64,000 bases of DNA from Deltaproteobacteria bacterium HGW-Deltaproteobacteria-12 (GTDB lineage: Bacteria > Desulfobacterota > Syntrophia > Syntrophales > Smithellaceae): assembly GCA_002840565.1 (NCBI GenBank), contig PHBK01000018.1:88599-152598 (forward strand), in the 5' to 3' direction. A model generated the notes under the pieces. That model saw nothing but the letters and a program-made list of their open reading frames with translations. It made no database searches and was not told the DNA's origin. A program made the translations under genes and the position numbers. Positions 1 to 64,000 of the stretch are shown piece after piece (the first letter of the stretch is position 1; each line of letters begins with the position of its first letter).

Positions 1-14
1 GATGCGAATTATAT

Positions 15-962
15 TTACGGGCATTGCAGGCCTCTTTTGAGATTAACCAGATTTTCTTCCATGAGCTCCAGGAAAGAAACATTCCGGGACATTTCGGCTT
101 TGCTTATGGCATGTCCGTTATTGAGCTTCAGCAAATTCGCCCCTGTTTCTTGGGCAATTGTTTGGGCGAGGCGGGGATTGATTAAATCTTCAGAATAAAT
201 ATAAGAAGCTTTGGCGTTCTTGATTTGTGCAATCAGTTCCATTATTTTTTGCGGTTCCGGTTCGGAATCAGCCGAGGCATTATAAACGGAATAATATTTT
301 AAACCATATCTATCAGCCAGATAAGCAAAAGCCCAATGCCCGGCATGCAGTATGGTCCGGCTTTTACACCCGGTTAATTCCGTGCGGAATTTGTTGTCCA
401 AAGCCGTCAATTTGTTTTTGTACTGGGTTGCGTTTTTTAAATAATAGTCGCTGTGGCGCGGATCGGTCTTTACCAGGGCAGACGCAATGCTATCCGCCAT
501 TTTCTGAGCATTATTGAAATCAAGCCAGATATGCGGATCGAATTTGGCGGAGTGATGCTGCCGGTGATGTTCAACTACTTTGCCACCACCGGTTGATGGA
601 AACATGCCAATACCGCTGCCTGTTTCCACGGGAAGCAGTTTGCTTTTGGATGATGTTGCCGCAATTACTTTATGCGCCCATTGCTCCAACTCCATATTTA
701 CATAAAGAAATAAATCCGCCTTGCTGATTTTTATAATGTCATCCGGTTTCAGTTCATAATTGTGGGCATCAGTTGCCGGCGGCAGCAGCATGCTTACGGC
801 AACTTTCTCGCCGCCGATATTACGGGCCATGTCATAAAGCGGGAAAATGGTGGCGATTACGTGTAATTTGTTGTCAGCTTTCCCGGTTTCACCGGAATTC
901 CGGCAGGAATAAATGAAGGGCAACAATAATACCAGAAGGTAAACAAATATTTTTTTCGACAT
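15..962 (-). CDS. znuA: Zinc ABC transporter substrate-binding protein (ZnuA-like), lipoprotein signal
   Basis: MSKKIFVYLLVLLLPFIYSC lipobox; HVIATIFPLYDMARNIGG; His-rich loop EHHRQHHSAKFDPHIWLD; internal Met start at 962 preferred over the ORF-track start. Confidence 0.9.
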   Translation of the reverse strand: MSKKIFVYLLVLLLPFIYSCRNSGETGKADNKLHVIATIFPLYDMARNIGGEKVAVSMLLPPATDAHNYELKPDDIIKISKADLFLYVNMELEQWAHKVIAATSSKSKLLPVETGSGIGMFPSTGGGKVVEHHRQHHSAKFDPHIWLDFNNAQKMADSIASALVKTDPRHSDYYLKNATQYKNKLTALDNKFRTELTGCKSRTILHAGHWAFAYLADRYGLKYYSVYNASADSEPEPQKIMELIAQIKNAKASYIYSEDLINPRLAQTIAQETGANLLKLNNGHAISKAEMSRNVSFLELMEENLVNLKRGLQCP

Positions 963-982
963 GTATTTTCCTCCTTTACTGA

Positions 983-1435
983 TCATTTTTGCAACTTGAT
1001 TGCATTCCGGCAGCCGGCACAAAGTCCGGAAATGTTTATTTCGATATGTTCAATGCTGTAATCTTTTTCGGCTGCAAGCCACTGGCTGGCCTGCGAAAAA
1101 GTAAGCGGTTCCAGACAGGAAAGCGCTGCGCAATTCCTGCAGAGGAAATGCGGATGTACCGGATTTTCCACGGTGGCCAATTCAAAATAATTAGCGCCGC
1201 CGGTCGAGGTTATTTCTCTGATTAGCTTGTGCTTCTTGAATAAAGACAGGATGCGATAGATTGTTACCCGGTTGATCCGAATTTTTGATTCCAGCGCCTG
1301 CCTGATGCCGCTGATACTGACCGGTACAACGGTGTTCATGAGAATATTTAAAACAGCAATCCGCTGCGGCGTTTTGGAAAGCCCTGTTTTCTGCAGGATA
1401 AGCAAAGTATCTCTGTCCGGTGTACTGGCACTCAT
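983..1435 (-). CDS. Fur family transcriptional regulator, probably zinc-responsive (Zur-like)
   Basis: Fur winged-helix (LSKTPQRIAVLNIL, VTIYRILSLFKKHKLI), CRNC and CAGC metal motifs; directly upstream of znuA. Confidence 0.88.
   Translation of the reverse strand: MSASTPDRDTLLILQKTGLSKTPQRIAVLNILMNTVVPVSISGIRQALESKIRINRVTIYRILSLFKKHKLIREITSTGGANYFELATVENPVHPHFLCRNCAALSCLEPLTFSQASQWLAAEKDYSIEHIEINISGLCAGCRNAIKLQK
990..1004. promoter_or_regulatory. Putative Fur/Zur-type operator TGCAACT-T-GATTGCA upstream of znuA
   Basis: 7-1-7 imperfect palindrome, nearly identical to the site at 1455-1469; about 28 bp upstream of the znuA start. Confidence 0.6.
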
Positions 1436-1454
1436 GGAAGTCAGTTACCAAAAA

Positions 1455-1469
1455 TGCAACTTAGTTGCA
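1455..1469. promoter_or_regulatory. Putative Fur/Zur-type operator TGCAACT-T-AGTTGCA upstream of the Fur-family gene
   Basis: Perfect 7-1-7 palindrome 20 bp upstream of the regulator start codon. Confidence 0.7.
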
Positions 1470-1583
1470 ACAGTTAATTAAAGAACTGCCTGCGCATCCC
1501 TGTTTGATATTTATAATCTTTCTGTTAAGATATATTGTAATCTTACCTGCAAATTTGAACAAAAAAGACGACAAGGAGGATTT

Positions 1584-2126
1584 ATGAAACCGATCGGGCC
1601 TTTGATGTGGGAGCACAGACTCATTGAAAAGATGCTGGTGTCTCTGACAGAGCATATCGACAAAATCGAAAAAAGCAAAAAAGTTAATACACTGGTCATT
1701 GACAACGCGGTCGATTTTATTCGCATGTACGCTGATCGCACCCATCACGGGAAGGAAGAAGAGATTCTTTTTCGGGATTTGGCTAAAAAAGAGCTCACAC
1801 CGGAACTTAAAAGAATTATGCAGGAATTGCTCGACGAACATGTCTGGGGCAGAAAAACAACGGCGGCGCTGGTTGAAGCTCGGAACAAATACGTGCAGGG
1901 GGACGGGAATGAATTAGCCCGGATAATCAATTTGGCGCGGCAGCTGACCGGTTTTTATCCCCGGCATATTGAAAAAGAAGACAAGCACTTTTTTTATCCC
2001 TGCCAGGAGTATTTCACCAGGGAAGAGCAGGAGAAAATGCTGGCGGAATTCTGGGAATTCGACCGCAAAATGATTCATGAAAAATACAATAAAGTTTTTG
2101 AAGAATACACTAAGCTCAGTTATTAA
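1584..2126 (+). CDS. Hemerythrin HHE cation-binding domain protein
   Basis: MWEHRLIEKML, HHGKEEEILF, DEHVWGRK, HIEKEDKHFF spacing typical of HHE domains; RBS aaggagg upstream. Confidence 0.85.
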   Translation: MKPIGPLMWEHRLIEKMLVSLTEHIDKIEKSKKVNTLVIDNAVDFIRMYADRTHHGKEEEILFRDLAKKELTPELKRIMQELLDEHVWGRKTTAALVEARNKYVQGDGNELARIINLARQLTGFYPRHIEKEDKHFFYPCQEYFTREEQEKMLAEFWEFDRKMIHEKYNKVFEEYTKLSY

Positions 2127-2445
2127 GCTTCAGAGCACTATCCATTGTGGTGACACTGAAATAAAACACTATATATTGATTTTTTCCTTGATTTATGGTT
2201 TTTTTAATGCTAAAATAACGACCAAGATAAAAAAAAGAATTCCATGGAATGTGCAGGGACTGGTTGCCGGTCAAGTAAAAAGGAGTTGCTCAAGAAAAAG
2301 AGGTAGAGGTAATTGGCAGTATAGGAGAACCGCGGAAAAGGCCAGACTGCTATTGCACCACCTGAGGGACATAAAGATACTGATTGCATTTCCAGAGCCA
2401 AAAGACGCGGTTGAAAAGGTTAACTAAATTTCCAACCATCACCGG

Positions 2446-2476
2446 AAAGGCGGGTCATAATTGATCCGCCTTTTTT
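2446..2476 (+). terminator. Rho-independent-like terminator
   Basis: AAAGGCGGGTCA-TAAT-TGATCCGCCTTT followed by T-run. Confidence 0.65.
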
Positions 2477-2515
2477 ATTTCGGTGATGTATTAATTATTG
2501 GCCGGTAAGCACAAA

Positions 2516-3073
2516 ATGACCAGTTTTCAGGCAGTTCATTCAGCGGAGCAGATAACAGAGGTAGTGACTCTGGCGTACGAGATTTGGCAGGAGCACTATG
2601 TCCCCATTATCGGCCAGAGACAAGTCGACTACATGTTGGAGAAGTTCCAGAGCGAGAGAGCGGTGACTGAACAGCTTCGTAATTTCTATGAGTATTATAT
2701 AGTTATCCATCAGGGGCAAAACGTGGGATATGTGGCTGTTGTTCCCAACCGCCTTCAATCAGCTCTTCTCATCAGCAAGATCTATATCCGGAGGCCCAAA
2801 CGTGGTCATCGTTTGGGAAAAACGACCTTGCGGTTTGTGGAGAACATCTGTCTGCAACGGGGAATCAAACTGATCTGGCTAACCGTAAATAAAAACAATG
2901 CCCATTCTATTGCCTGGTATTTGCGGATGGGCTTCCGAAACGTCGGATCAACCATTGCCGACATCGGCGGAGGTTTTGTAATGGACGACTTTCGACTGGA
3001 AAAAACAATGGATCAGCAATCTTCCGGAGGCGGCAGTCTGATGAATGCCCCCGGGCAGTTACTTTGTTCTTAA
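2516..3073 (+). CDS. GNAT family N-acetyltransferase
   Basis: SKIYIRRPKRGHRLGKTTLRFVE ... LTVNKNNAHSIAWYLRMGFRNVG acetyl-CoA-binding pattern. Confidence 0.85.
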   Translation: MTSFQAVHSAEQITEVVTLAYEIWQEHYVPIIGQRQVDYMLEKFQSERAVTEQLRNFYEYYIVIHQGQNVGYVAVVPNRLQSALLISKIYIRRPKRGHRLGKTTLRFVENICLQRGIKLIWLTVNKNNAHSIAWYLRMGFRNVGSTIADIGGGFVMDDFRLEKTMDQQSSGGGSLMNAPGQLLCS

Positions 3074-3214
3074 TTAATTCCGGAAGCCCGAATATTGCTG
3101 CCAGATTGGAATTGACAGACATACTTTAATTGTCTTATACTTTCAAAACGGTTAAATAAATTCTGCTCAGTTTAAGACAACTCCTAAAAGTATAAACCAA
3201 ATCAAAGGTGGAAA

Positions 3215-3475
3215 ATGATGTCAAGAAAAGGATTACCGAAAACGAAGGTTGTGGAGAGAATCGTATCAATTAAGACAGTTGACGGAGCGATCATCAGAGG
3301 CAAGATCAATATCGGGGAAAGGAACCGGATATCTGATTTTTTCCTGACGAACAAAACTCCTTTTGTCCTGGTTTATGACATGCAGGATCAGATTAATCTG
3401 AATAAGGTACTGATCATTAACAAGCAACATATTGTTTGGGTGGAGCCGGAAGATACACCGGGTCAAGATGAGTAG
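3215..3475 (+). CDS. Small conserved-type hypothetical protein (86 aa), possible Sm-like beta-barrel
   Basis: ORF with RBS (aaaggtgg); IKTVDGAIIRGKI...RISDFF...KVLIINKQHIVWVEP. Confidence 0.6.
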   Translation: MMSRKGLPKTKVVERIVSIKTVDGAIIRGKINIGERNRISDFFLTNKTPFVLVYDMQDQINLNKVLIINKQHIVWVEPEDTPGQDE

Positions 3476-3619
3476 AAGCGGAGCTTATTTTCAAGACAAG
3501 ACAGGCCGTCATGGCCAATTTCGATCCGGGATATGCTCTGTAATGAGTTGGAGGTGACACCGGGGGCGGATTTCATACCGGGAGAATATTAATTTGAAAT
3601 ATGCAGAAGAGGTATCTCA

Positions 3620-4516
3620 ATGCCGGGAATAACCTCCAATGGGATACGGCTTGAGTATGAAACATTCGGAACCCCTTCCGACCGGCCGCTCCTGCTGATC
3701 ATCGGACTGGGCGGACAATTGATCCAGTGGGATGAAAATCTCTGCCATGACCTCGTTTCGCGCGGCCACTATGTCATCAGATATGACAACCGCGATGTCG
3801 GACTCTCCACCAAGTTCGATAAGGCGGACATGCCTGACGTCATGGGAACATGGCGGAAAATTCTCAACGGCGACAAAAGCGGTGTGCCCTATACAATTGA
3901 AGATATGGCTGATGATGGAGCAGGACTGCTGACCGCTCTGGGAATCCCCTGCGCCCATATCTGCGGCATGTCCATGGGGGGAATGATTGCCCAGACAATG
4001 GCACTGCGGCATCCTTCCCGGGTCTTGAGCCTGACCTCCATTTATTCCAACACCGGAAATCCGGATCTTCCCCAACCGAAACCGGAAGTGTGGTCGGCCA
4101 TGATGGCTCCCCCTCCCGCCGAGCGGCTCGCTAATATAGAGCATATGCTCGGATTTTTCAAAATGATCGCCGGACAAGGCTTTCCTTTTGATGAAGATTG
4201 GACCCGCAGAATAATGGCTGCAAGCTACGACCGCTGTTTTTATCCTCAGGGCACCGGTTACCAGTCACTTGCCGTAGCTGCGCAAAATAACAGGAAAGAT
4301 GTTCTCGCCTCGATAAAGGTTCCTGTGCTGGTTATTCACGGAACCGATGATCCTCTGGTGCCGGTGGAGGGTGGAAAAGAGACCGCCGCCGTAATACCTG
4401 GTGCGAAACTTATCTTGATCGAGGGAATGGGACATGATCTCCCGCACGGCGGGGCATGGCCGCAGATCGTAGAGGCAGTTGCCGCTCATACCCTGGAAGC
4501 ATCAAAGAATCCTTGA
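3620..4516 (+). CDS. Alpha/beta hydrolase
   Basis: LLIIGLGGQLIQW, nucleophile elbow CGMSMGGMIAQ, HGTDDPLVPVEGG, GMGHDLP. Confidence 0.9.
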   Translation: MPGITSNGIRLEYETFGTPSDRPLLLIIGLGGQLIQWDENLCHDLVSRGHYVIRYDNRDVGLSTKFDKADMPDVMGTWRKILNGDKSGVPYTIEDMADDGAGLLTALGIPCAHICGMSMGGMIAQTMALRHPSRVLSLTSIYSNTGNPDLPQPKPEVWSAMMAPPPAERLANIEHMLGFFKMIAGQGFPFDEDWTRRIMAASYDRCFYPQGTGYQSLAVAAQNNRKDVLASIKVPVLVIHGTDDPLVPVEGGKETAAVIPGAKLILIEGMGHDLPHGGAWPQIVEAVAAHTLEASKNP

Positions 4517-4551
4517 TTTCGGAAGGATCCGGCAAGGAATTTCATATTTCT

Positions 4552-5757
4552 ATGAAGGTAATTGCTCCGCAACCGACAGACAAGCTGCCGTGCGATGATC
4601 CGTCCAACGCCCGCCGGGGCGTCGGGTTCGCGGTCTGGGAGTTCTGGAAGCACCTGCCGGTCTGGTACGTCCTTTACAGCACCTTAATGATGGCGATGAT
4701 GGCGATTGTGTATTTCAATCCGTCGCGCCGCCTGCTGACCGCCACTGCTGTTTTCCCGCTTTTCTGGTTTTTTGTCTACTTCTATGCCCGGTTCTCCAGC
4801 GATCCGGGCCGCGCGAGCGTATTCAAGCCGCTGCTGGCGATGGGCGCTGCGGTAACGGCGATCCTGATAGCTTTCAATCTGCTGCTCGGACCGGTGTGGC
4901 AATCCGAAGTGATCGTGCCGATCAAGCAATTCTATCCCCACGCCCAGGTCGACCAGACTTCTCAAATCAGGGACAAACAGGGCAATCCGCTCTCCGACAA
5001 CCGCGGGCTGCCGCTGGAGAAGGGGAAAATGATGACCGCCCCGGACGGCCGACTCTACAAGGTTGAGGGGAAGCTGCTGATTAACCTCGAATATAAAAGG
5101 AGAATTGTCGTCGGCCACGAAATAATGAACGTCTTGTGGCTGATGGTGCTGCTCGGGCATTGCTGGTACTGGCGCGGCCGCAAAGGGTTGATCAAGTTCT
5201 TCGTTGCCACATTGATCTACGGCTTTTTGCTGGAGAGCGGCGGGGTGGCGGGTGACTATTTCCGCGAGTACGACTACACCCTGTACCTGCCGCTGCTGGC
5301 GGCTCCGGTGGCGACGATGGCCGGCTGGCCGATGATCTTTTACTCATCGCTTTCTCTCTATGAGATGATCGAGCGGCGCTGGCCAAAGTTGAAAGAGACC
5401 AACGTTGTGGCCATCGGTTTGATTATTGCTGTCATCGCAACCTCCTGGGATCTGCATATTGATCCGGTGGCAACCGGCCTTGGTCTCTGGACCTGGCATG
5501 AGCTGCTGCCTGCCTGGTATCTCGGCGTCCCGCTGCTTAATTTCATGAGCTGGATGACGGCGGTTTTTGTCTACGGTGTCGGTTATACATTTATCCACCG
5601 CCGTGCCGACTGGAGCGACCGGAAAAAAATTATCGCCATGTTCGGAATGATTCCTGTTTTACTGATTGCTGCCGCTATAATCAACTTTACGCTGATGGGC
5701 ATCATCGAGGGCTTCGACGGTCCAACCTGGCAGGTGCGTTCACTGAGCAGGGGTTAA
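4552..5757 (+). CDS. Polytopic membrane protein, possible carotenoid biosynthesis (DUF422-like) family
   Basis: Multiple TM segments; DPVATGLGLWTWHELLPAWYLGVPLLNFMSWM resembles the DUF422/CruF motif. Confidence 0.55.
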   Translation: MKVIAPQPTDKLPCDDPSNARRGVGFAVWEFWKHLPVWYVLYSTLMMAMMAIVYFNPSRRLLTATAVFPLFWFFVYFYARFSSDPGRASVFKPLLAMGAAVTAILIAFNLLLGPVWQSEVIVPIKQFYPHAQVDQTSQIRDKQGNPLSDNRGLPLEKGKMMTAPDGRLYKVEGKLLINLEYKRRIVVGHEIMNVLWLMVLLGHCWYWRGRKGLIKFFVATLIYGFLLESGGVAGDYFREYDYTLYLPLLAAPVATMAGWPMIFYSSLSLYEMIERRWPKLKETNVVAIGLIIAVIATSWDLHIDPVATGLGLWTWHELLPAWYLGVPLLNFMSWMTAVFVYGVGYTFIHRRADWSDRKKIIAMFGMIPVLLIAAAIINFTLMGIIEGFDGPTWQVRSLSRG

Positions 5758-5900
5758 GCGCAGCGTTGCCGGTGTGCCGGTCCTGCTTCCCGACAACAAC
5801 AAACGGCACCCGGGACCGCGATTTGCTCTGGGCGGCTTTCTGGTATCCAAGAATGTCGGTAACCGGAAAGTGGGCCGATAACGAAGGCTGTCTTGATAAA

Positions 5901-6926
5901 TCAAGCAATGCTTTTTTTCTGAGGCTTGATTATTACCTTGATCGATTCCCGGCTGTCGGAGACCAATTGAAAGCCTTGGACAATATCGTCCAGGGCAAGC
6001 CGGTGTGTAATCAGATCATCAACCGCAATATTTCCCGAGTCTATCAGCTTAATCGCTTCAGCAATATCAGAAGGACCGCAGTAGTAGGACGTGAGAATGG
6101 TGATTTCTTTCATCCAGAAATCATTGACGGGAACAACGACTCTCCTGTCCGGTGCGGGAACGGCGAACAATACAATAACTCCGCCTTTATCCACACAGCT
6201 CCAGGCCTGCTCCAAAGCTGAATCAGCTGACGCGCATAAAAGAACGACGTCGGCATTTTTTCCGGTTTCTGCAATCAGTCGATCCCGGATATTGCCTGTT
6301 GCATCGATGACGGCAGCAGCGCCGATGTTTGCGGCAAACTGCAGCTTCATTTTATTAAGATCGGCGGCGATAACTTTACATCCTTTGGAGCGGGCGAGTT
6401 TTACGTGAAGCAGTCCCGACATGCCGCAGCCGATCACCAGCACGGAATCTTCCTTTTTTACGCCCGCCATTCTCTGCGCCCGGACAACACAGGCCAGAGG
6501 TTCTATGAAGGTGCTTTGATCGTAAGTGATATGCTCCGGCAGCAGATAGGTGCCGCTTTCCACGATGGTTTCCGGAACCAGGATATATTCGGCAAAACCG
6601 CCGGGAAGCCGTTCCCTGATCTCCGAACATTGGGGATAATGTCCGTTTTGGCAATAAAAACATTTCCCGCAGGGCACTTTAGGAGCGATAAATACCCGGT
6701 CGCCGGGATTAAATTTTTTTACGGAATCGCCAACTTTTACAACCTGAGCGCCGATTTCATGCCCCTGGACCAACGGAGCCCGCGGCAGCCGGTACCATTC
6801 GACCACATCGCTGCCGCAGATACCGCAGGAAATAATCTTGACCAGCATTTCCTTCGGACCGGGGGTAGGGGTCGGTACCTCTTCTACCCGAATGTCTTTG
6901 TTGTTGTACCAGTAGGCAACTTTCAT
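5901..6926 (-). CDS. Zinc-dependent medium-chain alcohol/polyol dehydrogenase
   Basis: CGICGSDVVEW, GHEIGAQVVKVGD, structural Zn cysteines CGKCFYCQNGHYPQC. Confidence 0.9.
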   Translation of the reverse strand: MKVAYWYNNKDIRVEEVPTPTPGPKEMLVKIISCGICGSDVVEWYRLPRAPLVQGHEIGAQVVKVGDSVKKFNPGDRVFIAPKVPCGKCFYCQNGHYPQCSEIRERLPGGFAEYILVPETIVESGTYLLPEHITYDQSTFIEPLACVVRAQRMAGVKKEDSVLVIGCGMSGLLHVKLARSKGCKVIAADLNKMKLQFAANIGAAAVIDATGNIRDRLIAETGKNADVVLLCASADSALEQAWSCVDKGGVIVLFAVPAPDRRVVVPVNDFWMKEITILTSYYCGPSDIAEAIKLIDSGNIAVDDLITHRLALDDIVQGFQLVSDSRESIKVIIKPQKKSIA

Positions 6927-6943
6927 TAAAATAAAATATTCCC

Positions 6944-6978
6944 CTCAGCCTTCAGCCTTCAGCCCTCAGTCTTCAGCC
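6944..6978. repeat. Five tandem heptanucleotide units (TTCAGCC-type)
   Basis: ctcagcc ttcagcc ttcagcc ctcagtc ttcagcc read directly. Confidence 0.85.
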
Positions 6979-7862
6979 TAATTCCCCTCAGCCTTTAACG
7001 TGTTATAAAGATCAAAAGCCTTCGCCGGAGTCTCGTTTTCATGGACTACGGCCCGCACTGCCTTAAGCATGGCGACGGGCGCCTCCGACTGGAAGATGTT
7101 GCGTCCCATATCGACGCCGGCAGCTCCCCTCTGGACAGCGTTATACGCCATAGTCAGCGCATCCAGTTCGGGTATTTTTTTGCCGCCGGCCATTACGATC
7201 GGTACAGGGCAGGATGCGGTGACTGTCTCGAAATCTTTTTCCACATAGTAAGTCTTGATATAATGGGCGCCAAGCTCCGCGCATATCCTGCAGGCCAGCC
7301 GGAAATACTGCGCATCACGGGCCATATCTTTACCTACAGCGGTTACGGCCAGAGTTGGAATACCATAGCGCGTGCCGATATCAACCATTCGCGTCATATT
7401 AATGATCGATTCTTTTTCGTGTTCACCGCCGATAAAGACCTGGACAGCCATGGCGCAGACATTTAAGCGGATGGATTCCTCAATGTTTACGGCAATTTCC
7501 TCGTTGGACAGCTCTTTGAGGATGCTTGCACCGCCGGAAACACGCAGCACAATGGACTGAGATGTGGAGGGCGGCACAACACTCCTCAGAATGCCCCGGG
7601 TCAGCATGAGAGTGTCGGCATAAGGCATTAACGGAAGGATATTGATATCGACCCTTTCCAGGCCGGTGGTGGGTCCCTGAAAATAGCCGTGATCGATGGC
7701 GAGCATGACTGTCCGGCCGGAAACGGGATTAAATATCCGCGCCAGTCTGTTTTTCATCCCCCAGTCCAGAGAATTCGAGCCTTTGAGGAAGAAACCCTCG
7801 GTTTTCTGCGGTATGTCGGTATAAAACATTTTAGCTTCCTGAATTCCTTCGGTGTCCGCCAT
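6978..7862 (-). CDS. lsrF: 3-hydroxy-5-phosphonooxypentane-2,4-dione thiolase (LsrF-like class I aldolase)
   Basis: [83 protein letters not shown], strongly LsrF-like. Confidence 0.85.
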
Positions 7863-8093
7863 TTTATTTCTTCTCCTTTCCGGTTCTGAAACAGCGATAA
7901 ATATTTTATATATTTAACAAATTATTTCTCATCATTAAGTAACTTACTTTGCTTACCTTTATTATAGTCTGGCTTTTTTTTCAATAGCTCTGTCAATTGG
8001 GCATGGGCAATAAAAGGTATAAAGCATTTGGCAAAAAAAGATTGATTAAGGTATAACAAGGCTACGAAGTATGAATTATATAAAGGAGAGAAA

Positions 8094-8801
8094 ATGATGA
8101 AGATAATTAAGATGTCCATACGAAGAAATAATTTATTGCTTATTGCAGGACTGATTTTGCTGGCCTCAGGCTTAGGCATAACCGGCTGCGCATCCAAGCT
8201 CCATAGCGTCAATATGAACTATGATGCCGAAAAAGCCAATATACCCGGTTATTTAATAAACAATGATAAAAGCCGTAGCGCCGAAATTGCCGTAGCTGAA
8301 TTTGCAGACATCCGCAAGCTGGATGAACCGATGGTAATCGGGCGCGTTGTGGAGAAAGACGGCATGAAAACTCTGGTGCTGCCCAGATACACAAAACCGA
8401 CGCAGGCCGTTTCTTCCGGCATAAAGAAATACTTAATCAAAGCCGGCTATAGGACTACCGGTGCTCCCGGACAATGGGATTTAAAGGAAGAAACAATGTC
8501 CAAAGTTAAGAGCAAACTACTGATCGGCGGAAGTATCGAAGAGCTGGAATTAATCTGCCGGAAAGGATTTCCCACGGATTCCTACAAAGCGCTGATAAAG
8601 TTAAATCTGGTACTTGCCGATCCGGCAAAAGGAAAGATACTGTATCGCAGTTCCGTAGAAAGTAATACGTCACTGGAGCATGTTTCTTTTTCCGAAGCGC
8701 GCCTGGAAGAGCAAATCAATATTGCTCTGGCCGATGCCATTGAAAAGATTTTTGAAGATAGAAAGATAGCTCAAAAGCTCAAAGAAGCTTTGGCCGAATG
8801 A
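8094..8801 (+). CDS. Putative lipoprotein of unknown function (possibly DUF4410-like)
   Basis: Signal with lipobox LLASGLGITGC; RBS aaaggag. Confidence 0.6.
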   Translation: MMKIIKMSIRRNNLLLIAGLILLASGLGITGCASKLHSVNMNYDAEKANIPGYLINNDKSRSAEIAVAEFADIRKLDEPMVIGRVVEKDGMKTLVLPRYTKPTQAVSSGIKKYLIKAGYRTTGAPGQWDLKEETMSKVKSKLLIGGSIEELELICRKGFPTDSYKALIKLNLVLADPAKGKILYRSSVESNTSLEHVSFSEARLEEQINIALADAIEKIFEDRKIAQKLKEALAE

Positions 8802-8813
8802 GATATAATCCCC

Positions 8814-8864
8814 TTGACAAAAAAATATTATTATATATCGTGAGCGCTCATTCAAAAAATGAAT
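8814..8864 (+). promoter_or_regulatory. Putative promoter/operator of the tetR-efflux operon
   Basis: TTGACA at 8814; TGAGCGCTCA palindrome 8841-8850 and ATTCA-n5-TGAAT just upstream of the TetR gene. Confidence 0.5.
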
Positions 8865-8896
8865 AGATATTCAGACAGCAAAAGGAATTGTTAAGG

Positions 8897-9517
8897 ATGG
8901 AGAAATCAGCACGCAAAGAGCGTGAATTCAAAACGCGGCGGGCCGACATTCTGGAGCAGGCGGAAAAAATTTTTGCGGTCAAGGGTTTTTACAGTGCCAC
9001 TATGGCGGAAATCGCCAATGCATCCGGTTTTTCCATTGGTTCCCTTTATCAGTATTTCGAGAGCAAAGACAATCTCTACAGCAAAATGATCAGTGAAAAG
9101 CTTGATCTGATGCATGAACAAGTGAGAGAAAAGGTTAAAGTCGCTTCAGGTATTGCCGAAAAAATGGAGATGATTGTTGCCGCCCACTTTCAGTTTGTGG
9201 AAAACAACGAGGATTTTTGCCGGTTATTTCTCAGAGGTGAAAATGCCGCCCCATCGGAGGTAATGACTTCCCTGCGGCAGAAAATTATGGACGGCTATTC
9301 TCAACATCTGACATTTGTTGAAAATGAATTAAAAGAGGGTATTAAAAGAGGTATTTTACGCCCTTTTCCATCGCGGGATATGGCCGCTGTATTACTTGGC
9401 TTGATTCGATCCGCCGCCGTGGACTGGATGCTGTTTCCCAAGAAGGCATCATTGCTTTCCAGAAAAGATTTTATTCTGAGCGTATTTTTAAGGGGGGTGC
9501 AACAAAATGAAACATAA
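8897..9517 (+). CDS. TetR/AcrR family transcriptional regulator
   Basis: FAVKGFYSATMAEIANASGFSIGSLYQYFESKDNLY HTH. Confidence 0.92.
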   Translation: MEKSARKEREFKTRRADILEQAEKIFAVKGFYSATMAEIANASGFSIGSLYQYFESKDNLYSKMISEKLDLMHEQVREKVKVASGIAEKMEMIVAAHFQFVENNEDFCRLFLRGENAAPSEVMTSLRQKIMDGYSQHLTFVENELKEGIKRGILRPFPSRDMAAVLLGLIRSAAVDWMLFPKKASLLSRKDFILSVFLRGVQQNET

Positions 9518-10850
9518 AATTATCCTCTGGGCGTTTTTTACGGTTGTTCCATTGTTCCTGATTTCCCGTATTTTGTATGCCGAAGAGCTGTTAACATTGG
9601 AGGAGAGCATTGACATCGCCTTGAAGAACAGCAGAACAATTATTTCCGCCCAGGAAGGTGTGAAAGCCGCTACAGCCCTGAAGCGCGAATCCGCCACCGG
9701 TTTTTTACCAAAATTTAACACATCTTACAGCTACACCCGCTTGAGTGAAGCCCCGTTTTCCAAGTTTCAAGGCCTGCCGGCGCCATTGACGGCTCTTAAT
9801 GGCACCGAAATGCCGGCAGGAACACAGGATAATTACAGCTGGACAATTGAAGCCCGCCAGCCTCTTTTTACCGGAGGAGGTCTTATTGCCAATTATCAGG
9901 CCAATAAAATCGGCGAAGATGCCGCCCGGATAGAAGCTACGGCAAAACAGCAGGATGTCGTGCAGGAGGTCAAGATTGCTTACTTTAATATTTTATACGC
10001 GCAAAAAATAAGGGAAACAGCGCAGCAGTCCGTGGAAGTGCTCTCGGCGCATCGTGACGTCGCGGACAATTTTTTTAAAGTGGGGATGATCCCCAAAAAT
10101 GATCTGCTGCATACGGAAGTGGAACTGGCTAATGGCAGGCTGAATCTGATCAAAGCGCAAAATGCCGTGGAGTTGACCAAAGCCCGGTTTAATTCAATCT
10201 TGAAGCGGCGGATATCGATGCCGGTCCAAATAGCGGATGTTCTGCAATACAGGCCTTTGGAAAAGCAGTTGGATGAATGTCTGGAAATCGCTTTGAAAAA
10301 CAGGCCGGAGTTAAAAATTGCATCGCTTAAAGCCGCGCAGGCATCAAAGTTAGTCCAGGCTGCGCAGAGCGAATATCTGCCAACAGTGAGTCTGGTCGGA
10401 AATTATACAAGGTCCGGCGACAATCCTTCGGTTTCCGGCAGTGATTTTAAAGATGCGGAAAACTGGTATGTGATGGGGGTGGCGAGCTGGAATTTCTGGG
10501 AATGGGGCAAAACAAAATTCCGCGTTGATGCCGGCCGCGCCAGAGAAACCCAGGCTCTTGAGGCGGCCAAGGAATTAAATGATCAGATTACTCTGGAAAT
10601 TAAAAACGCTTATCTGAATTTAGAGGAGGCGGAAAAGCAAATTGCCGTCTCGCAAAAAGTAATCGAGCAGGCGGACGAAAATTTCCGGATTACCCAGGAG
10701 CGATTCAAGGAAAGAGTGGCAACATCAACGGAAGTATTGGATGCCCAAACGCTTTTGACCAAAGCCAAGGCTCAGTATGCTAATGCTTTGGGAGATTTCA
10801 ACATCAGTCAGGCCAGACTCGACCGCGCCATGGGGATAATCTGGCGATAA
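9507..10850 (+). CDS. TolC family outer membrane efflux protein
   Basis: LTLEESIDIALKNSRTI, repeated TolC halves, NAYLNLEEAEKQIAVSQKVIEQADENFRITQERF. Confidence 0.9.
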   Translation: MKHKIILWAFFTVVPLFLISRILYAEELLTLEESIDIALKNSRTIISAQEGVKAATALKRESATGFLPKFNTSYSYTRLSEAPFSKFQGLPAPLTALNGTEMPAGTQDNYSWTIEARQPLFTGGGLIANYQANKIGEDAARIEATAKQQDVVQEVKIAYFNILYAQKIRETAQQSVEVLSAHRDVADNFFKVGMIPKNDLLHTEVELANGRLNLIKAQNAVELTKARFNSILKRRISMPVQIADVLQYRPLEKQLDECLEIALKNRPELKIASLKAAQASKLVQAAQSEYLPTVSLVGNYTRSGDNPSVSGSDFKDAENWYVMGVASWNFWEWGKTKFRVDAGRARETQALEAAKELNDQITLEIKNAYLNLEEAEKQIAVSQKVIEQADENFRITQERFKERVATSTEVLDAQTLLTKAKAQYANALGDFNISQARLDRAMGIIWR

Positions 10851-10951
10851 TCTGCCTGACAGCTCAACGGCAACTGCATCGGATGGTGGCAGTTTGCCGG
10901 TGGAGTGGGGAAAGTAATATTGTTCTGAATTACCATAAAAAGGATTTCCTG

Positions 10952-12268
10952 ATGAGAAAAATAACGTTTTGCGGTTTGGTTTTATCAGCAGCGATGATGG
11001 CCTTTGTTTCCGCCGCCATCGCCGGGGAATATACATTAAGTGACTTGTATCAGCAGGCCTTGAAGAACTCGGAAAAGATTAAATATGCGCAGGAAAACCT
11101 CTATATTGCCAGGACGGGTAAAGATAAAGCCTGGGCGGTGTTGTTTCCCAGAGTTACTGCTTACGGCACTTATAATCATTTTTCAGAGCAGAAGGTAACT
11201 CTTTCCGGCGTGCTGATTCAGCCCCACGAATCCGGCAACTGGGGTGTGCGGGCCGACGAATCGTTCTCTCTGAGCATCCGTGAGCTGAATGCATTAAAAT
11301 TTGCCGGACAAAGCGTTACAAAAAGCGAATATGATTTAGATGCGACCAAATCCGATTTTGTTCTGGCAGTTGCTGCTGCTTATTATGATACCCTGAAGGC
11401 AAAGAAATCACTGGAAGTTGCAGCTGCTAATATGGAACGCCTGACGCAATACCGGGATGCCGTAGAAAAGAGAGTGAAGGTTGGCGAACTCACCAGAACA
11501 GCGCTTCTGCGGGCGGATGGCGAGCTCTCCGGAGCACGGTCCGACTATCTCAAGGCAACCAATGCTTTCAAACTTGTCCGTGCCGTGCTGATCCGCATTA
11601 CCGGCATTGAAGATAATTTCCAGCTCAAGGAAACTATTATCCCCCCGACTGAGCAAATTGCGCTGAATAATCTGCGTAATGTTGCTTTGGCCTCCCGGGC
11701 TGATTTGAAGAGTTATCATATTCAAACGAAGATGGCTGAAGAGCAGGTTCAGTATGCCCGCGGCGCTTTCTGGCCGAACATCAATTTGTTTGCCATCTAC
11801 AACGCCACCGACCAGTACCCGGCATCCGGATCGGCGGCGACACAAACATTAAACAGGGAAAGCGTTCTGGCGGGTATTTCTCTGACCTATCCCTTTTTTG
11901 AAGGGGGGTTGAGGATGGCTGAGCTCAGAGAAGCCAAAGCCAAAGAAAGGCAGGCCAAACTGGCTTATGACGATTTTAAAAAGAATGTGGATGTAGAACT
12001 GCAAAGCGCCTATTTGGATTTGCAGACGCAGCGGGGAACGCTTAAGTTTTCCGAAGATCAGCGCATCTTTGCCGAAGATAATTATAACGCAGTCATCAGA
12101 ATGTTCAATAATGGCCTGGCGACAAGCCTGGACGTAATGGACGCCAATTCACTGCTGCTGTCGGCGGAAAGAAACTGGAATGAAGCGCACTACAATTACC
12201 AGCTGGCCAACCTGAAGTTGAAGAGAACCAGCGGCATGCTGCTGCAATTTGTTAATGACAGCAAATAA
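10952..12268 (+). CDS. TolC family protein (second tandem copy)
   Basis: Signal peptide; YTLSDLYQQALKNSEKI; LQSAYLDLQTQ...DNYNAVIRMFNNGLATSLDVMDAN. Confidence 0.9.
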   Translation: MRKITFCGLVLSAAMMAFVSAAIAGEYTLSDLYQQALKNSEKIKYAQENLYIARTGKDKAWAVLFPRVTAYGTYNHFSEQKVTLSGVLIQPHESGNWGVRADESFSLSIRELNALKFAGQSVTKSEYDLDATKSDFVLAVAAAYYDTLKAKKSLEVAAANMERLTQYRDAVEKRVKVGELTRTALLRADGELSGARSDYLKATNAFKLVRAVLIRITGIEDNFQLKETIIPPTEQIALNNLRNVALASRADLKSYHIQTKMAEEQVQYARGAFWPNINLFAIYNATDQYPASGSAATQTLNRESVLAGISLTYPFFEGGLRMAELREAKAKERQAKLAYDDFKKNVDVELQSAYLDLQTQRGTLKFSEDQRIFAEDNYNAVIRMFNNGLATSLDVMDANSLLLSAERNWNEAHYNYQLANLKLKRTSGMLLQFVNDSK

Positions 12269-12294
12269 AAAACCAATAGCGCACCGCGAGGAGG

Positions 12295-13428
12295 TTGGAG
12301 TTCATGACTTTAAACAAGCATATTGTTTCCACGGTTAGAAATATATCAAAATTCCGGAAAGTAAGGGTGTTGCTCCTGACGGGAATGATAGCGCTCCTCA
12401 GTCTGCCTTTCTTGTCCTGCTCTCGGGAGAAAAAGGCGGAGCCGGAAAAACTGGTGAATGTACAGGTCTGGGAGGCCCGGAGCGAAAAGATTCAGCCTAA
12501 CCTGGAAACCACCGGGACACTGAAGGCGGACGAGGAAGTAGCAGTCAGTACAGAAGTTGACGGCATTATCAGAAAAATTCATGTGGAGCAGGGAAGGGTC
12601 GTCAGCGCCGGAATGCTTCTGGCGGAAATCAATGAAACCGATTATAAGTTGGACTGGAAAAGGTCTGATGCCGCACTCAAACAGGCCCAGGCCTCTTTGG
12701 CCAATGTGCAGGCCGAATATAAGAGAAAGGATGCTCTTTTTAAGGAAGAACTGATTACCAAACAGCAGTTTGATGATATTTCCACAAGGGTTTTGTTGGC
12801 GGAAGCTGATTTAGAAAGAGCGAAAGCCACCCTGGAAACTTCCAAAGAAAGACTCTCCCGGACAAAAATCTATTCACCGCTGCGCGGTGCCGTCAAGGAA
12901 AAAAGAGTGTCGGTAGGCGACTATGTGCGCAACAGCATGCCTCTTTTTCAGATCATCAAAACAGACCCTCTCAAACTCAATTTTACGGTGAGCGAAAGAG
13001 ACCTCGCCAGTTTAAAGATCGGGCAGGATGTGGTTTTTACGGTTGATGCGCTGGCCGACAGGAAGTTCAAGGGCAAGGTGAGTCTTCTTTATCCCAATGT
13101 GGAGGAAAGAACGAGAACGCTGCAGGCCGAAGCCATTGTTTCCAATAGCAATCAGGTTTTGAAGCCGGGATCTTTTGCCCGGGTATTTATTTATACACAG
13201 CAGCCGCGCGAAGCCGTGGTGGCGCCGATAACCGCGTTGCTTTATGACAGCGGTAAGATCCGCATTTATGTCGCGGAAGGTAATATAGCGCGGGAAAGAA
13301 TTGTCAAAATAGGCGGCAAGTACGGCGAATATGTGGAAATCGTTGAAGGTCTGAAAGAGAAAGAGCAGGTTGTGGTGGTCGGTCAGAACAATCTGTCGGA
13401 AGGGGTGAAACTTAATGTGGCTCGCTGA
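12295..13428 (+). CDS. Efflux RND transporter periplasmic adaptor subunit
   Basis: Lipobox LSC; TTGTLKADEEVAVSTEVDGIIRKIHVEQGRVVSAGMLLAEI; GAVKEKRVSVGDYV. Confidence 0.92.
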   Translation: MEFMTLNKHIVSTVRNISKFRKVRVLLLTGMIALLSLPFLSCSREKKAEPEKLVNVQVWEARSEKIQPNLETTGTLKADEEVAVSTEVDGIIRKIHVEQGRVVSAGMLLAEINETDYKLDWKRSDAALKQAQASLANVQAEYKRKDALFKEELITKQQFDDISTRVLLAEADLERAKATLETSKERLSRTKIYSPLRGAVKEKRVSVGDYVRNSMPLFQIIKTDPLKLNFTVSERDLASLKIGQDVVFTVDALADRKFKGKVSLLYPNVEERTRTLQAEAIVSNSNQVLKPGSFARVFIYTQQPREAVVAPITALLYDSGKIRIYVAEGNIARERIVKIGGKYGEYVEIVEGLKEKEQVVVVGQNNLSEGVKLNVAR

Positions 13429-16400
13429 TACCTCCGTTAAACGTCCGGTTTTTGCCACCATGGTGATCATGGCCCTTGTAGTGCTGGGCATTGTCAGCTA
13501 TCCGTCAATCGGCGTCGATCTTTTCCCCAAAATTGATTTCCCCATTGTGACTGTTACGACTGTACTAAAAGGCGCCAGTCCCGATGTTATGGATGTTGAC
13601 GTCACGGATCGAATTGAAGGCGCCGTCAATACGATTAACGGCGTCAAAAGCATTACGTCCACGAGTTACGAAAGCATGTCGCGGACAACCATCGAATTTG
13701 TTCTGGAGAGAAATATCGATGAGGCCGTTCAGGATGTGCGTGAAAAAGTAAGCGGAATTCGCAACAAATTACCGGCGGATATTGAAGAGCCCAGGATTGC
13801 CAAAGTTGACCCCGACGCATCACCGATTTTGTTTCTCAATCTTTCCGGCAACCGGTCGGTGCGTGATCTTTCCACTTATGCGGATGAAGTTCTGAAAGAA
13901 CAGTTGCAGCGGATCAATGGCGTCGGCGACGTCATTTTCTACGGTCTGCGTCTGCGGCAGGTGCGCATCTGGCTGGATGCCGCTAAAATGCAGGCTTATC
14001 AGGTATCTCCAGGCGATGTTGTCCTGGCCCTGAAACGGGAAAACGTCGAGTTGCCGGGTGGCCGGATTGAAACTCAAACCAAGGAATATACCGTCCGGAT
14101 CAAGGGTGAGTTTGCGAAAATTCCTGATTTCAATGACCTGATCATAAGTTACTATAAAGGCTCGCCGGTGCGCGTCCGGGATATCGGCAGGGCGGAAGAC
14201 GGCATGGAAGAAAAAAGGTCCCTGTCGCGTTTCGACAGAGTGCCGGCAGTTGGCATGGCTATTCAGAAGCAATCGGGAACCAATACGGTGGAGGTGGCCA
14301 ACCGCGTTAAAAAGGAAGTCGAACAAATCAACAAATCACTGCCGCCGGGAATGAAAGTCAATATCGCCAATGATCAGTCGCTTTTTATTGTCCGTTCCAT
14401 CAAAGAAGTGCAGTTCCACTTAATCATCGGCAGTATTTTTGCCATTCTGGCCGTTTTTATTTTTCTCAAGAATGTGCGCACTACTTTAATCAGTGCTGTA
14501 GCTTTGCCTGTTTCCGTTATCTCGACCTTTGCGTTGATCAATGCTTTTAATTTTACCTTTAATAATATGACGATGCTGGCACTATCGCTATCGGTCGGGC
14601 TGCTCATTGACGATGCCATTATTGTCATTGAAAATATTTACCGTCATATAGAAGACGGGATGGAACCGCGCGAGGCGGCAACCTTTGCCACCTCGGAAAT
14701 CGGCTTGGCTGTTATGGCGACGACGTTTGCCATTGTTGGTATTTTTCTGCCTGTTGCTTTCATGAAAGGGATCATCGGCAGATTTTTTCTCCAGTTTGCC
14801 TTAACGATTATATTTGCTATTCTGGTATCACTGCTTGTTTCCTTTACTTTGACACCGATGATGGCTTCGATTTTCCTCAAGTCTCATAAAAAATCCATGC
14901 CCAAGTCTTTGGCAATAGGTGTTGGAGCAGGCGGCGGTGCACCGCCTGCCCGGCAATCCATCTGGAAAAGAGCCAGCGATTTGTTGGAGCATTACTATCA
15001 AAAGCTGGAATCTTTTTATCGGGTGGTTCTGGAATATACCCTGGGCTACCGCAAAACTGTGTTGGTGGGCGCCTTGATTATATTTGTGCTGAGCCTCGGG
15101 CTCACGGCATTTATCGGAAAGGAATTCGTGCCTCCTGAAGATCAAGGCATTTTCATGATTCGCATGGAAGCGCCGATTGATTATTCCGTAGATCAAATAG
15201 AAAAATATTTAGGGAAGACGGAAGCCATGATGCAGGAAATCCCGGAAATCAAATCTGTCTTTTACGTTCAGGGATATGGGGGGTATGCCAATCGCGCTTT
15301 GATGCTGCTCAACCTGAAACCAAAAGCACAGCGCAAAAAAAGTCAGGAAGATATTAAAAAGATAGCGCGAATAAAATTGCGGCAAATTCCGGGGTTAAAA
15401 GTATCGGCAGAAGATATTTCTGTTGTCGGCGGTGGTCAGAGGCAGGTGCCTATCCAATACAGTATCCGTGGGCAGGATATGGCCGCCCTGCAGAAATATG
15501 CCCGGCAAATAACCAGTGAATTTTCCAAACTGCCGGGGATTGTGGATGTAGACACATCGCTGGAAGTCGGCAAACCGGAATTCAAGGTTTACATCGACCG
15601 AGACCGGGCGGCGAATCTGGGCGTTGATGTGGCCTCAGTTGCCGAGGCCATTAATCTGCTGATCAGTGGAGAGCTGGATATTGCCCGCTATAAAGACGAA
15701 ACACGAGGCAAACGCTATGATATTCGTGTGCGTCTCAATCCGCAGGATCGGGAAAGCGCTGGAGATCTGCAGCGCATATACGTAAGGGCGCGTGATGGCA
15801 AACTGGTCGAACTGTCCAATATTATTAAAATGGAGGAAGGAAGCGGTCCCAGTGTCATCAACCGTGTTGACCGGCAGAGGGCGATAACGATCTTCGCTTC
15901 TCTGGAAGGAAAGCCCCTGGGCCAGGCAAAAAACGAACTGGATTCGATTGCCGCTAAAATATTACCGGCAGATTTTTTGCCCAAATACCAGGGCATGGCT
16001 GACACGATGGAGGAATCTTTTGGTTATCTGCTTTTTGCCCTGCTGCTGGGTGTCATCATGGCTTATATGATCCTGGCGGCACAATTTGAAAGCTTTGTTC
16101 ATCCCATTACCGTATTGCTTTCCCTTCCCATATCTTTTGTCGGCGCTTTCGGGGCCTTGTTTATTACGGGCAAGACTCTTAATGTTTACAGCTTTATCGG
16201 TCTGATTCTGCTCATGGGGCTGGTGAAGAAAAACGCCATTTTGCTGGTAGACTATACCAATGTTTTAAGAGGGAGAGGTCTTCCCCGCCGGGAAGCTATT
16301 TTGCAGGCGGGACCTGTCCGGATGCGTCCGATTCTGATGACAACGTTTGCCATGATTTTCGGTATGCTGCCGATTGCTCTGGGGGTGGGAGAGGGCGCGG

Positions 16401-16567
16401 AAACGCGCGCTCCGATGGGTATTTCGGTGATTGGCGGACTCTTAACCTCACTGGTGTTGACGCTGATTGTTGTTCCATCCGCCTATGATATTTTTGATGA
16501 CTGGCAGGAAAAATTCAAGAACAGGAAAAGAAAAAAAGAGCGACGTGTCGAGAAATTTCTGATGTAA
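13415..16567 (+). CDS. Efflux RND transporter permease subunit (AcrB/MexB type)
   Basis: 1050 aa; VKRPVFATMVIMALVVLGI, LSLSVGLLIDDAIIVIENIYRH, GLILLMGLVKKNAILLVDY. Confidence 0.95.
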   Translation: MWLADTSVKRPVFATMVIMALVVLGIVSYPSIGVDLFPKIDFPIVTVTTVLKGASPDVMDVDVTDRIEGAVNTINGVKSITSTSYESMSRTTIEFVLERNIDEAVQDVREKVSGIRNKLPADIEEPRIAKVDPDASPILFLNLSGNRSVRDLSTYADEVLKEQLQRINGVGDVIFYGLRLRQVRIWLDAAKMQAYQVSPGDVVLALKRENVELPGGRIETQTKEYTVRIKGEFAKIPDFNDLIISYYKGSPVRVRDIGRAEDGMEEKRSLSRFDRVPAVGMAIQKQSGTNTVEVANRVKKEVEQINKSLPPGMKVNIANDQSLFIVRSIKEVQFHLIIGSIFAILAVFIFLKNVRTTLISAVALPVSVISTFALINAFNFTFNNMTMLALSLSVGLLIDDAIIVIENIYRHIEDGMEPREAATFATSEIGLAVMATTFAIVGIFLPVAFMKGIIGRFFLQFALTIIFAILVSLLVSFTLTPMMASIFLKSHKKSMPKSLAIGVGAGGGAPPARQSIWKRASDLLEHYYQKLESFYRVVLEYTLGYRKTVLVGALIIFVLSLGLTAFIGKEFVPPEDQGIFMIRMEAPIDYSVDQIEKYLGKTEAMMQEIPEIKSVFYVQGYGGYANRALMLLNLKPKAQRKKSQEDIKKIARIKLRQIPGLKVSAEDISVVGGGQRQVPIQYSIRGQDMAALQKYARQITSEFSKLPGIVDVDTSLEVGKPEFKVYIDRDRAANLGVDVASVAEAINLLISGELDIARYKDETRGKRYDIRVRLNPQDRESAGDLQRIYVRARDGKLVELSNIIKMEEGSGPSVINRVDRQRAITIFASLEGKPLGQAKNELDSIAAKILPADFLPKYQGMADTMEESFGYLLFALLLGVIMAYMILAAQFESFVHPITVLLSLPISFVGAFGALFITGKTLNVYSFIGLILLMGLVKKNAILLVDYTNVLRGRGLPRREAILQAGPVRMRPILMTTFAMIFGMLPIALGVGEGAETRAPMGISVIGGLLTSLVLTLIVVPSAYDIFDDWQEKFKNRKRKKERRVEKFLM

Positions 16568-16585
16568 TGGGGAAGAGGTGACGGC

Positions 16586-16876
16586 ATGAAAATGTTTTTA
16601 GTGATTTATACAGAAGCGACGGATGAAAGCATTACTGCCGCTTTCAAAGAAGCGGGCTTCAAGGCCTATACGAAAATGCATGGCGCCACAGGGGAGGGAC
16701 AGGAAACCGAGCCGAAGTTGGGCACGCATTTCTGGCCCGGGAAAAATAACGCGCTTTTTTTTGCTGTGCACGACGAGGATATTAAAAAACTTTGCAGTCT
16801 TGTGACCAACTTGAAAACGGAACAGCCCCGCGCCGGTTTGCGCGCTTTTACCTTCCCGTTGGAGGAATGTATATAA
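16586..16876 (+). CDS. Small PII-like transporter-associated protein (PG0541-like)
   Basis: MKMFLVIYTEATDESITAAFKEAGFKAYTKMHGATGEGQETEPKLGTHFWPGKNNALFFAV, directly downstream of the RND permease. Confidence 0.7.
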   Translation: MKMFLVIYTEATDESITAAFKEAGFKAYTKMHGATGEGQETEPKLGTHFWPGKNNALFFAVHDEDIKKLCSLVTNLKTEQPRAGLRAFTFPLEECI

Positions 16877-16878
16877 TC

Positions 16879-17004
16879 ATGGGCGGACAAAGAGTTACAA
16901 GAAGACAGAAGGATGTTTCCCGGATTTTAAGGGAAAAAAAGAAGCTGCAACCGCTGAAAAATAGAAAGATAAAAAAGCAGCCCGTAAACAAAAAGGAAAG
17001 TTAA
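16879..17004 (+). CDS. Possible 41-aa strongly basic small protein
   Basis: ATG at 16879: MGGQRVTRRQKDVSRILREKKKLQPLKNRKIKKQPVNKKES; ggagg about 14 bp upstream. Confidence 0.3.
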   Translation: MGGQRVTRRQKDVSRILREKKKLQPLKNRKIKKQPVNKKES

Positions 17005-17035
17005 AAAAAACAAATTTATAAAGGAGGAAACGAAA

Positions 17036-17599
17036 ATGAGATTTAAAATTGTTTTTTTAGGATTATTGGTATTGATATTTATCTCAGGCTGCGCCACGAC
17101 CCAGGAATTAAAAACATCAATTTCTTCTAAAGTCAGCTCAATTACGGATAGCGTAGATCCGGCGCTGGTCAGCAAGCTGCCGGCGGATAAAAAAGAAGGA
17201 TTCCCCCAGGCGGAATTCAATGTAAATGTCGCTAATCAAAAAGTAAAACTGGCCGAGATTAAAAGTGAGCTTGCCGCCAACCAGAAGAAGCATGCCGGTT
17301 TGGAAGAAGATCTGGCGACTAGTTTTCAAAAGGAAGCAGCAATTGATTATGACCTGATAAAAATTGATGCAATTATCAATTCTGATTTAGGTAAAAAGGA
17401 AGATAATCTGAAAGTGAAAGCCAATCTGCAATCAAAGAAATTGGAGGCACAGGCAGACAGAATAAAGATTAATGCCAATCTGGAAGCAACGAAAAGAAGA
17501 AGTGAGTATTTGACCACGGACGCAGCAAGACTGGAAGAAGTTATCAAGAATATGAAATTTGAAGGCGGGAAGCAGCCGGAAGCAGAGAAGAAAAAATAA
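17036..17599 (+). CDS. Putative lipoprotein with coiled-coil region
   Basis: MRFKIVFLGLLVLIFISGCATTQ lipobox; Lys/Glu-rich helical tail; RBS aaaggagg. Confidence 0.65.
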   Translation: MRFKIVFLGLLVLIFISGCATTQELKTSISSKVSSITDSVDPALVSKLPADKKEGFPQAEFNVNVANQKVKLAEIKSELAANQKKHAGLEEDLATSFQKEAAIDYDLIKIDAIINSDLGKKEDNLKVKANLQSKKLEAQADRIKINANLEATKRRSEYLTTDAARLEEVIKNMKFEGGKQPEAEKKK

Positions 17600-17625
17600 A
17601 TCTCAGTGGAGGAGGTAATAAAAAT

Positions 17626-18204
17626 ATGGGCAAATCAATCAAAGGCTCCAGGACGGAAAAGAATTTGCTGGCAGCTTTTGCCGGGGAATCGCAGGCCAGA
17701 AACCGCTATACTTATTTTGCCAGTGCTGCCAGAAAAGAAGGCTATGAACAAATTGCTAATTTCTTTTTGGAAACGGCAGAAAACGAGAAGGAGCATGCCA
17801 AGATGTTTTTTAAACATCTGGAAGGGGGCGAAGTTGAAATAAGCGCTTCTTACCCCGCAGGAGTTATCGGTGGCACTAAAGCCAACCTGGAAGCTGCGGC
17901 AGCAGGAGAGAAGATGGAATGGACCAGTCTGTATGCTGATTTTGCCAAAATAGCCAAAGAAGAAGGTTATCCGGAAGTACAACATTCTTTCGAGCAGATT
18001 GCGAAAGTAGAAAAATTTCATGAGAGCCGTTACCGCAAACTGGTTGAGAATATTAAGAAAAATGAGGTGTTTAAGAAGAAAGCGTCTGTTAAATGGCACT
18101 GCATCAACTGCGGGTATGTTCATGAAGGAACGAAGCCGCCGAAAGAGTGCCCGGCCTGCAAACATCCGCAATCGTATTATGAGGTCTTGGCCGAAAACTA
18201 TTAG
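17626..18204 (+). CDS. Rubrerythrin
   Basis: ENEKEHAKMFFKHL, FEQIAKVEKFHESRYRKL, C-terminal rubredoxin CINCGY...CPACKHP. Confidence 0.95.
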   Translation: MGKSIKGSRTEKNLLAAFAGESQARNRYTYFASAARKEGYEQIANFFLETAENEKEHAKMFFKHLEGGEVEISASYPAGVIGGTKANLEAAAAGEKMEWTSLYADFAKIAKEEGYPEVQHSFEQIAKVEKFHESRYRKLVENIKKNEVFKKKASVKWHCINCGYVHEGTKPPKECPACKHPQSYYEVLAENY

Positions 18205-18384
18205 TGCGACTCCATTTTCAAGAACGCAGTGAATTGAAAATGGTTAGTCGCACTTATCCCGCAAGCGAAGCGAAGCGGGGTTAATGCAACCTTTTTCAGA
18301 AGCGTAGCGCGTTGAAATTTGTTAGTCGCACTTATCCCGCAGCACTTATCCCGCAGAACGCAGTGACGCGGGGTTAATGCAACC
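18204..18384. repeat. Cluster of imperfect repeats/hairpins (REP-like)
   Basis: GTGCGACTCCATTTTCAA-loop-TTGAAAATGGttAGTCGCAC; two copies of TTAGTCGCACTTATCCCGCA...GCGGGGTTAATGCAACC. Confidence 0.75.
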
Positions 18385-18457
18385 AGAATATTATTTCAGG
18401 CGAAGCGCGGAACATAAAACTAGGTCAATTTGTAAGCAAAAGAAGGAGGAAACTATC

Positions 18458-19354
18458 ATGAATAAAGTATTGAAGATGTTTATTTTTCTGTTGGTCGTGG
18501 GTGGCCCTTTGCTGTCTTCGGGAATCGCTTGCGCGGCGGAATCGGGCGTTGCTGGATCGGATAAAATAGTCCAGAGCGGAGCTATTCTGACTGTAGCCGA
18601 GTCCAAGAGGATGATAGGTAAGGCTGTGGCGCAAATGCCCATCGTCAAAAACGCTCTTGCCAACGGTATGGTTATTGTCATCAAAGGGACAACCAATGCT
18701 TATGTGGCTGAGGAGATTGCCGGCGGTAAATCCAACCATGCGGCATTTGTGACGGGAAGAATTGAACCCGAAAAAGGAACCAAATATCTGCCCAAGGCCA
18801 AACCAGTCAACCACCTGATTCTGGAGAAAGGCAAGGTGGTGGATATTTCGCTTGAAGATGCCGCCAAGAAGCTGAAAGCTGGCGACGTTGTTATCAAGGG
18901 GGCGAATGCTCTGGATTACAAAAACAAGATGGCGGCTGTTAATATTCTCCATCCCGAAGGCGGAACAACGGGAATCACTATGCCCATCATTGTGGCCCGC
19001 AAGGCCCATCTCGTAATTCCGGTCGGCCTAGAGAAGCTGGTTGCCGGGGATATCATAGATCTGACATTGAAGATGAGGGAACCGATGGAAACATTGTCCG
19101 CCCCGGCTGGCAGCTCGAAAGCGCTGTTTCCCGGTCACAATATTCCCTCAATGTGGATACTGACCGGAGAAATAGTAACCGAACTGGAGGCCATTAAAAT
19201 ATTGACGGGAGCAACAGCCTTCCAGGCAAGCGCAGGAGGTATCAGTGGCGCGGAAGGGGGAGTGTGGATTGTTTTCAGAGGAACCAGGGATCAGGTAAAA
19301 AAGGCTCTGGAACTGACAAAATCCGTCCAGGGAGAACCGCCTTATTCTGAATAG
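18458..19354 (+). CDS. Secreted protein of unknown function
   Basis: RBS aggagg; signal peptide MNKVLKMFIFLLVVGGPLLSSGIACAAES; no domain recognised. Confidence 0.65.
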   Translation: MNKVLKMFIFLLVVGGPLLSSGIACAAESGVAGSDKIVQSGAILTVAESKRMIGKAVAQMPIVKNALANGMVIVIKGTTNAYVAEEIAGGKSNHAAFVTGRIEPEKGTKYLPKAKPVNHLILEKGKVVDISLEDAAKKLKAGDVVIKGANALDYKNKMAAVNILHPEGGTTGITMPIIVARKAHLVIPVGLEKLVAGDIIDLTLKMREPMETLSAPAGSSKALFPGHNIPSMWILTGEIVTELEAIKILTGATAFQASAGGISGAEGGVWIVFRGTRDQVKKALELTKSVQGEPPYSE

Positions 19355-19451
19355 TAAATGACCGGTTATCGCCGGGGATGCCTTTCTCCTGGTTTATGCC
19401 CTGGTCGTAGTGGTGTAAGAAAGATCAATGAACACCCCCGATTTCAAAAAA

Positions 19452-19489
19452 AATAAAGCAGGGCCGATTGACCCTGCTTTATTTTTTGT
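19452..19489. terminator. Rho-independent terminator (symmetric)
   Basis: AATAAAGCAGGG-ccgattga-CCCTGCTTTATT + TTTT. Confidence 0.8.
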
Positions 19490-19578
19490 GGCAATGGCAG
19501 CTTTTTTCATTAAAAAGGTAAAACAACTTGCTGTCTTAGCAGCGTCGCTTAATGCTGTATACCCATCCCGGAGGTGAC

Positions 19579-19947
19579 ATGTACCAGTTGCTGGCGGATA
19601 TGCTTGTTGTGGGGCATTTCCTGTTTATCGCTTTTGTGGCGATCGGCGGGGTCTTCGTCATTTACAGGCCCCGGCTTGCTTGGCTGCATCTGCCTTCCGC
19701 AGCCTGGGGAGCGGCAGTTGAACTCTGCGGCTGGTTTTGCCCCCTGACGCCGCTGGAAAACTATCTGCGGCTTTCGGGAGGCGGCAAAGTTTACGACGGA
19801 GATTTTATCGAGCATTATCTGCTCCCGATCATTTATCCCCAAAACCTTACTGCCACAGGACAACAAATCCTGGGCATCCTGGTCGTTGCCGTTAATCTAA
19901 TCTTTTACACTCTTGCCATCCGTAAGCACCGGATGCATAAACCTTAA
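19579..19947 (+). CDS. DUF2784 family membrane protein
   Basis: MYQLLADMLVVGHFLFIAFVAIGG...WGAAVELCGWFCPLTPLENYLR. Confidence 0.8.
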   Translation: MYQLLADMLVVGHFLFIAFVAIGGVFVIYRPRLAWLHLPSAAWGAAVELCGWFCPLTPLENYLRLSGGGKVYDGDFIEHYLLPIIYPQNLTATGQQILGILVVAVNLIFYTLAIRKHRMHKP

Positions 19948-20039
19948 CACCGAGACCGGGATAGCAGGCGTTCTTGTTTCCTTAAGCGCCGACCCCGGCC
20001 TTCGCGACTGTCTCTTAATTGACAGGTGCTGATTGCAGT

Positions 20040-20230
20040 CTATAGTAATGTCCCCCGCTGGCGGGGGTAAGGGGGTGGACACCTTTAATGAATCAATAAT
20101 ACTAGCAAGCTACAGGGAGGTTCGCTAAAATCCACCCCAACCCTCCTTTGCGAAAGGAGGGAGCCTTTCGCACATGCGAAAATCCACCTCCGTCACTCCG
20201 TGACACCTCCGCCAGCGGAGGACATGAAAT
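20040..20230. repeat. Cluster of short palindromes in intergenic DNA
   Basis: CCCCCGCTGGCGGGGG, CCCTCCTTTGCGAAAGGAGGG, CCTCCGCCAGCGGAGG. Confidence 0.7.
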
Positions 20231-20337
20231 GACAATTTCACCTATTGCGACACAGTCTCCTTCGCTGGGGCAGGCTGTGCCAACAAAGGTAGCGCTTGAT
20301 TTAGAATTGGAATAACAATAACCGGCGCAGGTTTCTT

Positions 20338-21207
20338 TTAAGGTTTGATCCTTTTCGGCGTTTCGCCTCCCAGACCGATCATGGGGATTGCTCCTCCGCC
20401 CGTTACCTGGGGAAGTATCCCGTCCCATTTTTCGATGGCTTTCATATTGGCTTCAATTTTGCGCAGTTCTATCAAGTCGGGGGAAATGTTGGCTCTCTGC
20501 AATCGCAGCGATTCTGCTTCCGCTCGGGCCGCCGTGATCTTTTGCTCCGCCTCGATCTTTATCCTGTCGAGATCTCTTTTTGCTTTGAGCGCCAGTTGCT
20601 CGGCCGTCTGTTTGGATTCGATGGCCTCGGTGAATATCTTCGTGAAACTGAAAGTGACTATGGAAAAAGCGTCCACGGCAATATTGTTTTCTATCAGTCT
20701 ATCGGACAGAGCCACCCTCATCGCTTCACTGACGGCCGGCCTCTTGGTAATGAGCTCCTCTGCCGTATACTTGGCGGTGACGGCCTTGACGACCTCCTGA
20801 ATGGCGGGGTCAATGATACGCTCCTTGAACTGAATGCCTATTTTTTGGTATACAACATTGGCCTTATCCGGAACGACATGATAATTTAAGGCTATCCGGG
20901 AACTGACATCCTGCAGATCTGCCGAGGCTGCGGCTGCATCTGTTTCGGCTTTCTGAATCTTTACATCCATAATTGCGACCTCCTGCATTACCGGAATGCG
21001 CAGATGCAGGCCTTCCTCCAGTACTTGCTTTTGTACGGCGCCGAAATTAAGAACAATACCCCTTTGGCCTGCGCCAACCTGCACCCAGGGGCGAAAGAAA
21101 ACCAGGATAAAAATGATGGCAGCAGCAATCATCATTAATCTTACAGGCCCTTTTTTCATCATAGCCTGCATTGCTTCCTTTGTTTTGTCTGCGTCACTTT
21201 CGTACAT
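20338..21207 (-). CDS. SPFH/prohibitin family protein
   Basis: N-terminal TM; VGAGQRGIVLNFGAVQKQVLEEGLHLRIPVMQEV; coiled-coil AEAESLRLQRANISPDLIELRKIEA. Confidence 0.88.
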   Translation of the reverse strand: MYESDADKTKEAMQAMMKKGPVRLMMIAAAIIFILVFFRPWVQVGAGQRGIVLNFGAVQKQVLEEGLHLRIPVMQEVAIMDVKIQKAETDAAAASADLQDVSSRIALNYHVVPDKANVVYQKIGIQFKERIIDPAIQEVVKAVTAKYTAEELITKRPAVSEAMRVALSDRLIENNIAVDAFSIVTFSFTKIFTEAIESKQTAEQLALKAKRDLDRIKIEAEQKITAARAEAESLRLQRANISPDLIELRKIEANMKAIEKWDGILPQVTGGGAIPMIGLGGETPKRIKP

Positions 21208-21261
21208 TTTCATTACCTCCCTTTGGCCATATTTCGGCATTTTTACAATGTTATGTTGAAC

Positions 21262-22296
21262 TTACGACTGCATTGATCCGCTTAACTGTCCGCAGGCAGC
21301 AAGGATGTCACTGCCTTTACTGGCCCGTAAAATCGTTGTGAAGTGTTTTTTTATCAGTATATTCTGGAAGGCCTCCACGTCTTTCCTGGGGGGAGCTTTA
21401 TAAGGAGAGCCGGGGAATTCATTAAAGACAATTAGATTTAATTTGCAACGCTGATTCCCTAACAAGGCGGCCAGTTTTTCAGCATGATACACTGATGAAT
21501 TAAGGCCGTCAATTAAAATATATTCAAAAGTAAGCAGGCGGCGGCCGGGCATCGGATATCTCTTGCAGGCGTCGAGCAGTATTTCCAAAGGATACTTTTT
21601 GTTGACCGGCATGAGGCTGCTGCGAACGGCATTATCGGGAGCGTTTAACGATACCGCCAGATTAATACAAATATCTTTGCCTAATTGGACGATCTGCGGC
21701 GCCAGACCACAGGTGGAAACGGTGATTTTGCGATTGGAAAAGCCCAGGCCGAAGTCGCAGGTGAGGTTTTTTATTGCCTTCAGGGTATTGTCGTAATTGG
21801 CTAAGGGCTCGCCCATGCCCATCATCACAATGTTCTTTATTTGCGGCACTGCGGATGGTTCTTGCTGCAGGGCAATAATTTGGCCGGTGATCTCTGACGG
21901 CAGCAGATTCCTCTTCCAACCCTGGCGGGCGGTGAGACAGAACTGGCAACCCATGGCGCAGCCGGCCTGAGTCGAAAGGCAGATCGTCCAATTGCTCTTG
22001 CCGGGGATGAGGACGCTTTCGATGAAAAGACCGTCTTCCAGGCGCAGCAGAGCTTTTCTGGTTCCATCTTTTGCCTCCAGGATTTTGACTACTTCCGGTC
22101 GCCCGATGCGGGAAATTGCGGCGAGACTGCTGCGGAATTCACGGGAGATAGTGGTCATCTCGGCAAAGGAAAGATTGCCCGACTGGTAAAGACATTTCAT
22201 GATTTGCCGGGCGCGAAATTTCTCCTTGCCCAGCGAGGAAATAAATTCTTCGATTTCCTCCAGAGTCAAATCCAGCAGATTGGGTAATGGATTCAT
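21262..22296 (-). CDS. rlmN: 23S rRNA (adenine2503-C2)-methyltransferase RlmN
   Basis: [26 protein letters not shown] radical SAM motif; [12 protein letters not shown]. Confidence 0.95.
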
Positions 22297-23510
22297 AGCT
22301 TTTTCTGCAAATGAACTGCAATCGCGTCAATAAAGCCTGCGGTATTTACTTTTCTATTGGACTGTTTTTTATCGGCGAGCGCCAGTAAATCTCCGGTCAT
22401 GATGCCTTCCTCAACGGTGGCCAGAGCCGCCTCTTCCAGACGGTCGGCAAACTCGATTAAGTCCGGAGTATTGTCCAACTCGCCGCGTTTGCGCAGGCCG
22501 CCGGTCCAGGCAAAAATCAGCGCCATGGAATTGCTGGATGTTTCTTCACCTTTTAAATGTTTGTAGTAATGCTTCTGCACAGTGCCGTGAGCGGCTTCAT
22601 ATTCGAACCAGCCTTGCGGCGAAACAAGCACCGAAGTCATCATCGCCAGCGAGCCGTTGGCTGAGGCAATCATGTCCGATAGAACATCGCCGTCATAATT
22701 TTTCAGCGCCCAGAGAATGCCGCCTTCAATTTTCATGATGCGGGCGACGGCATCGTCAATCAAAGTGAAGAAATATTCTATTCCCGCTGCGGAAAATTTA
22801 TTTTTCCAGTTTTGTTCAAATTCGCGGTCAAAAATATCGCGGAAGCCGGCATCATATATTTTGGAAATGGTATCTTTCGTGGAGAACCACAAATCTATTT
22901 TTTCACTCAAAGCATAGGTAAAGCAGGCGCGGGCAAAGCTTAAAATTGAATGCTCGAGATTGTGGTTGACCTGCACGATTCCGGGCCCGGGGAAATCAAA
23001 AACCGGCAGGCTGATCTGCTTGCCGCCATCTCGCGGACTAAAGACCATCTCCAGTTTCCCGGCTCCGGGAACGGCAAATTCCGTATTGCTATAGACATCG
23101 CCATAAGCGTGACGACCGATGGTTATGGGTTTCTTCCACGCGGAAACAGCCGGTTTAATGTTTTGGACCAGAATCGGCTTGCGGAATACCGTGCCGTCGA
23201 GCATGGCCCGGATTGTGCCGTTGGGGCTTTTCCAAGCTTTTTTCAGGCTGTATTCTTTAACACGATCTTCATTTGGTGTGATAGTTGCGCATTTAATCCC
23301 GACGCCGTATTTCATGATTGCTTTGGCGGCGGCCACTGTTACCTGATCATCAGTATCGTCGCGATGCTTGACGTGCAAATCGTAATAATCAATAGTCATA
23401 TCGAGATGGGGGAAGAGAAGCTTGTCTTTGACCATCTGCCACATTATTCGTGTCATTTCATCGCCGTCCATTTCGACGAGAGTAGTTTTAACTTTGATCT
23501 TTCGGGACAT
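22293..23510 (-). CDS. icd: NADP-dependent isocitrate dehydrogenase (eukaryote-like homodimeric type)
   Basis: [81 protein letters not shown]. Confidence 0.93.
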
Positions 23511-23557
23511 AATAATATTAACTCCTGTGTAATTAGCGACCACGGAAAAAGTCCATC

Positions 23558-23660
23558 TGCTGCGTTGCCCTACAGTCTTTCGTCATTGCGGCGTATGTAA
23601 CAATACGCCTCATTCCGAAGGCTTTGCGCGCCTTGCCTCTGGAGTTTTTGCGAGGTCGTA
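23558..23660. repeat. Dispersed intergenic repeat between aconitase and icd
   Basis: tgcgttgccc...gcggcgtatgtaacaatacgcctcattccgaaggctttgcgcgccttgcctctgg; resembles the centre of the 53862-53984 element. Confidence 0.5.
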
Positions 23661-23707
23661 GAATGGTTTACCGTTTTCTTTTTTGTATAATGCATTCTGA
23701 TTGATGA

Positions 23708-25645
23708 CTACTTATTTTCACTCCGCACATTTAATGCGCCGCCGGCCAGGACGATTTGCTTTTGCCTTGCCGATAAATCGCAGGCAACAGAAAAAGAACA
23801 GCCTTTGGTTTTATTGATGATCAGCAGATCCGTGCCTGCGCCAATTAATTTCCGGACGTTGGCAATTTCCAGATCATCGCCCTGATCAATTTTCTCATAG
23901 TCGCCGGAATGAAGAAAAGTCAGCGGCAGAATGCCGAAATTGATCAGATTGGCGGCGTGGATGCGTTCAAAAGATAAAGCAATAACAGCGCGGACACCCA
24001 GATACATCGGACAAATAGCGGCGTGTTCGCGCGATGATCCCTGGCCGTAGGAAACACCGGCGACAATAATGTTTTGTTTTCCGGCCGTTTTTATTTTTTG
24101 CGCATTATGGGCAAAATTCGGGTCGACATTTTCAAAAACGTACTCCGAATATTTCGGAATATTGGAGCGGTATTTCATGCGGGCGCCGGCCGGAATAATA
24201 TGGTCGGTGGTAATTTTATCACCCACTTTGATTGTTACCTCGGCCGCAATGGTATCAGGCAGCGCCGTGTTTTTGGGCGGCGCACCGATATTAGGGCCGC
24301 GATGGATTTCACTTACGCGGTCAGCGTTATCCGGCCGGAGAAACATGCTGTCATCAATGAGAAACTTCTCCGGCATCTCCACGGGAGGATAGACCATGCC
24401 CAAATCGCGCGGATCGGTGAAATGCCCCGTAATTACGGCGGCCGCTGCCGTTTCGGGACTGACCAGGTAAACATCGGCATCCATTGTTCCCGAGCGTCCC
24501 GGAAAATTGCGATTGGAAGTGCGCAGAGATACCGCACCGGATTGGGGACTCTGGCTGTTGCCGATGCAAAAGCCGCAGGCGTTTTCCATCAGCCGGGCGC
24601 CGGCAGCGATTAAATCAGCAAGATATCCTCCGCGAGCCAGATTTTCCAAAACCTGCCGCGAACCGGGCGCCAGGATGAAACTGACAGCGGGATGAGCTGT
24701 TCTTCCTTTTAAAATTTTAGCGACTCTGACCAGATCTTTGTAGGATGAATTGGTGCAGCTGCCCAGACAAACCTGATCCACCGCAATGTTTTTCATATCC
24801 CTGACTGTGCCGATATTATCCGGACTATGCGGTCGGGCCGTCAGCGGCTGGAGTTCCGCCAAATCAATTTCCACAACTTTTGCATATATTGCGTCGTCGT
24901 CCGGCTGAAGCTCTCTAAAATCAGCTTCTCGATGCTGGGCGCGCAAAAACACCCGGGTCATCTCATCGCTGGGAAAAATAGATGTGGTTACACCGCATTC
25001 GGCGCCCATATTGGTTATGGTGGCCCGTTCCGGCACACTGAGAGCAGCGGCGCCTTCGCCCCCGTATTCAAAGACGGTGCCGACATTTCCCTTGGTTGTA
25101 AAGATCTGCAATACCTTAAGAATTATATCTTTGGCGGAGACCCATGATGTCAATTTCCCCCTTAAATTAATTCGCACGATCCTGGGGCAAATAAGGTAAA
25201 ACGGTTCACCGGCCATGGCCTGCGCGACATCAAGGCCTCCGGCGCCCATAGCCAGCATGCCCAGTGCTCCGCAGGTGGGGGTGTGGCTGTCGGAACCGAT
25301 TAATGTTATTCCCGGCTTGCCGAATCTTTCCAAATGAACCTGATGGCAAATGCCGTTTCCCGCCCGGGAAAGAACAATCCCGAATTTCCGGGCGATACTC
25401 TGCAGATACCTGTGGTCATCGGCATTTTCAAAACCGATCTGGATAGTGTTATGATCGATATAGCTTACGGAAAGATCGGTTTTGACCCGGGGGACATCCA
25501 TCGCCTCCAGTTGCAGATAGGCCATCGTGCCGGTGGCATCCTGAGTCAGTGTCTGATCAATGCGAATGCCGATTTCTCCGCCGGGTACAAGCTGACCTTC
25601 CATCAAGTGCCGGGCGATAATTTTTTCAACGATGTTTTGTCCCAT
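23708..25645 (-). CDS. Aconitate hydratase
   Basis: GSDSHTPTCGALGMLAMGAGGLDVA, CLGSCTNSSYKDL, YGQGSSREHAA. Confidence 0.93.
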   Translation of the reverse strand: MGQNIVEKIIARHLMEGQLVPGGEIGIRIDQTLTQDATGTMAYLQLEAMDVPRVKTDLSVSYIDHNTIQIGFENADDHRYLQSIARKFGIVLSRAGNGICHQVHLERFGKPGITLIGSDSHTPTCGALGMLAMGAGGLDVAQAMAGEPFYLICPRIVRINLRGKLTSWVSAKDIILKVLQIFTTKGNVGTVFEYGGEGAAALSVPERATITNMGAECGVTTSIFPSDEMTRVFLRAQHREADFRELQPDDDAIYAKVVEIDLAELQPLTARPHSPDNIGTVRDMKNIAVDQVCLGSCTNSSYKDLVRVAKILKGRTAHPAVSFILAPGSRQVLENLARGGYLADLIAAGARLMENACGFCIGNSQSPQSGAVSLRTSNRNFPGRSGTMDADVYLVSPETAAAAVITGHFTDPRDLGMVYPPVEMPEKFLIDDSMFLRPDNADRVSEIHRGPNIGAPPKNTALPDTIAAEVTIKVGDKITTDHIIPAGARMKYRSNIPKYSEYVFENVDPNFAHNAQKIKTAGKQNIIVAGVSYGQGSSREHAAICPMYLGVRAVIALSFERIHAANLINFGILPLTFLHSGDYEKIDQGDDLEIANVRKLIGAGTDLLIINKTKGCSFSVACDLSARQKQIVLAGGALNVRSENK

Positions 25646-25651
25646 TTACAA

Positions 25652-26512
25652 CTATTCCTTTGGTGATAAAATAATAGCAATCCGGCGGTTTTTCGCTCTG
25701 CCTTCCGGTGTGCTGTTGTCAGCCAGCGGCTGGAACTCACCGAAAGCTGTGGCCGAAAGTATTTTGGAATCAATACCCTGCTGCTGCAGGTACTTGGTCA
25801 CATTGATGGCGCGTGCTGCGGAAAGCTCCCAGTTTGTCGGATAAACTTTGGCCAGTTTGCTGGTTATGGGAATATTATCCGTATGGCCCTCAATGCGGAT
25901 GTTTTTATCAGGAACGTTTTTTAAAATATCCACCACTCTTTTCAGGACGGCCAGACCTTCTTTTTTGACTGTCGCTTCGCCGGATGCAAAAAGAATCTTG
26001 TCCACCACATCCAGAGTAAGCTTGCCTTTGAGTTCGCTGATGGCAATTTGTCCCTGAGCGATTTCACCTTTCATTTCCTGCACCAGCTGTTGGAAAGTGT
26101 TGCTTTGTTTTTCCACTTCCTGTGATTTGGTCTGCAACTGTATGATATTTTCTTTTAATTTAGTATTTTCCGCTTCCAGATCAGCCACTTTCTTACGGCT
26201 TTCCGTAATTGCTTTCGACAAATCATCCGTCTTTAATTTTAAAACTTTATCCAACTCGTCGCGTTGTGCGGTAATATTAGTTAAGTCGCCGTTTAATTTA
26301 TTTATCTGTGCTTTCAGAGCATTATTTTCCGCAGTCAAGGCTTTGTGTTTTTCGTTCAGAGCGGCGAGTTCCCGGGTTAGATTTTTGGTTTCCTGAGTTA
26401 AACTGTCGGCTTCCTGCACCTTTTTTACATATGTGCCTTCGGTAACCAGGCAACCGCTGCAAAACAGGGCCAGGATAAAAACACTGGACATAGATAGAAT
26501 TATTTTTTTCAT
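25652..26512 (-). CDS. OmpA family lipoprotein with coiled coil
   Basis: Lipobox LALFCSGC; OmpA motif IRIEGHTDNIPI...NWELSAARAINVTKYL. Confidence 0.88.
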   Translation of the reverse strand: MKKIILSMSSVFILALFCSGCLVTEGTYVKKVQEADSLTQETKNLTRELAALNEKHKALTAENNALKAQINKLNGDLTNITAQRDELDKVLKLKTDDLSKAITESRKKVADLEAENTKLKENIIQLQTKSQEVEKQSNTFQQLVQEMKGEIAQGQIAISELKGKLTLDVVDKILFASGEATVKKEGLAVLKRVVDILKNVPDKNIRIEGHTDNIPITSKLAKVYPTNWELSAARAINVTKYLQQQGIDSKILSATAFGEFQPLADNSTPEGRAKNRRIAIILSPKE

Positions 26513-26640
26513 AAATATTCTCCTCTCTTGGGAGGCATTCATATAATAAACTGTTCTGATAATCAACCGGCAAAACGGAAAAAAAAGGGGGCATATCAAA
26601 AATGCCCCCGGGTACGCAGCAGTTAATCAATTCGGAAAAT

Positions 26641-27609
26641 TTAAGTTCCTTTTTCAGCGAGGCCCTTGACGCGGACAGCACGGATAAATCTCTTATGAAA
26701 GTAAGGAGTATCCAGATTGTCAATTTTAATAACCTTGTCGCGGTATGAAGCATGGACAAATTCGTTGTTGCCGACGTAAATTCCCACATGCCCGACAGGT
26801 TTCCGTGTGCGGAAAAAGACGAGATCTCCCTCCAGAAGTTCGTTTTTATTAACACTTAAACCAACATTATACTGCTCGCGAGCTGTTCGGGGCAGCGATA
26901 TATCAAAAAGCTGGTACATTTTGCGGACAAATGCGGAACAGTCGATTCCCCTGACTGTGGAACCGCCCAACCTATAAGGCGCTCCTAGGAAACCGGTAGC
27001 TACTTTAGCAAATAGTTTCCGTTCATCAGGGCTGCGCCACTTTCCCAGGAGTTCAGCAGCGGTTTGATTATCTTTTTGCAGATGGGCAAAATCACCGGCT
27101 GCGGCCAGATCATCGTCATCATCATCTTCCTCTTCCTCATTGAGAGCAATTTCATCTTTTACGGCGTTCGCCGGGTTACGCGCTGCCTTAGCCAGAATCA
27201 ACTTTTGGCCAGCCTTTAAGCTTTTAGGTTGTACATTATTCAAGGCCATTATCTGTTTCACCGGAGTGCCTGTTTTTCTGGCAATCGACCCCAGATTATC
27301 GCCTTTCTTGACGGTGTAATAAGCGGCCGGTTTAAATTTTGATTTAGCGGGGGAAGTAGCTGCGGTGGACGCAGCTGCAGTGGTTTCTTTTTCAGGAATA
27401 AGGAGGATTTGCTTTAATTTCAGTGAAGTTCCGGTGAGGTCATTAGCCTGCTGAATAGCCCGACTACTGACGCCCGTTTTCCTGGAAATGCTGCTCAGAG
27501 TATCGCCTTTTTTGACTTCGTATTGCCCTGCCGTTGCAACGGATGCCAAGCCCAAGGAAAGACTGAGCAAAAAAAGCAATGATAATAGAAAAATCTGCCG
27601 TTTCATCAT
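26641..27609 (-). CDS. LysM (x2) + NlpC/P60 peptidoglycan hydrolase
   Basis: YEVKKGDTLSSISRKTGV, YTVKKGDNLGSIARKTG, GIDCSAFVRKMYQLF...HVGIYVGNNEFVHAS. Confidence 0.92.
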   Translation of the reverse strand: MMKRQIFLLSLLFLLSLSLGLASVATAGQYEVKKGDTLSSISRKTGVSSRAIQQANDLTGTSLKLKQILLIPEKETTAAASTAATSPAKSKFKPAAYYTVKKGDNLGSIARKTGTPVKQIMALNNVQPKSLKAGQKLILAKAARNPANAVKDEIALNEEEEDDDDDDLAAAGDFAHLQKDNQTAAELLGKWRSPDERKLFAKVATGFLGAPYRLGGSTVRGIDCSAFVRKMYQLFDISLPRTAREQYNVGLSVNKNELLEGDLVFFRTRKPVGHVGIYVGNNEFVHASYRDKVIKIDNLDTPYFHKRFIRAVRVKGLAEKGT

Positions 27610-27851
27610 GAAGTGCCTCCTTCTTAAATGTAGTTGGGGGGCCCCATTTTGTTAACGGTGTACAGATTTCGACGCGAGGCCGATGATGACTGATTATTGA
27701 CTGCACACAGAAAACGAAGAATATTTGCTTTTGACGTTCCAATAACTTCGTGGGTACCTCATACTAAAATTGTTTTGCCCTGTCAAATTTATTTTGCATT
27801 CCCTTTTAATGCGGTATAGAAGACTCTATAAAATATTGCAGGGAAATTTGA

Positions 27852-28661
27852 ATGAAAGTGTTGAAAAGATGGTTGTTATTATTGCTGATTTTAGTCGCTG
27901 CCTTTATGATTATAGATATCGGCCGTTATTTTCTTTATCCGAATGTCGCCTTGCTGCAAAAGGACAGGCCCGGTAAGACGGCATTTATGGAATACAGGGA
28001 AGAGACCTGGCGGCAGAAGGGCATTAAGAAAAAAATAAGAAACACCTGGGTGCCGCTTTCCCGGGTTTCGCCGTATGTGATAAAAGCCGTTATCATTGCG
28101 GAGGATGATAAGTTCTGGTCGCATGAAGGTTTTGATTTTGCAGCAATGCAAAAGGCGCTGGAAAAAGATATAAAAAAGAAGAAGTTACTGGCCGGCGGCA
28201 GCACAATCTCGCAGCAGTTGGCCAAAAATCTTTATCTTTCCCCGTCTAAAAATCCTGTCCGCAAAATCAAGGAAGCTATTCTTACCTCGCGTCTGGAGAA
28301 TAATTTAACGAAGAGGAGAATTCTTGAGATTTATTTAAATGTGGTGGAGTGGGGTGACGGTAGTTTCGGGATAGAAGCTGCAGCGCAAAGCCACTATGGG
28401 AAGCAGGCGTCAGACTTGAATCCACGGGAAGCGGCGACGCTGGCCTCAATATTGCCTAATCCGCGCCGCTACAAATCCGACGGTACATCCAGATATGTGG
28501 AAAATCAGTCCGAAAGAATTTACCAGATTATGGTGCGCCGCGGGATTGTTATCCCCGAATATGATGAGGTGATCGAGGAAGGCAAGGAGGAAAACGCTCG
28601 ACCGGGGGAAAATGATCATCTACCGAAAGAAAACGACGGTTCGGCCCCTAAAGGACAATAG
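27852..28661 (+). CDS. mtgA: Monofunctional biosynthetic peptidoglycan transglycosylase
   Basis: AVIIAEDDKFWSHEGFDFAAMQ, GGSTISQQLAKNLYLSPSKNPVRKIKEA. Confidence 0.92.
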   Translation: MKVLKRWLLLLLILVAAFMIIDIGRYFLYPNVALLQKDRPGKTAFMEYREETWRQKGIKKKIRNTWVPLSRVSPYVIKAVIIAEDDKFWSHEGFDFAAMQKALEKDIKKKKLLAGGSTISQQLAKNLYLSPSKNPVRKIKEAILTSRLENNLTKRRILEIYLNVVEWGDGSFGIEAAAQSHYGKQASDLNPREAATLASILPNPRRYKSDGTSRYVENQSERIYQIMVRRGIVIPEYDEVIEEGKEENARPGENDHLPKENDGSAPKGQ

Positions 28662-28984
28662 GAGTTAAATCAAATACACAAGAAATAATAATAAATACAA
28701 TATATTGAACGACAGTTATAGCCCGGCAAGGCAAACAAATTGAGGGCAAAATCATGACTGCTGCCTGCAGGAAGCAACAAATGCCATCTAAGCCTGAAAC
28801 AATCAATCTAGGAAAACTTAATATTGCAAATATTTTATCGTTGATTTGACCAGTTAAACCAGGAACTTACTTTGATATTTAAACTCTGGGCAATCTAATT
28901 AATGTTGCTCTTTGTTAATGCCATACACATTAAATAAATGATATCCTTATAATTTTATGGTTTAGCGGCCGGATTCTGAAGAAA

Positions 28985-29019
28985 AAAAGCCGGAAGGCAT
29001 TTTGCTTGCCAACCGGCTT
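28985..29019 (-). terminator. Terminator downstream of the thiolase gene
   Basis: AAAGCCGG...CCGGCTTT stem; T-run when read on the minus strand. Confidence 0.7.
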
Positions 29020-29044
29020 TCTTAGATTTAAATCCTCAAGTTTA

Positions 29045-30301
29045 TTAAAGTATTTCAACAGCCGCGGCCAGGGAAACACCGCCGCCGCCGCAAAGGGTGG
29101 CCAATCCCAGCTTCTTGCCGCGTTTTTTCATTGCATATAACAGGGAAACCATTATCCGGCACCCGGTGGAACCAACCGGATGTCCCAGACCGACGCCTGA
29201 TCCATTGACGTTGGTAATCTCCCTGTTCAGGCCCAGTTCTTTTTCGCAACCAAGGTATTGACCGGCGAATGCTTCGTTTAGTTCGATCAATTCAAAGTCT
29301 TTGATTTTCAGGCCTGATCTTGCTTCCAGATCGCGCACTGCCGGAACGGGACTCAGTCCCATCACCGAGGGATGGCAACCGCCGCGGCCAAAGGCAACAA
29401 TGCGGGCAAGAGGTTTCAGACCCAGTTCTTTGGCTTTTTCTGCGGACATGATCAGCATAGCACTGGCGCCGTCATTAATTCCGGAAGCATTGCCGGCGGT
29501 AACCTTGCCGATCTTCGGAACGAAAGCGGGGGGTAAACTCTTCAGTTCCTCCATCGTCAGGTGAGGACGGAAATGCTCGTCTTTGTCGAAAATAATGGGC
29601 GGTTTGCCTTTTTTCTGGGGAAGTTCGATGGGAACAATTTCGTCTTTGAAATCACCGTTGAGCGTTGCTCTCTCTACATTATTATGGCTGCGCAGAGCGA
29701 CTGCGTCCATTTCTTCACGGGTGACATCATACATCTGAGCTACCAGTTCGGTGGTAATGCCCATGATGTATGGTTTCCCTTTGAACATGTCGATGATTGG
29801 ACCGTCCTTGACGGGGCCTTTTTCCGGGCCCGGAAGCACATGAGAACCGGCATGCAGGCCGTGGATCAGATTATCGACGACGACCTGGTCCTGTAAACGG
29901 TATCCCCAACGGGCTCCGGGGATCGAGTAGGGGGCGCCGGACATGTGCTCCATACCGCCGGCAAGAATGACGTCGGCCATCTCGGCGCGGATTAAAGCCA
30001 TTCCGGAGAGCACTGCTTCCATGCCGGAAATGCAAACACGATTGACTGTAACTGCAGTTACCGTGTCCGGGATGCCAGCCATCAAAGCTGCAACGCGGGT
30101 AACATTGAGGGCATCAACCGGTTCCATGCAACAGCCAAAACGGACGTCATCAATGATAGCCGGATCAATGCCGGCCCGTTTTACCGCTTCTTTCATGGCG
30201 ATGCTTCCTAAAGTGTGAGTATTCAAGTCTCGCAGGGTTCCTCCAAAGGTGCCGATTGCCGTACGACAGGCGGAAACAATTACAACGTCTTTCATTCTCA
30301 T
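29045..30301 (-). CDS. Acetyl-CoA acetyltransferase (thiolase)
   Basis: VNRVCISGMEAVLSG, NVNGSGVGLGHPVGSTGCR, LCGGGGVSLAAAVE. Confidence 0.93.
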   Translation of the reverse strand: MRMKDVVIVSACRTAIGTFGGTLRDLNTHTLGSIAMKEAVKRAGIDPAIIDDVRFGCCMEPVDALNVTRVAALMAGIPDTVTAVTVNRVCISGMEAVLSGMALIRAEMADVILAGGMEHMSGAPYSIPGARWGYRLQDQVVVDNLIHGLHAGSHVLPGPEKGPVKDGPIIDMFKGKPYIMGITTELVAQMYDVTREEMDAVALRSHNNVERATLNGDFKDEIVPIELPQKKGKPPIIFDKDEHFRPHLTMEELKSLPPAFVPKIGKVTAGNASGINDGASAMLIMSAEKAKELGLKPLARIVAFGRGGCHPSVMGLSPVPAVRDLEARSGLKIKDFELIELNEAFAGQYLGCEKELGLNREITNVNGSGVGLGHPVGSTGCRIMVSLLYAMKKRGKKLGLATLCGGGGVSLAAAVEIL

Positions 30302-30574
30302 AACCTCCGTAAAGTTGTATTAACTATTATGTAAAAACGTATATAATACGGGAACATTGCTGTCAACAGAAACGGGTGGGGAAGTATAACTTCAGGTAAA
30401 TTTCTCAAGAAATCCAATTACATAAAACTTCCCGGGACCAACCTCAGATCACATTGTCCTAAATAAATATTCGACAAATCAATGTAATTGCTGTAAATTC
30501 TAAAAAACACATCGGCAATATAATGTGTGAAGAATATATTGTGAATAAGAAATATTTAGACATTTTACGGAGGA

Positions 30575-30793
30575 ATGGTCATGATTTCCGCTGATGAAGC
30601 TATCGCGGAAGTATATTGGACAGCCTTTCAGGCTTTGCCAAAAAGAGAACGTGAAGCTATAATCAATCGTTTTCTGGAAAGTTCTCAACTTATGGAAGAT
30701 GTGATGGACCTGTCCATTATTAAAGAAAGACGAAACGAGTCTTCTCGCTCTCTTAAAGCATATATTTCCGAACGTAAAAGGAAAAATCGCTAA
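30575..30793 (+). CDS. Small antitoxin-like protein (72 aa)
   Basis: RBS acggagg; ADEAIAEVYWTAFQALPKREREAIINRFLES; followed by a RelE-like C-terminal remnant. Confidence 0.5.
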   Translation: MVMISADEAIAEVYWTAFQALPKREREAIINRFLESSQLMEDVMDLSIIKERRNESSRSLKAYISERKRKNR

Positions 30794-30895
30794 TGTCTTG
30801 CTCGATTTATCTATAGAATTCTTTATCAAATCAACAGCAAGAAAAAAATGATCGAAATAATTGCCATTGCACACAGAAAAGACGCTTACCGATAA
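30794..30895 (+). pseudogene. Remnant of RelE/ParE-type toxin C-terminus
   Basis: Reads CLARFIYRILYQINSKKKMIEIIAIAHRKDAYR-stop; typical RelE tail, N-terminus missing. Confidence 0.6.
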
Positions 30896-31024
30896 TTAGT
30901 TTCAAAGGATAACAACGAGGTGTCCAACAAGTTTAGCCAGCCGCCGAGCGCGAAAGTGTATAACTTGCCTCCGGAAAGCTGATGTTGTATAAGAACAACA
31001 ATTTGTTGAAGGGAAAAGTCTTGT

Positions 31025-32173
31025 ATGGTTTTGGGGACGGGCAAGCGCAGCAGTCAGGATTTATTGAAAAAGAGAGTTTTGGAGGCTGGTTTGTGCACCG
31101 GCTGCGGAGCCTGTGTAGGCCTTTGCCCCTATCAAGTTATCTATTCCGACCGGACAGTGCAATTGCACCGCTGCGATCTTAAAGACGGCAAATGCCAGGC
31201 CTTTTGTCCCCGGGCGGAAATTGATTTTGGTTCATTACGGAGCAGGATTTTTGATGCCGCCGATTTGACACCGGAAATTGGCGCCGTCCAGGGTTATTAT
31301 TTTTCCCGGGCTGCCGATCCCCAATTGCGTGCAATCGCCCAGCATGGCGGAACTGTAACTGTCCTAATGGATTTAGCCCTGGCAGAAGGGTTGATTGATT
31401 CGGCGATTGTATCCTCCGGCCGGCGGAATTTAGAGCAAAACAGTGCAATTATCAAAGATAAAGATGAGCTGCGCAAAAAAGCCGGCAGTAAATTTCTTGT
31501 TTCGCCTACTGTTGCCGCCTTTAATCAAACGGCCGCGGAGAGCACCGGGAATATCGGTGTTGTGGTTACGCCTTGCCAGGCACTGGCGCTGGCGAAAATG
31601 AAAATAAAACCCCGGAAAGACGATGCCGACAGTATTGATAGGTTGAAAATAGTTATTGGTTTATACTGCGGCTGGACACTTTCAGCGGAAAAATTTAAAG
31701 CATTGCTTTGGCAAAACAATATTGATCCGGCGGAGATAACCAGTATGGATATTCCTGGCGGCCAGAAGGTTCTGGCGATTAAAACCGCCGGCGGGGAGAA
31801 AATGATTTCTTTTGATTATGTTGATCCCTGCATCAGAGAGGCCTGCCGGTATTGCATCGATAGTACGGCTGAATTCGCCGATATTTCCGTCGGTGCGGCA
31901 CGGTTCGGTGCTGCCGGGGAGGAAATGCGTGGATGGAACCAGATCATAGTTAGAACGTCAAGGGGCAGGCAGTTAGTCGACCTGGCGGTGAGCCGCGGCG
32001 TTCTCGAAATTCGTGAGGCTCCGGCTGAAGCATTACAAGAACTGAAAAAGGCAGCGGCCGCAAAGAAAAAAACAGCCCTGAAAAATATCATTCGGAAAAG
32101 CGGATCGGCCAGGAATCTTCTCTATTTGAGAAGCTCCGACCCCTTTGTGAAAAAGTTTCTGGCAAAAAATTAA
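31025..32173 (+). CDS. FrhB/FdhB-like coenzyme F420 hydrogenase/dehydrogenase beta-subunit family Fe-S protein
   Basis: CTGCGACVGLCPYQVIY; GGTVTVLMDLALAEGLIDSAIV; VVVTPCQALAL; start site uncertain. Confidence 0.8.
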   Translation: MVLGTGKRSSQDLLKKRVLEAGLCTGCGACVGLCPYQVIYSDRTVQLHRCDLKDGKCQAFCPRAEIDFGSLRSRIFDAADLTPEIGAVQGYYFSRAADPQLRAIAQHGGTVTVLMDLALAEGLIDSAIVSSGRRNLEQNSAIIKDKDELRKKAGSKFLVSPTVAAFNQTAAESTGNIGVVVTPCQALALAKMKIKPRKDDADSIDRLKIVIGLYCGWTLSAEKFKALLWQNNIDPAEITSMDIPGGQKVLAIKTAGGEKMISFDYVDPCIREACRYCIDSTAEFADISVGAARFGAAGEEMRGWNQIIVRTSRGRQLVDLAVSRGVLEIREAPAEALQELKKAAAAKKKTALKNIIRKSGSARNLLYLRSSDPFVKKFLAKN

Positions 32174-32184
32174 AAGGCAGGCAC

Positions 32185-34125
32185 ATGTCGAAATTACTCA
32201 GTCCGGCTCATTGTGAAGTCCTTTTCATGGGCAATGAAGCCATCGCCCGCGGGGCGCTGGAAGCAGGAGTTAATGTAGCGTGCGCGTATCCGGGAACGCC
32301 TTCTTCGGAAATAATTGAAAGTCTGTCCACTGTAAGTCGGGAGAGAAATCTTTATGTGGAATGGTCAACCAACGAGAAAGTAGCGCTGGAAGTCGCCGCC
32401 GCCGCCTCTTTTGCGGGGTTGCGTTCCCTCTGCGCGATGAAGCAAAACGGCGTCAATGTGGCGTCTGATTTTCTGCTGCACCTGGCCTCTTCCGGCACAC
32501 GCGGCGGGATAGTGCTGGTAACATGCGAAGATCCTGGAGCTCTTTCCAGCGTCAACGAAGGGGATTCACGGTATTTTGCGCGCATGCTGGAGATACCGCT
32601 TCTGGAACCGGCAAATTTTCAGGAAGCCAAGGACCTGACCAGGTGGGCGTTTGAATTATCCGAAAAAATAAGAAATATTGTTGTTTTGCGTTCGGTTACA
32701 CGCATGTCCCATGCCAGCGGGAACGTGGTCTGCGGCAGGCTGCCGGTTAAACGCCGCAGAGCCGTTTTTGTTTATGACGGTTCAATTATGGATCCGCTGA
32801 GAGGGCCGGTTATCAGCACGCCGGTTGTCGCCAAACACACCCTGCAGCAGGAAAAATTAAAGACAGCAACAGCACTTTTTGAAGACAGTCCTTTTAATTC
32901 TTACAGCGGCCCCGGAAAACCGGAACTGCTTTTGATCACAAGCAGCGCCTGCTTCCTTTATAGCCAGGAGGCAATTGGCATGCTGAATCTGCAAAAGCGC
33001 GCGGGCATTTTAAAACTGGGCTGCACCTGGCCGCTGCCGCCAAAGTTATTAAAGAAGTATTTAAAATCAGCCAGGCAAGTAATGATTGTCGAAGAAGTAC
33101 TGCCATTTTTGGAAGAAAATGTGAAAACTCTGGCCGCAGGCATGGCCGGGGAAATCGGCAGCAAGAAATTTTACGGGAAACTGGACGGCACTTTGCCCTC
33201 AGTGGGTGAACTCAGCCCCGATCTGCTGGTAGCGGCTTTAAGTAAAATATTCCAGATTAAAGTTGACTCCATACCCGCCGCTTATCGGGAGGAAATCAGC
33301 AAAATTGCTCCCATAATTCCTCTGCGGGAACAAACAATGTGCCCGGGCTGTCCGCATCGCGCCTCCTTCTGGAACATTTCCCATGCCATCCAGCTTGACG
33401 GCCGGGAAGGTATTGTCTGCGGCGACATCGGCTGTTACGCCCTCGCTGCTCTTTACCCCTCCTGCGGGTTCAATACCGTGCGCACGCTGCATTCCATGGG
33501 TTCAGGTACAGGCATTGCCAGTGGATTTGCCAAGCTGGGGCAGTTTGGATTTGATAAACCGGTTATTGCGGTTTGCGGGGATTCCACATTCTATCATGCC
33601 GCCATTCCCGCATTAATCAATGCACAGCATAACCGCGCGGATATTACTTTTATAGTGCTGGATAATTCCGGTACGGCCATGACCGGATTTCAGCCGCACC
33701 CCGGTTTAACTGTCGGAGCGACGGGAGAAACATTGCCCGCCGTGGATATTGCAGGAATTTGTGCAGCGATCGGAGCAAAAGTCGCCATCAGTGATCCCTT
33801 TGATCTCGAAAATACCAGCCGGATTCTGAATGCTTTTATGGCGGAAAAAGGCTGTTTAAAAGTGCTCATCCTGCGGCAGATATGCGCTTTGAGCCCGGAG
33901 AAAAAAGGCAAGAAGAAATTCCTGATGCAGGTGGATGAGGAACTTTGCCTCGGTGAAAATTGCGGCTGCAACCGCCTGTGCACACGTATTTTCCGCTGTC
34001 CGGCTCTGGTTTGGGATCGAACCAGGAAGAAAGCTGTCATTGATGATGTTATTTGTGCGGGGTGCGGAGTGTGCTATTCCATCTGCCCCCGGAAGGCGAT
34101 CACGAAAGCGGAGGCCGGAAATTAA
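32185..34125 (+). CDS. iorA: Indolepyruvate ferredoxin oxidoreductase subunit alpha
   Basis: GNEAIARGALEAGVNVACAYPGTPSSEI, TMCPGCPHR, GDIGCYAL, GDSTFYHAAIPALINA, C-terminal CxxCxxC ferredoxin. Confidence 0.93.
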   Translation: MSKLLSPAHCEVLFMGNEAIARGALEAGVNVACAYPGTPSSEIIESLSTVSRERNLYVEWSTNEKVALEVAAAASFAGLRSLCAMKQNGVNVASDFLLHLASSGTRGGIVLVTCEDPGALSSVNEGDSRYFARMLEIPLLEPANFQEAKDLTRWAFELSEKIRNIVVLRSVTRMSHASGNVVCGRLPVKRRRAVFVYDGSIMDPLRGPVISTPVVAKHTLQQEKLKTATALFEDSPFNSYSGPGKPELLLITSSACFLYSQEAIGMLNLQKRAGILKLGCTWPLPPKLLKKYLKSARQVMIVEEVLPFLEENVKTLAAGMAGEIGSKKFYGKLDGTLPSVGELSPDLLVAALSKIFQIKVDSIPAAYREEISKIAPIIPLREQTMCPGCPHRASFWNISHAIQLDGREGIVCGDIGCYALAALYPSCGFNTVRTLHSMGSGTGIASGFAKLGQFGFDKPVIAVCGDSTFYHAAIPALINAQHNRADITFIVLDNSGTAMTGFQPHPGLTVGATGETLPAVDIAGICAAIGAKVAISDPFDLENTSRILNAFMAEKGCLKVLILRQICALSPEKKGKKKFLMQVDEELCLGENCGCNRLCTRIFRCPALVWDRTRKKAVIDDVICAGCGVCYSICPRKAITKAEAGN

Positions 34126-34740
34126 ATGAAACACCGCATGTCGTTAAAAGATCCAATAAATGTAATCATCACCGGAGTAGGGGGGCAGGGTAATGTTTTG
34201 GCCTCCCGTGTGCTGGCCGGCATGCTGGTTGATGCCGGTTTTTATGTCACCATTGGCGAGACCTTTGGCATGTCGCAGCGCGGTGGTTCCGTGATGAGCC
34301 ATCTGCGGATATCGGAAAAATCCGTCCGAAGCCCACAGATACCTCAGGGTCGGGCCGACATTATAGTCGCTCTGGAGCCTGCAGAGGCTCTGCGCGTCCT
34401 GGCAAGATATGGCAATCCCGCAATTGCGGTGTTGTCCAATTCCCGCGTAGTCTATCCCATCGGTGTTATTACCGGCGAGTTGAATTATCCGTCACTGGCG
34501 GAAATACAGGATGTCTTACGCAGAACTGCCGCGAAGAACTGGTTGATTGATGCCACGGGTGAGGCCGTGCAATTAGGCAATCCGGTCTTGAGCAATATCA
34601 TAATGATCGGAGCATTATCCGCAACAAAATTGCTTCCTTTCAGCCGCCGGGAATTTGAAAAAGAGATTGCCAGGAATATGACAGCTGATAAACGGCGGAT
34701 CAATTTGGCGGCCTTTGACATTGGCGCCGGAATGATTTAA
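34126..34740 (+). CDS. iorB: Indolepyruvate oxidoreductase subunit beta
   Basis: NVIITGVGGQGNVLASRVLAGMLVDAG...GMSQRGGSVMSHLR; abuts iorA. Confidence 0.9.
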   Translation: MKHRMSLKDPINVIITGVGGQGNVLASRVLAGMLVDAGFYVTIGETFGMSQRGGSVMSHLRISEKSVRSPQIPQGRADIIVALEPAEALRVLARYGNPAIAVLSNSRVVYPIGVITGELNYPSLAEIQDVLRRTAAKNWLIDATGEAVQLGNPVLSNIIMIGALSATKLLPFSRREFEKEIARNMTADKRRINLAAFDIGAGMI

Positions 34741-34805
34741 TCTTCCGGCAAAAAAGACGTTATCTAAAATAATATTAGTTATTCTGAATTATACGGGGTG
34801 AAGAA

Positions 34806-36020
34806 ATGAGCAATATCTATTCGGCAATTAAAATAAGCGATCATGTTTACTGGGTGGGGGCAATAGATTGGACGATTCGGGATTTTCACGGTTACACCAC
34901 TCCTCACGGCAGTACATATAATGCTTATCTGGTCATGGCCGACAAAATAACACTGATTGATACGGTCAAGGCGCCGTTCAAAGATGAAATGGTCAGCCGG
35001 ATCAAGTCTGTCGTAGACCCTGCTCAGATTAAATACATCATTTCCAATCATTCGGAGATGGATCATTCGGGCTGCCTGCCGGAATTGATTGACACCATCA
35101 AACCGGAAAAGGTTTTTGCTTCAGCAGTCGGAGTCAGGACGCTCCAAGAACTTTTCCATGATTCGCACGAAATTATTCCACTGAAGGACGGGGAAGGTTT
35201 AAGCCTGGGAAACATGGAATTAACTTTCATGGAAACCCGCATGATTCACTGGCCGGACAGTATGTTTACTTATCTGGTCCAAGATCAGGTTTTATTTTCC
35301 CAGGATGCTTTTGGCATGCATCTGGGGTCATTAGAAAGATTCGCTGATGAGATTCCGGCGGCTCAATTGGAATACGAAGCGGCAACTTACTATGCTAATA
35401 TTGTTTTACCTTATTCGCCGATTGTGCTGAGGGCTTTGCAGAAAGTGACCGCGGCAGGGTGGAAAATCAAAGTAATCGCTCCCGATCATGGTCCAATCTG
35501 GCGGAAAGATTTGGGAAAAATCATCGAGCTTTATCAGCAATGGGCGACACAGAAACCAACCGCCAAGGCCGTGATAGTTTATGCGACCATGTGGCATTCG
35601 ACGGAAAAAATGGCCGGGGCTATCGCCGAAGCTTTAGCGGGGGAAGGCATTAAAGTAAGGCTCCTGTCCATGAATGAAACGCACCGCAGTGAAGTTGTTT
35701 ATGAAGTATTGAATGCCGGAGCTTTAATTGTCGGCTCCTCCACTTTAAACAACAATATCCTGCCGGCTATGGCCGATGTGATGACCTATCTGAAAGGTTT
35801 AAAACCGGCCAATCTGATCGGGGCGTCTTTTGGTTCCTATGGATGGAGCGGCGAGTCGGTGCGTCATTTGGAAGACATGCTCAAGGAAATGAAAGTGTCC
35901 ATTGCCGCCGAGTCGGTTGCCGTTAAACATGTGCCGGATGCGGTTGCTCTGATAAAATGTCAGGAATTGGGAAAAGCAATAGCAGCAAAATTGAAAGAAA
36001 GAATCTCTTTTCATTCATAG
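34806..36020 (+). CDS. FprA family A-type flavoprotein (flavodiiron protein)
   Basis: Diiron motif HSEMDHSG, HWPDSM, SQDAFGMH; C-terminal flavodoxin VIVYATMWHSTEKMAGAIAEAL. Confidence 0.92.
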   Translation: MSNIYSAIKISDHVYWVGAIDWTIRDFHGYTTPHGSTYNAYLVMADKITLIDTVKAPFKDEMVSRIKSVVDPAQIKYIISNHSEMDHSGCLPELIDTIKPEKVFASAVGVRTLQELFHDSHEIIPLKDGEGLSLGNMELTFMETRMIHWPDSMFTYLVQDQVLFSQDAFGMHLGSLERFADEIPAAQLEYEAATYYANIVLPYSPIVLRALQKVTAAGWKIKVIAPDHGPIWRKDLGKIIELYQQWATQKPTAKAVIVYATMWHSTEKMAGAIAEALAGEGIKVRLLSMNETHRSEVVYEVLNAGALIVGSSTLNNNILPAMADVMTYLKGLKPANLIGASFGSYGWSGESVRHLEDMLKEMKVSIAAESVAVKHVPDAVALIKCQELGKAIAAKLKERISFHS

Positions 36021-36044
36021 AAGTATAAAAAACGGAGGTGGAAA

Positions 36045-36203
36045 ATGAAGAAGTATGTATGTGGTGTATGTGGTTATGTTTATGATCCGGCCAAGGGAGA
36101 CAAGGACGGGAATATTCCCGGCGGAACAAAGTTTGAGAGCCTCCCGGAAGACTGGACCTGTCCGGTATGTGGGGCGGGTAAAGAGGAATTTTCACCAGAA
36201 TAA
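36045..36203 (+). CDS. Rubredoxin (52 aa, absent from the ORF track)
   Basis: Direct translation [55 protein letters not shown] acggaggtgg. Confidence 0.97.
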
Positions 36204-36274
36204 CGTTCCGATTTCAAATCAAAGCGCTATCTTTATTTGCCGAGACTGCCCGGCGCTTGTGACTTTGTCGCAGT

Positions 36275-36354
36275 GTCTTTGCGAGCGAATGTAATGAGCG
36301 AAGCAATCTCAGGCAGTTAGATTGCCACGGCGCCCGAGGGTCGCCTCGCAATGA
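36275..36354. repeat. Dispersed intergenic repeat with long stem
   Basis: GTCTTTGCGAG...GCAATCTcaggcagttAGATTGC...CCTCGCAATGAC. Confidence 0.7.
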
Positions 36355-36452
36355 CAAACGAGGATTACGACACAGTTTCGAATGCCCGAGTCGCCCTCTT
36401 GATAGTATCTTTGATTTGAAACAAAAAATAAAAGAACTGGAAAGGTAAATCT

Positions 36453-36950
36453 ATGGATAAGATCAAAGAAGCGTTAAATCAGGCTTTTGTCGGAGAGGCA
36501 AAGGCGGCTCTGCGCCTCAAGGTTTATGCCCAGAAAGCGGAGCAGGAGGGCTATACGCAGATGGCCCGGCTTTTCCGGGTGATTGCCTTTTCCGAAGAAA
36601 TTCATGGCGCCCGGGCATTGCGCATCCTCAAGGAAATTAAAAGCACAGAAGAGAATCTGGCGGCCAGTTTTGAATCGGAAATGAAAGTTGCCGAAGTAGC
36701 CTATGATCAATTTGTCAAAATAGCTGAAGAAGCCGGGGACCGGTTGGCCCTGCTGCAATTCAGCCAGAGCAAGGATGTTGAAGAAACACATGCGAAACTC
36801 TATAAACAAGCCATGGCTGATTTTATGGAGGAAAGAGAAACGACATATTACGTCTGTAATGTCTGCGGATACGTTGCGGACGGCATTCTGCCTGATGAAT
36901 GCCCCGTTTGCGGCGCCAGGAAAGAACAATTTGTCGGCTTTGAACAGTAA
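36453..36950 (+). CDS. Rubrerythrin family protein
   Basis: FSEEIHGARALRIL, C-terminal YVCNVCGYVADGILPDECPVCGA. Confidence 0.92.
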   Translation: MDKIKEALNQAFVGEAKAALRLKVYAQKAEQEGYTQMARLFRVIAFSEEIHGARALRILKEIKSTEENLAASFESEMKVAEVAYDQFVKIAEEAGDRLALLQFSQSKDVEETHAKLYKQAMADFMEERETTYYVCNVCGYVADGILPDECPVCGARKEQFVGFEQ

Positions 36951-36992
36951 AAAACTGATAGCTTATCTGTCCGACTAAACAATGAGGCGAGG

Positions 36993-37835
36993 ATGAAAAT
37001 TTGGCGCAGTATTACTGCCATATTATTGGTCTTGTGCATTTTATTGCCTCAGAGCGCCGGCAGTGAGGAAAAGCCCCTCTGGGAATTAGGCATAGGGACC
37101 GGAATTCTGAGGATGCCCGATTATCGTGGTTCGGATGAAAGCAGATGGTATTTGCTGCCCTATCCCTATGTCATTTATCGCGGCGCCATCTTAAAAATCG
37201 ATGAACAGCGTATCTCCGGACAGATTTTTAAAACGGACAGAGTTTTACTGGACTTTAGCGGCTTTGGCGCCGTTCCGGTTAAAAGCTCCGATAATACCGC
37301 CCGCGCCGGCATGCCGGATTTGGATCCGACTTTTGAAATGGGGCCGTCTTTAAAAATAATTGTTACGGAAAGCAAGGCCGATGGTTATAAATTGAGTCTT
37401 GCTTTGCCCCTGCGGGCATTCTTTTCCACCGATTTCTCCTCCGTCCGCCATGAAGGCTGGGTATTCAGCCCGCGCATTAATCTGGAAAAGAAAGACTTGA
37501 TTCCGGCAACCGGGCTGAATCTGGGAATTTCCGCCGGACCGATGTTTACTGACAGCTCTTATAATGCGTATTTCTATACAGTGGAACCTGCTTATGCTGC
37601 GGGATCGCGCCCGGCCTATGCGGCAGGCGGGGGATACAGCGGTTCCACGCTTACGGTGGGGGTGAAGAAAACATATAAACGGCTTGTTTTTAATGCTTTT
37701 ATCAGTGCTGATTTTCTCCAGGGCGCTGTTTTTGAAGACAGTCCTCTGGTGAAAACCAGAACTTCCGTGATGAGCGGATTTAGTGTTTCCTGGATTTTTT
37801 TTCAATCAGCTAAAACTGTGACCGCGGATAAATAA
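36993..37835 (+). CDS. MipA/OmpV family outer membrane protein
   Basis: Signal peptide; WELGIGTGILRMPDYRGSDESRWYLLPYPYVIYRG. Confidence 0.85.
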   Translation: MKIWRSITAILLVLCILLPQSAGSEEKPLWELGIGTGILRMPDYRGSDESRWYLLPYPYVIYRGAILKIDEQRISGQIFKTDRVLLDFSGFGAVPVKSSDNTARAGMPDLDPTFEMGPSLKIIVTESKADGYKLSLALPLRAFFSTDFSSVRHEGWVFSPRINLEKKDLIPATGLNLGISAGPMFTDSSYNAYFYTVEPAYAAGSRPAYAAGGGYSGSTLTVGVKKTYKRLVFNAFISADFLQGAVFEDSPLVKTRTSVMSGFSVSWIFFQSAKTVTADK

Positions 37836-37895
37836 GATTAATTAAGACAGACACAAGAAATAAATTCGGAAATATGAAAAGACTTATTTAAGGTT

Positions 37896-38345
37896 GTGAC
37901 CATGATTGTGATTATAACGCGATGGCTTATTATAACAGTGGCCATAATGCTGTCCTCGTTGCTTATTCCGGGAATTAGAATAGATTCATTGCCCACAGCG
38001 GTTATTGCCGCAGGACTTTTGGGAATGATCAATATTTTCATTCGACCTCTATTGATTATTCTTACCCTGCCTTTGAATATTATAACGCTGGGTTTGTTCT
38101 CTTTCATTATTAATGCCTTCCTGCTGAAGCTGGTGGCCTGGTTTGTGACCGGCCTCGAAGTTGATGGATTTTTTGCCGCGTTTTTGGGGGCATTGGTAAT
38201 CAGTCTTACGAACTGGCTGGCCAATCGTTTTATTGTGGCTTCCGCAATCAGGCCGGACAGACCAGACAGGCCGATCAGGCCGCCGCGGCCGGATAAGCAT
38301 GACTGCATAGATTTAGAACAAAAAGGCAATGGGAAATGGGAGTAG
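37896..38345 (+). CDS. Phage-holin-family (PF04020-like) membrane protein
   Basis: Four TM segments; [40 protein letters not shown]. Confidence 0.85.
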
Positions 38346-40960
38346 GAGCGATTTTGAACTTAACCCCCGCCATGAAGCAATACGTGGAGATCAAAAAAAA
38401 ATATCCCGACTGCATTCTGCTTTATCGGATGGGTGATTTCTTTGAGCTGTTTTTTGAAGATGCAACACTGGTTGCCCCCATTCTGGAGATTACGTTAACG
38501 TCACGCAATAAGGGAAAGGAAGACAGTGTTCCGCTTTGCGGCTTTCCTCATCATGCAGCTTCCTCCTACATCAGTAAACTGGTCGAAAAGGGATTTAAAG
38601 TGGCCGTCTGCGAGCAGGTGGAGGATCCCAAAAAGGCAAAAGGAATTGTCAAAAGGGAAGTGATTCGGGTAATTACTCCGGGGCTTCTGCTCGATGCGGA
38701 AAATCTGGCCGCCGGTGAAAACAATTTTCTGGCCGGTCTTTTTCTCTGCGCCGATATAATCGGCCTGGCCTTTGTGGATATTTCTACCGGCGAGTTTCAG
38801 ATAAGCGCATTTCCCGATCGCGGCTCTTTTTTGCAGGCCATATCCGGTCTCGATTGCAAAGAGGTGATAGTGCCCAAATCTTTTCCGGATAAAGTGCTGC
38901 TGAAAAATATGGAGCTGCAGTGGCCGGCCAACCGCATGAATTATCTGGAAGAAGATTATTTCCACGATGAAAACGCGCGGCAGCTGCTCAGGGATACCTT
39001 TACCGCCGCTGTACTGGACAATTCAAAAATATTCGTTCATCCGGCTGTTGTCCCGGCGGCCGGCGCTGTTTTACGATATATTGCCGAAACACAAAAAATT
39101 CAGCCTCAGCATATCAATGACATCAAGTGGTACAGCACGGAAAATTATCTGATTATTGATGATACGGCGCGCCGGAATCTGGAGTTGTTTGCGACTATTT
39201 CCGGCAACTCCAGGGCCGGTTCCCTGTTCCGGCTCATCAATGAAACTTTGACGCCTATGGGAACGAGGCGTCTTCGGTGGTGGCTGAACTATCCATTGGT
39301 CGAAGTCGAAAAAATCCGGGAACGGCTTTCTGCCGTTGCGGAGATTAAGGACAGCCATATTGTACGAGCGGGTTTGCGTAAAATCCTGTCGCTCATTTAT
39401 GACCTGGAGCGGTTGGCCGGACGCGTTGCCCTGAGAGTCGCCAATCCCCGTGATTTGGTGGCGTTGAAAGTTTCTCTCGGAGCAATTCCCGAATTGAAAT
39501 TAGCACTGGCGGATTTTACCGCTCCGGCACTTTCCTGCATCCGCTCCAATCTGAACGCAATGCCGGCGGTAGTGGACATTATTGCCCGGGCCATAGCGGA
39601 TGACCCTCAGCAAAACATCCAGGAGGGAGGTTTTATTCGGGCCGGTTTTGATGAGCAGTTGGATAAACTGAAATCAATCAGCACAGACGCCAAGAAGTGG
39701 ATAGCCGCCCTGGAGCTGCAGGAGAGAAAAAAGACCGGCATTAATACCTTGAGGGTAGGTTTCAATAATATCTTCGGCTACTATATTGAAGTTACCAAAG
39801 CCAATGCCGCCCTGGTTCCCGCATCTTACGTAAGAAAACAGACGCTGGTTAATGCCGAGCGTTTCATCAATCAGGAACTCAAAGAATTTGAGGAAACGGT
39901 TTTAAATGCTGAAGAAAAAATACGCGAAAGAGAATATGAACTTTATCTGGTTATCCGGGACGATATCGCCCAATATATAAACGAGATACAAAATAATTCC
40001 TCTTTGATCGCCGACCTGGATGCCATGATTTCCCTTGCGGAAGTGGCGGAAAAGTATCATTACGCGTGTCCGGAAGTGAACGATGAAGATGCCATTGTCA
40101 TTAAAGACGGGCGGCATCCGGTGGTGGAAGCCGCATTCAGCAGGGAAGGCTTTGTTCCCAATGATTCCCTGCTTGATATCGGCAATAACAGATTGCTGAT
40201 CATCACCGGCCCCAACATGGCCGGTAAATCCACGTATATTCGTCAGGTGGCTTTGATTGTTCTTCTGGCCCAAGTGGGCAGTTTTGTCCCCGCGGCAAAG
40301 GCGAAAATCGGCATTGTGGATAAAATATTTACCCGCATCGGTGCTTCGGACAATCTGGCTCAAGGTCAGAGCACCTTTATGGTCGAAATGACAGAGGTGG
40401 CCGAGATCTTGAAAAACGCAACTTCACGCAGTCTTGTGATTCTGGATGAGGTGGGCAGAGGAACATCGACCTTCGATGGATTGAGCATTGCCTGGTCTGT
40501 TGCCGAGTATATTCATGATTTTAAGGAGCGTGGCGTCCGAACTCTTTTTGCCACTCACTATCATCAGTTAACTGATTTAGTCGCTACCAAGGATGGCGTC
40601 AAGAATTATAATATTGCGGTGAAAGAATGGGGGGATAAAATAATATTCTTGCGCAAGATTATGGAGGGAGGCACCAGCCGCAGTTATGGTATTGAAGTGG
40701 CGAGAATTGCCGGTGTTCCCCGGGAGGTAATTTTACGCGCGAAAGAAATATTGCATAACCTGGAAAAAGGCGAGTTCGACGAAATCGGCATGCCCCGCAT
40801 TGCGCGCGGTCTTAATATTGCCAGAAACGACCAGCCGCAACTGAATCTTTTTATGGACAGGGAGGATGAAATAATCGGTGAACTGAAGGCCATCGATATT
40901 GCCTCCATGACCCCGCTGGATGCCTTGAATAAGCTCAGTGATTTAAAAAGCAAGTTATGA
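38336..40960 (+). CDS. mutS: DNA mismatch repair protein MutS
   Basis: [56 protein letters not shown]. Confidence 0.98.
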
Positions 40961-41527
40961 TGAATTGGTTTGTCTTTTATATTCTTTTGCCCCGCTAACG
41001 ATTTTATGCCGGCCATTGCCGCGGTATTCAGCCGCTCAAATAAAATGTCCCGACCTATACTTAACTTGACGGACACTGTCAAATTAAGTCCTGCCTTGTT
41101 AAGGCATTCACCTACAAAGCCTCAGAAGGGAGCAGTTGCTAGAATTGACGATTACGGATCGAAAAGGAGTAGTGTGGCTCTCACGGCAGCAACCGCTGAG
41201 GATTCGTAGTATAGGCAATCCATTATTCTATGGATCATGAGCACTTCAATCATCCACATACACCGGGTCCATCAAATCCCTGACAAGGCAAACGTTAAGA
41301 TATTACTGCATGTGCTTGTAATTAAAGATATTATGACGACTATGTTTATCCACTTAATTGTTTTGCAGAACAAGAGGTCCAAGAGGAGAAGATGGTCAAT
41401 AGGGAAAAACTTCTATTTCTAGTCAAGCCAAAGTACGCTCAATATAAATTGATTATATTCGAATGTTGGAATATAAACTCAACAACTTAAGGGCATCCCC
41501 ATCATCCCCTCAGGCACGCGGTAAAAG

Positions 41528-41692
41528 GTGATTAAGGGGTCGATCGACATTGAGTTAGCTGTTTCAAACGGAAAAATAACCTGGGAGGAACTGTCATTTG
41601 GTACGCCGCACCTTATAATCGAAAGCACCGCGAAGATCGGCGTGCCCCTGATATTTGATTACGTTCTTGCTGCCTTGTCATATTTCACTTAA
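41528..41692 (+). pseudogene. Short gene-like remnant lacking an ATG start
   Basis: VIKGSIDIELAVSNGKITWEELSFGTPHLIIESTAKIGVPLIFDYVLAALSYFT-stop. Confidence 0.3.
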
Positions 41693-41805
41693 TGTGTGTA
41701 ATATTGAACAAAAGGCAGATTGGTATAGTTCATGGTTCGTCTGGAGATGGCTGAACAAAGATGCCTAACCGAAGAATACCTTTGCATCGATTGGAGGTGA
41801 CAAAT

Positions 41806-42042
41806 ATGAAACACGGTAAAGGGTATTTGGTCCTATTTGAGATGATTCTCATCGTGGGGTCTATTCCTGTGTTTAGAAGTGTATGGATGGTTTTTGATAG
41901 CATTGAATTTATGAACCACCCCGCTGGAATCCTGCTGTCTTTTGCAGCTGGAATATTCCTCTGCGTCATGGCATTGATAGCCTTGAACAAGGTTGATAAG
42001 GAAAAGCAAACAGGCTCTTATCGTGACAATTTGATGTTGTGA
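41806..42042 (+). CDS. Small membrane protein of unknown function (78 aa)
   Basis: RBS ttggaggtgac; two TM segments. Confidence 0.55.
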   Translation: MKHGKGYLVLFEMILIVGSIPVFRSVWMVFDSIEFMNHPAGILLSFAAGIFLCVMALIALNKVDKEKQTGSYRDNLML

Positions 42043-42115
42043 CGTAAATAAAATAACATTTCGTTATTACAGAAAAAGAATCAAGCGTTCAGCCGCTCTT
42101 AAGGATTATTACACA

Positions 42116-43138
42116 ATGATTGTCAGATTAACGCTCGGAGAGATGGAACGAGCAGGTCTTGTTCTACGAGGAGGATCGGTGCTCGACTGGCACCGTCTAA
42201 AAGTAGAATCCCTTGAAGAGTGTGACACGATCTTGCGCGTAAACGGGTTTGATCCGGAGGATGAGAATGATCAAGTGCGTCTGAAAGAGATACGCCTTTC
42301 CGCCATCGATTATCTTGAGAGAACGTTCCAATTCGTTTTTGCTTCCGAGATACGGAACGTTGAATATTTAAGCGATCTGATGCTCATGGCTGCAGGGAAA
42401 AACCCGGTTCTCAGACGACAGGCGTGTACGGTGCTCAAAGTCATGCTGGTGGTCCACCATATCGAGGCCAGGGAGCTCAAATCCCGGCTGAACATCTCGG
42501 ATCACGAACTCTTCCATCTGCTTGAAGACAAGGCTGCTCGTGTCGTAAGTGAGATGCAAGATCAGGGGTATCCGATCATCGACTTCCAGAGTAGTCGTAA
42601 GACGCATGATTCCATTATGACAAAATTGCTCAGCAAATGGCAGGGCAACCGGGCGATGCTTTATGACATGCTGCGTTTTCGTATTGTTACGGCCACCGTG
42701 GAAGAGATCGTGCCGGTGGTGGCGTATCTTAGTCAACACCTGTTTCCATTTCACTACACTGTTCCGGGTGAAAGCCATAACTCACTTTTCAGTTTACGTG
42801 ACTATATGCGTCGCCATCCGCGTATATCAAAGATGATACCGGAGCTTCAGGTTGACTTGCTCTATGATGGCGAAACACACACCGCCCCTAATCCTGAGAC
42901 GAGCGGCACCTACAAGACCACCAACTTCATTGTTGACCTTCCCCTGCGGTTGGAAGACCGTCAGCTGGAAATCTGGGCGCCTGGTCTCAAACTCTCTTCA
43001 CGCATCGTTCATGTGTTGGCCGAATTCCAGATCGTGGATCAGGTTTCGAACCGCAACAATGAAAAAGGTGAATCAAGCCACGAGCAGTATAAGACCCGCC
43101 GGCTAGCCAAAGTGCGACAGCGGCTGCTCCGGGCATGA
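42116..43138 (+). CDS. Uncharacterised protein (possibly TIGR04552-like) with weak RelA/SpoT-like core
   Basis: 340-aa ORF; SSRKTHDSIMTKLLSKWQGNRAMLYDMLRFRIVTATVEEIVPVVAYL. Confidence 0.6.
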   Translation: MIVRLTLGEMERAGLVLRGGSVLDWHRLKVESLEECDTILRVNGFDPEDENDQVRLKEIRLSAIDYLERTFQFVFASEIRNVEYLSDLMLMAAGKNPVLRRQACTVLKVMLVVHHIEARELKSRLNISDHELFHLLEDKAARVVSEMQDQGYPIIDFQSSRKTHDSIMTKLLSKWQGNRAMLYDMLRFRIVTATVEEIVPVVAYLSQHLFPFHYTVPGESHNSLFSLRDYMRRHPRISKMIPELQVDLLYDGETHTAPNPETSGTYKTTNFIVDLPLRLEDRQLEIWAPGLKLSSRIVHVLAEFQIVDQVSNRNNEKGESSHEQYKTRRLAKVRQRLLRA

Positions 43139-43307
43139 TGGCCGTCTGAACATCTTGACTTTCGGCAGTATGTAATGTGACGCATAAAAAGCAACCTCGA
43201 CAAAGAAAACGATAAAGGATGAAAGAATAAAGGGAGCCTTGCATTACAGGTGCATATGTGGACTGTGATAATCCTCCTTGTCATCATTAATAGACAAATG
43301 TCATTTT

Positions 43308-44960
43308 TTACTTTTCTTTTAACCCGGCACCCTTTGCAAATTCCAGGTTGATGACCGAAGTTGTTAAGTCTTCGAGCGAGGAAACCGTTTTTTTAATTGC
43401 ATTTGTTACTGATGAAACAGCAACTCCTCTCAGAGCTTTGTCCGGGATATTTTTATAGAGAAAATCAATCGTTAAATTATAAAATTTTTCATATTTGCTT
43501 TGTAAGTCTGCAATTTCATCCTGGGCTTTGCCCTGCTTACTTAACTGATTAAGTTTTGTTAGATTTTGTACTGCAAAATCCTGGAGTTGTTTAAGAACTT
43601 CAAGCGCCAACTTATCCTCGCTTTGTGACATTTCCTTAATGTTAGGAATAACATCTTTTATGTTTTTAGCGGCAATTATCATTGACCTTAATCTAATCAT
43701 ATAGCCGGCGGTAAGATCTGCTTCCGATTCGGATAAATTAAACTTTTGTATTTGTGTGTAATAATCTGTTATTTCATCTTCAATTGATTTAAGCTGATTA
43801 TATATTTCCAGCAAGTTTTTTTCTGCTCGAAAAATATTTTTGAAGCCAGATATCTTATTCCGTTCATCTTTTCTGACAAGCAAGCAGTCCAGAATAAATT
43901 GTTCGGTTAAAGAATAAACTCTTAATATTTCATTGTTTAATGCTTTAAGAGCGATATCGGAAACTGCGGGATCAACATTTTTAATGTATAAACTTATTCC
44001 CGATGGTTCTGATTTCCTAAACCGATTGTTCATAAACCTTGCGAATGCCGGAATGAAAGGGAAAAAAAGAACGATGCCTATCAAGTTGATAGTTGTATTC
44101 AGAAATACCAGCGCCATTAATGGTTCTTCTATACGGAGAAAATGAAGGGTAAAATAGACCAATTGTTTCAGCAGCAAAAAGCTTACTGTTCCGGCGACTA
44201 AATTAAAAATTACATTTGCCGCAGCCAGTCTTTTTTTATCGGCTGTGCCATTAACCGAGGCAATAATTAATGTTGAGGTTGTTCCAATATTTGCACCAAT
44301 TATCATGGCAACGGATTGGTGTATTGTTATGAGTTCGGCATTAAGAGCACTTAAAACGATTACAATCATTGCAGAGCTTGATTGTATTAAAACCGTAATA
44401 ATTAATCCTACAAAAAGGAATACCCATAAACCAAGATTAGCATACAAACTTAAATCAACCTGATCGGCAATATTTTCGATTGAAGTTTTCATAAAATCAA
44501 GCCCGAGAAAAAGTAACCCGAAGCCAATAAGAAAACTTCCCCAGTTCTTCAATACCGGGCGGCTGTCAAGTAAAAGATAACTTAATGTACCAATAGCAAG
44601 AAAGGGAAACGAAAGATCAGTAATATTTAATTTGAATCCTACTGTGGCTACAATCCAAGCCGTAACGGTTGTTCCCAAATTTGCTCCAAATACAACCCCA
44701 AGCGAGTTTTGCAGGCTGATCATTCCACCGCCAAGAAAGGCAAGCACAAGCAGTGTAACCAATGAACTGCTTTGGAGGATTGCCGTAATAAAAGCACCGG
44801 ATAAAATTCCTTTCCAGCGTTTGTTGGTAAATTTTTGCAACAATCTCTTAAATGAATTGCCGGCAAGTCCCTTTAAACCGTTTTCCAGGTGAAACATTCC
44901 GAATAAGAATATCCCTAACCCGGCAATGAACATCCAGAAGTCGAAATCCACAATATTCAT
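43308..44960 (-). CDS. Na/Pi cotransporter family protein with PhoU-like C-terminus
   Basis: GLGIFLFGMFHLENGLKGLAG; FITAILQSSSLVTLLVLAFLGGGM; VLIQSSSAMIVIVLS. Confidence 0.92.
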   Translation of the reverse strand: MNIVDFDFWMFIAGLGIFLFGMFHLENGLKGLAGNSFKRLLQKFTNKRWKGILSGAFITAILQSSSLVTLLVLAFLGGGMISLQNSLGVVFGANLGTTVTAWIVATVGFKLNITDLSFPFLAIGTLSYLLLDSRPVLKNWGSFLIGFGLLFLGLDFMKTSIENIADQVDLSLYANLGLWVFLFVGLIITVLIQSSSAMIVIVLSALNAELITIHQSVAMIIGANIGTTSTLIIASVNGTADKKRLAAANVIFNLVAGTVSFLLLKQLVYFTLHFLRIEEPLMALVFLNTTINLIGIVLFFPFIPAFARFMNNRFRKSEPSGISLYIKNVDPAVSDIALKALNNEILRVYSLTEQFILDCLLVRKDERNKISGFKNIFRAEKNLLEIYNQLKSIEDEITDYYTQIQKFNLSESEADLTAGYMIRLRSMIIAAKNIKDVIPNIKEMSQSEDKLALEVLKQLQDFAVQNLTKLNQLSKQGKAQDEIADLQSKYEKFYNLTIDFLYKNIPDKALRGVAVSSVTNAIKKTVSSLEDLTTSVINLEFAKGAGLKEK

Positions 44961-45415
44961 ATTTACCTTATTGTGATTTTATTATTTTCTTTTACATTGA
45001 GCGTTAATTTTTTGATTATAAGCACAAACACTTACTTCACCAATATCATCGGAACAGATAAAATAAAATCTGTGTCCATTCATCTAATGATACCTGTTCT
45101 AAGTATATTCCGTATAAATGGAATTATACCATGAGCAGCAATGCCTCCAAATACAGTTGATAATAATTTGCTTTTATTGATGATTATTGATGAATATTTA
45201 CTTTTTGTTGTCGGCAATATAAGAAACGTTCACTTGCGAGTCAAGAATATTTTGCCACAAAAATGTAGGGCGCTGCATCGATGTCCCTTTATGAGGCACA
45301 TTCCCAGATACATACTTCCGAGAAATTAATTCACCTTTTGGTCGTTTGACCTGCAAAACGGGCATTATCGCCGTAATTAAAACAGACTTGAACATCACGC
45401 TTTCTTTGGGATGCT

Positions 45416-45900
45416 TTATGATTGCTTGTGCCCTTCAGGATAGATATATTCATCCCTGTTATATTCGGTGTCTGCATAGCAGTCGGCGTGTTGATGTGGA
45501 GGATGCGCGTAGCGATTAGAGGCTGCGGATTCAAGTAATAATGCATTTTCGACGGCGGCCTTGATCCGACAAGCCACAGTCCCAGATGTGTGAGGATATG
45601 CAGAATGACTGACTGGTCTTAAAAATACTGATGATGCGTATGACGCCTTGATTTTTCGGACAGACCAGAGGATCAAATTAATAAATCTTCTGAATCAGCC
45701 TTGCCCAGTTTTTCCTGAGCGCTTAATTGCTCCCCTCTCTATTCCTGATACCTCATACGTTCTTGCAGGAACGAAGCACAGATAACATAGAGCGCCGGAT
45801 TCTCCATCGCATCTTCATCCTTGGGTGATATACAGCTGCCGCAAAACATCTGAAAGCCGAAATTATATGTTGCAGGAAACACTCCCTTGCCACGGCAGCG
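45416..45900 (-). pseudogene. Decayed IS91-like (Y2) transposase, C-terminal remnant with internal deletion, stop and frameshift
   Basis: Minus strand: GFQMFCGSCISPKDEDAMENPALYVICASFLQERMRYQE ... ALRKNWARLIQKIY-stop-FDPLVCPKNQGVIRIIS ... CYADTEYNRDEYIYPEGHKQS. Confidence 0.65.
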
Positions 45901-45905
45901 GAGTC

Positions 45906-46772
45906 CTACTCGACCAGGTCCTGGGATTTCATCATGATCAGGGAACAAGGAAGTTCGCGGGCAATTTTCTCGGCTACACTGCCCATCAATATCCGGGCCA
46001 GGCCCATTCTGCCAAGGGAACCCATGACAATCAAATCCGCCCCACTTTCGGCCGCAGCCTTCAAGACCTCTTCATGCGGTTTACCGATAAGGAGGGCTTT
46101 ATTCCACGTAATTCCATCGAAGTCGAGGCCGCCGAGAAAGTTGTCCAGTTCTTTGCTAACGTGCCTTTCCCAGTCAGCCTGCACATTGGCGGCAGGAAGG
46201 GCCATGCCTCGATAGACGCTGGGTACCTTTTCCGCCACGGTCAGCACCAGCAGTTCCGCCCCGAACATTCGCGACAGATCCACCGCATTAATAAGGGCAC
46301 GGCGTGAATGCTCCGAGAAATCGACGGGACATAGAATTCTCCTTATCCCCGGCAGAGCGCCTCGTTTCACCACCCAAACCGGCCTAGATGAACTGCGAAT
46401 GATGTTTTCGGCGGTGATACCGAGGGGAAACCGGTCGCCCTTGTCCTTTTCACCGGAACCGATCATGATCACATTGGCATCAAGCGAATTGGCTCTGCCG
46501 ACGATCTCCTCAAGGGGATTGCCGAACAAGGCGACGGCCTGTGTTTCAGAAACACCCCCTTGGCGAAGCTCTTCGACATACTCCGCAAGCATGCCTTCCG
46601 CTTCAAGCAAAATGGCGGATTGGTCGATGGTCCATCCGGGCAGCCGCGGGACGACATGGAGTAGATGGATCCTTGACCGGTTCTTTCCAGCCAGGAACAC
46701 GGCCATTTTCAGGGCGTCCTTGGAAGCCTGGCTGAAGTCAATTGCAAGCAAAATATTCTCTATATTTCTCAT
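45906..46772 (-). CDS. Universal stress protein, tandem USP domains
   Basis: ILLAIDFSQASKDALKMAVFLA; GSGEKDKGDRFPLGITAENIIRSSSRPVWVV; second domain ILCPVDFSEHSRRAL. Confidence 0.92.
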   Translation of the reverse strand: MRNIENILLAIDFSQASKDALKMAVFLAGKNRSRIHLLHVVPRLPGWTIDQSAILLEAEGMLAEYVEELRQGGVSETQAVALFGNPLEEIVGRANSLDANVIMIGSGEKDKGDRFPLGITAENIIRSSSRPVWVVKRGALPGIRRILCPVDFSEHSRRALINAVDLSRMFGAELLVLTVAEKVPSVYRGMALPAANVQADWERHVSKELDNFLGGLDFDGITWNKALLIGKPHEEVLKAAAESGADLIVMGSLGRMGLARILMGSVAEKIARELPCSLIMMKSQDLVE

Positions 46773-47038
46773 TTATTTTCTCCTTTTCAATCAAGGTAAA
46801 CAGAAGTCAGGCAAAGCTGAATAGCGACTCAAGCCCTGCGGGGCATGAGTTGCTATTTTGTCGTTTCCGTAAAACGAGAATCATTGATAAGAATTTGTTG
46901 TTATTGCTTGGCAGTCTAGGAAACGCGGCCTTGTATGTCAAGGAAATCTTGACGCAATCTTGCACCGGCAGATGCTGCTTATCACTTCAAATCAGCAACT
47001 TTTCGCGGTTCTACCGGTGTGTGGAGCAGGAAGCACTG

Positions 47039-47386
47039 TTAAACATCAAGATTTTCAATGGATATCCCAAGCGCTTCGGCAATCTTTTCAAGGGTAGCGC
47101 GACGCGGTTTAGCGGTGGGCTTTTCTAATTTTGCGACGGCGGCTTGACTCACACCGATACGGGCAGCAAGCTCTTTTTGTGTAATTCCGATGTGATCACG
47201 CCATGCCCGGATCATAGGTATTGCCCGCAAAAGATGTGCTTCAACAACCGCTTGAGGTATACCCATGGAGCGGATCTTGTCGCCATCCAGCAAGGGACGG
47301 ATACGATTGAATTCGTCCCAGGGAACCAGCACAAAAGCCGGATTGCCTTGATAATCTATCGTTTGGTAATCAATATGTGTTTTCAT
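47039..47386 (-). CDS. XRE-type HTH antitoxin
   Basis: MIRAWRDHIGITQKELAARIGVSQAAVAKLEKP. Confidence 0.85.
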   Translation of the reverse strand: MKTHIDYQTIDYQGNPAFVLVPWDEFNRIRPLLDGDKIRSMGIPQAVVEAHLLRAIPMIRAWRDHIGITQKELAARIGVSQAAVAKLEKPTAKPRRATLEKIAEALGISIENLDV

Positions 47387-47624
47387 CTCGCTTTTTAACC
47401 TCTTCTATACTGATGATACTGATTTCTTCAAACACATCGAATAGTATCCGCCAGTTTCCCACACGCAGTCGATATGCTCGCTCGTGATTGGCTAAACGCT
47501 TGACATTGGAACATGCCGGGAACTTGGATAAACCTCGCGAAGCCGTCAGAATGCGCCCCTGAATGCCGCGTTCCCCAATCTTCTTAAGTTGCTTAAATGC
47601 CCTGGGCTGCCAGATGACGTCCAT
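47370..47624 (-). CDS. RelE/ParE family toxin
   Basis: VIWQPRAFKQLKKIG...VKRLANHERAYRLRVGNWRILFDV; overlaps the antitoxin by 17 bp. Confidence 0.85.
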   Translation of the reverse strand: MDVIWQPRAFKQLKKIGERGIQGRILTASRGLSKFPACSNVKRLANHERAYRLRVGNWRILFDVFEEISIISIEEVKKRDENTY

Positions 47625-47817
47625 TGTGAGTACGACTATAACTATTTATAACCTACTGTCAAGATAAAAGTTGTTTTTATACGGGCTGCCGAGGGAGCAA
47701 CAATTACCAATAGTGATCCCCTTATAGTGGCATAACAACAAAAATCCGAATGCCTGCCGTCGTAAATCCTGTATGATCAGCGTTTCCCCAAAGGTCTATA
47801 AAAAAAGGAGGTAGGCA

Positions 47818-48624
47818 ATGACAACAAGAGACGCCATTCACATTTTTCAAATCTCACAGAAAAATCTCCATAGGAAGAGAACCACGGAAAGCTAACGTTA
47901 CCTTCTTGAACATCTCGAAAATCATTTTACAGATATTCATGTCGAGGCGATCACCCCTGATCAAATCTACCAATTTCTGGAAGCTTTAACGGAGCGTATG
48001 GCCAAATCAACCAGGAGATTACGATATGCCCAGGTGAAAGCATTCTTCAATTTCCTGATAAACGAGAAGGCAGTTCCCATCAAGAATCCTTGCCAGGATT
48101 CGATCATGGTCAAGGCTTTCAAAAGTCCAAGGATGAAACAGAAGGACATCCTCAGCAGAGAAAGCGTTGATGAAATCATTTATCGGAGCAAAAAGATCAG
48201 GGACAGGCTGATTTTGGAACTTCAGGCAAGGTGCGGCATGAGAATAGGAGAGGTCTTGAATCTCAGGGTAAAGGATATTACTGACCGGAAGCTGATGATC
48301 CGGCAACCCAAATCTGGGAAGGATATAGAAGTTGCCTTCGCAAAGAGGTTGTCTGAATATGTCCGGGGCTGTCAGCATGAACCGGAGAGCAGGATTTTCC
48401 CGATATGCTATTCTTCTGCCCTACCTGTGGTGAGGAAGCTTGGCGAAAAGGTCGGAGTCCAAATCCGTCACAATGATCTACGAAGATATTCGGCCACCCA
48501 TACCAGTCGTAACGGCATCCCTCTGGAAGTCGTATCAGAGGTTCTTCTCCGGCATCAGGATCTTAAAACCACTCAGATGTACCTGGGGAAAATCACCGAT
48601 ACGGAAGCAATAAGATGGATGTGA
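47818..48624 (+). pseudogene. Tyrosine recombinase/integrase interrupted by in-frame TAA at 47893-47895
   Basis: MTTRDAIHIFQISQKNLHRKRTTES-stop-RYLLEHLENHFTDIHVEAITPDQIYQFLEALTERMAKSTRRLRYAQVKAF...HNDLRRYSATHTSRNGIPLEVVSEVLLRHQDLKTTQMYLG; same frame before and after the stop. Confidence 0.85.
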
Positions 48625-48645
48625 AACCTTCGCCGTTCCAATAAA

Positions 48646-48680
48646 AACCCCTTAAAGCGCAGGCTTTAAGGGGTTTTCTT
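48646..48680 (+). terminator. Rho-independent terminator
   Basis: AACCCCTTAAAG-cgcag-GCTTTAAGGGGTT + TTCTT. Confidence 0.85.
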
Positions 48681-48733
48681 ATATATAAACAGATCGTGAT
48701 TTTTAAGAGCGTTCTATCAGGAAGACCGCTTAT

Positions 48734-49009
48734 TTAGCTGACGATGTTCTTCACGGCTTCAATCACCGGATTGGTGAACAGGGCCATCAGGACTGTGTAA
48801 AGGGCAAAGGCACCAACCACTTCCGCCGTGTACAGTTTTTCAAATCTCCTCTTTAAAGAAACCATGAGCAGCCCGCCGACAATCAAGCAGCCCAGCTGGA
48901 AATACGGGAAATTGGCTGCGCCTGCTGCCGTGTATTCGGCAAAACCGAAAGTTGCTGTCAAAAGGACCACCGCCGCCGTTACCACCATTGTTCCTAAAGT
49001 CTTTTTCAT
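48734..49009 (-). CDS. Small membrane protein of unknown function (91 aa)
   Basis: MKKTLGTMVVTAAVVLLTATFGFAEY signal-like; RBS aaggaggt. Confidence 0.6.
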   Translation of the reverse strand: MKKTLGTMVVTAAVVLLTATFGFAEYTAAGAANFPYFQLGCLIVGGLLMVSLKRRFEKLYTAEVVGAFALYTVLMALFTNPVIEAVKNIVS

Positions 49010-49325
49010 GATCTGTTACCTCCTTCAAGGTTTGTCTGTTTGGTTTTATTCTATTGAAAATACCGTGCCAAAAAACAGAAGACCAGTATAAAATTTTATA
49101 ACAACATGATAATACAAGCAAATAAATGCAGCCGGACATTTCAAGAAAAAGGGGGTGCCTCCTTTTGCGCTGTTTCTTTGAATAAAAGGTTAAAAGAAAT
49201 TGAACGAAATGTGAAAATCAATAAAAACGAATCTCTGTCACGGCAAGTAACGCCGGACGCGCTTATGTTTTCAACTTGATATTATATTGGTTTAAGATTA
49301 TTTATCCGGTGTAAGGGAGGCTGAT

Positions 49326-51836
49326 ATGAAAACTGTTGCCGTGCCGGAATTTACCATCAAAGAGCCGAGAGGATTGTCGGAACGTATCCAATGGTTGCGC
49401 GATTATTATTTTCGGGGAACTGAACGCTCCTGGAATAATGAGTTTACCTCATGGACCACCGGCACGCCCTGGGACATCATCTACAATGAGCTGACCTTTT
49501 ATATTGTGCCGGAAACATACATGCTGCTCAATACGCTGGGAGCGTCTTATCTGCAGGCAGCCAGGCCGGTCCTGCTTCCTGAAGAATTCTGGCAGTGGCC
49601 GCGGGTCGAGAGACGCGCCTGGTTTGTGAAGGATGTGATCATTAATTATGTGCCGCAGGAAATACTGCCGGGTGATCTGCTGGCCGGAGCCAGATTCAAC
49701 ATTCAAACGTCACTGTGCTTTGATGAACAGGAAAGCAAAGAATGGCTGAGGCTGGTGAAGGGTAAAAACGGTGCCCGGGCGCAGATGAAATGGTTTCATG
49801 ATCACGGATACGGCAATGCCGGCGCCACCAGCGGTCATCTTGTCCCCGGTTATGAGAACCTGCTCAAAATCGGCTGGAAGGGGGTGCATGCAAATCTTCT
49901 TTCCCTTTATAATGCGCTGGATAATCAGGAGCGCCGGGGCGCAAAAGGAGCTCAGCTCAAAGCCATGCTCACAGCCGCAACCATGGCGCGGGACCTGGCT
50001 TATAAATATCGAGACTTGTGCCTGGACCTCGCACAAAAGGAGCAAAACCCTGTCCGCCGCACTGAACTTACGGTAATGGCTCAGAACTTAAACAAAATTC
50101 CCTGGGAGCCGGCCGGTAATTTCTGGGAAGCCGTTCAGGCGCTGTGGATTAACCACATGCTGGTGCTGACAGACGAAAATTACCCCGGCGCCGGTGTTTC
50201 TTTTGGCCGGGTTGACCAGTATCTTTATCCTTATTACGAAAGATCGATCCTTGACGGCATGGATCGGGAATTTATCAAAGAAATCCTGAAATGTTTCTGG
50301 TTTCACGCCAATACGGCTTATGATGCGATGATCCGCAACGGCAACCAGGGAATCACCGCCGGTTTCGGACAGCTTATCACTCTGTCCGGGTTGGGCATGG
50401 GCGGCAGAGACATGACCAATGACCTGACCTATGTCATCCTCGAAGTGATTGACGAGATGTCGCCTATTCTGGAACCGAAGCCCAATGTGCGGCTGCATCG
50501 CCACAGCCCCGAAGAGCTGTATGATAAAGTTGTGGACATGATTGAATCCAGCCAGGGAGCTCCTTTCCTGCTTAATTTTGATGAACGCTCCATGGCCGGG
50601 ATGATGCTGGAGGCCAAAAAAGCCGGTCTCTCCCATCTTATTCACAAGGACAATGTCCATGAATACGCGCCCGTCGGCTGCCTGGAAAATACAATGGTCG
50701 GCAACGACCGTTCCGGTACGGTGGACAACAATCTCAATCTGCTGAAAGCGGTGGAACTGACGCTGACCGGGGGAAAAGATTTGCTTCCCTTCACGGACCC
50801 CATGACCGGCAAGACCGCAGCCCCGAGGCAGGATGGCCCCCGCACACCGGATGCCTCCTCTTTTAAGACATGGGAGGAATTCTGGGCGGCTTATGCCGTG
50901 CAGACAAGATATATTATTCAAAAATGCGTTGATGTTTATGAAGCTTCGGAATCAGTCCGCGCCCGATTCTTTCCCACGCCTTATCTTTCCTGCCTGGTCA
51001 AGGGCTGCGCGGAAAAAGGCAAGGATGTCACACAAGGTGGGGCGGAAATCAGTCTCACCACATTGGAGGCGGTTACCTATGCTACGACCGTGGATTCGCT
51101 GCTGGCCATAAAATATCTGGTTTTCGACAAAAAAACATGCACTCTGCAGGAATTGGTGTCCGCCCTTGGAGCCAACTGGCAGGGCTACGAGGTTTTGCAG
51201 GCCACGGCCAAAAACCGCGCGCCCAAATATGGCCGCGACGACGATGCAGCGGATGCCATGGCCTCCAAAGTCATGCAGTTATGGTGCGAGGAGACCTGGC
51301 GGCAGAGCACAAGATCAACCGGGCGCAAATACCGTCCGGGGATGCTGAGCTGGAATTACTGGGCTGGTGACGGGTACATCATGGCGGCAAGTGCGGATGG
51401 CCGGGCCAAGGGGCAGTTCCTTTCCAACGCGATCTGTCCCTCCAATGGTGCGGATATTAACGGACCGACGGCTAATGCCAACTCGGTGGGGAAGGTGCTG
51501 GGCGGCAAAGCGTCCGACAGGAACGGCGACTGGGAGGATTACTTCAACGTACTGCCTAATGGAGCCAGCCACACTATAACTTTCAATCCTTCCATTCTGC
51601 GTGATCCCGTCCACAAGGAGAAGTTCAAGGCATTTCTGAGGGGCTACACCCTGAACGGCGGTACGGCCCTGCAGATCAATATGCTTGATCCCGGTGTGCT
51701 CAAAGACGCCCAGTCTCATCCGCAGAACTATCGACATCTCCTGGTGCGCATTACCGGTTATAATGCCTACTTTACGACTGTAGGACGGGAACTGCAAAAC
51801 GAAGTGATCGAACGCGTCAGTCACGGTAAATTTTAG
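49326..51836 (+). CDS. Glycyl radical enzyme (PFL-like), substrate unknown
   Basis: 836 aa; active-site Cys452 in YAPVGCLENTMVGNDRSG; radical Gly811 in LLVRITGYNAYFTTVGRELQNEVIER; adjacent activase. Confidence 0.93.
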   Translation: MKTVAVPEFTIKEPRGLSERIQWLRDYYFRGTERSWNNEFTSWTTGTPWDIIYNELTFYIVPETYMLLNTLGASYLQAARPVLLPEEFWQWPRVERRAWFVKDVIINYVPQEILPGDLLAGARFNIQTSLCFDEQESKEWLRLVKGKNGARAQMKWFHDHGYGNAGATSGHLVPGYENLLKIGWKGVHANLLSLYNALDNQERRGAKGAQLKAMLTAATMARDLAYKYRDLCLDLAQKEQNPVRRTELTVMAQNLNKIPWEPAGNFWEAVQALWINHMLVLTDENYPGAGVSFGRVDQYLYPYYERSILDGMDREFIKEILKCFWFHANTAYDAMIRNGNQGITAGFGQLITLSGLGMGGRDMTNDLTYVILEVIDEMSPILEPKPNVRLHRHSPEELYDKVVDMIESSQGAPFLLNFDERSMAGMMLEAKKAGLSHLIHKDNVHEYAPVGCLENTMVGNDRSGTVDNNLNLLKAVELTLTGGKDLLPFTDPMTGKTAAPRQDGPRTPDASSFKTWEEFWAAYAVQTRYIIQKCVDVYEASESVRARFFPTPYLSCLVKGCAEKGKDVTQGGAEISLTTLEAVTYATTVDSLLAIKYLVFDKKTCTLQELVSALGANWQGYEVLQATAKNRAPKYGRDDDAADAMASKVMQLWCEETWRQSTRSTGRKYRPGMLSWNYWAGDGYIMAASADGRAKGQFLSNAICPSNGADINGPTANANSVGKVLGGKASDRNGDWEDYFNVLPNGASHTITFNPSILRDPVHKEKFKAFLRGYTLNGGTALQINMLDPGVLKDAQSHPQNYRHLLVRITGYNAYFTTVGRELQNEVIERVSHGKF

Positions 51837-51846
51837 GATATTCCCC

Positions 51847-52884
51847 ATGCGCGAACCGGAGACAAATAAAGACATGCAGGGGACCGTCCTGCAAATTATC
51901 CGCATGTCCACGGAGGACGGCCCCGGCATAAGGACAACAGTCTTCCTCAAGGGATGCCCGCTTCACTGCCTGTGGTGCCATAATCCGGAAAGTATCAGTC
52001 CCAGGCCCCAGATTCAGTGGATCAAGACAAGCTGTATCGGATGTGGAATTTGTGTAAAGGCCTGCCCGGAAAAGGCGCTCGAGCAGACTGAAAAAGATAT
52101 CAGCATCAACCATTCAACCTGCAACGGGTGCGGTTTATGCACAGAAGAATGCCCCACAACCGCCATGGAACTTCTGGGCAAAAAATGGAATGTTCATGAT
52201 CTGGCCGGCGAACTGGTGAAGGACCGCGCTTATTTTGAACAGTCGGGCGGCGGTGTTACGCTTTCCGGAGGGGAGGCCGCCCTGCAAAATAATTTTTGCC
52301 GTGCCCTGTTGCAAGAGCTGAAAAGCCGCGGAATTTCGACTGCCCTGGATACGTGCGGGCTGATTTCCCAGGCAGCGCTGGCCGGCCTTTTGCCTTATGT
52401 TGATCTTCTGCTGTACGATCTAAAAGAGATCAATCCGGAAAAGCATAAAAAGTTTACAGGGGCGGGCAACGAAAAGATCCTGGCCAACGCCATTTTCGCC
52501 GCCAATTATAAAAAAACACATCCGTCCCTCAAGACAATATGGATACGCACGCCAGTGATTCCCCGCGCGACAGATACTGCCGAAAACATATTGGGCCTAG
52601 GAGATTTTATCGCGGAAAACCTCCGGGGAACTGTCGCCCGGTGGGAGCTTTGCGCCTTTAACAATCTGTGCCGGGATAAGTATGACCGGCTGGGAATGAA
52701 ATGGCCTTATGCCCGGGAAGAACTTCTGGAAAGGTCACTGGTGGAGACGCTGGCCCAGGTTGCACGGACCAAAGTTTCTCCATCGATTGTTTGCTGGAGC
52801 GGATCAACGAAACTGGAGCAAAAGACAAGCGACCAATCGGTGGAAAAGGCTGCAAATGGCAACGTGACTATTTCCGTCTGCTGA
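51847..52884 (+). CDS. Glycyl radical enzyme activating protein (radical SAM, two-cluster ferredoxin insert)
   Basis: STEDGPGIRTTVFLKGCPLHCLWCHNPES; CIGCGICVKACPEKAL; CNGCGLCTEECPTTAME. Confidence 0.95.
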   Translation: MREPETNKDMQGTVLQIIRMSTEDGPGIRTTVFLKGCPLHCLWCHNPESISPRPQIQWIKTSCIGCGICVKACPEKALEQTEKDISINHSTCNGCGLCTEECPTTAMELLGKKWNVHDLAGELVKDRAYFEQSGGGVTLSGGEAALQNNFCRALLQELKSRGISTALDTCGLISQAALAGLLPYVDLLLYDLKEINPEKHKKFTGAGNEKILANAIFAANYKKTHPSLKTIWIRTPVIPRATDTAENILGLGDFIAENLRGTVARWELCAFNNLCRDKYDRLGMKWPYAREELLERSLVETLAQVARTKVSPSIVCWSGSTKLEQKTSDQSVEKAANGNVTISVC

Positions 52885-52908
52885 AGATAAAAAGAAAGGA
52901 AGAAGGCC

Positions 52909-53754
52909 ATGACCATGAAAAAAATATTTTCTACAGACGACATCAAGGCTTTTGCCCCTTCCGAGAAAGTGGGAATCATTGCCACGGTAACGGAGGAAGG
53001 TCTGCCCCATATGTCGCTGCTGACTTCGGTGATGGCTGCCGGACCGGATCAGCTGACCGTGGGAGAATTCTGCAAAGGGCTGAGCAAGGAATACATGCAG
53101 CGCAACAGGAACATAGCTTTTGCCATCCTGACCCTGGATAAGAAGCTCTGGCGCGGCAAGGCCATCTGGACTCAGCTGAAGAAAGAAGGCCCGGAATATG
53201 AAATATACAACAATCAGCCCATGTTCCGGTACAATACCTATTTCGGCATCAACACCGTGCATTATTTTAATCTCCTGGAAACAACAACCGGTGTTGCACT
53301 GCCGCTGGCGTCCGTTGTAAAATCGGCAATACTGACGAAAATGGCCAAAGGCAGCGCCGCAAAAGACAACGGCGCAAGAGTGCTGTCTTATTTTGGAGAA
53401 AATTTATTCAACGGGCTGGATTCTCTTAAATTCTTATCCTTCATTGCCCGGGACGGATTTCCTTCCATCATTCCTGTCATCCAATGCCAGGCAGCCGACA
53501 GCGGCCGCCTCGCTTTTTATCCGGGAGCTTTTGGCGCCGAGCTTACCAAACTCGAGCAGGGGATGACGCTGGCTGTTTTTGGCCTGACCATGCAGATGGA
53601 GGATGTCCTGGTGCGCGGGATCTTTAACGGCTATTCCCGCTATCGGGGCGTGAAGCTGGGAACCGTCGATATTGACTGGGTCTACAACTCCATGCCGCCG
53701 AACCACGGACGGATTTATCCGCCGGTGCCCCTGGAGCGGGTGGTGAATTTCTAA
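52909..53754 (+). CDS. Pyridoxamine 5'-phosphate oxidase-like FMN-binding split-barrel protein
   Basis: VGIIATVTEEGLPHMSLLTSVMAAGPDQLTVGEF; second domain FIARDGFPSIIPVIQCQAADSGRLAFYPG. Confidence 0.7.
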   Translation: MTMKKIFSTDDIKAFAPSEKVGIIATVTEEGLPHMSLLTSVMAAGPDQLTVGEFCKGLSKEYMQRNRNIAFAILTLDKKLWRGKAIWTQLKKEGPEYEIYNNQPMFRYNTYFGINTVHYFNLLETTTGVALPLASVVKSAILTKMAKGSAAKDNGARVLSYFGENLFNGLDSLKFLSFIARDGFPSIIPVIQCQAADSGRLAFYPGAFGAELTKLEQGMTLAVFGLTMQMEDVLVRGIFNGYSRYRGVKLGTVDIDWVYNSMPPNHGRIYPPVPLERVVNF

Positions 53755-53861
53755 GATAAGACAACAAATCAGAGCGTTTTGACGCAGAGCAAAATATTCT
53801 AGAGAAGAAATAACTATTGTGGCAACGGCATACCTGAGACTTTTCCGCATGCTTTGTCCTC

Positions 53862-53984
53862 ATACCAAGTCGCATTCTTTAGCTAACTTTGTTGGCATCG
53901 TCGTCGGCTTCCTCAACGTATGATCAATACGCCTGCGGAGCCTCCTCCTTGCCGCCGCGTTATCTTTTGAATGCAACTTGGTAT
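53862..53984. repeat. MITE-like element with about 16-bp inverted ends
   Basis: ATACCAAGTCGCATTC ... GAATGCAACTTGGTAT (15/16 inverted match) between the FMN-barrel and MATE genes. Confidence 0.65.
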
Positions 53985-54009
53985 CAGTATTTTCTGCTGA
54001 AGGAATCGA

Positions 54010-55392
54010 GTGAAGGATTTTACTGAAGGCAATATTACTCGACAGGTTATAAATTTCAGTACACCGATCATGCTCGGCAACGTGCTGATGTCCGTGTATG
54101 GCATCATCAACCTGATCTGGGTAGGGCGGCTCCTGGGGCATAAGGCTGTGGCCGCCGTAGCCGCCTCTCTGCCCATTATCATGCTGATGCCGGCATTTCT
54201 GATCGGCCTGGGTATGGCTACCAATGTCCTTATTGCCCAGGCCTTCGGCCGCAGGGATACGGCCATGCTCAAGAAAATCATGTCGAATTCCTTTTTTGCC
54301 TCGACTTTGTTCTGTCTGCTTATTTCTTTCATCTCCATTGTGCTCCGTCGCCAGTTGCTGGAATGGGTGAATGCTCCCCGGGAAATTCAGGATATGGCTG
54401 TGTCCTATCTGACGATAATCATGGGGACGCTGGTCTTTCAGTTCTTCATCAACTGGATGAACGGCATGCTGCGGGGCTTGGGCGATGCCGGCACCCCGCT
54501 GAAAATCCTTGCCCTGCTCACCGGATTTAACATTATTTTTGTTCCGCTGTTTATTAACGGCATCGGTCCTTTGCCGCCACTGGGTGTAGCCGGTGCGGCA
54601 TGGGGAACGGCGCTGGCGTCTGTGTTGACCTGTGCCATCGGCTATATTTATCTGCTGCAATATAATCCTTACATAAATGTGCGCAACTGGGACTATCATC
54701 TGGACTGGCACATCATCCGGGAGGTTTTTATCATCGGTGTGCCCGCATCGCTGCAAATGATAGTGATATCGCTGGCCAATGTATTTATTATTTCGCTCGT
54801 AAACCTTTACGGAACGGATGTGGCAGCAGCCTTCGGCATCGGTATGCAGATCGATATGCTGGCGGCTATACCGGCCATTTCCATCGGGATTGCGGCAACA
54901 ACAGTAGCCGGTCAGAATCTGGGAGCGCAGAAATTAGATCGCGTCTTCCAGACTATGCGGACAGCGGTTTATTTCAGTCTGGCTATCGCCTTTGTTTGCA
55001 GCGCTTTGTTGCTGATCTTTCCTTATCAGATCGGTGCGATTTTCCTCAAGCAATCGGCAGAACACGCCATGGTGCTGGGTTTTGTCCGCGATTATTATCT
55101 CTGGGTGGCCTTTATCTTTCCCTGCTTTGCAGTCATTTGCGTCCTTCAGGGCATTCTGCGCAGTGCCGGCGATACGGTGTCACTGCTGGCGCTCTCCTTC
55201 ATCGCTTTGATGGTCATCCGCATTCCTCTGGCCTACTGGTTTTCCGGCCCGCTGGGCTGGAAGCAGGACGGCATCTGGATGGCAATGCTGTTCAGCAGTG
55301 TTCTGGCCGTGGTCCTCAACTGGTTGTACTACAAGGGAGGCCGATGGAAAAAAAGGCGGATATTGGGAAGCCGGGAAAACCGGAGTGCTTAA
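54010..55392 (+). CDS. MATE family efflux transporter
   Basis: 12-TM pattern; PIMLGNVLMSVYGIINLIWVGRLLG; GMATNVLIAQAFGRRD; AGQNLGAQ. Confidence 0.92.
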   Translation: MKDFTEGNITRQVINFSTPIMLGNVLMSVYGIINLIWVGRLLGHKAVAAVAASLPIIMLMPAFLIGLGMATNVLIAQAFGRRDTAMLKKIMSNSFFASTLFCLLISFISIVLRRQLLEWVNAPREIQDMAVSYLTIIMGTLVFQFFINWMNGMLRGLGDAGTPLKILALLTGFNIIFVPLFINGIGPLPPLGVAGAAWGTALASVLTCAIGYIYLLQYNPYINVRNWDYHLDWHIIREVFIIGVPASLQMIVISLANVFIISLVNLYGTDVAAAFGIGMQIDMLAAIPAISIGIAATTVAGQNLGAQKLDRVFQTMRTAVYFSLAIAFVCSALLLIFPYQIGAIFLKQSAEHAMVLGFVRDYYLWVAFIFPCFAVICVLQGILRSAGDTVSLLALSFIALMVIRIPLAYWFSGPLGWKQDGIWMAMLFSSVLAVVLNWLYYKGGRWKKRRILGSRENRSA

Positions 55393-55452
55393 TAAAGTCT
55401 GGATGCCGGATCCAGTCCGGCATGACATCCAGCCGCAGCAAGCAAAATGCCA

Positions 55453-58400
55453 TCAGTGAATTATTTTTCGATCCAGTACCACGGGTTGCACACCTTGGCG
55501 TTCAATCATCGCATCGGCATCCGGGTTTCCCCGGAAACGCAGAACATTGAGCATGAATATTTCCAGCTTGTTGAGAACATTCGGCGGCAGCAGGTTGCCG
55601 TCGATTTCAATGGAAATGACCGGGTATTTCCGCTCCCGCGCCCACGGAGTAATCAATCCTTCAATTACACGGCCGATCAGGCAGGCAAAAGGAGAGATGT
55701 TGACGATGCCGGAATATCCATCCATCATTGCTGTTGCCGCCACTCCGCTGGATATGCTTATCTCTGAATAAAGTTCATGGCTCACAAAATGTTTCTCGGT
55801 GTTTTTCATGATTTCGTTCATGTCGTGCGGAGTTTTCGGAATCAGGTTGGTTGCGCCGAGAATGTCGCCGACTTTTTTTACCACATTGTTTTTGTAAGTA
55901 TGCTCGATATTCCAGTTAATCAGGTCCATAAACTCTTTGGCAAAGGCCCGGCGGTACCAGGGGATTAATTTCAATCTCTTTTTCAGTTCATACTTCCGGA
56001 CAAAATCACAATAGTAAACCCACTCGGCGACATTGGACACTTTCCCGATGATTCCGCGCCGGCTGAAATGCGCAATCAATTCATCCACGGCAAAATCGTC
56101 GCGCCGCACATATATCTCGCCGACTATAAGCACCTTGGAACAATCTTCCATCTTTTTCTTGAGAGGAATCCGGGCGATCTCATCGGATATTTCTTTTAAA
56201 ACCGGCAATACCTGGGTCACGTTTTTTTCCGCAACGCTGATCATCTTGCGCCAGAGTCCGTCATATGTTGCCATTGCCTGCACCGGATCGGCGGCGCAGG
56301 TTCGGAGCGTGGTTTCCACGTCTTTCATCTGGTCGCCGATAATAATCGACCACCAGGCATGTTTGGAAAATTCCGGGCCGAGCTCATTGTACGAATTATC
56401 GGAATCCAGAGTAAAGACGACAACATTTTCCAGGCGGAGATCCTTGAAAAGATTTTCATAGAAGACAAAATACTGGCCTGTCCGGCAGGGCCCGGTAGTT
56501 GTGGGGACAAATAAGATATATATTTCGTCTTTCCGGTATTTTTCTGAAGAAAAATATTGCAGTGCGCTGCCCAAGACCAGGTGCGAGGGCAGACACTCTT
56601 TGCCGGAGGCATGATTCCGGGCCAGCTGCAGTGTATGGATATCCGGCACGGGCATCGTTTCGGCGTTGATACCCAATCCGCGGATCGTCGCTCCGATCAA
56701 TTCCGCCGAAAGCCGGCCCATGTTGGAGAGCAGCAGCTTTATCCGGGGGTTATTTTTGATCGGTATCTTTTCGCCGGTGATGGCGTTTTGAATATGGATT
56801 TCTTCACCCGGATTATTGATGAAGCGCAAACCATTGTCGTATCTTTCCTCGCGGATGCTGATGATTTTTGATCTGTATCCCTCAATAATATCCAGAAACG
56901 CTTCAATACGCGTATCCACTCCGGCATCGGCGGTATGCGAATCCATCTCCAGAATCAGGAAAGGCTTGGTTCCCATAATCCATTTCAGATAATGCAGCAT
57001 AAAGGAATCCGGCGCACAGGAAAAATTCGAGATATAGGTAACATAGATATTATCCTCGTTTTTGAGGAGCATGGCGGCTTTCATATCCTGCTGTCCGTAA
57101 TACCAGTACATGTTCGGATAAATGGCCTCTTCTTCGAAAGGCAGGATGTCGAAGGGAACCACCGAATAACCGCGAGTGGAGAATTTTCGCGGTACGCCCA
57201 TATTGGCGTCGGTTGTAAAAGCATTATAAGGCCTGCCCAGCAGAGCAATCACCGGACGGGAAGAGAGCCTGGCCTCGGCCAGCGCCGTTTTTCCCATCTC
57301 CTGCGCCCGACGAAAATATTCCAGCTGCTTTTCGTTGGCGATTGCAAAAGCGCTGCGGGATTCCCTTTCCGTAAAGCCAAGCTTGATTCCCGTCTCAATA
57401 AAAGATTCAGCGGCTTTCTCCAGACCATACATAAAGCTGATGACGGGCAATAAAAATCTGTCCTCGGGGATTTCCGGAAAAGCCTTTTGAATATAATAGG
57501 GCAGTCCCTGCGTAATGGGACAGAGATTGGCGGGGGCATCCTTTTCATAGCTTTCCATATCTTTAAAGTGGGGCAGGAAGATGTAATCCAGATTGCGGTC
57601 AAAAATATCCTGAACGGCCCCGTGGGCAATTTCCGCCGGGAAACAATAACTGCTTTCCACCCGGGCCGTCCCTTCATGGGATATGTTTTGCGAAAGCGCA
57701 GCCTCCACTCCCAAAGAGTGGAAAAACCAGGAATACAAAGGCCAGAGCGTATAAACAGAGAAGCACAGCGGGACGCCCACGACGATTTCTTTTTTCCTTA
57801 CCAGTTTGGCCGGATCAGGAGCGCATTGCTGAAAAAGAAGGTTGTTGCGTTTTTCAACATAGTCGAACACTTCGGCTTCGTTGATGACTTTCTTCTTGCG
57901 CATATTAGCATATTTGTTGCAGCGGCCCCCGAACATGTATTTGTTGTTGTTGACATTGAGAATGCGAATCGGGCAGTAATTATCACAGGACTTGCACTGG
58001 AATTCTTTTTCATAAATGATTTCCGTGGCCAGAATCTTATCTATTTCGAATGAAGATTTTACTATTAAACCGTCGATCAGTTTCTGCCGGGCGAGGATGC
58101 CTACGCCGAAACAGCCCATCATCTCGGGATCAGGCGGCACGAGTATATCCTTATTTAACAACATGGCGAAAGCCAGAGGGATCGCTTTGTTTTTAGCCAC
58201 GCCGCCCTGGAGAACTATGTTCTTGCCGATGGTTCGATTGCCGACAACCCTGTTTAAATAATTGGAAACGATCGAAGTGACAATACCGGCGGTGATGTCT
58301 TCACGGGAGGCGCCCTGCAAAATGGCATTGCGGATGTCGGAGTTAATAAATGCGGAACAGTGCTCACCGAACTTGAGCGGTTCGGAAGCGCCAACGGCGA

Positions 58401-59766
58401 TGTCACCGATTTCCCAGGCGCTGGCAATATTCAAATCTCCCTGGGCCGATTCTTCGAGAAAGGAACCTGTACCGGCCGAACAGGCTTCATTCATGGCGTA
58501 ATCAATCGGCACCTTGTTCTTGAGAAAAACATATTTAGCATCCTGCCCGCCGATTTCAAAGATTGTATCAATCTCTTCCCGGTAAAAAGTAGTCCCGACG
58601 GCATGCGCTATTATTTCGTTATAGACGGCCGGCGTTTCCAGAAAAACGCCGAGGATTTCCCGGGATGATCCGGTTGTTGAAGCCAGCGTTATCCTGATTT
58701 GCCCGTCGCCAATATCTTCTTTAATCTGTTTTTTCATTTCGAGCAGGCAGTTTTTTAAAGCCTTCACCGGGTCGCCATGGGTCCGGCCATAGAAGGAGGC
58801 AGTGACTTCGCTTGTTTCCATGTCAATCAGGGAGGCCTTGGTTGTTGTCGATCCGCCGTCGACGCCCAGAATGTACTCACGGCCGGCAACAACTTTCCCT
58901 TTTCTGGAGGATAGATAAGTTACACGGCTGGCCGCGGTCATCAGATTCTTAAACCGTTTGTATTGCACTTTCCCCTGTTGAAATAACTTTTCCAATGGGG
59001 GTAATATGGAGCCGGAATCTTTTGCCAGAAGCGCAGCTCCATATGCTTCAAAGTATGCGGCCGGCTCGGGAACAATAAACTCAATTTGCGGCATCCTTTC
59101 CCGGATGAACTGCAGGATATACTTATTCCGGGTAACGCCGCCGACCAGCAGGACTTTCCCTTTGGATATTCTGGCTCTTTTAAGGAAATCAATAACTTTT
59201 GTAGCCATTACATCCGAGAGCGACAGGACAATATCACCTTTCTTGGCCTCTCCTTTATTCAAGCGGTGTGTGCAGTCACTTTTCATGAAAACCGAGCAGC
59301 GCGACGACAGCTTCAAGACGCAACTTTGATCGGGTATATCATTAATTTCGGCCAGCCCCATATCCATTCTGGCCAGCTGCTGCTTAAAAAATTCTCCGGT
59401 GCCCGAAGCGCATTTATTTCCGGAAAAGCTGGTAATTATTTTTTTGGTTTTATTATCTATAGTGTAAACAACAAGATCCTCGCCGCCCAGTGAAACTACG
59501 GCGTCCGCTTCGTAATTCAAATGCCGGAGGGCTTCTTCAATGCAGAGTGGCTCGATCACACTGTTGATGTTTAGTAAATGTCTGCCTTCCGTCCCGGTGG
59601 CCAGCACTTTAATTCCGTTCGGAATCTTTTGGATTGATAAAATGTCCCTGAGGGCGTCGACAAAATTTCCTTCATGCGGTTCAACTTTGCTCCACAGAAC
59701 GCTGTATCCTTCCAGCATGGTCACTTTGACATTTGAGGAGCCGATGTTAATTCCCAAACTGTGCAT
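55453..59766 (-). CDS. Acyl-CoA dehydratase activase-type protein (two BadF/HgdC ASKHA domains + DUF2229/HgdB-like region)
   Basis: 1437 aa; LGINIGSSNVKVTM, LGVDGGSTTTKASLID, IFEIGGQDAKYVFLKN, NEACSAGTGSFLEE, LLGRPYNAFTTDANMGVPRK, VPTTTGPCRTGQY. Confidence 0.9.
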   Translation of the reverse strand: MHSLGINIGSSNVKVTMLEGYSVLWSKVEPHEGNFVDALRDILSIQKIPNGIKVLATGTEGRHLLNINSVIEPLCIEEALRHLNYEADAVVSLGGEDLVVYTIDNKTKKIITSFSGNKCASGTGEFFKQQLARMDMGLAEINDIPDQSCVLKLSSRCSVFMKSDCTHRLNKGEAKKGDIVLSLSDVMATKVIDFLKRARISKGKVLLVGGVTRNKYILQFIRERMPQIEFIVPEPAAYFEAYGAALLAKDSGSILPPLEKLFQQGKVQYKRFKNLMTAASRVTYLSSRKGKVVAGREYILGVDGGSTTTKASLIDMETSEVTASFYGRTHGDPVKALKNCLLEMKKQIKEDIGDGQIRITLASTTGSSREILGVFLETPAVYNEIIAHAVGTTFYREEIDTIFEIGGQDAKYVFLKNKVPIDYAMNEACSAGTGSFLEESAQGDLNIASAWEIGDIAVGASEPLKFGEHCSAFINSDIRNAILQGASREDITAGIVTSIVSNYLNRVVGNRTIGKNIVLQGGVAKNKAIPLAFAMLLNKDILVPPDPEMMGCFGVGILARQKLIDGLIVKSSFEIDKILATEIIYEKEFQCKSCDNYCPIRILNVNNNKYMFGGRCNKYANMRKKKVINEAEVFDYVEKRNNLLFQQCAPDPAKLVRKKEIVVGVPLCFSVYTLWPLYSWFFHSLGVEAALSQNISHEGTARVESSYCFPAEIAHGAVQDIFDRNLDYIFLPHFKDMESYEKDAPANLCPITQGLPYYIQKAFPEIPEDRFLLPVISFMYGLEKAAESFIETGIKLGFTERESRSAFAIANEKQLEYFRRAQEMGKTALAEARLSSRPVIALLGRPYNAFTTDANMGVPRKFSTRGYSVVPFDILPFEEEAIYPNMYWYYGQQDMKAAMLLKNEDNIYVTYISNFSCAPDSFMLHYLKWIMGTKPFLILEMDSHTADAGVDTRIEAFLDIIEGYRSKIISIREERYDNGLRFINNPGEEIHIQNAITGEKIPIKNNPRIKLLLSNMGRLSAELIGATIRGLGINAETMPVPDIHTLQLARNHASGKECLPSHLVLGSALQYFSSEKYRKDEIYILFVPTTTGPCRTGQYFVFYENLFKDLRLENVVVFTLDSDNSYNELGPEFSKHAWWSIIIGDQMKDVETTLRTCAADPVQAMATYDGLWRKMISVAEKNVTQVLPVLKEISDEIARIPLKKKMEDCSKVLIVGEIYVRRDDFAVDELIAHFSRRGIIGKVSNVAEWVYYCDFVRKYELKKRLKLIPWYRRAFAKEFMDLINWNIEHTYKNNVVKKVGDILGATNLIPKTPHDMNEIMKNTEKHFVSHELYSEISISSGVAATAMMDGYSGIVNISPFACLIGRVIEGLITPWARERKYPVISIEIDGNLLPPNVLNKLEIFMLNVLRFRGNPDADAMIERQGVQPVVLDRKIIH

Positions 59767-60002
59767 TAGAATCCTCCAGTAAGTAAAAATGAAAGGGAAA
59801 TAATAAATAAAACAGTTTTAACTATTACGAACGAACGTCCGAGTCAAGAGGCAGATGATTAATTTTTTAAAAATTGTTTGGGAAAATGATGGATAATCGG
59901 CAGATTAAAATAGTATAAGTAATCAATACAAAAGGAATTGAAACTGCTCAGGGGCCGGTGTCAATAAGTTTCCGGCCGCCTGAGCAGTTAAGGGGAAAAA
60001 TG

Positions 60003-60656
60003 TTAATGACCTTCTTCCATAGCGCCGGCTATATACATCATTGCCAGCAACATGAAAACCAGAGTCTGCACTAAATAGATGCCCATTTTCAGCGCCATCA
60101 GGGGTATCGGAACGAGCAAAGGGACGAGCAATAGCAACACTATCAGAACGAGATCGCCACCTTTCAAGTTTCCGAACAGACGAAAGGATAAGGATAATGG
60201 TCTTGATAAATGGCTGATGATCTCAATCGGAAGCATCAAGGGTGTAAGCCACCAGACCGGCCCGAGAAACTGCTTGATATATTTGAACCCGTGCGTTTTG
60301 ATTCCCACCACATGCGTGGATAAGAACACGACAATGGCCATCGCCGCAGTGGTGTTAATATCCGATGTAGGAGATGAAAAACCGGGAATCGCTCCCATAA
60401 AATTGGATAGCAAAATAACAATGCCAAGCGTTGCGATCAGCGGGAAAAACTTCCGGCCATGCTCTCCCATGGTATTGCTAAGCAGTGCATGCATAGCAAC
60501 AATAATAGTTTCTATGAAATTTTGCAGACGACCCGGATAAATCTGCAATCGCCTTGTCGCCAGAAAAGCCAGGGCAATCAAAATAATAGCCAGAAATAGA
60601 AAATATGAAACATGTTTGGCTATGTAAGGATTTTCTAAAAAGTATATGGGATGCAT
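60003..60656 (-). CDS. atpB: F0F1 ATP synthase subunit a
   Basis: [66 protein letters not shown]. Confidence 0.93.
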
Positions 60657-60659
60657 ATT

Positions 60660-61064
60660 TTAACTAACCTCCTCAAGAGTGTTTTTTTTTAACATAGCGG
60701 TAGCTACCAGGGTAATAATAATGTTGATTACCACTACGGAAAGTCCAACAATTAAGCCGATGACATCGACAGCGCCACCGTCAATCAATAGGTAAAGGAT
60801 GATGCCTGTAACGCCCATGCGGATATAGTATCTAACCATGACCGGCGTCTTGATGTTGCCGCTATTGCCCAACTTTTGAAAAGCACCATGCAGGCTGCGC
60901 CCCAGCCAGTGAAAATTGAGAATACAAATAAAGCCGCCGAGGAGTATGCCCAAGGCAAATTTTAACGGAGCAAGAATAAGGGCAGGAAGGAAAAGAACTG
61001 TCAAGACAATCCAATTGGCGATTTCAATTCTTTTTTGGAGTAGGTCTTTTTCGATGTGGTTCAC
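60660..61064 (-). CDS. ATP synthase subunit I-like protein
   Basis: Four TM segments; immediately upstream of atpB. Confidence 0.7.
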   Translation of the reverse strand: MNHIEKDLLQKRIEIANWIVLTVLFLPALILAPLKFALGILLGGFICILNFHWLGRSLHGAFQKLGNSGNIKTPVMVRYYIRMGVTGIILYLLIDGGAVDVIGLIVGLSVVVINIIITLVATAMLKKNTLEEVS

Positions 61065-61308
61065 TTTTTAAGCTCTTTATAATGGGTTCTTCATCCGGAA
61101 AGTTTTTCTTAATTAAAACATACAGGTTGCGAAATCCGGCGCTGACTCCGATTACCAGAAGCAGTAATGTGAAAACGTTTCCCGAATCAAATTTCCGGTC
61201 TAAATAAACTCCCAGTAAAAGACACCCGAAAATTGCCAGAACCATTGCTATACCGATACTGCTGGCATAGGCCATTTGAATGGCAGAATTTCGAATATCA
61301 TTATTCAT
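61024..61308 (-). CDS. AtpZ/AtpI family protein
   Basis: Two TM: AYASSIGIAMVLAIFGCLLLGVYLDRKFDSGNVFTLLLLVIGVSAGFRNLY. Confidence 0.8.
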   Translation of the reverse strand: MNNDIRNSAIQMAYASSIGIAMVLAIFGCLLLGVYLDRKFDSGNVFTLLLLVIGVSAGFRNLYVLIKKNFPDEEPIIKSLKSEPHRKRPTPKKN

Positions 61309-61488
61309 TTTGTGGAGTGCTCCTTAACATTAAAGAAGATCAATGTCAAACAAAAAACTGACCGCCGTTCATAATTAGTGATATCTTCGCCACGGTTTTT
61401 ATATTTTCCGCCATAAAGTTCGCCGAGTCTTTTAAAGGGTAATGCTTTCAGCTGTTTGCCTGCCTTGAAAATATCAAGATTTTCGGCA

Positions 61489-62772
61489 TTATAGATTATT
61501 TAATGCGGCGGCACAAGCCTCGAGTGTGCGGGCTATGTCGGCATCCGTATGGGCAAATGAGATGAAGATCGCTTCAAATTGCGATGGAGCGAGCCAAATG
61601 CCCTCTTTGATCATCCCATGGAAGAATCTGGCGAATAAATCGGTATCTGATTTCTTGGCATCCCGGTAATTTTTAACGGGGCCGGCCTGAAAAAATATTG
61701 TGAACATGGAATGGAATCTGTTTATGCAGACGGGAATGCTTTTGGCAAAAAAGAGTTTTTCGATTTCCCGGCAAAGATGCTGCGCTTGCAGATCCAGTTG
61801 CGCATACGAAGCGGCTTTTTTCTGGAGCAACTGAAGGGTGGCCAAACCGGCATTTACGGCCAGCGGGTTGCCCGACAATGTTCCCGCCTGGTAAACATCC
61901 CCTGCGGGGGCCAGCGCCGCCATTATTTCTTTTTTCCCGCCCAAAGCCCCAACAGGCAGACCGCCGCCGATTATTTTACCCAGGCAGGTCAAGTCGGGTT
62001 TAATGCCGTTTATATCCTGATAGCCGCCGAAGGCAAAGCGAAAACCGGTTATGACTTCGTCAAATATTAAAACGATGCCATGTTTTGCGGTCAGCTCCCG
62101 AAGCGTTGCTAAGAAACCATCCTCAGGCCCGACGACACCCATATTTCCCGCCACCGGTTCCACGATGATTGCCGCCACTTGCGATCCATAGCGCCCGATT
62201 GCGGAATTTACGGTGTCAGTATCGTTATAAGGCAGACTGACGGTAAGCTCCGCCAGGCAATCAGGAACACCGGGAGAACCGGGTATTCCCAAAGTGGCAA
62301 CACCCGATCCGGCCTGGACCAGCAGGGAGTCCGCATGCCCGTGATAGCAGCCGTCAAACTTAACAATCATATTGCGTCCGGTGTAACCGCGGGCCAGCCG
62401 AATCGCCGTCATCGTGGCTTCGGTTCCGGAACTGGTCATGCGGATGAGCTCCATCGAAGGTATCGCTGAACCGATTAACTGAGCTATTTGAGTTTCCGCC
62501 TCGGTCGGGGCGCCGAAACTTGTTCCTTTCCGGGCAGTGCGGCAAATGGAGTCAATGACATCCGGATGAGCGTGACCCAGAATCATGGGTCCCCAGGAAA
62601 GAACAAAATCGATGTATTCCCGGCCGGCGGCATCATAGATTTTGCTGCCCCGGGCTTCGCTCACAAAAAGAGGATCTCCGCCAACCGCCTGCCAGGCGCG
62701 AACCGGAGAATTAACACCTCCGGCAATGACTTGTCGGGCTTGCGCAAAATATTTTTCTGATGTTTCGATCAT
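61489..62772 (-). CDS. hemL: Glutamate-1-semialdehyde 2,1-aminomutase
   Basis: AGGVNSPVRAWQAVGGDPLFV; MTSSGTEATMTAIRLARGYTGR; GKIIGGGLPVGALGGKKEIM. Confidence 0.97.
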   Translation of the reverse strand: MIETSEKYFAQARQVIAGGVNSPVRAWQAVGGDPLFVSEARGSKIYDAAGREYIDFVLSWGPMILGHAHPDVIDSICRTARKGTSFGAPTEAETQIAQLIGSAIPSMELIRMTSSGTEATMTAIRLARGYTGRNMIVKFDGCYHGHADSLLVQAGSGVATLGIPGSPGVPDCLAELTVSLPYNDTDTVNSAIGRYGSQVAAIIVEPVAGNMGVVGPEDGFLATLRELTAKHGIVLIFDEVITGFRFAFGGYQDINGIKPDLTCLGKIIGGGLPVGALGGKKEIMAALAPAGDVYQAGTLSGNPLAVNAGLATLQLLQKKAASYAQLDLQAQHLCREIEKLFFAKSIPVCINRFHSMFTIFFQAGPVKNYRDAKKSDTDLFARFFHGMIKEGIWLAPSQFEAIFISFAHTDADIARTLEACAAALNNL

Positions 62773-63239
62773 TCAAAATACTCCGGTGATATTTTTTTAT
62801 ATTCCTGAATGCTTTCCAGTATTAAAAAATCGTGGCTGTTTATTGATTCGGCCATTTGATGGGACAGGAATTCGATATTTTCATTTTGTGTGTGCAGCAT
62901 GCTAAAAAGATTATATTTATTTTGAAAGGCCGGTTTCCGGGCATAGCAATGGGAAATGAAAGGGAACGCTGCCAGGATTTTTCCCGCGTCTTCAATTTTA
63001 TTGTGTGGTACCGACCAGACAATTAGCGCGTTCCTGGTATAGCCGGCTTGCTGATGACGCAGTATGGCGGCAAATCTGCGGATATGGCCTCTCTGCTGAA
63101 GACGCCTGATTATGTTTAGAACTTCCTGTTCGCTGAGACCACAGGCAATTCCTATTTCCTGAAAAGGACTCTTCATTAAAGGGATATCGCGCTGGATAAG
63201 GCGGGCAACCTTTTTTTCTGCAACAGTCAATTTCTCCAT
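62769..63239 (-). CDS. ahbB: Siroheme decarboxylase AhbB-like (Lrp/AsnC type)
   Basis: IRRFAAILRHQQAGYTRNALIVWSVP; AAFPFISHCYARKPAFQNKYNLFSMLH; YKKISPEYFE; overlaps hemL by 4 bp. Confidence 0.85.
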   Translation of the reverse strand: MEKLTVAEKKVARLIQRDIPLMKSPFQEIGIACGLSEQEVLNIIRRLQQRGHIRRFAAILRHQQAGYTRNALIVWSVPHNKIEDAGKILAAFPFISHCYARKPAFQNKYNLFSMLHTQNENIEFLSHQMAESINSHDFLILESIQEYKKISPEYFE

Positions 63240-63446
63240 GAATGACTTTTATCCTGACTGCGAAATAAAATCAAGTTTTGGCTTGGTCTTGGAAATTCCT
63301 CTTGACAATTGATCTTTGCGCCGCTAAAAAGACAACCATAAATACCCGAATCTTTAAATTTTAGAAAGGAGGTGCGTACAAAAAGCAGATGTAAAGATTA
63401 CCGGGGATTTAAATATCAGCTACACATTGAATTAAGGAGGATCTAA

Positions 63447-63824
63447 ATGAAAAAGAGTTTGATGTATGCGTTATTAGCGATGGTATTGGTGATTGTTTCA
63501 GCTCCTTTCGTTTTCGCGGCAAAAGAAGTAGCTCAAGCGGCGCCGGCGGCGGCAACAGTCGATTACACAAAAGCAATAGTCCTCGGATGCTCTTTGCTGG
63601 CGGCAGGTCTGGCGATTGCATTTGGTACGATCGGCACCGGAAATGGCATGGGAGCAGGTTTGAATGGTGCCACTAATGCCGTTGGCAGGAACCCTGAAGC
63701 GCAGGGGAAAATACTTTTAACCATGATGGTTGGTTTGGCGATGATCGAATCTCTGGCGATCTATGCGCTTGTTATTGCGCTGATAGTGCTTTATGCCAAT
63801 CCGCTTATGAAGTTTATCAGCTAA
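63447..63824 (+). CDS. atpE: F0F1 ATP synthase subunit c with N-terminal signal-like extension
   Basis: GNGMGAGLNGATNAVGRNPEAQGKILLTMMVGLAMIESLAIYALVIALIVLYANP; RBS aaggagg. Confidence 0.95.
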   Translation: MKKSLMYALLAMVLVIVSAPFVFAAKEVAQAAPAAATVDYTKAIVLGCSLLAAGLAIAFGTIGTGNGMGAGLNGATNAVGRNPEAQGKILLTMMVGLAMIESLAIYALVIALIVLYANPLMKFIS

Positions 63825-63847
63825 TCAGTATTGCTATTATAGAAATC

Positions 63848-63886
63848 AGGGAGGGGGAGCGTACATCGACTTTCTCTCCCTTTTTT
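63848..63886 (+). terminator. Likely terminator downstream of atpE
   Basis: AGGGAG...CTCCCT then TTTTTT. Confidence 0.5.
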
Positions 63887-64000
63887 AGATCATCTTAATT
63901 TCCGAAACGAAGTGAACGGAAATTCTAGATGATCTTATCCTGCAAAGCGCAGCGACGCAGGGTTAGTACCTTTAAAACATCCCCGAAACGAAGTGAACGG
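63886..64000. repeat. Hairpin repeats related in loop sequence to 18204-18384; continues off window
   Basis: AGATCATCTtAATTTCCG-aaacgaagtgaa-CGGAAATTctAGATGATCT; TATCCTGC-aaagcgcagcgac-GCAGGGTTA; ccgaaacgaagtgaacgg repeated at the end. Confidence 0.75.

Follow-up and report, generated by a model that had tools for sequence, protein, structure and literature searches.

In glycyl radical enzymes (GREs), an activase makes a glycyl radical, which then passes to a cysteine. Among the closest described systems, the B12-independent glycerol dehydratase (PDB 1r8w/1r9d) has the fold family and the catalytic Cys, Glu, His, and Gly in common with the GRE reported here, but the first ~165 residues do not align and the new enzyme has, in contrast, a flavin-type partner. 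HypD, the trans-4-hydroxy-L-proline dehydratase (6vxc), is the best phmmer match in the PDB and among the nearest by score, with the aligned His kept. PflD of Archaeoglobus (2f3o) is likewise a GRE and carries ENY and PNGAS motifs close to the positions aligned, but its loop reads GCVE and it falls on a separate branch. The 4-hydroxyphenylacetate and indoleacetate decarboxylases (HPAD and IAD) are GREs in which a Glu is paired with the radical Cys (PMC6181972); their models give low scores with the present enzyme, and an HPAD small subunit was not recognized at the locus. On the flavoprotein side, the split-barrel folds of HupZ (5esc/7kpz), the D. vulgaris FMN-binding protein, and PhdC match a single barrel of the partner in each case, whereas the partner has two barrels per chain, is about ≤16% identical to its best matches, and is tied to a GRE. 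The limonenylsuccinate synthase operon includes a PNPOx-like protein with an unassigned role, LssP (PMC12583861), which we liken to the partner by description alone and whose GRE is of the Bss type. No description of a GRE family with an obligate flavoprotein partner was found in the literature searched, and two papers on benzene activation (PMC13101534, PMC13416013) do not describe a cluster of this type.

Three genes on the + strand of the window (the whole stretch of 64,000 nucleotides analyzed) make up the locus. They encode the GRE large protein, a catalytic component of 836 aa (49326..51836), a radical-SAM GRE activase of 345 aa (51847..52884), and a tandem split-barrel (FMN/PNPOx-like) protein of 281 aa (52909..53754), separated by 10 and 24 bp, respectively. 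The open reading frames confirm the enzyme length, the two gaps, and the positions of C452 and G811 given in an earlier, sequence-only reading, which had also noted the lack of small Fe-S subunits and of microcompartment genes; neither a Bss/Hpd-type small Fe-S subunit nor microcompartment genes were recognized among the ORFs flanking the trio. Dozens of loci in several phyla carry the same trio, which is therefore no chance arrangement, and the hosts of the module comprise several bacterial phyla and Lokiarchaea.

The large protein belongs to the GRE superfamily, with Pfam matches to PFL-like (PF02901, 404 bits) and Gly_radical (PF01228, 70.5 bits), a thiyl Cys loop (GCLE), a C-terminal RITGYNAYF motif, a dedicated radical-SAM activase, and full-length homologues at 52–90% identity. 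The thiyl-radical cysteine C452 (codon at 50679..50681, +) lies within GCLENTMVGNDRSG with E454 two codons on, and the glycyl-radical residue G811 (51756..51758, +) lies in RITGYNAYF. C452 and E454 are invariant in all clades, G811 is also invariant, and the enzyme and its relatives have the loop motif GCLENT[ML]xG[ND]DxSGTV in common.

Every NCBIfam equivalog model for a characterized family scores the enzyme below its cut-off. The highest score was obtained with TIGR01774 (383 bits), followed by HypD (NF043068, 351 bits, cut-off 1100), HpsG (NF048011, 351 bits), and HpfG (NF048009, 350 bits; cut-offs 1000 for both), with lower values for CutC (TIGR04394, 310 bits, cut-off 1050), PRK09983 (247 bits), IAD (NF033718, 217 bits, cut-off 1100), HPAD (NF033715, 165 bits, cut-off 1150), and PFL (TIGR01255, 81 bits, cut-off 994); only the PFL-1 and short GrcA models score below those of IAD and HPAD. 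A PDB search with the loop alone returned no significant relative. In the tree, the enzyme and its relatives form one branch (SH-aLRT 100) apart from CutC, HypD, HpsG/HpfG, PflD/YbiW, and PFL. The earlier view of an orphan GRE outside the assigned groups is thus upheld by scores and branching alike, and clustering within an assigned group was not seen among those tested, with HPAD, IAD, and Bss placed by model scores rather than in the tree. The family is a new branch of GREs.

Profile alignment with glycerol dehydratase 1r8w pairs H171 (49836..49838, +; invariant in A1 and A4) with H164 (chain position 164) and E454 with E435. The catalytic residues C452, E454, and H171 suggest that the enzyme may be an eliminase or lyase, but the Glu and His are both kept in HypD, PflD, and YbiW as well and, being present in GREs of several kinds, are no proof of elimination. 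Whereas this catalytic pair is kept, the substrate residues of the dehydratase are not, D447 aligning with V466 and H281/S282 with x289/G290; similarly, the HypD substrate residue D278 falls opposite G288, and T645 opposite W676. At the substrate-site positions compared, the residues are thus different from those of known GREs. Family-specific features relative to the other GREs compared are W676-N677-Y678-W679, S748-H749-T750, and a two-residue YPGxG insertion. The AlphaFold model of the enzyme, with a pLDDT of 63.6, has a poorly predicted active site and is too weak for docking or pocket comparison.

The activase has the motif CPLHCLWC (C37/C41/C44) and a ferredoxin insert with two extra [4Fe-4S] sites, and passes TIGR02494 with 304.5 bits (cut-off 174.35). 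The third protein scores 21.9 bits against Pfam PNPOx_N, below the cut-off of 28.1; its AlphaFold2 model (pLDDT 86.2) consists of two split barrels in tandem, and Foldseek matches the model to FMN-binding-protein/HupZ/PNPOx-like structures with E-values down to 4e-7. FMN binding by the protein is a prediction from the modeled structure.

The flavin-type protein, which the earlier reading listed as an FMN-barrel protein, is the strictest partner of the window-type GRE; this partnership and the match of H171 to glycerol dehydratase go beyond that reading. Among 341–345 genomes of the window's phylum, it is present in 35 of the 36 that have the GRE, and all 35 genomes with the protein also have the GRE (Fisher 5e-47, phylogeny ignored). 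In 195 Asgard-group genomes, from the phylum of a Lokiarchaeon, 77 have both and 8 and 8 have one of the two, with 58 of 64 same-contig pairs lying within 3 kb. Across 43 loci, pairwise distances correlate at r=0.956 for GRE and FMN protein, compared with r=0.659 for GRE and activase and r=0.679 for FMN protein and activase. Given this co-occurrence, and since the distances of the GRE and the flavin-type protein track each other, the GRE, activase, and flavoprotein constitute a near-obligate module, shared by sediment bacteria and many Asgard archaea, which points to an anaerobic reaction not yet described.

We favor, at somewhat short of an even chance, a reading of this module in which the GRE is a lyase acting on a non-classical GRE substrate and the flavin-type protein then converts the product by a redox reaction. 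The activase would generate the radical on G811, from which it would pass to C452, and C452 would abstract a hydrogen adjoining the leaving group, with E454 and H171 in the roles that they have in glycerol dehydratase. The GRE would most likely expel water or another group from a small substrate, as a C–O or other C–X lyase, this substrate lying outside those known for GREs. The tandem split-barrel protein would work together with the GRE proper, and its likeliest role is to reduce or oxidize the elimination product. Computation shows that the module exists, is co-inherited, and stands apart from the tested families, and that the Cys, Glu, His, and Gly are conserved while the other glycerol dehydratase substrate contacts are lost; we infer the eliminase chemistry, the binding of a flavin, and which of the two steps comes first. 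Somewhat less likely than not, this is a two-enzyme radical-flavin system, in which a dedicated tandem-barrel flavoprotein completes a GRE reaction on a new substrate class, that is common in Asgard archaea and sediment bacteria and is mislabeled as pyruvate formate-lyase or alkylsuccinate synthase.

The flavin-type protein could instead be an electron donor or repair helper of the GRE/activase pair rather than a pathway enzyme, the GRE still being a lyase, which we consider unlikely but well short of negligible. Its gene usually adjoins that of the activase, and the two remain paired in some Lokiarchaea whose GRE is encoded elsewhere, an arrangement that weakens the claim that the protein serves the GRE and not its activation; the presence of LssP in a fumarate-adding GRE operon is also in accord with a helper (PMC12583861). 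Against this, the protein tracks the GRE more closely than it does the activase, and it is absent from most of the 108 genomes found with a PF02901 GRE. Moreover, in four loci (L137, L138, L139, and L152) the FMN gene directly follows that of the GRE with no activase between, and in two of the three genomes concerned the closest activase, 48–49% identical, is on another contig. A structural or regulatory GRE subunit, like the small subunits in Bss and HPAD, would account for the strict co-occurrence and co-divergence with the GRE, and no other small subunit was recognized among the flanking ORFs, but the small subunits described for GREs are short Fe-S proteins whereas the partner has 281 aa and two split-barrel domains, making this role improbable.

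The sequence-only reading had taken GCLE as a lead to an arylacetate-type decarboxylase. The enzyme does have a GCxE motif, and W676/Y678/W679 near the pocket could fit an aromatic ligand, but the IAD and HPAD scores fall below those of other PFL2-type models, no HPAD-type small subunit was recognized in the flanking ORFs, and GCLE is not diagnostic because it also occurs in L102 and in L130 (GCLEPNAQGK), another, unrelated GRE encoded by this genome. We therefore regard a decarboxylase as very unlikely. A fumarate-adding alkyl- or aryl-succinate synthase is more improbable still: such enzymes (X-succinate synthases) are not known to have a Glu after the Cys, where our GRE has E454, small-subunit genes were not recognized among the flanking ORFs, and MasD and TutD are among the lowest-ranked PDB matches, although archaeal GREs have been annotated in this way (PMC8163825) and some hosts are from hydrocarbon-associated lineages. 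The usual database label of pyruvate or 2-oxoacid formate-lyase, favored by the Pfam name and common annotation only, can practically be dismissed, as PFL needs a Cys-Cys pair (ACCVSP in E. coli PflB) where this family has GCLE, and the PFL model scores far below its cut-off.

Formate production by Asgard archaea has been inferred from genes called 'PFL' or '2-oxoacid-formate lyase' (PMC11291895, PMC7015854). Some of the published calls may rest on the window-type family, in which the PFL Cys pair is missing, and if so the inferred metabolism needs revision. The family probably catalyzes a common anaerobic step, since it is widespread among anoxic-sediment organisms and, in the sample from a Lokiarchaeon's phylum, was present in 85 of the 195 genomes (about 44%).

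Neighbor clustering identified no conserved metabolic gene beyond the GRE, activase, FMN protein, and, in bacteria, a FadR-type regulator, and no conserved substrate- or product-handling enzyme adjoining the module. None of the annotated neighbors, namely a CoA transferase, acyl-CoA ligase, Mo-oxidoreductase, aldehyde ferredoxin oxidoreductase, thiamine genes, and an ABC permease, is present in more than a few loci. A sulfatase recurrently adjoins the module in Lokiarchaea, the single bacterial case being a sulfatase of a different type, and it was dropped as a clue to the substrate because of this difference. The FadR-type regulator is often located upstream of the module in bacteria.

The subfamily of glycyl radical enzymes (GREs) represented in the window is new, well delimited and part of a conserved three-gene module. 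An ORF check placed the trio exactly where the sequence-only reading had put it: the GRE (836 aa, 49326-51836, plus strand), a radical-SAM activase (51847-52884, plus strand) and a putatively flavin-binding protein (281 aa, 52909-53754, plus strand). The residues read for the GRE also held, with a single thiyl-type cysteine (C452, within GCLENTMVGNDRSG) and the glycyl motif RITGYNAYF (G811), as did the activase, which scores above the TIGR02494 cut-off and contains CPLHCLWC together with a two-cluster insert. The third protein matches PNPOx weakly, and its predicted model (pLDDT 86) comprises two split barrels in tandem, closest among solved folds to HupZ, FMN-binding proteins, F420/FMN reductases and the prenyl-FMN maturase PhdC.

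The GRE reaches no NCBIfam equivalog cut-off, the top models being HypD, HpsG and HpfG (~350 bits each; cut-offs 1000-1100). A genome scan recovered full-length relatives (52-90% identity) in Syntrophaceae/Smithellaceae, other Deltaproteobacteria, SAR324, Bacteroidetes, Chloroflexi and Lokiarchaeota; below these lies an identity gap down to ~30%, where the matches checked were sulfopropanediol dehydratases. A remoter clade (42-46% identity) was reached through the flavin-type protein. GCLENT[ML]xG[ND]DxSGTV is common to clades A, B (Lokiarchaea) and C, except that one Asgard sequence has another residue in place of the Arg that follows the Asp and one sequence has C instead of N/D. The three clades form a single long-stemmed branch (SH-aLRT 100) in a quick tree in which several reference rows are long-branched. 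On the family profile, members in the phylum survey scored at least 592 bits and other GREs at most 416 in the loci fetched by then; three second GREs from Asgard genomes scored 444-466.

The flavin-type protein is a near-obligate partner of this GRE. In the window's phylum 35 of 345 genomes carry it and 36 of 341 carry the GRE, all 35 falling within the 36; the lone genome with only the GRE (G275) has it on a 5.4-kb contig. Among 195 genomes of a Lokiarchaeon's phylum 85 have the one protein, 85 the other and 77 both, a few cases being close to thresholds. Fisher values (5e-47 and 3e-35, respectively) exaggerate independence because the genomes are often incomplete MAGs and related to one another; what counts is that the two proteins match almost one to one in two domains. 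Pairwise distances over 43 loci correlate at 0.956 for GRE and flavin-type protein, 0.659 for GRE and activase, and 0.679 for activase and flavin-type protein. At four loci (L137, L138, L139 and L152) the flavin gene comes after the GRE and no activase separates the two; the closest activase of G077 and of G001 (48-49% identical) sits on a separate contig, and the activases found in G041 are only ~40-45% identical. Some Lokiarchaea show the reverse split, activase and flavin gene together and the GRE elsewhere.

We found no precedent for a GRE with such a partner in the open-access papers searched. The nearest parallel is LssP of the limonenylsuccinate synthase operon, a PNPOx-like protein of unknown role (PMC12583861). 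Published labels for archaeal GREs include alkyl/benzylsuccinate synthase (PMC8163825) and pyruvate/2-oxoacid formate-lyase (PMC11291895, PMC7015854); no pyruvate formate-lyase Cys-Cys pair occurs among the fetched PF02901 matches with a readable loop from the ten Asgard genomes examined. The family is of interest for how widely it occurs, how strictly it is paired and how it may have been misannotated, not for a proven new reaction.

C452, E454 and G811 are retained when the GRE is aligned by profile to GREs of solved structure and, in a multiple alignment, to labelled GREs. H171 aligns with glycerol dehydratase H164, whereas D447, H281 and S282 of that enzyme are not retained, and HypD D278 and T645 correspond to G288 and W676; the roles of H164, E435, D447, H281, S282, D278 and T645 are presumed from the structures of those two enzymes. 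Residues specific to the family in these regions are W676-N677-Y678-W679, S748-H749-T750 and a YPGxG insertion, and profile searches aligned no other GRE to ~165 residues at the N-terminus. GRE eliminases carry this Cys-Glu-His set, but so do PflD- and YbiW-type GREs, so elimination is no more than the favoured reading. Most simply, the flavin-type protein would handle the GRE product in redox chemistry; it may instead serve as a helper of the GRE/activase pair or as a GRE subunit. The arylacetate decarboxylase suggested earlier from GCLE is unlikely: the motif is non-specific, being carried also by L130, another GRE from the window's genome, and by L102, and the indoleacetate and 4-hydroxyphenylacetate decarboxylases, compared by model score, come out low (217 and 165 bits).

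About 20 loci have a FadR-type GntR regulator ahead of the GRE; the window does not. Upstream of the module, where many relatives have the regulator, the window carries a gene of the phage-integrase family and what looks like a toxin-antitoxin-like pair (47998-48624 and 47039-47624). Downstream, a 1437-aa BadF/BadG-type ATPase with a DUF2229 CoA-enzyme-activase domain (55453-59766, minus strand), also downstream in L004, lies outside the conserved module. In many Lokiarchaeal genomes a sulfatase-superfamily gene, closest to arylsulfatase/phosphonate-monoester-hydrolase-type proteins, adjoins the activase-flavin pair or the GRE (L208:4542-6077; also L211, L212, L216, L217, L219, L158-L161, L163-L165 and L167-L169); one SAR324 genome has a sulfatase of a different type near the module (L012:6248-7702). 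A ~210-aa hydrophobic, apparently membrane protein recurs close to the module in clades A and C (L014:8167-8805; L124:9241-9870; L120:11758-13102, in two consecutive copies, with no match in Pfam or NCBIfam for the L120 copy).

A third GRE of the window's genome (L131:8238-10679; G000:C20) has the cysteine loop GCVSTG; despite the missing Glu, it does not group by score with fumarate-adding enzymes. In some genomes a second GRE of another group, with loop GCVEPTMPGRS or GCVELAVPGKS, directly adjoins the module (L127:9304-11778; L117:11647-14091). An aldehyde ferredoxin oxidoreductase fragment lies ~13 bp upstream of one GRE (L005:3-509), and in one genome a type II DMSO-reductase-family molybdenum enzyme, ethylbenzene-dehydrogenase-like but under the cut-off, lies ~17 bp upstream (L128:4740-7652).
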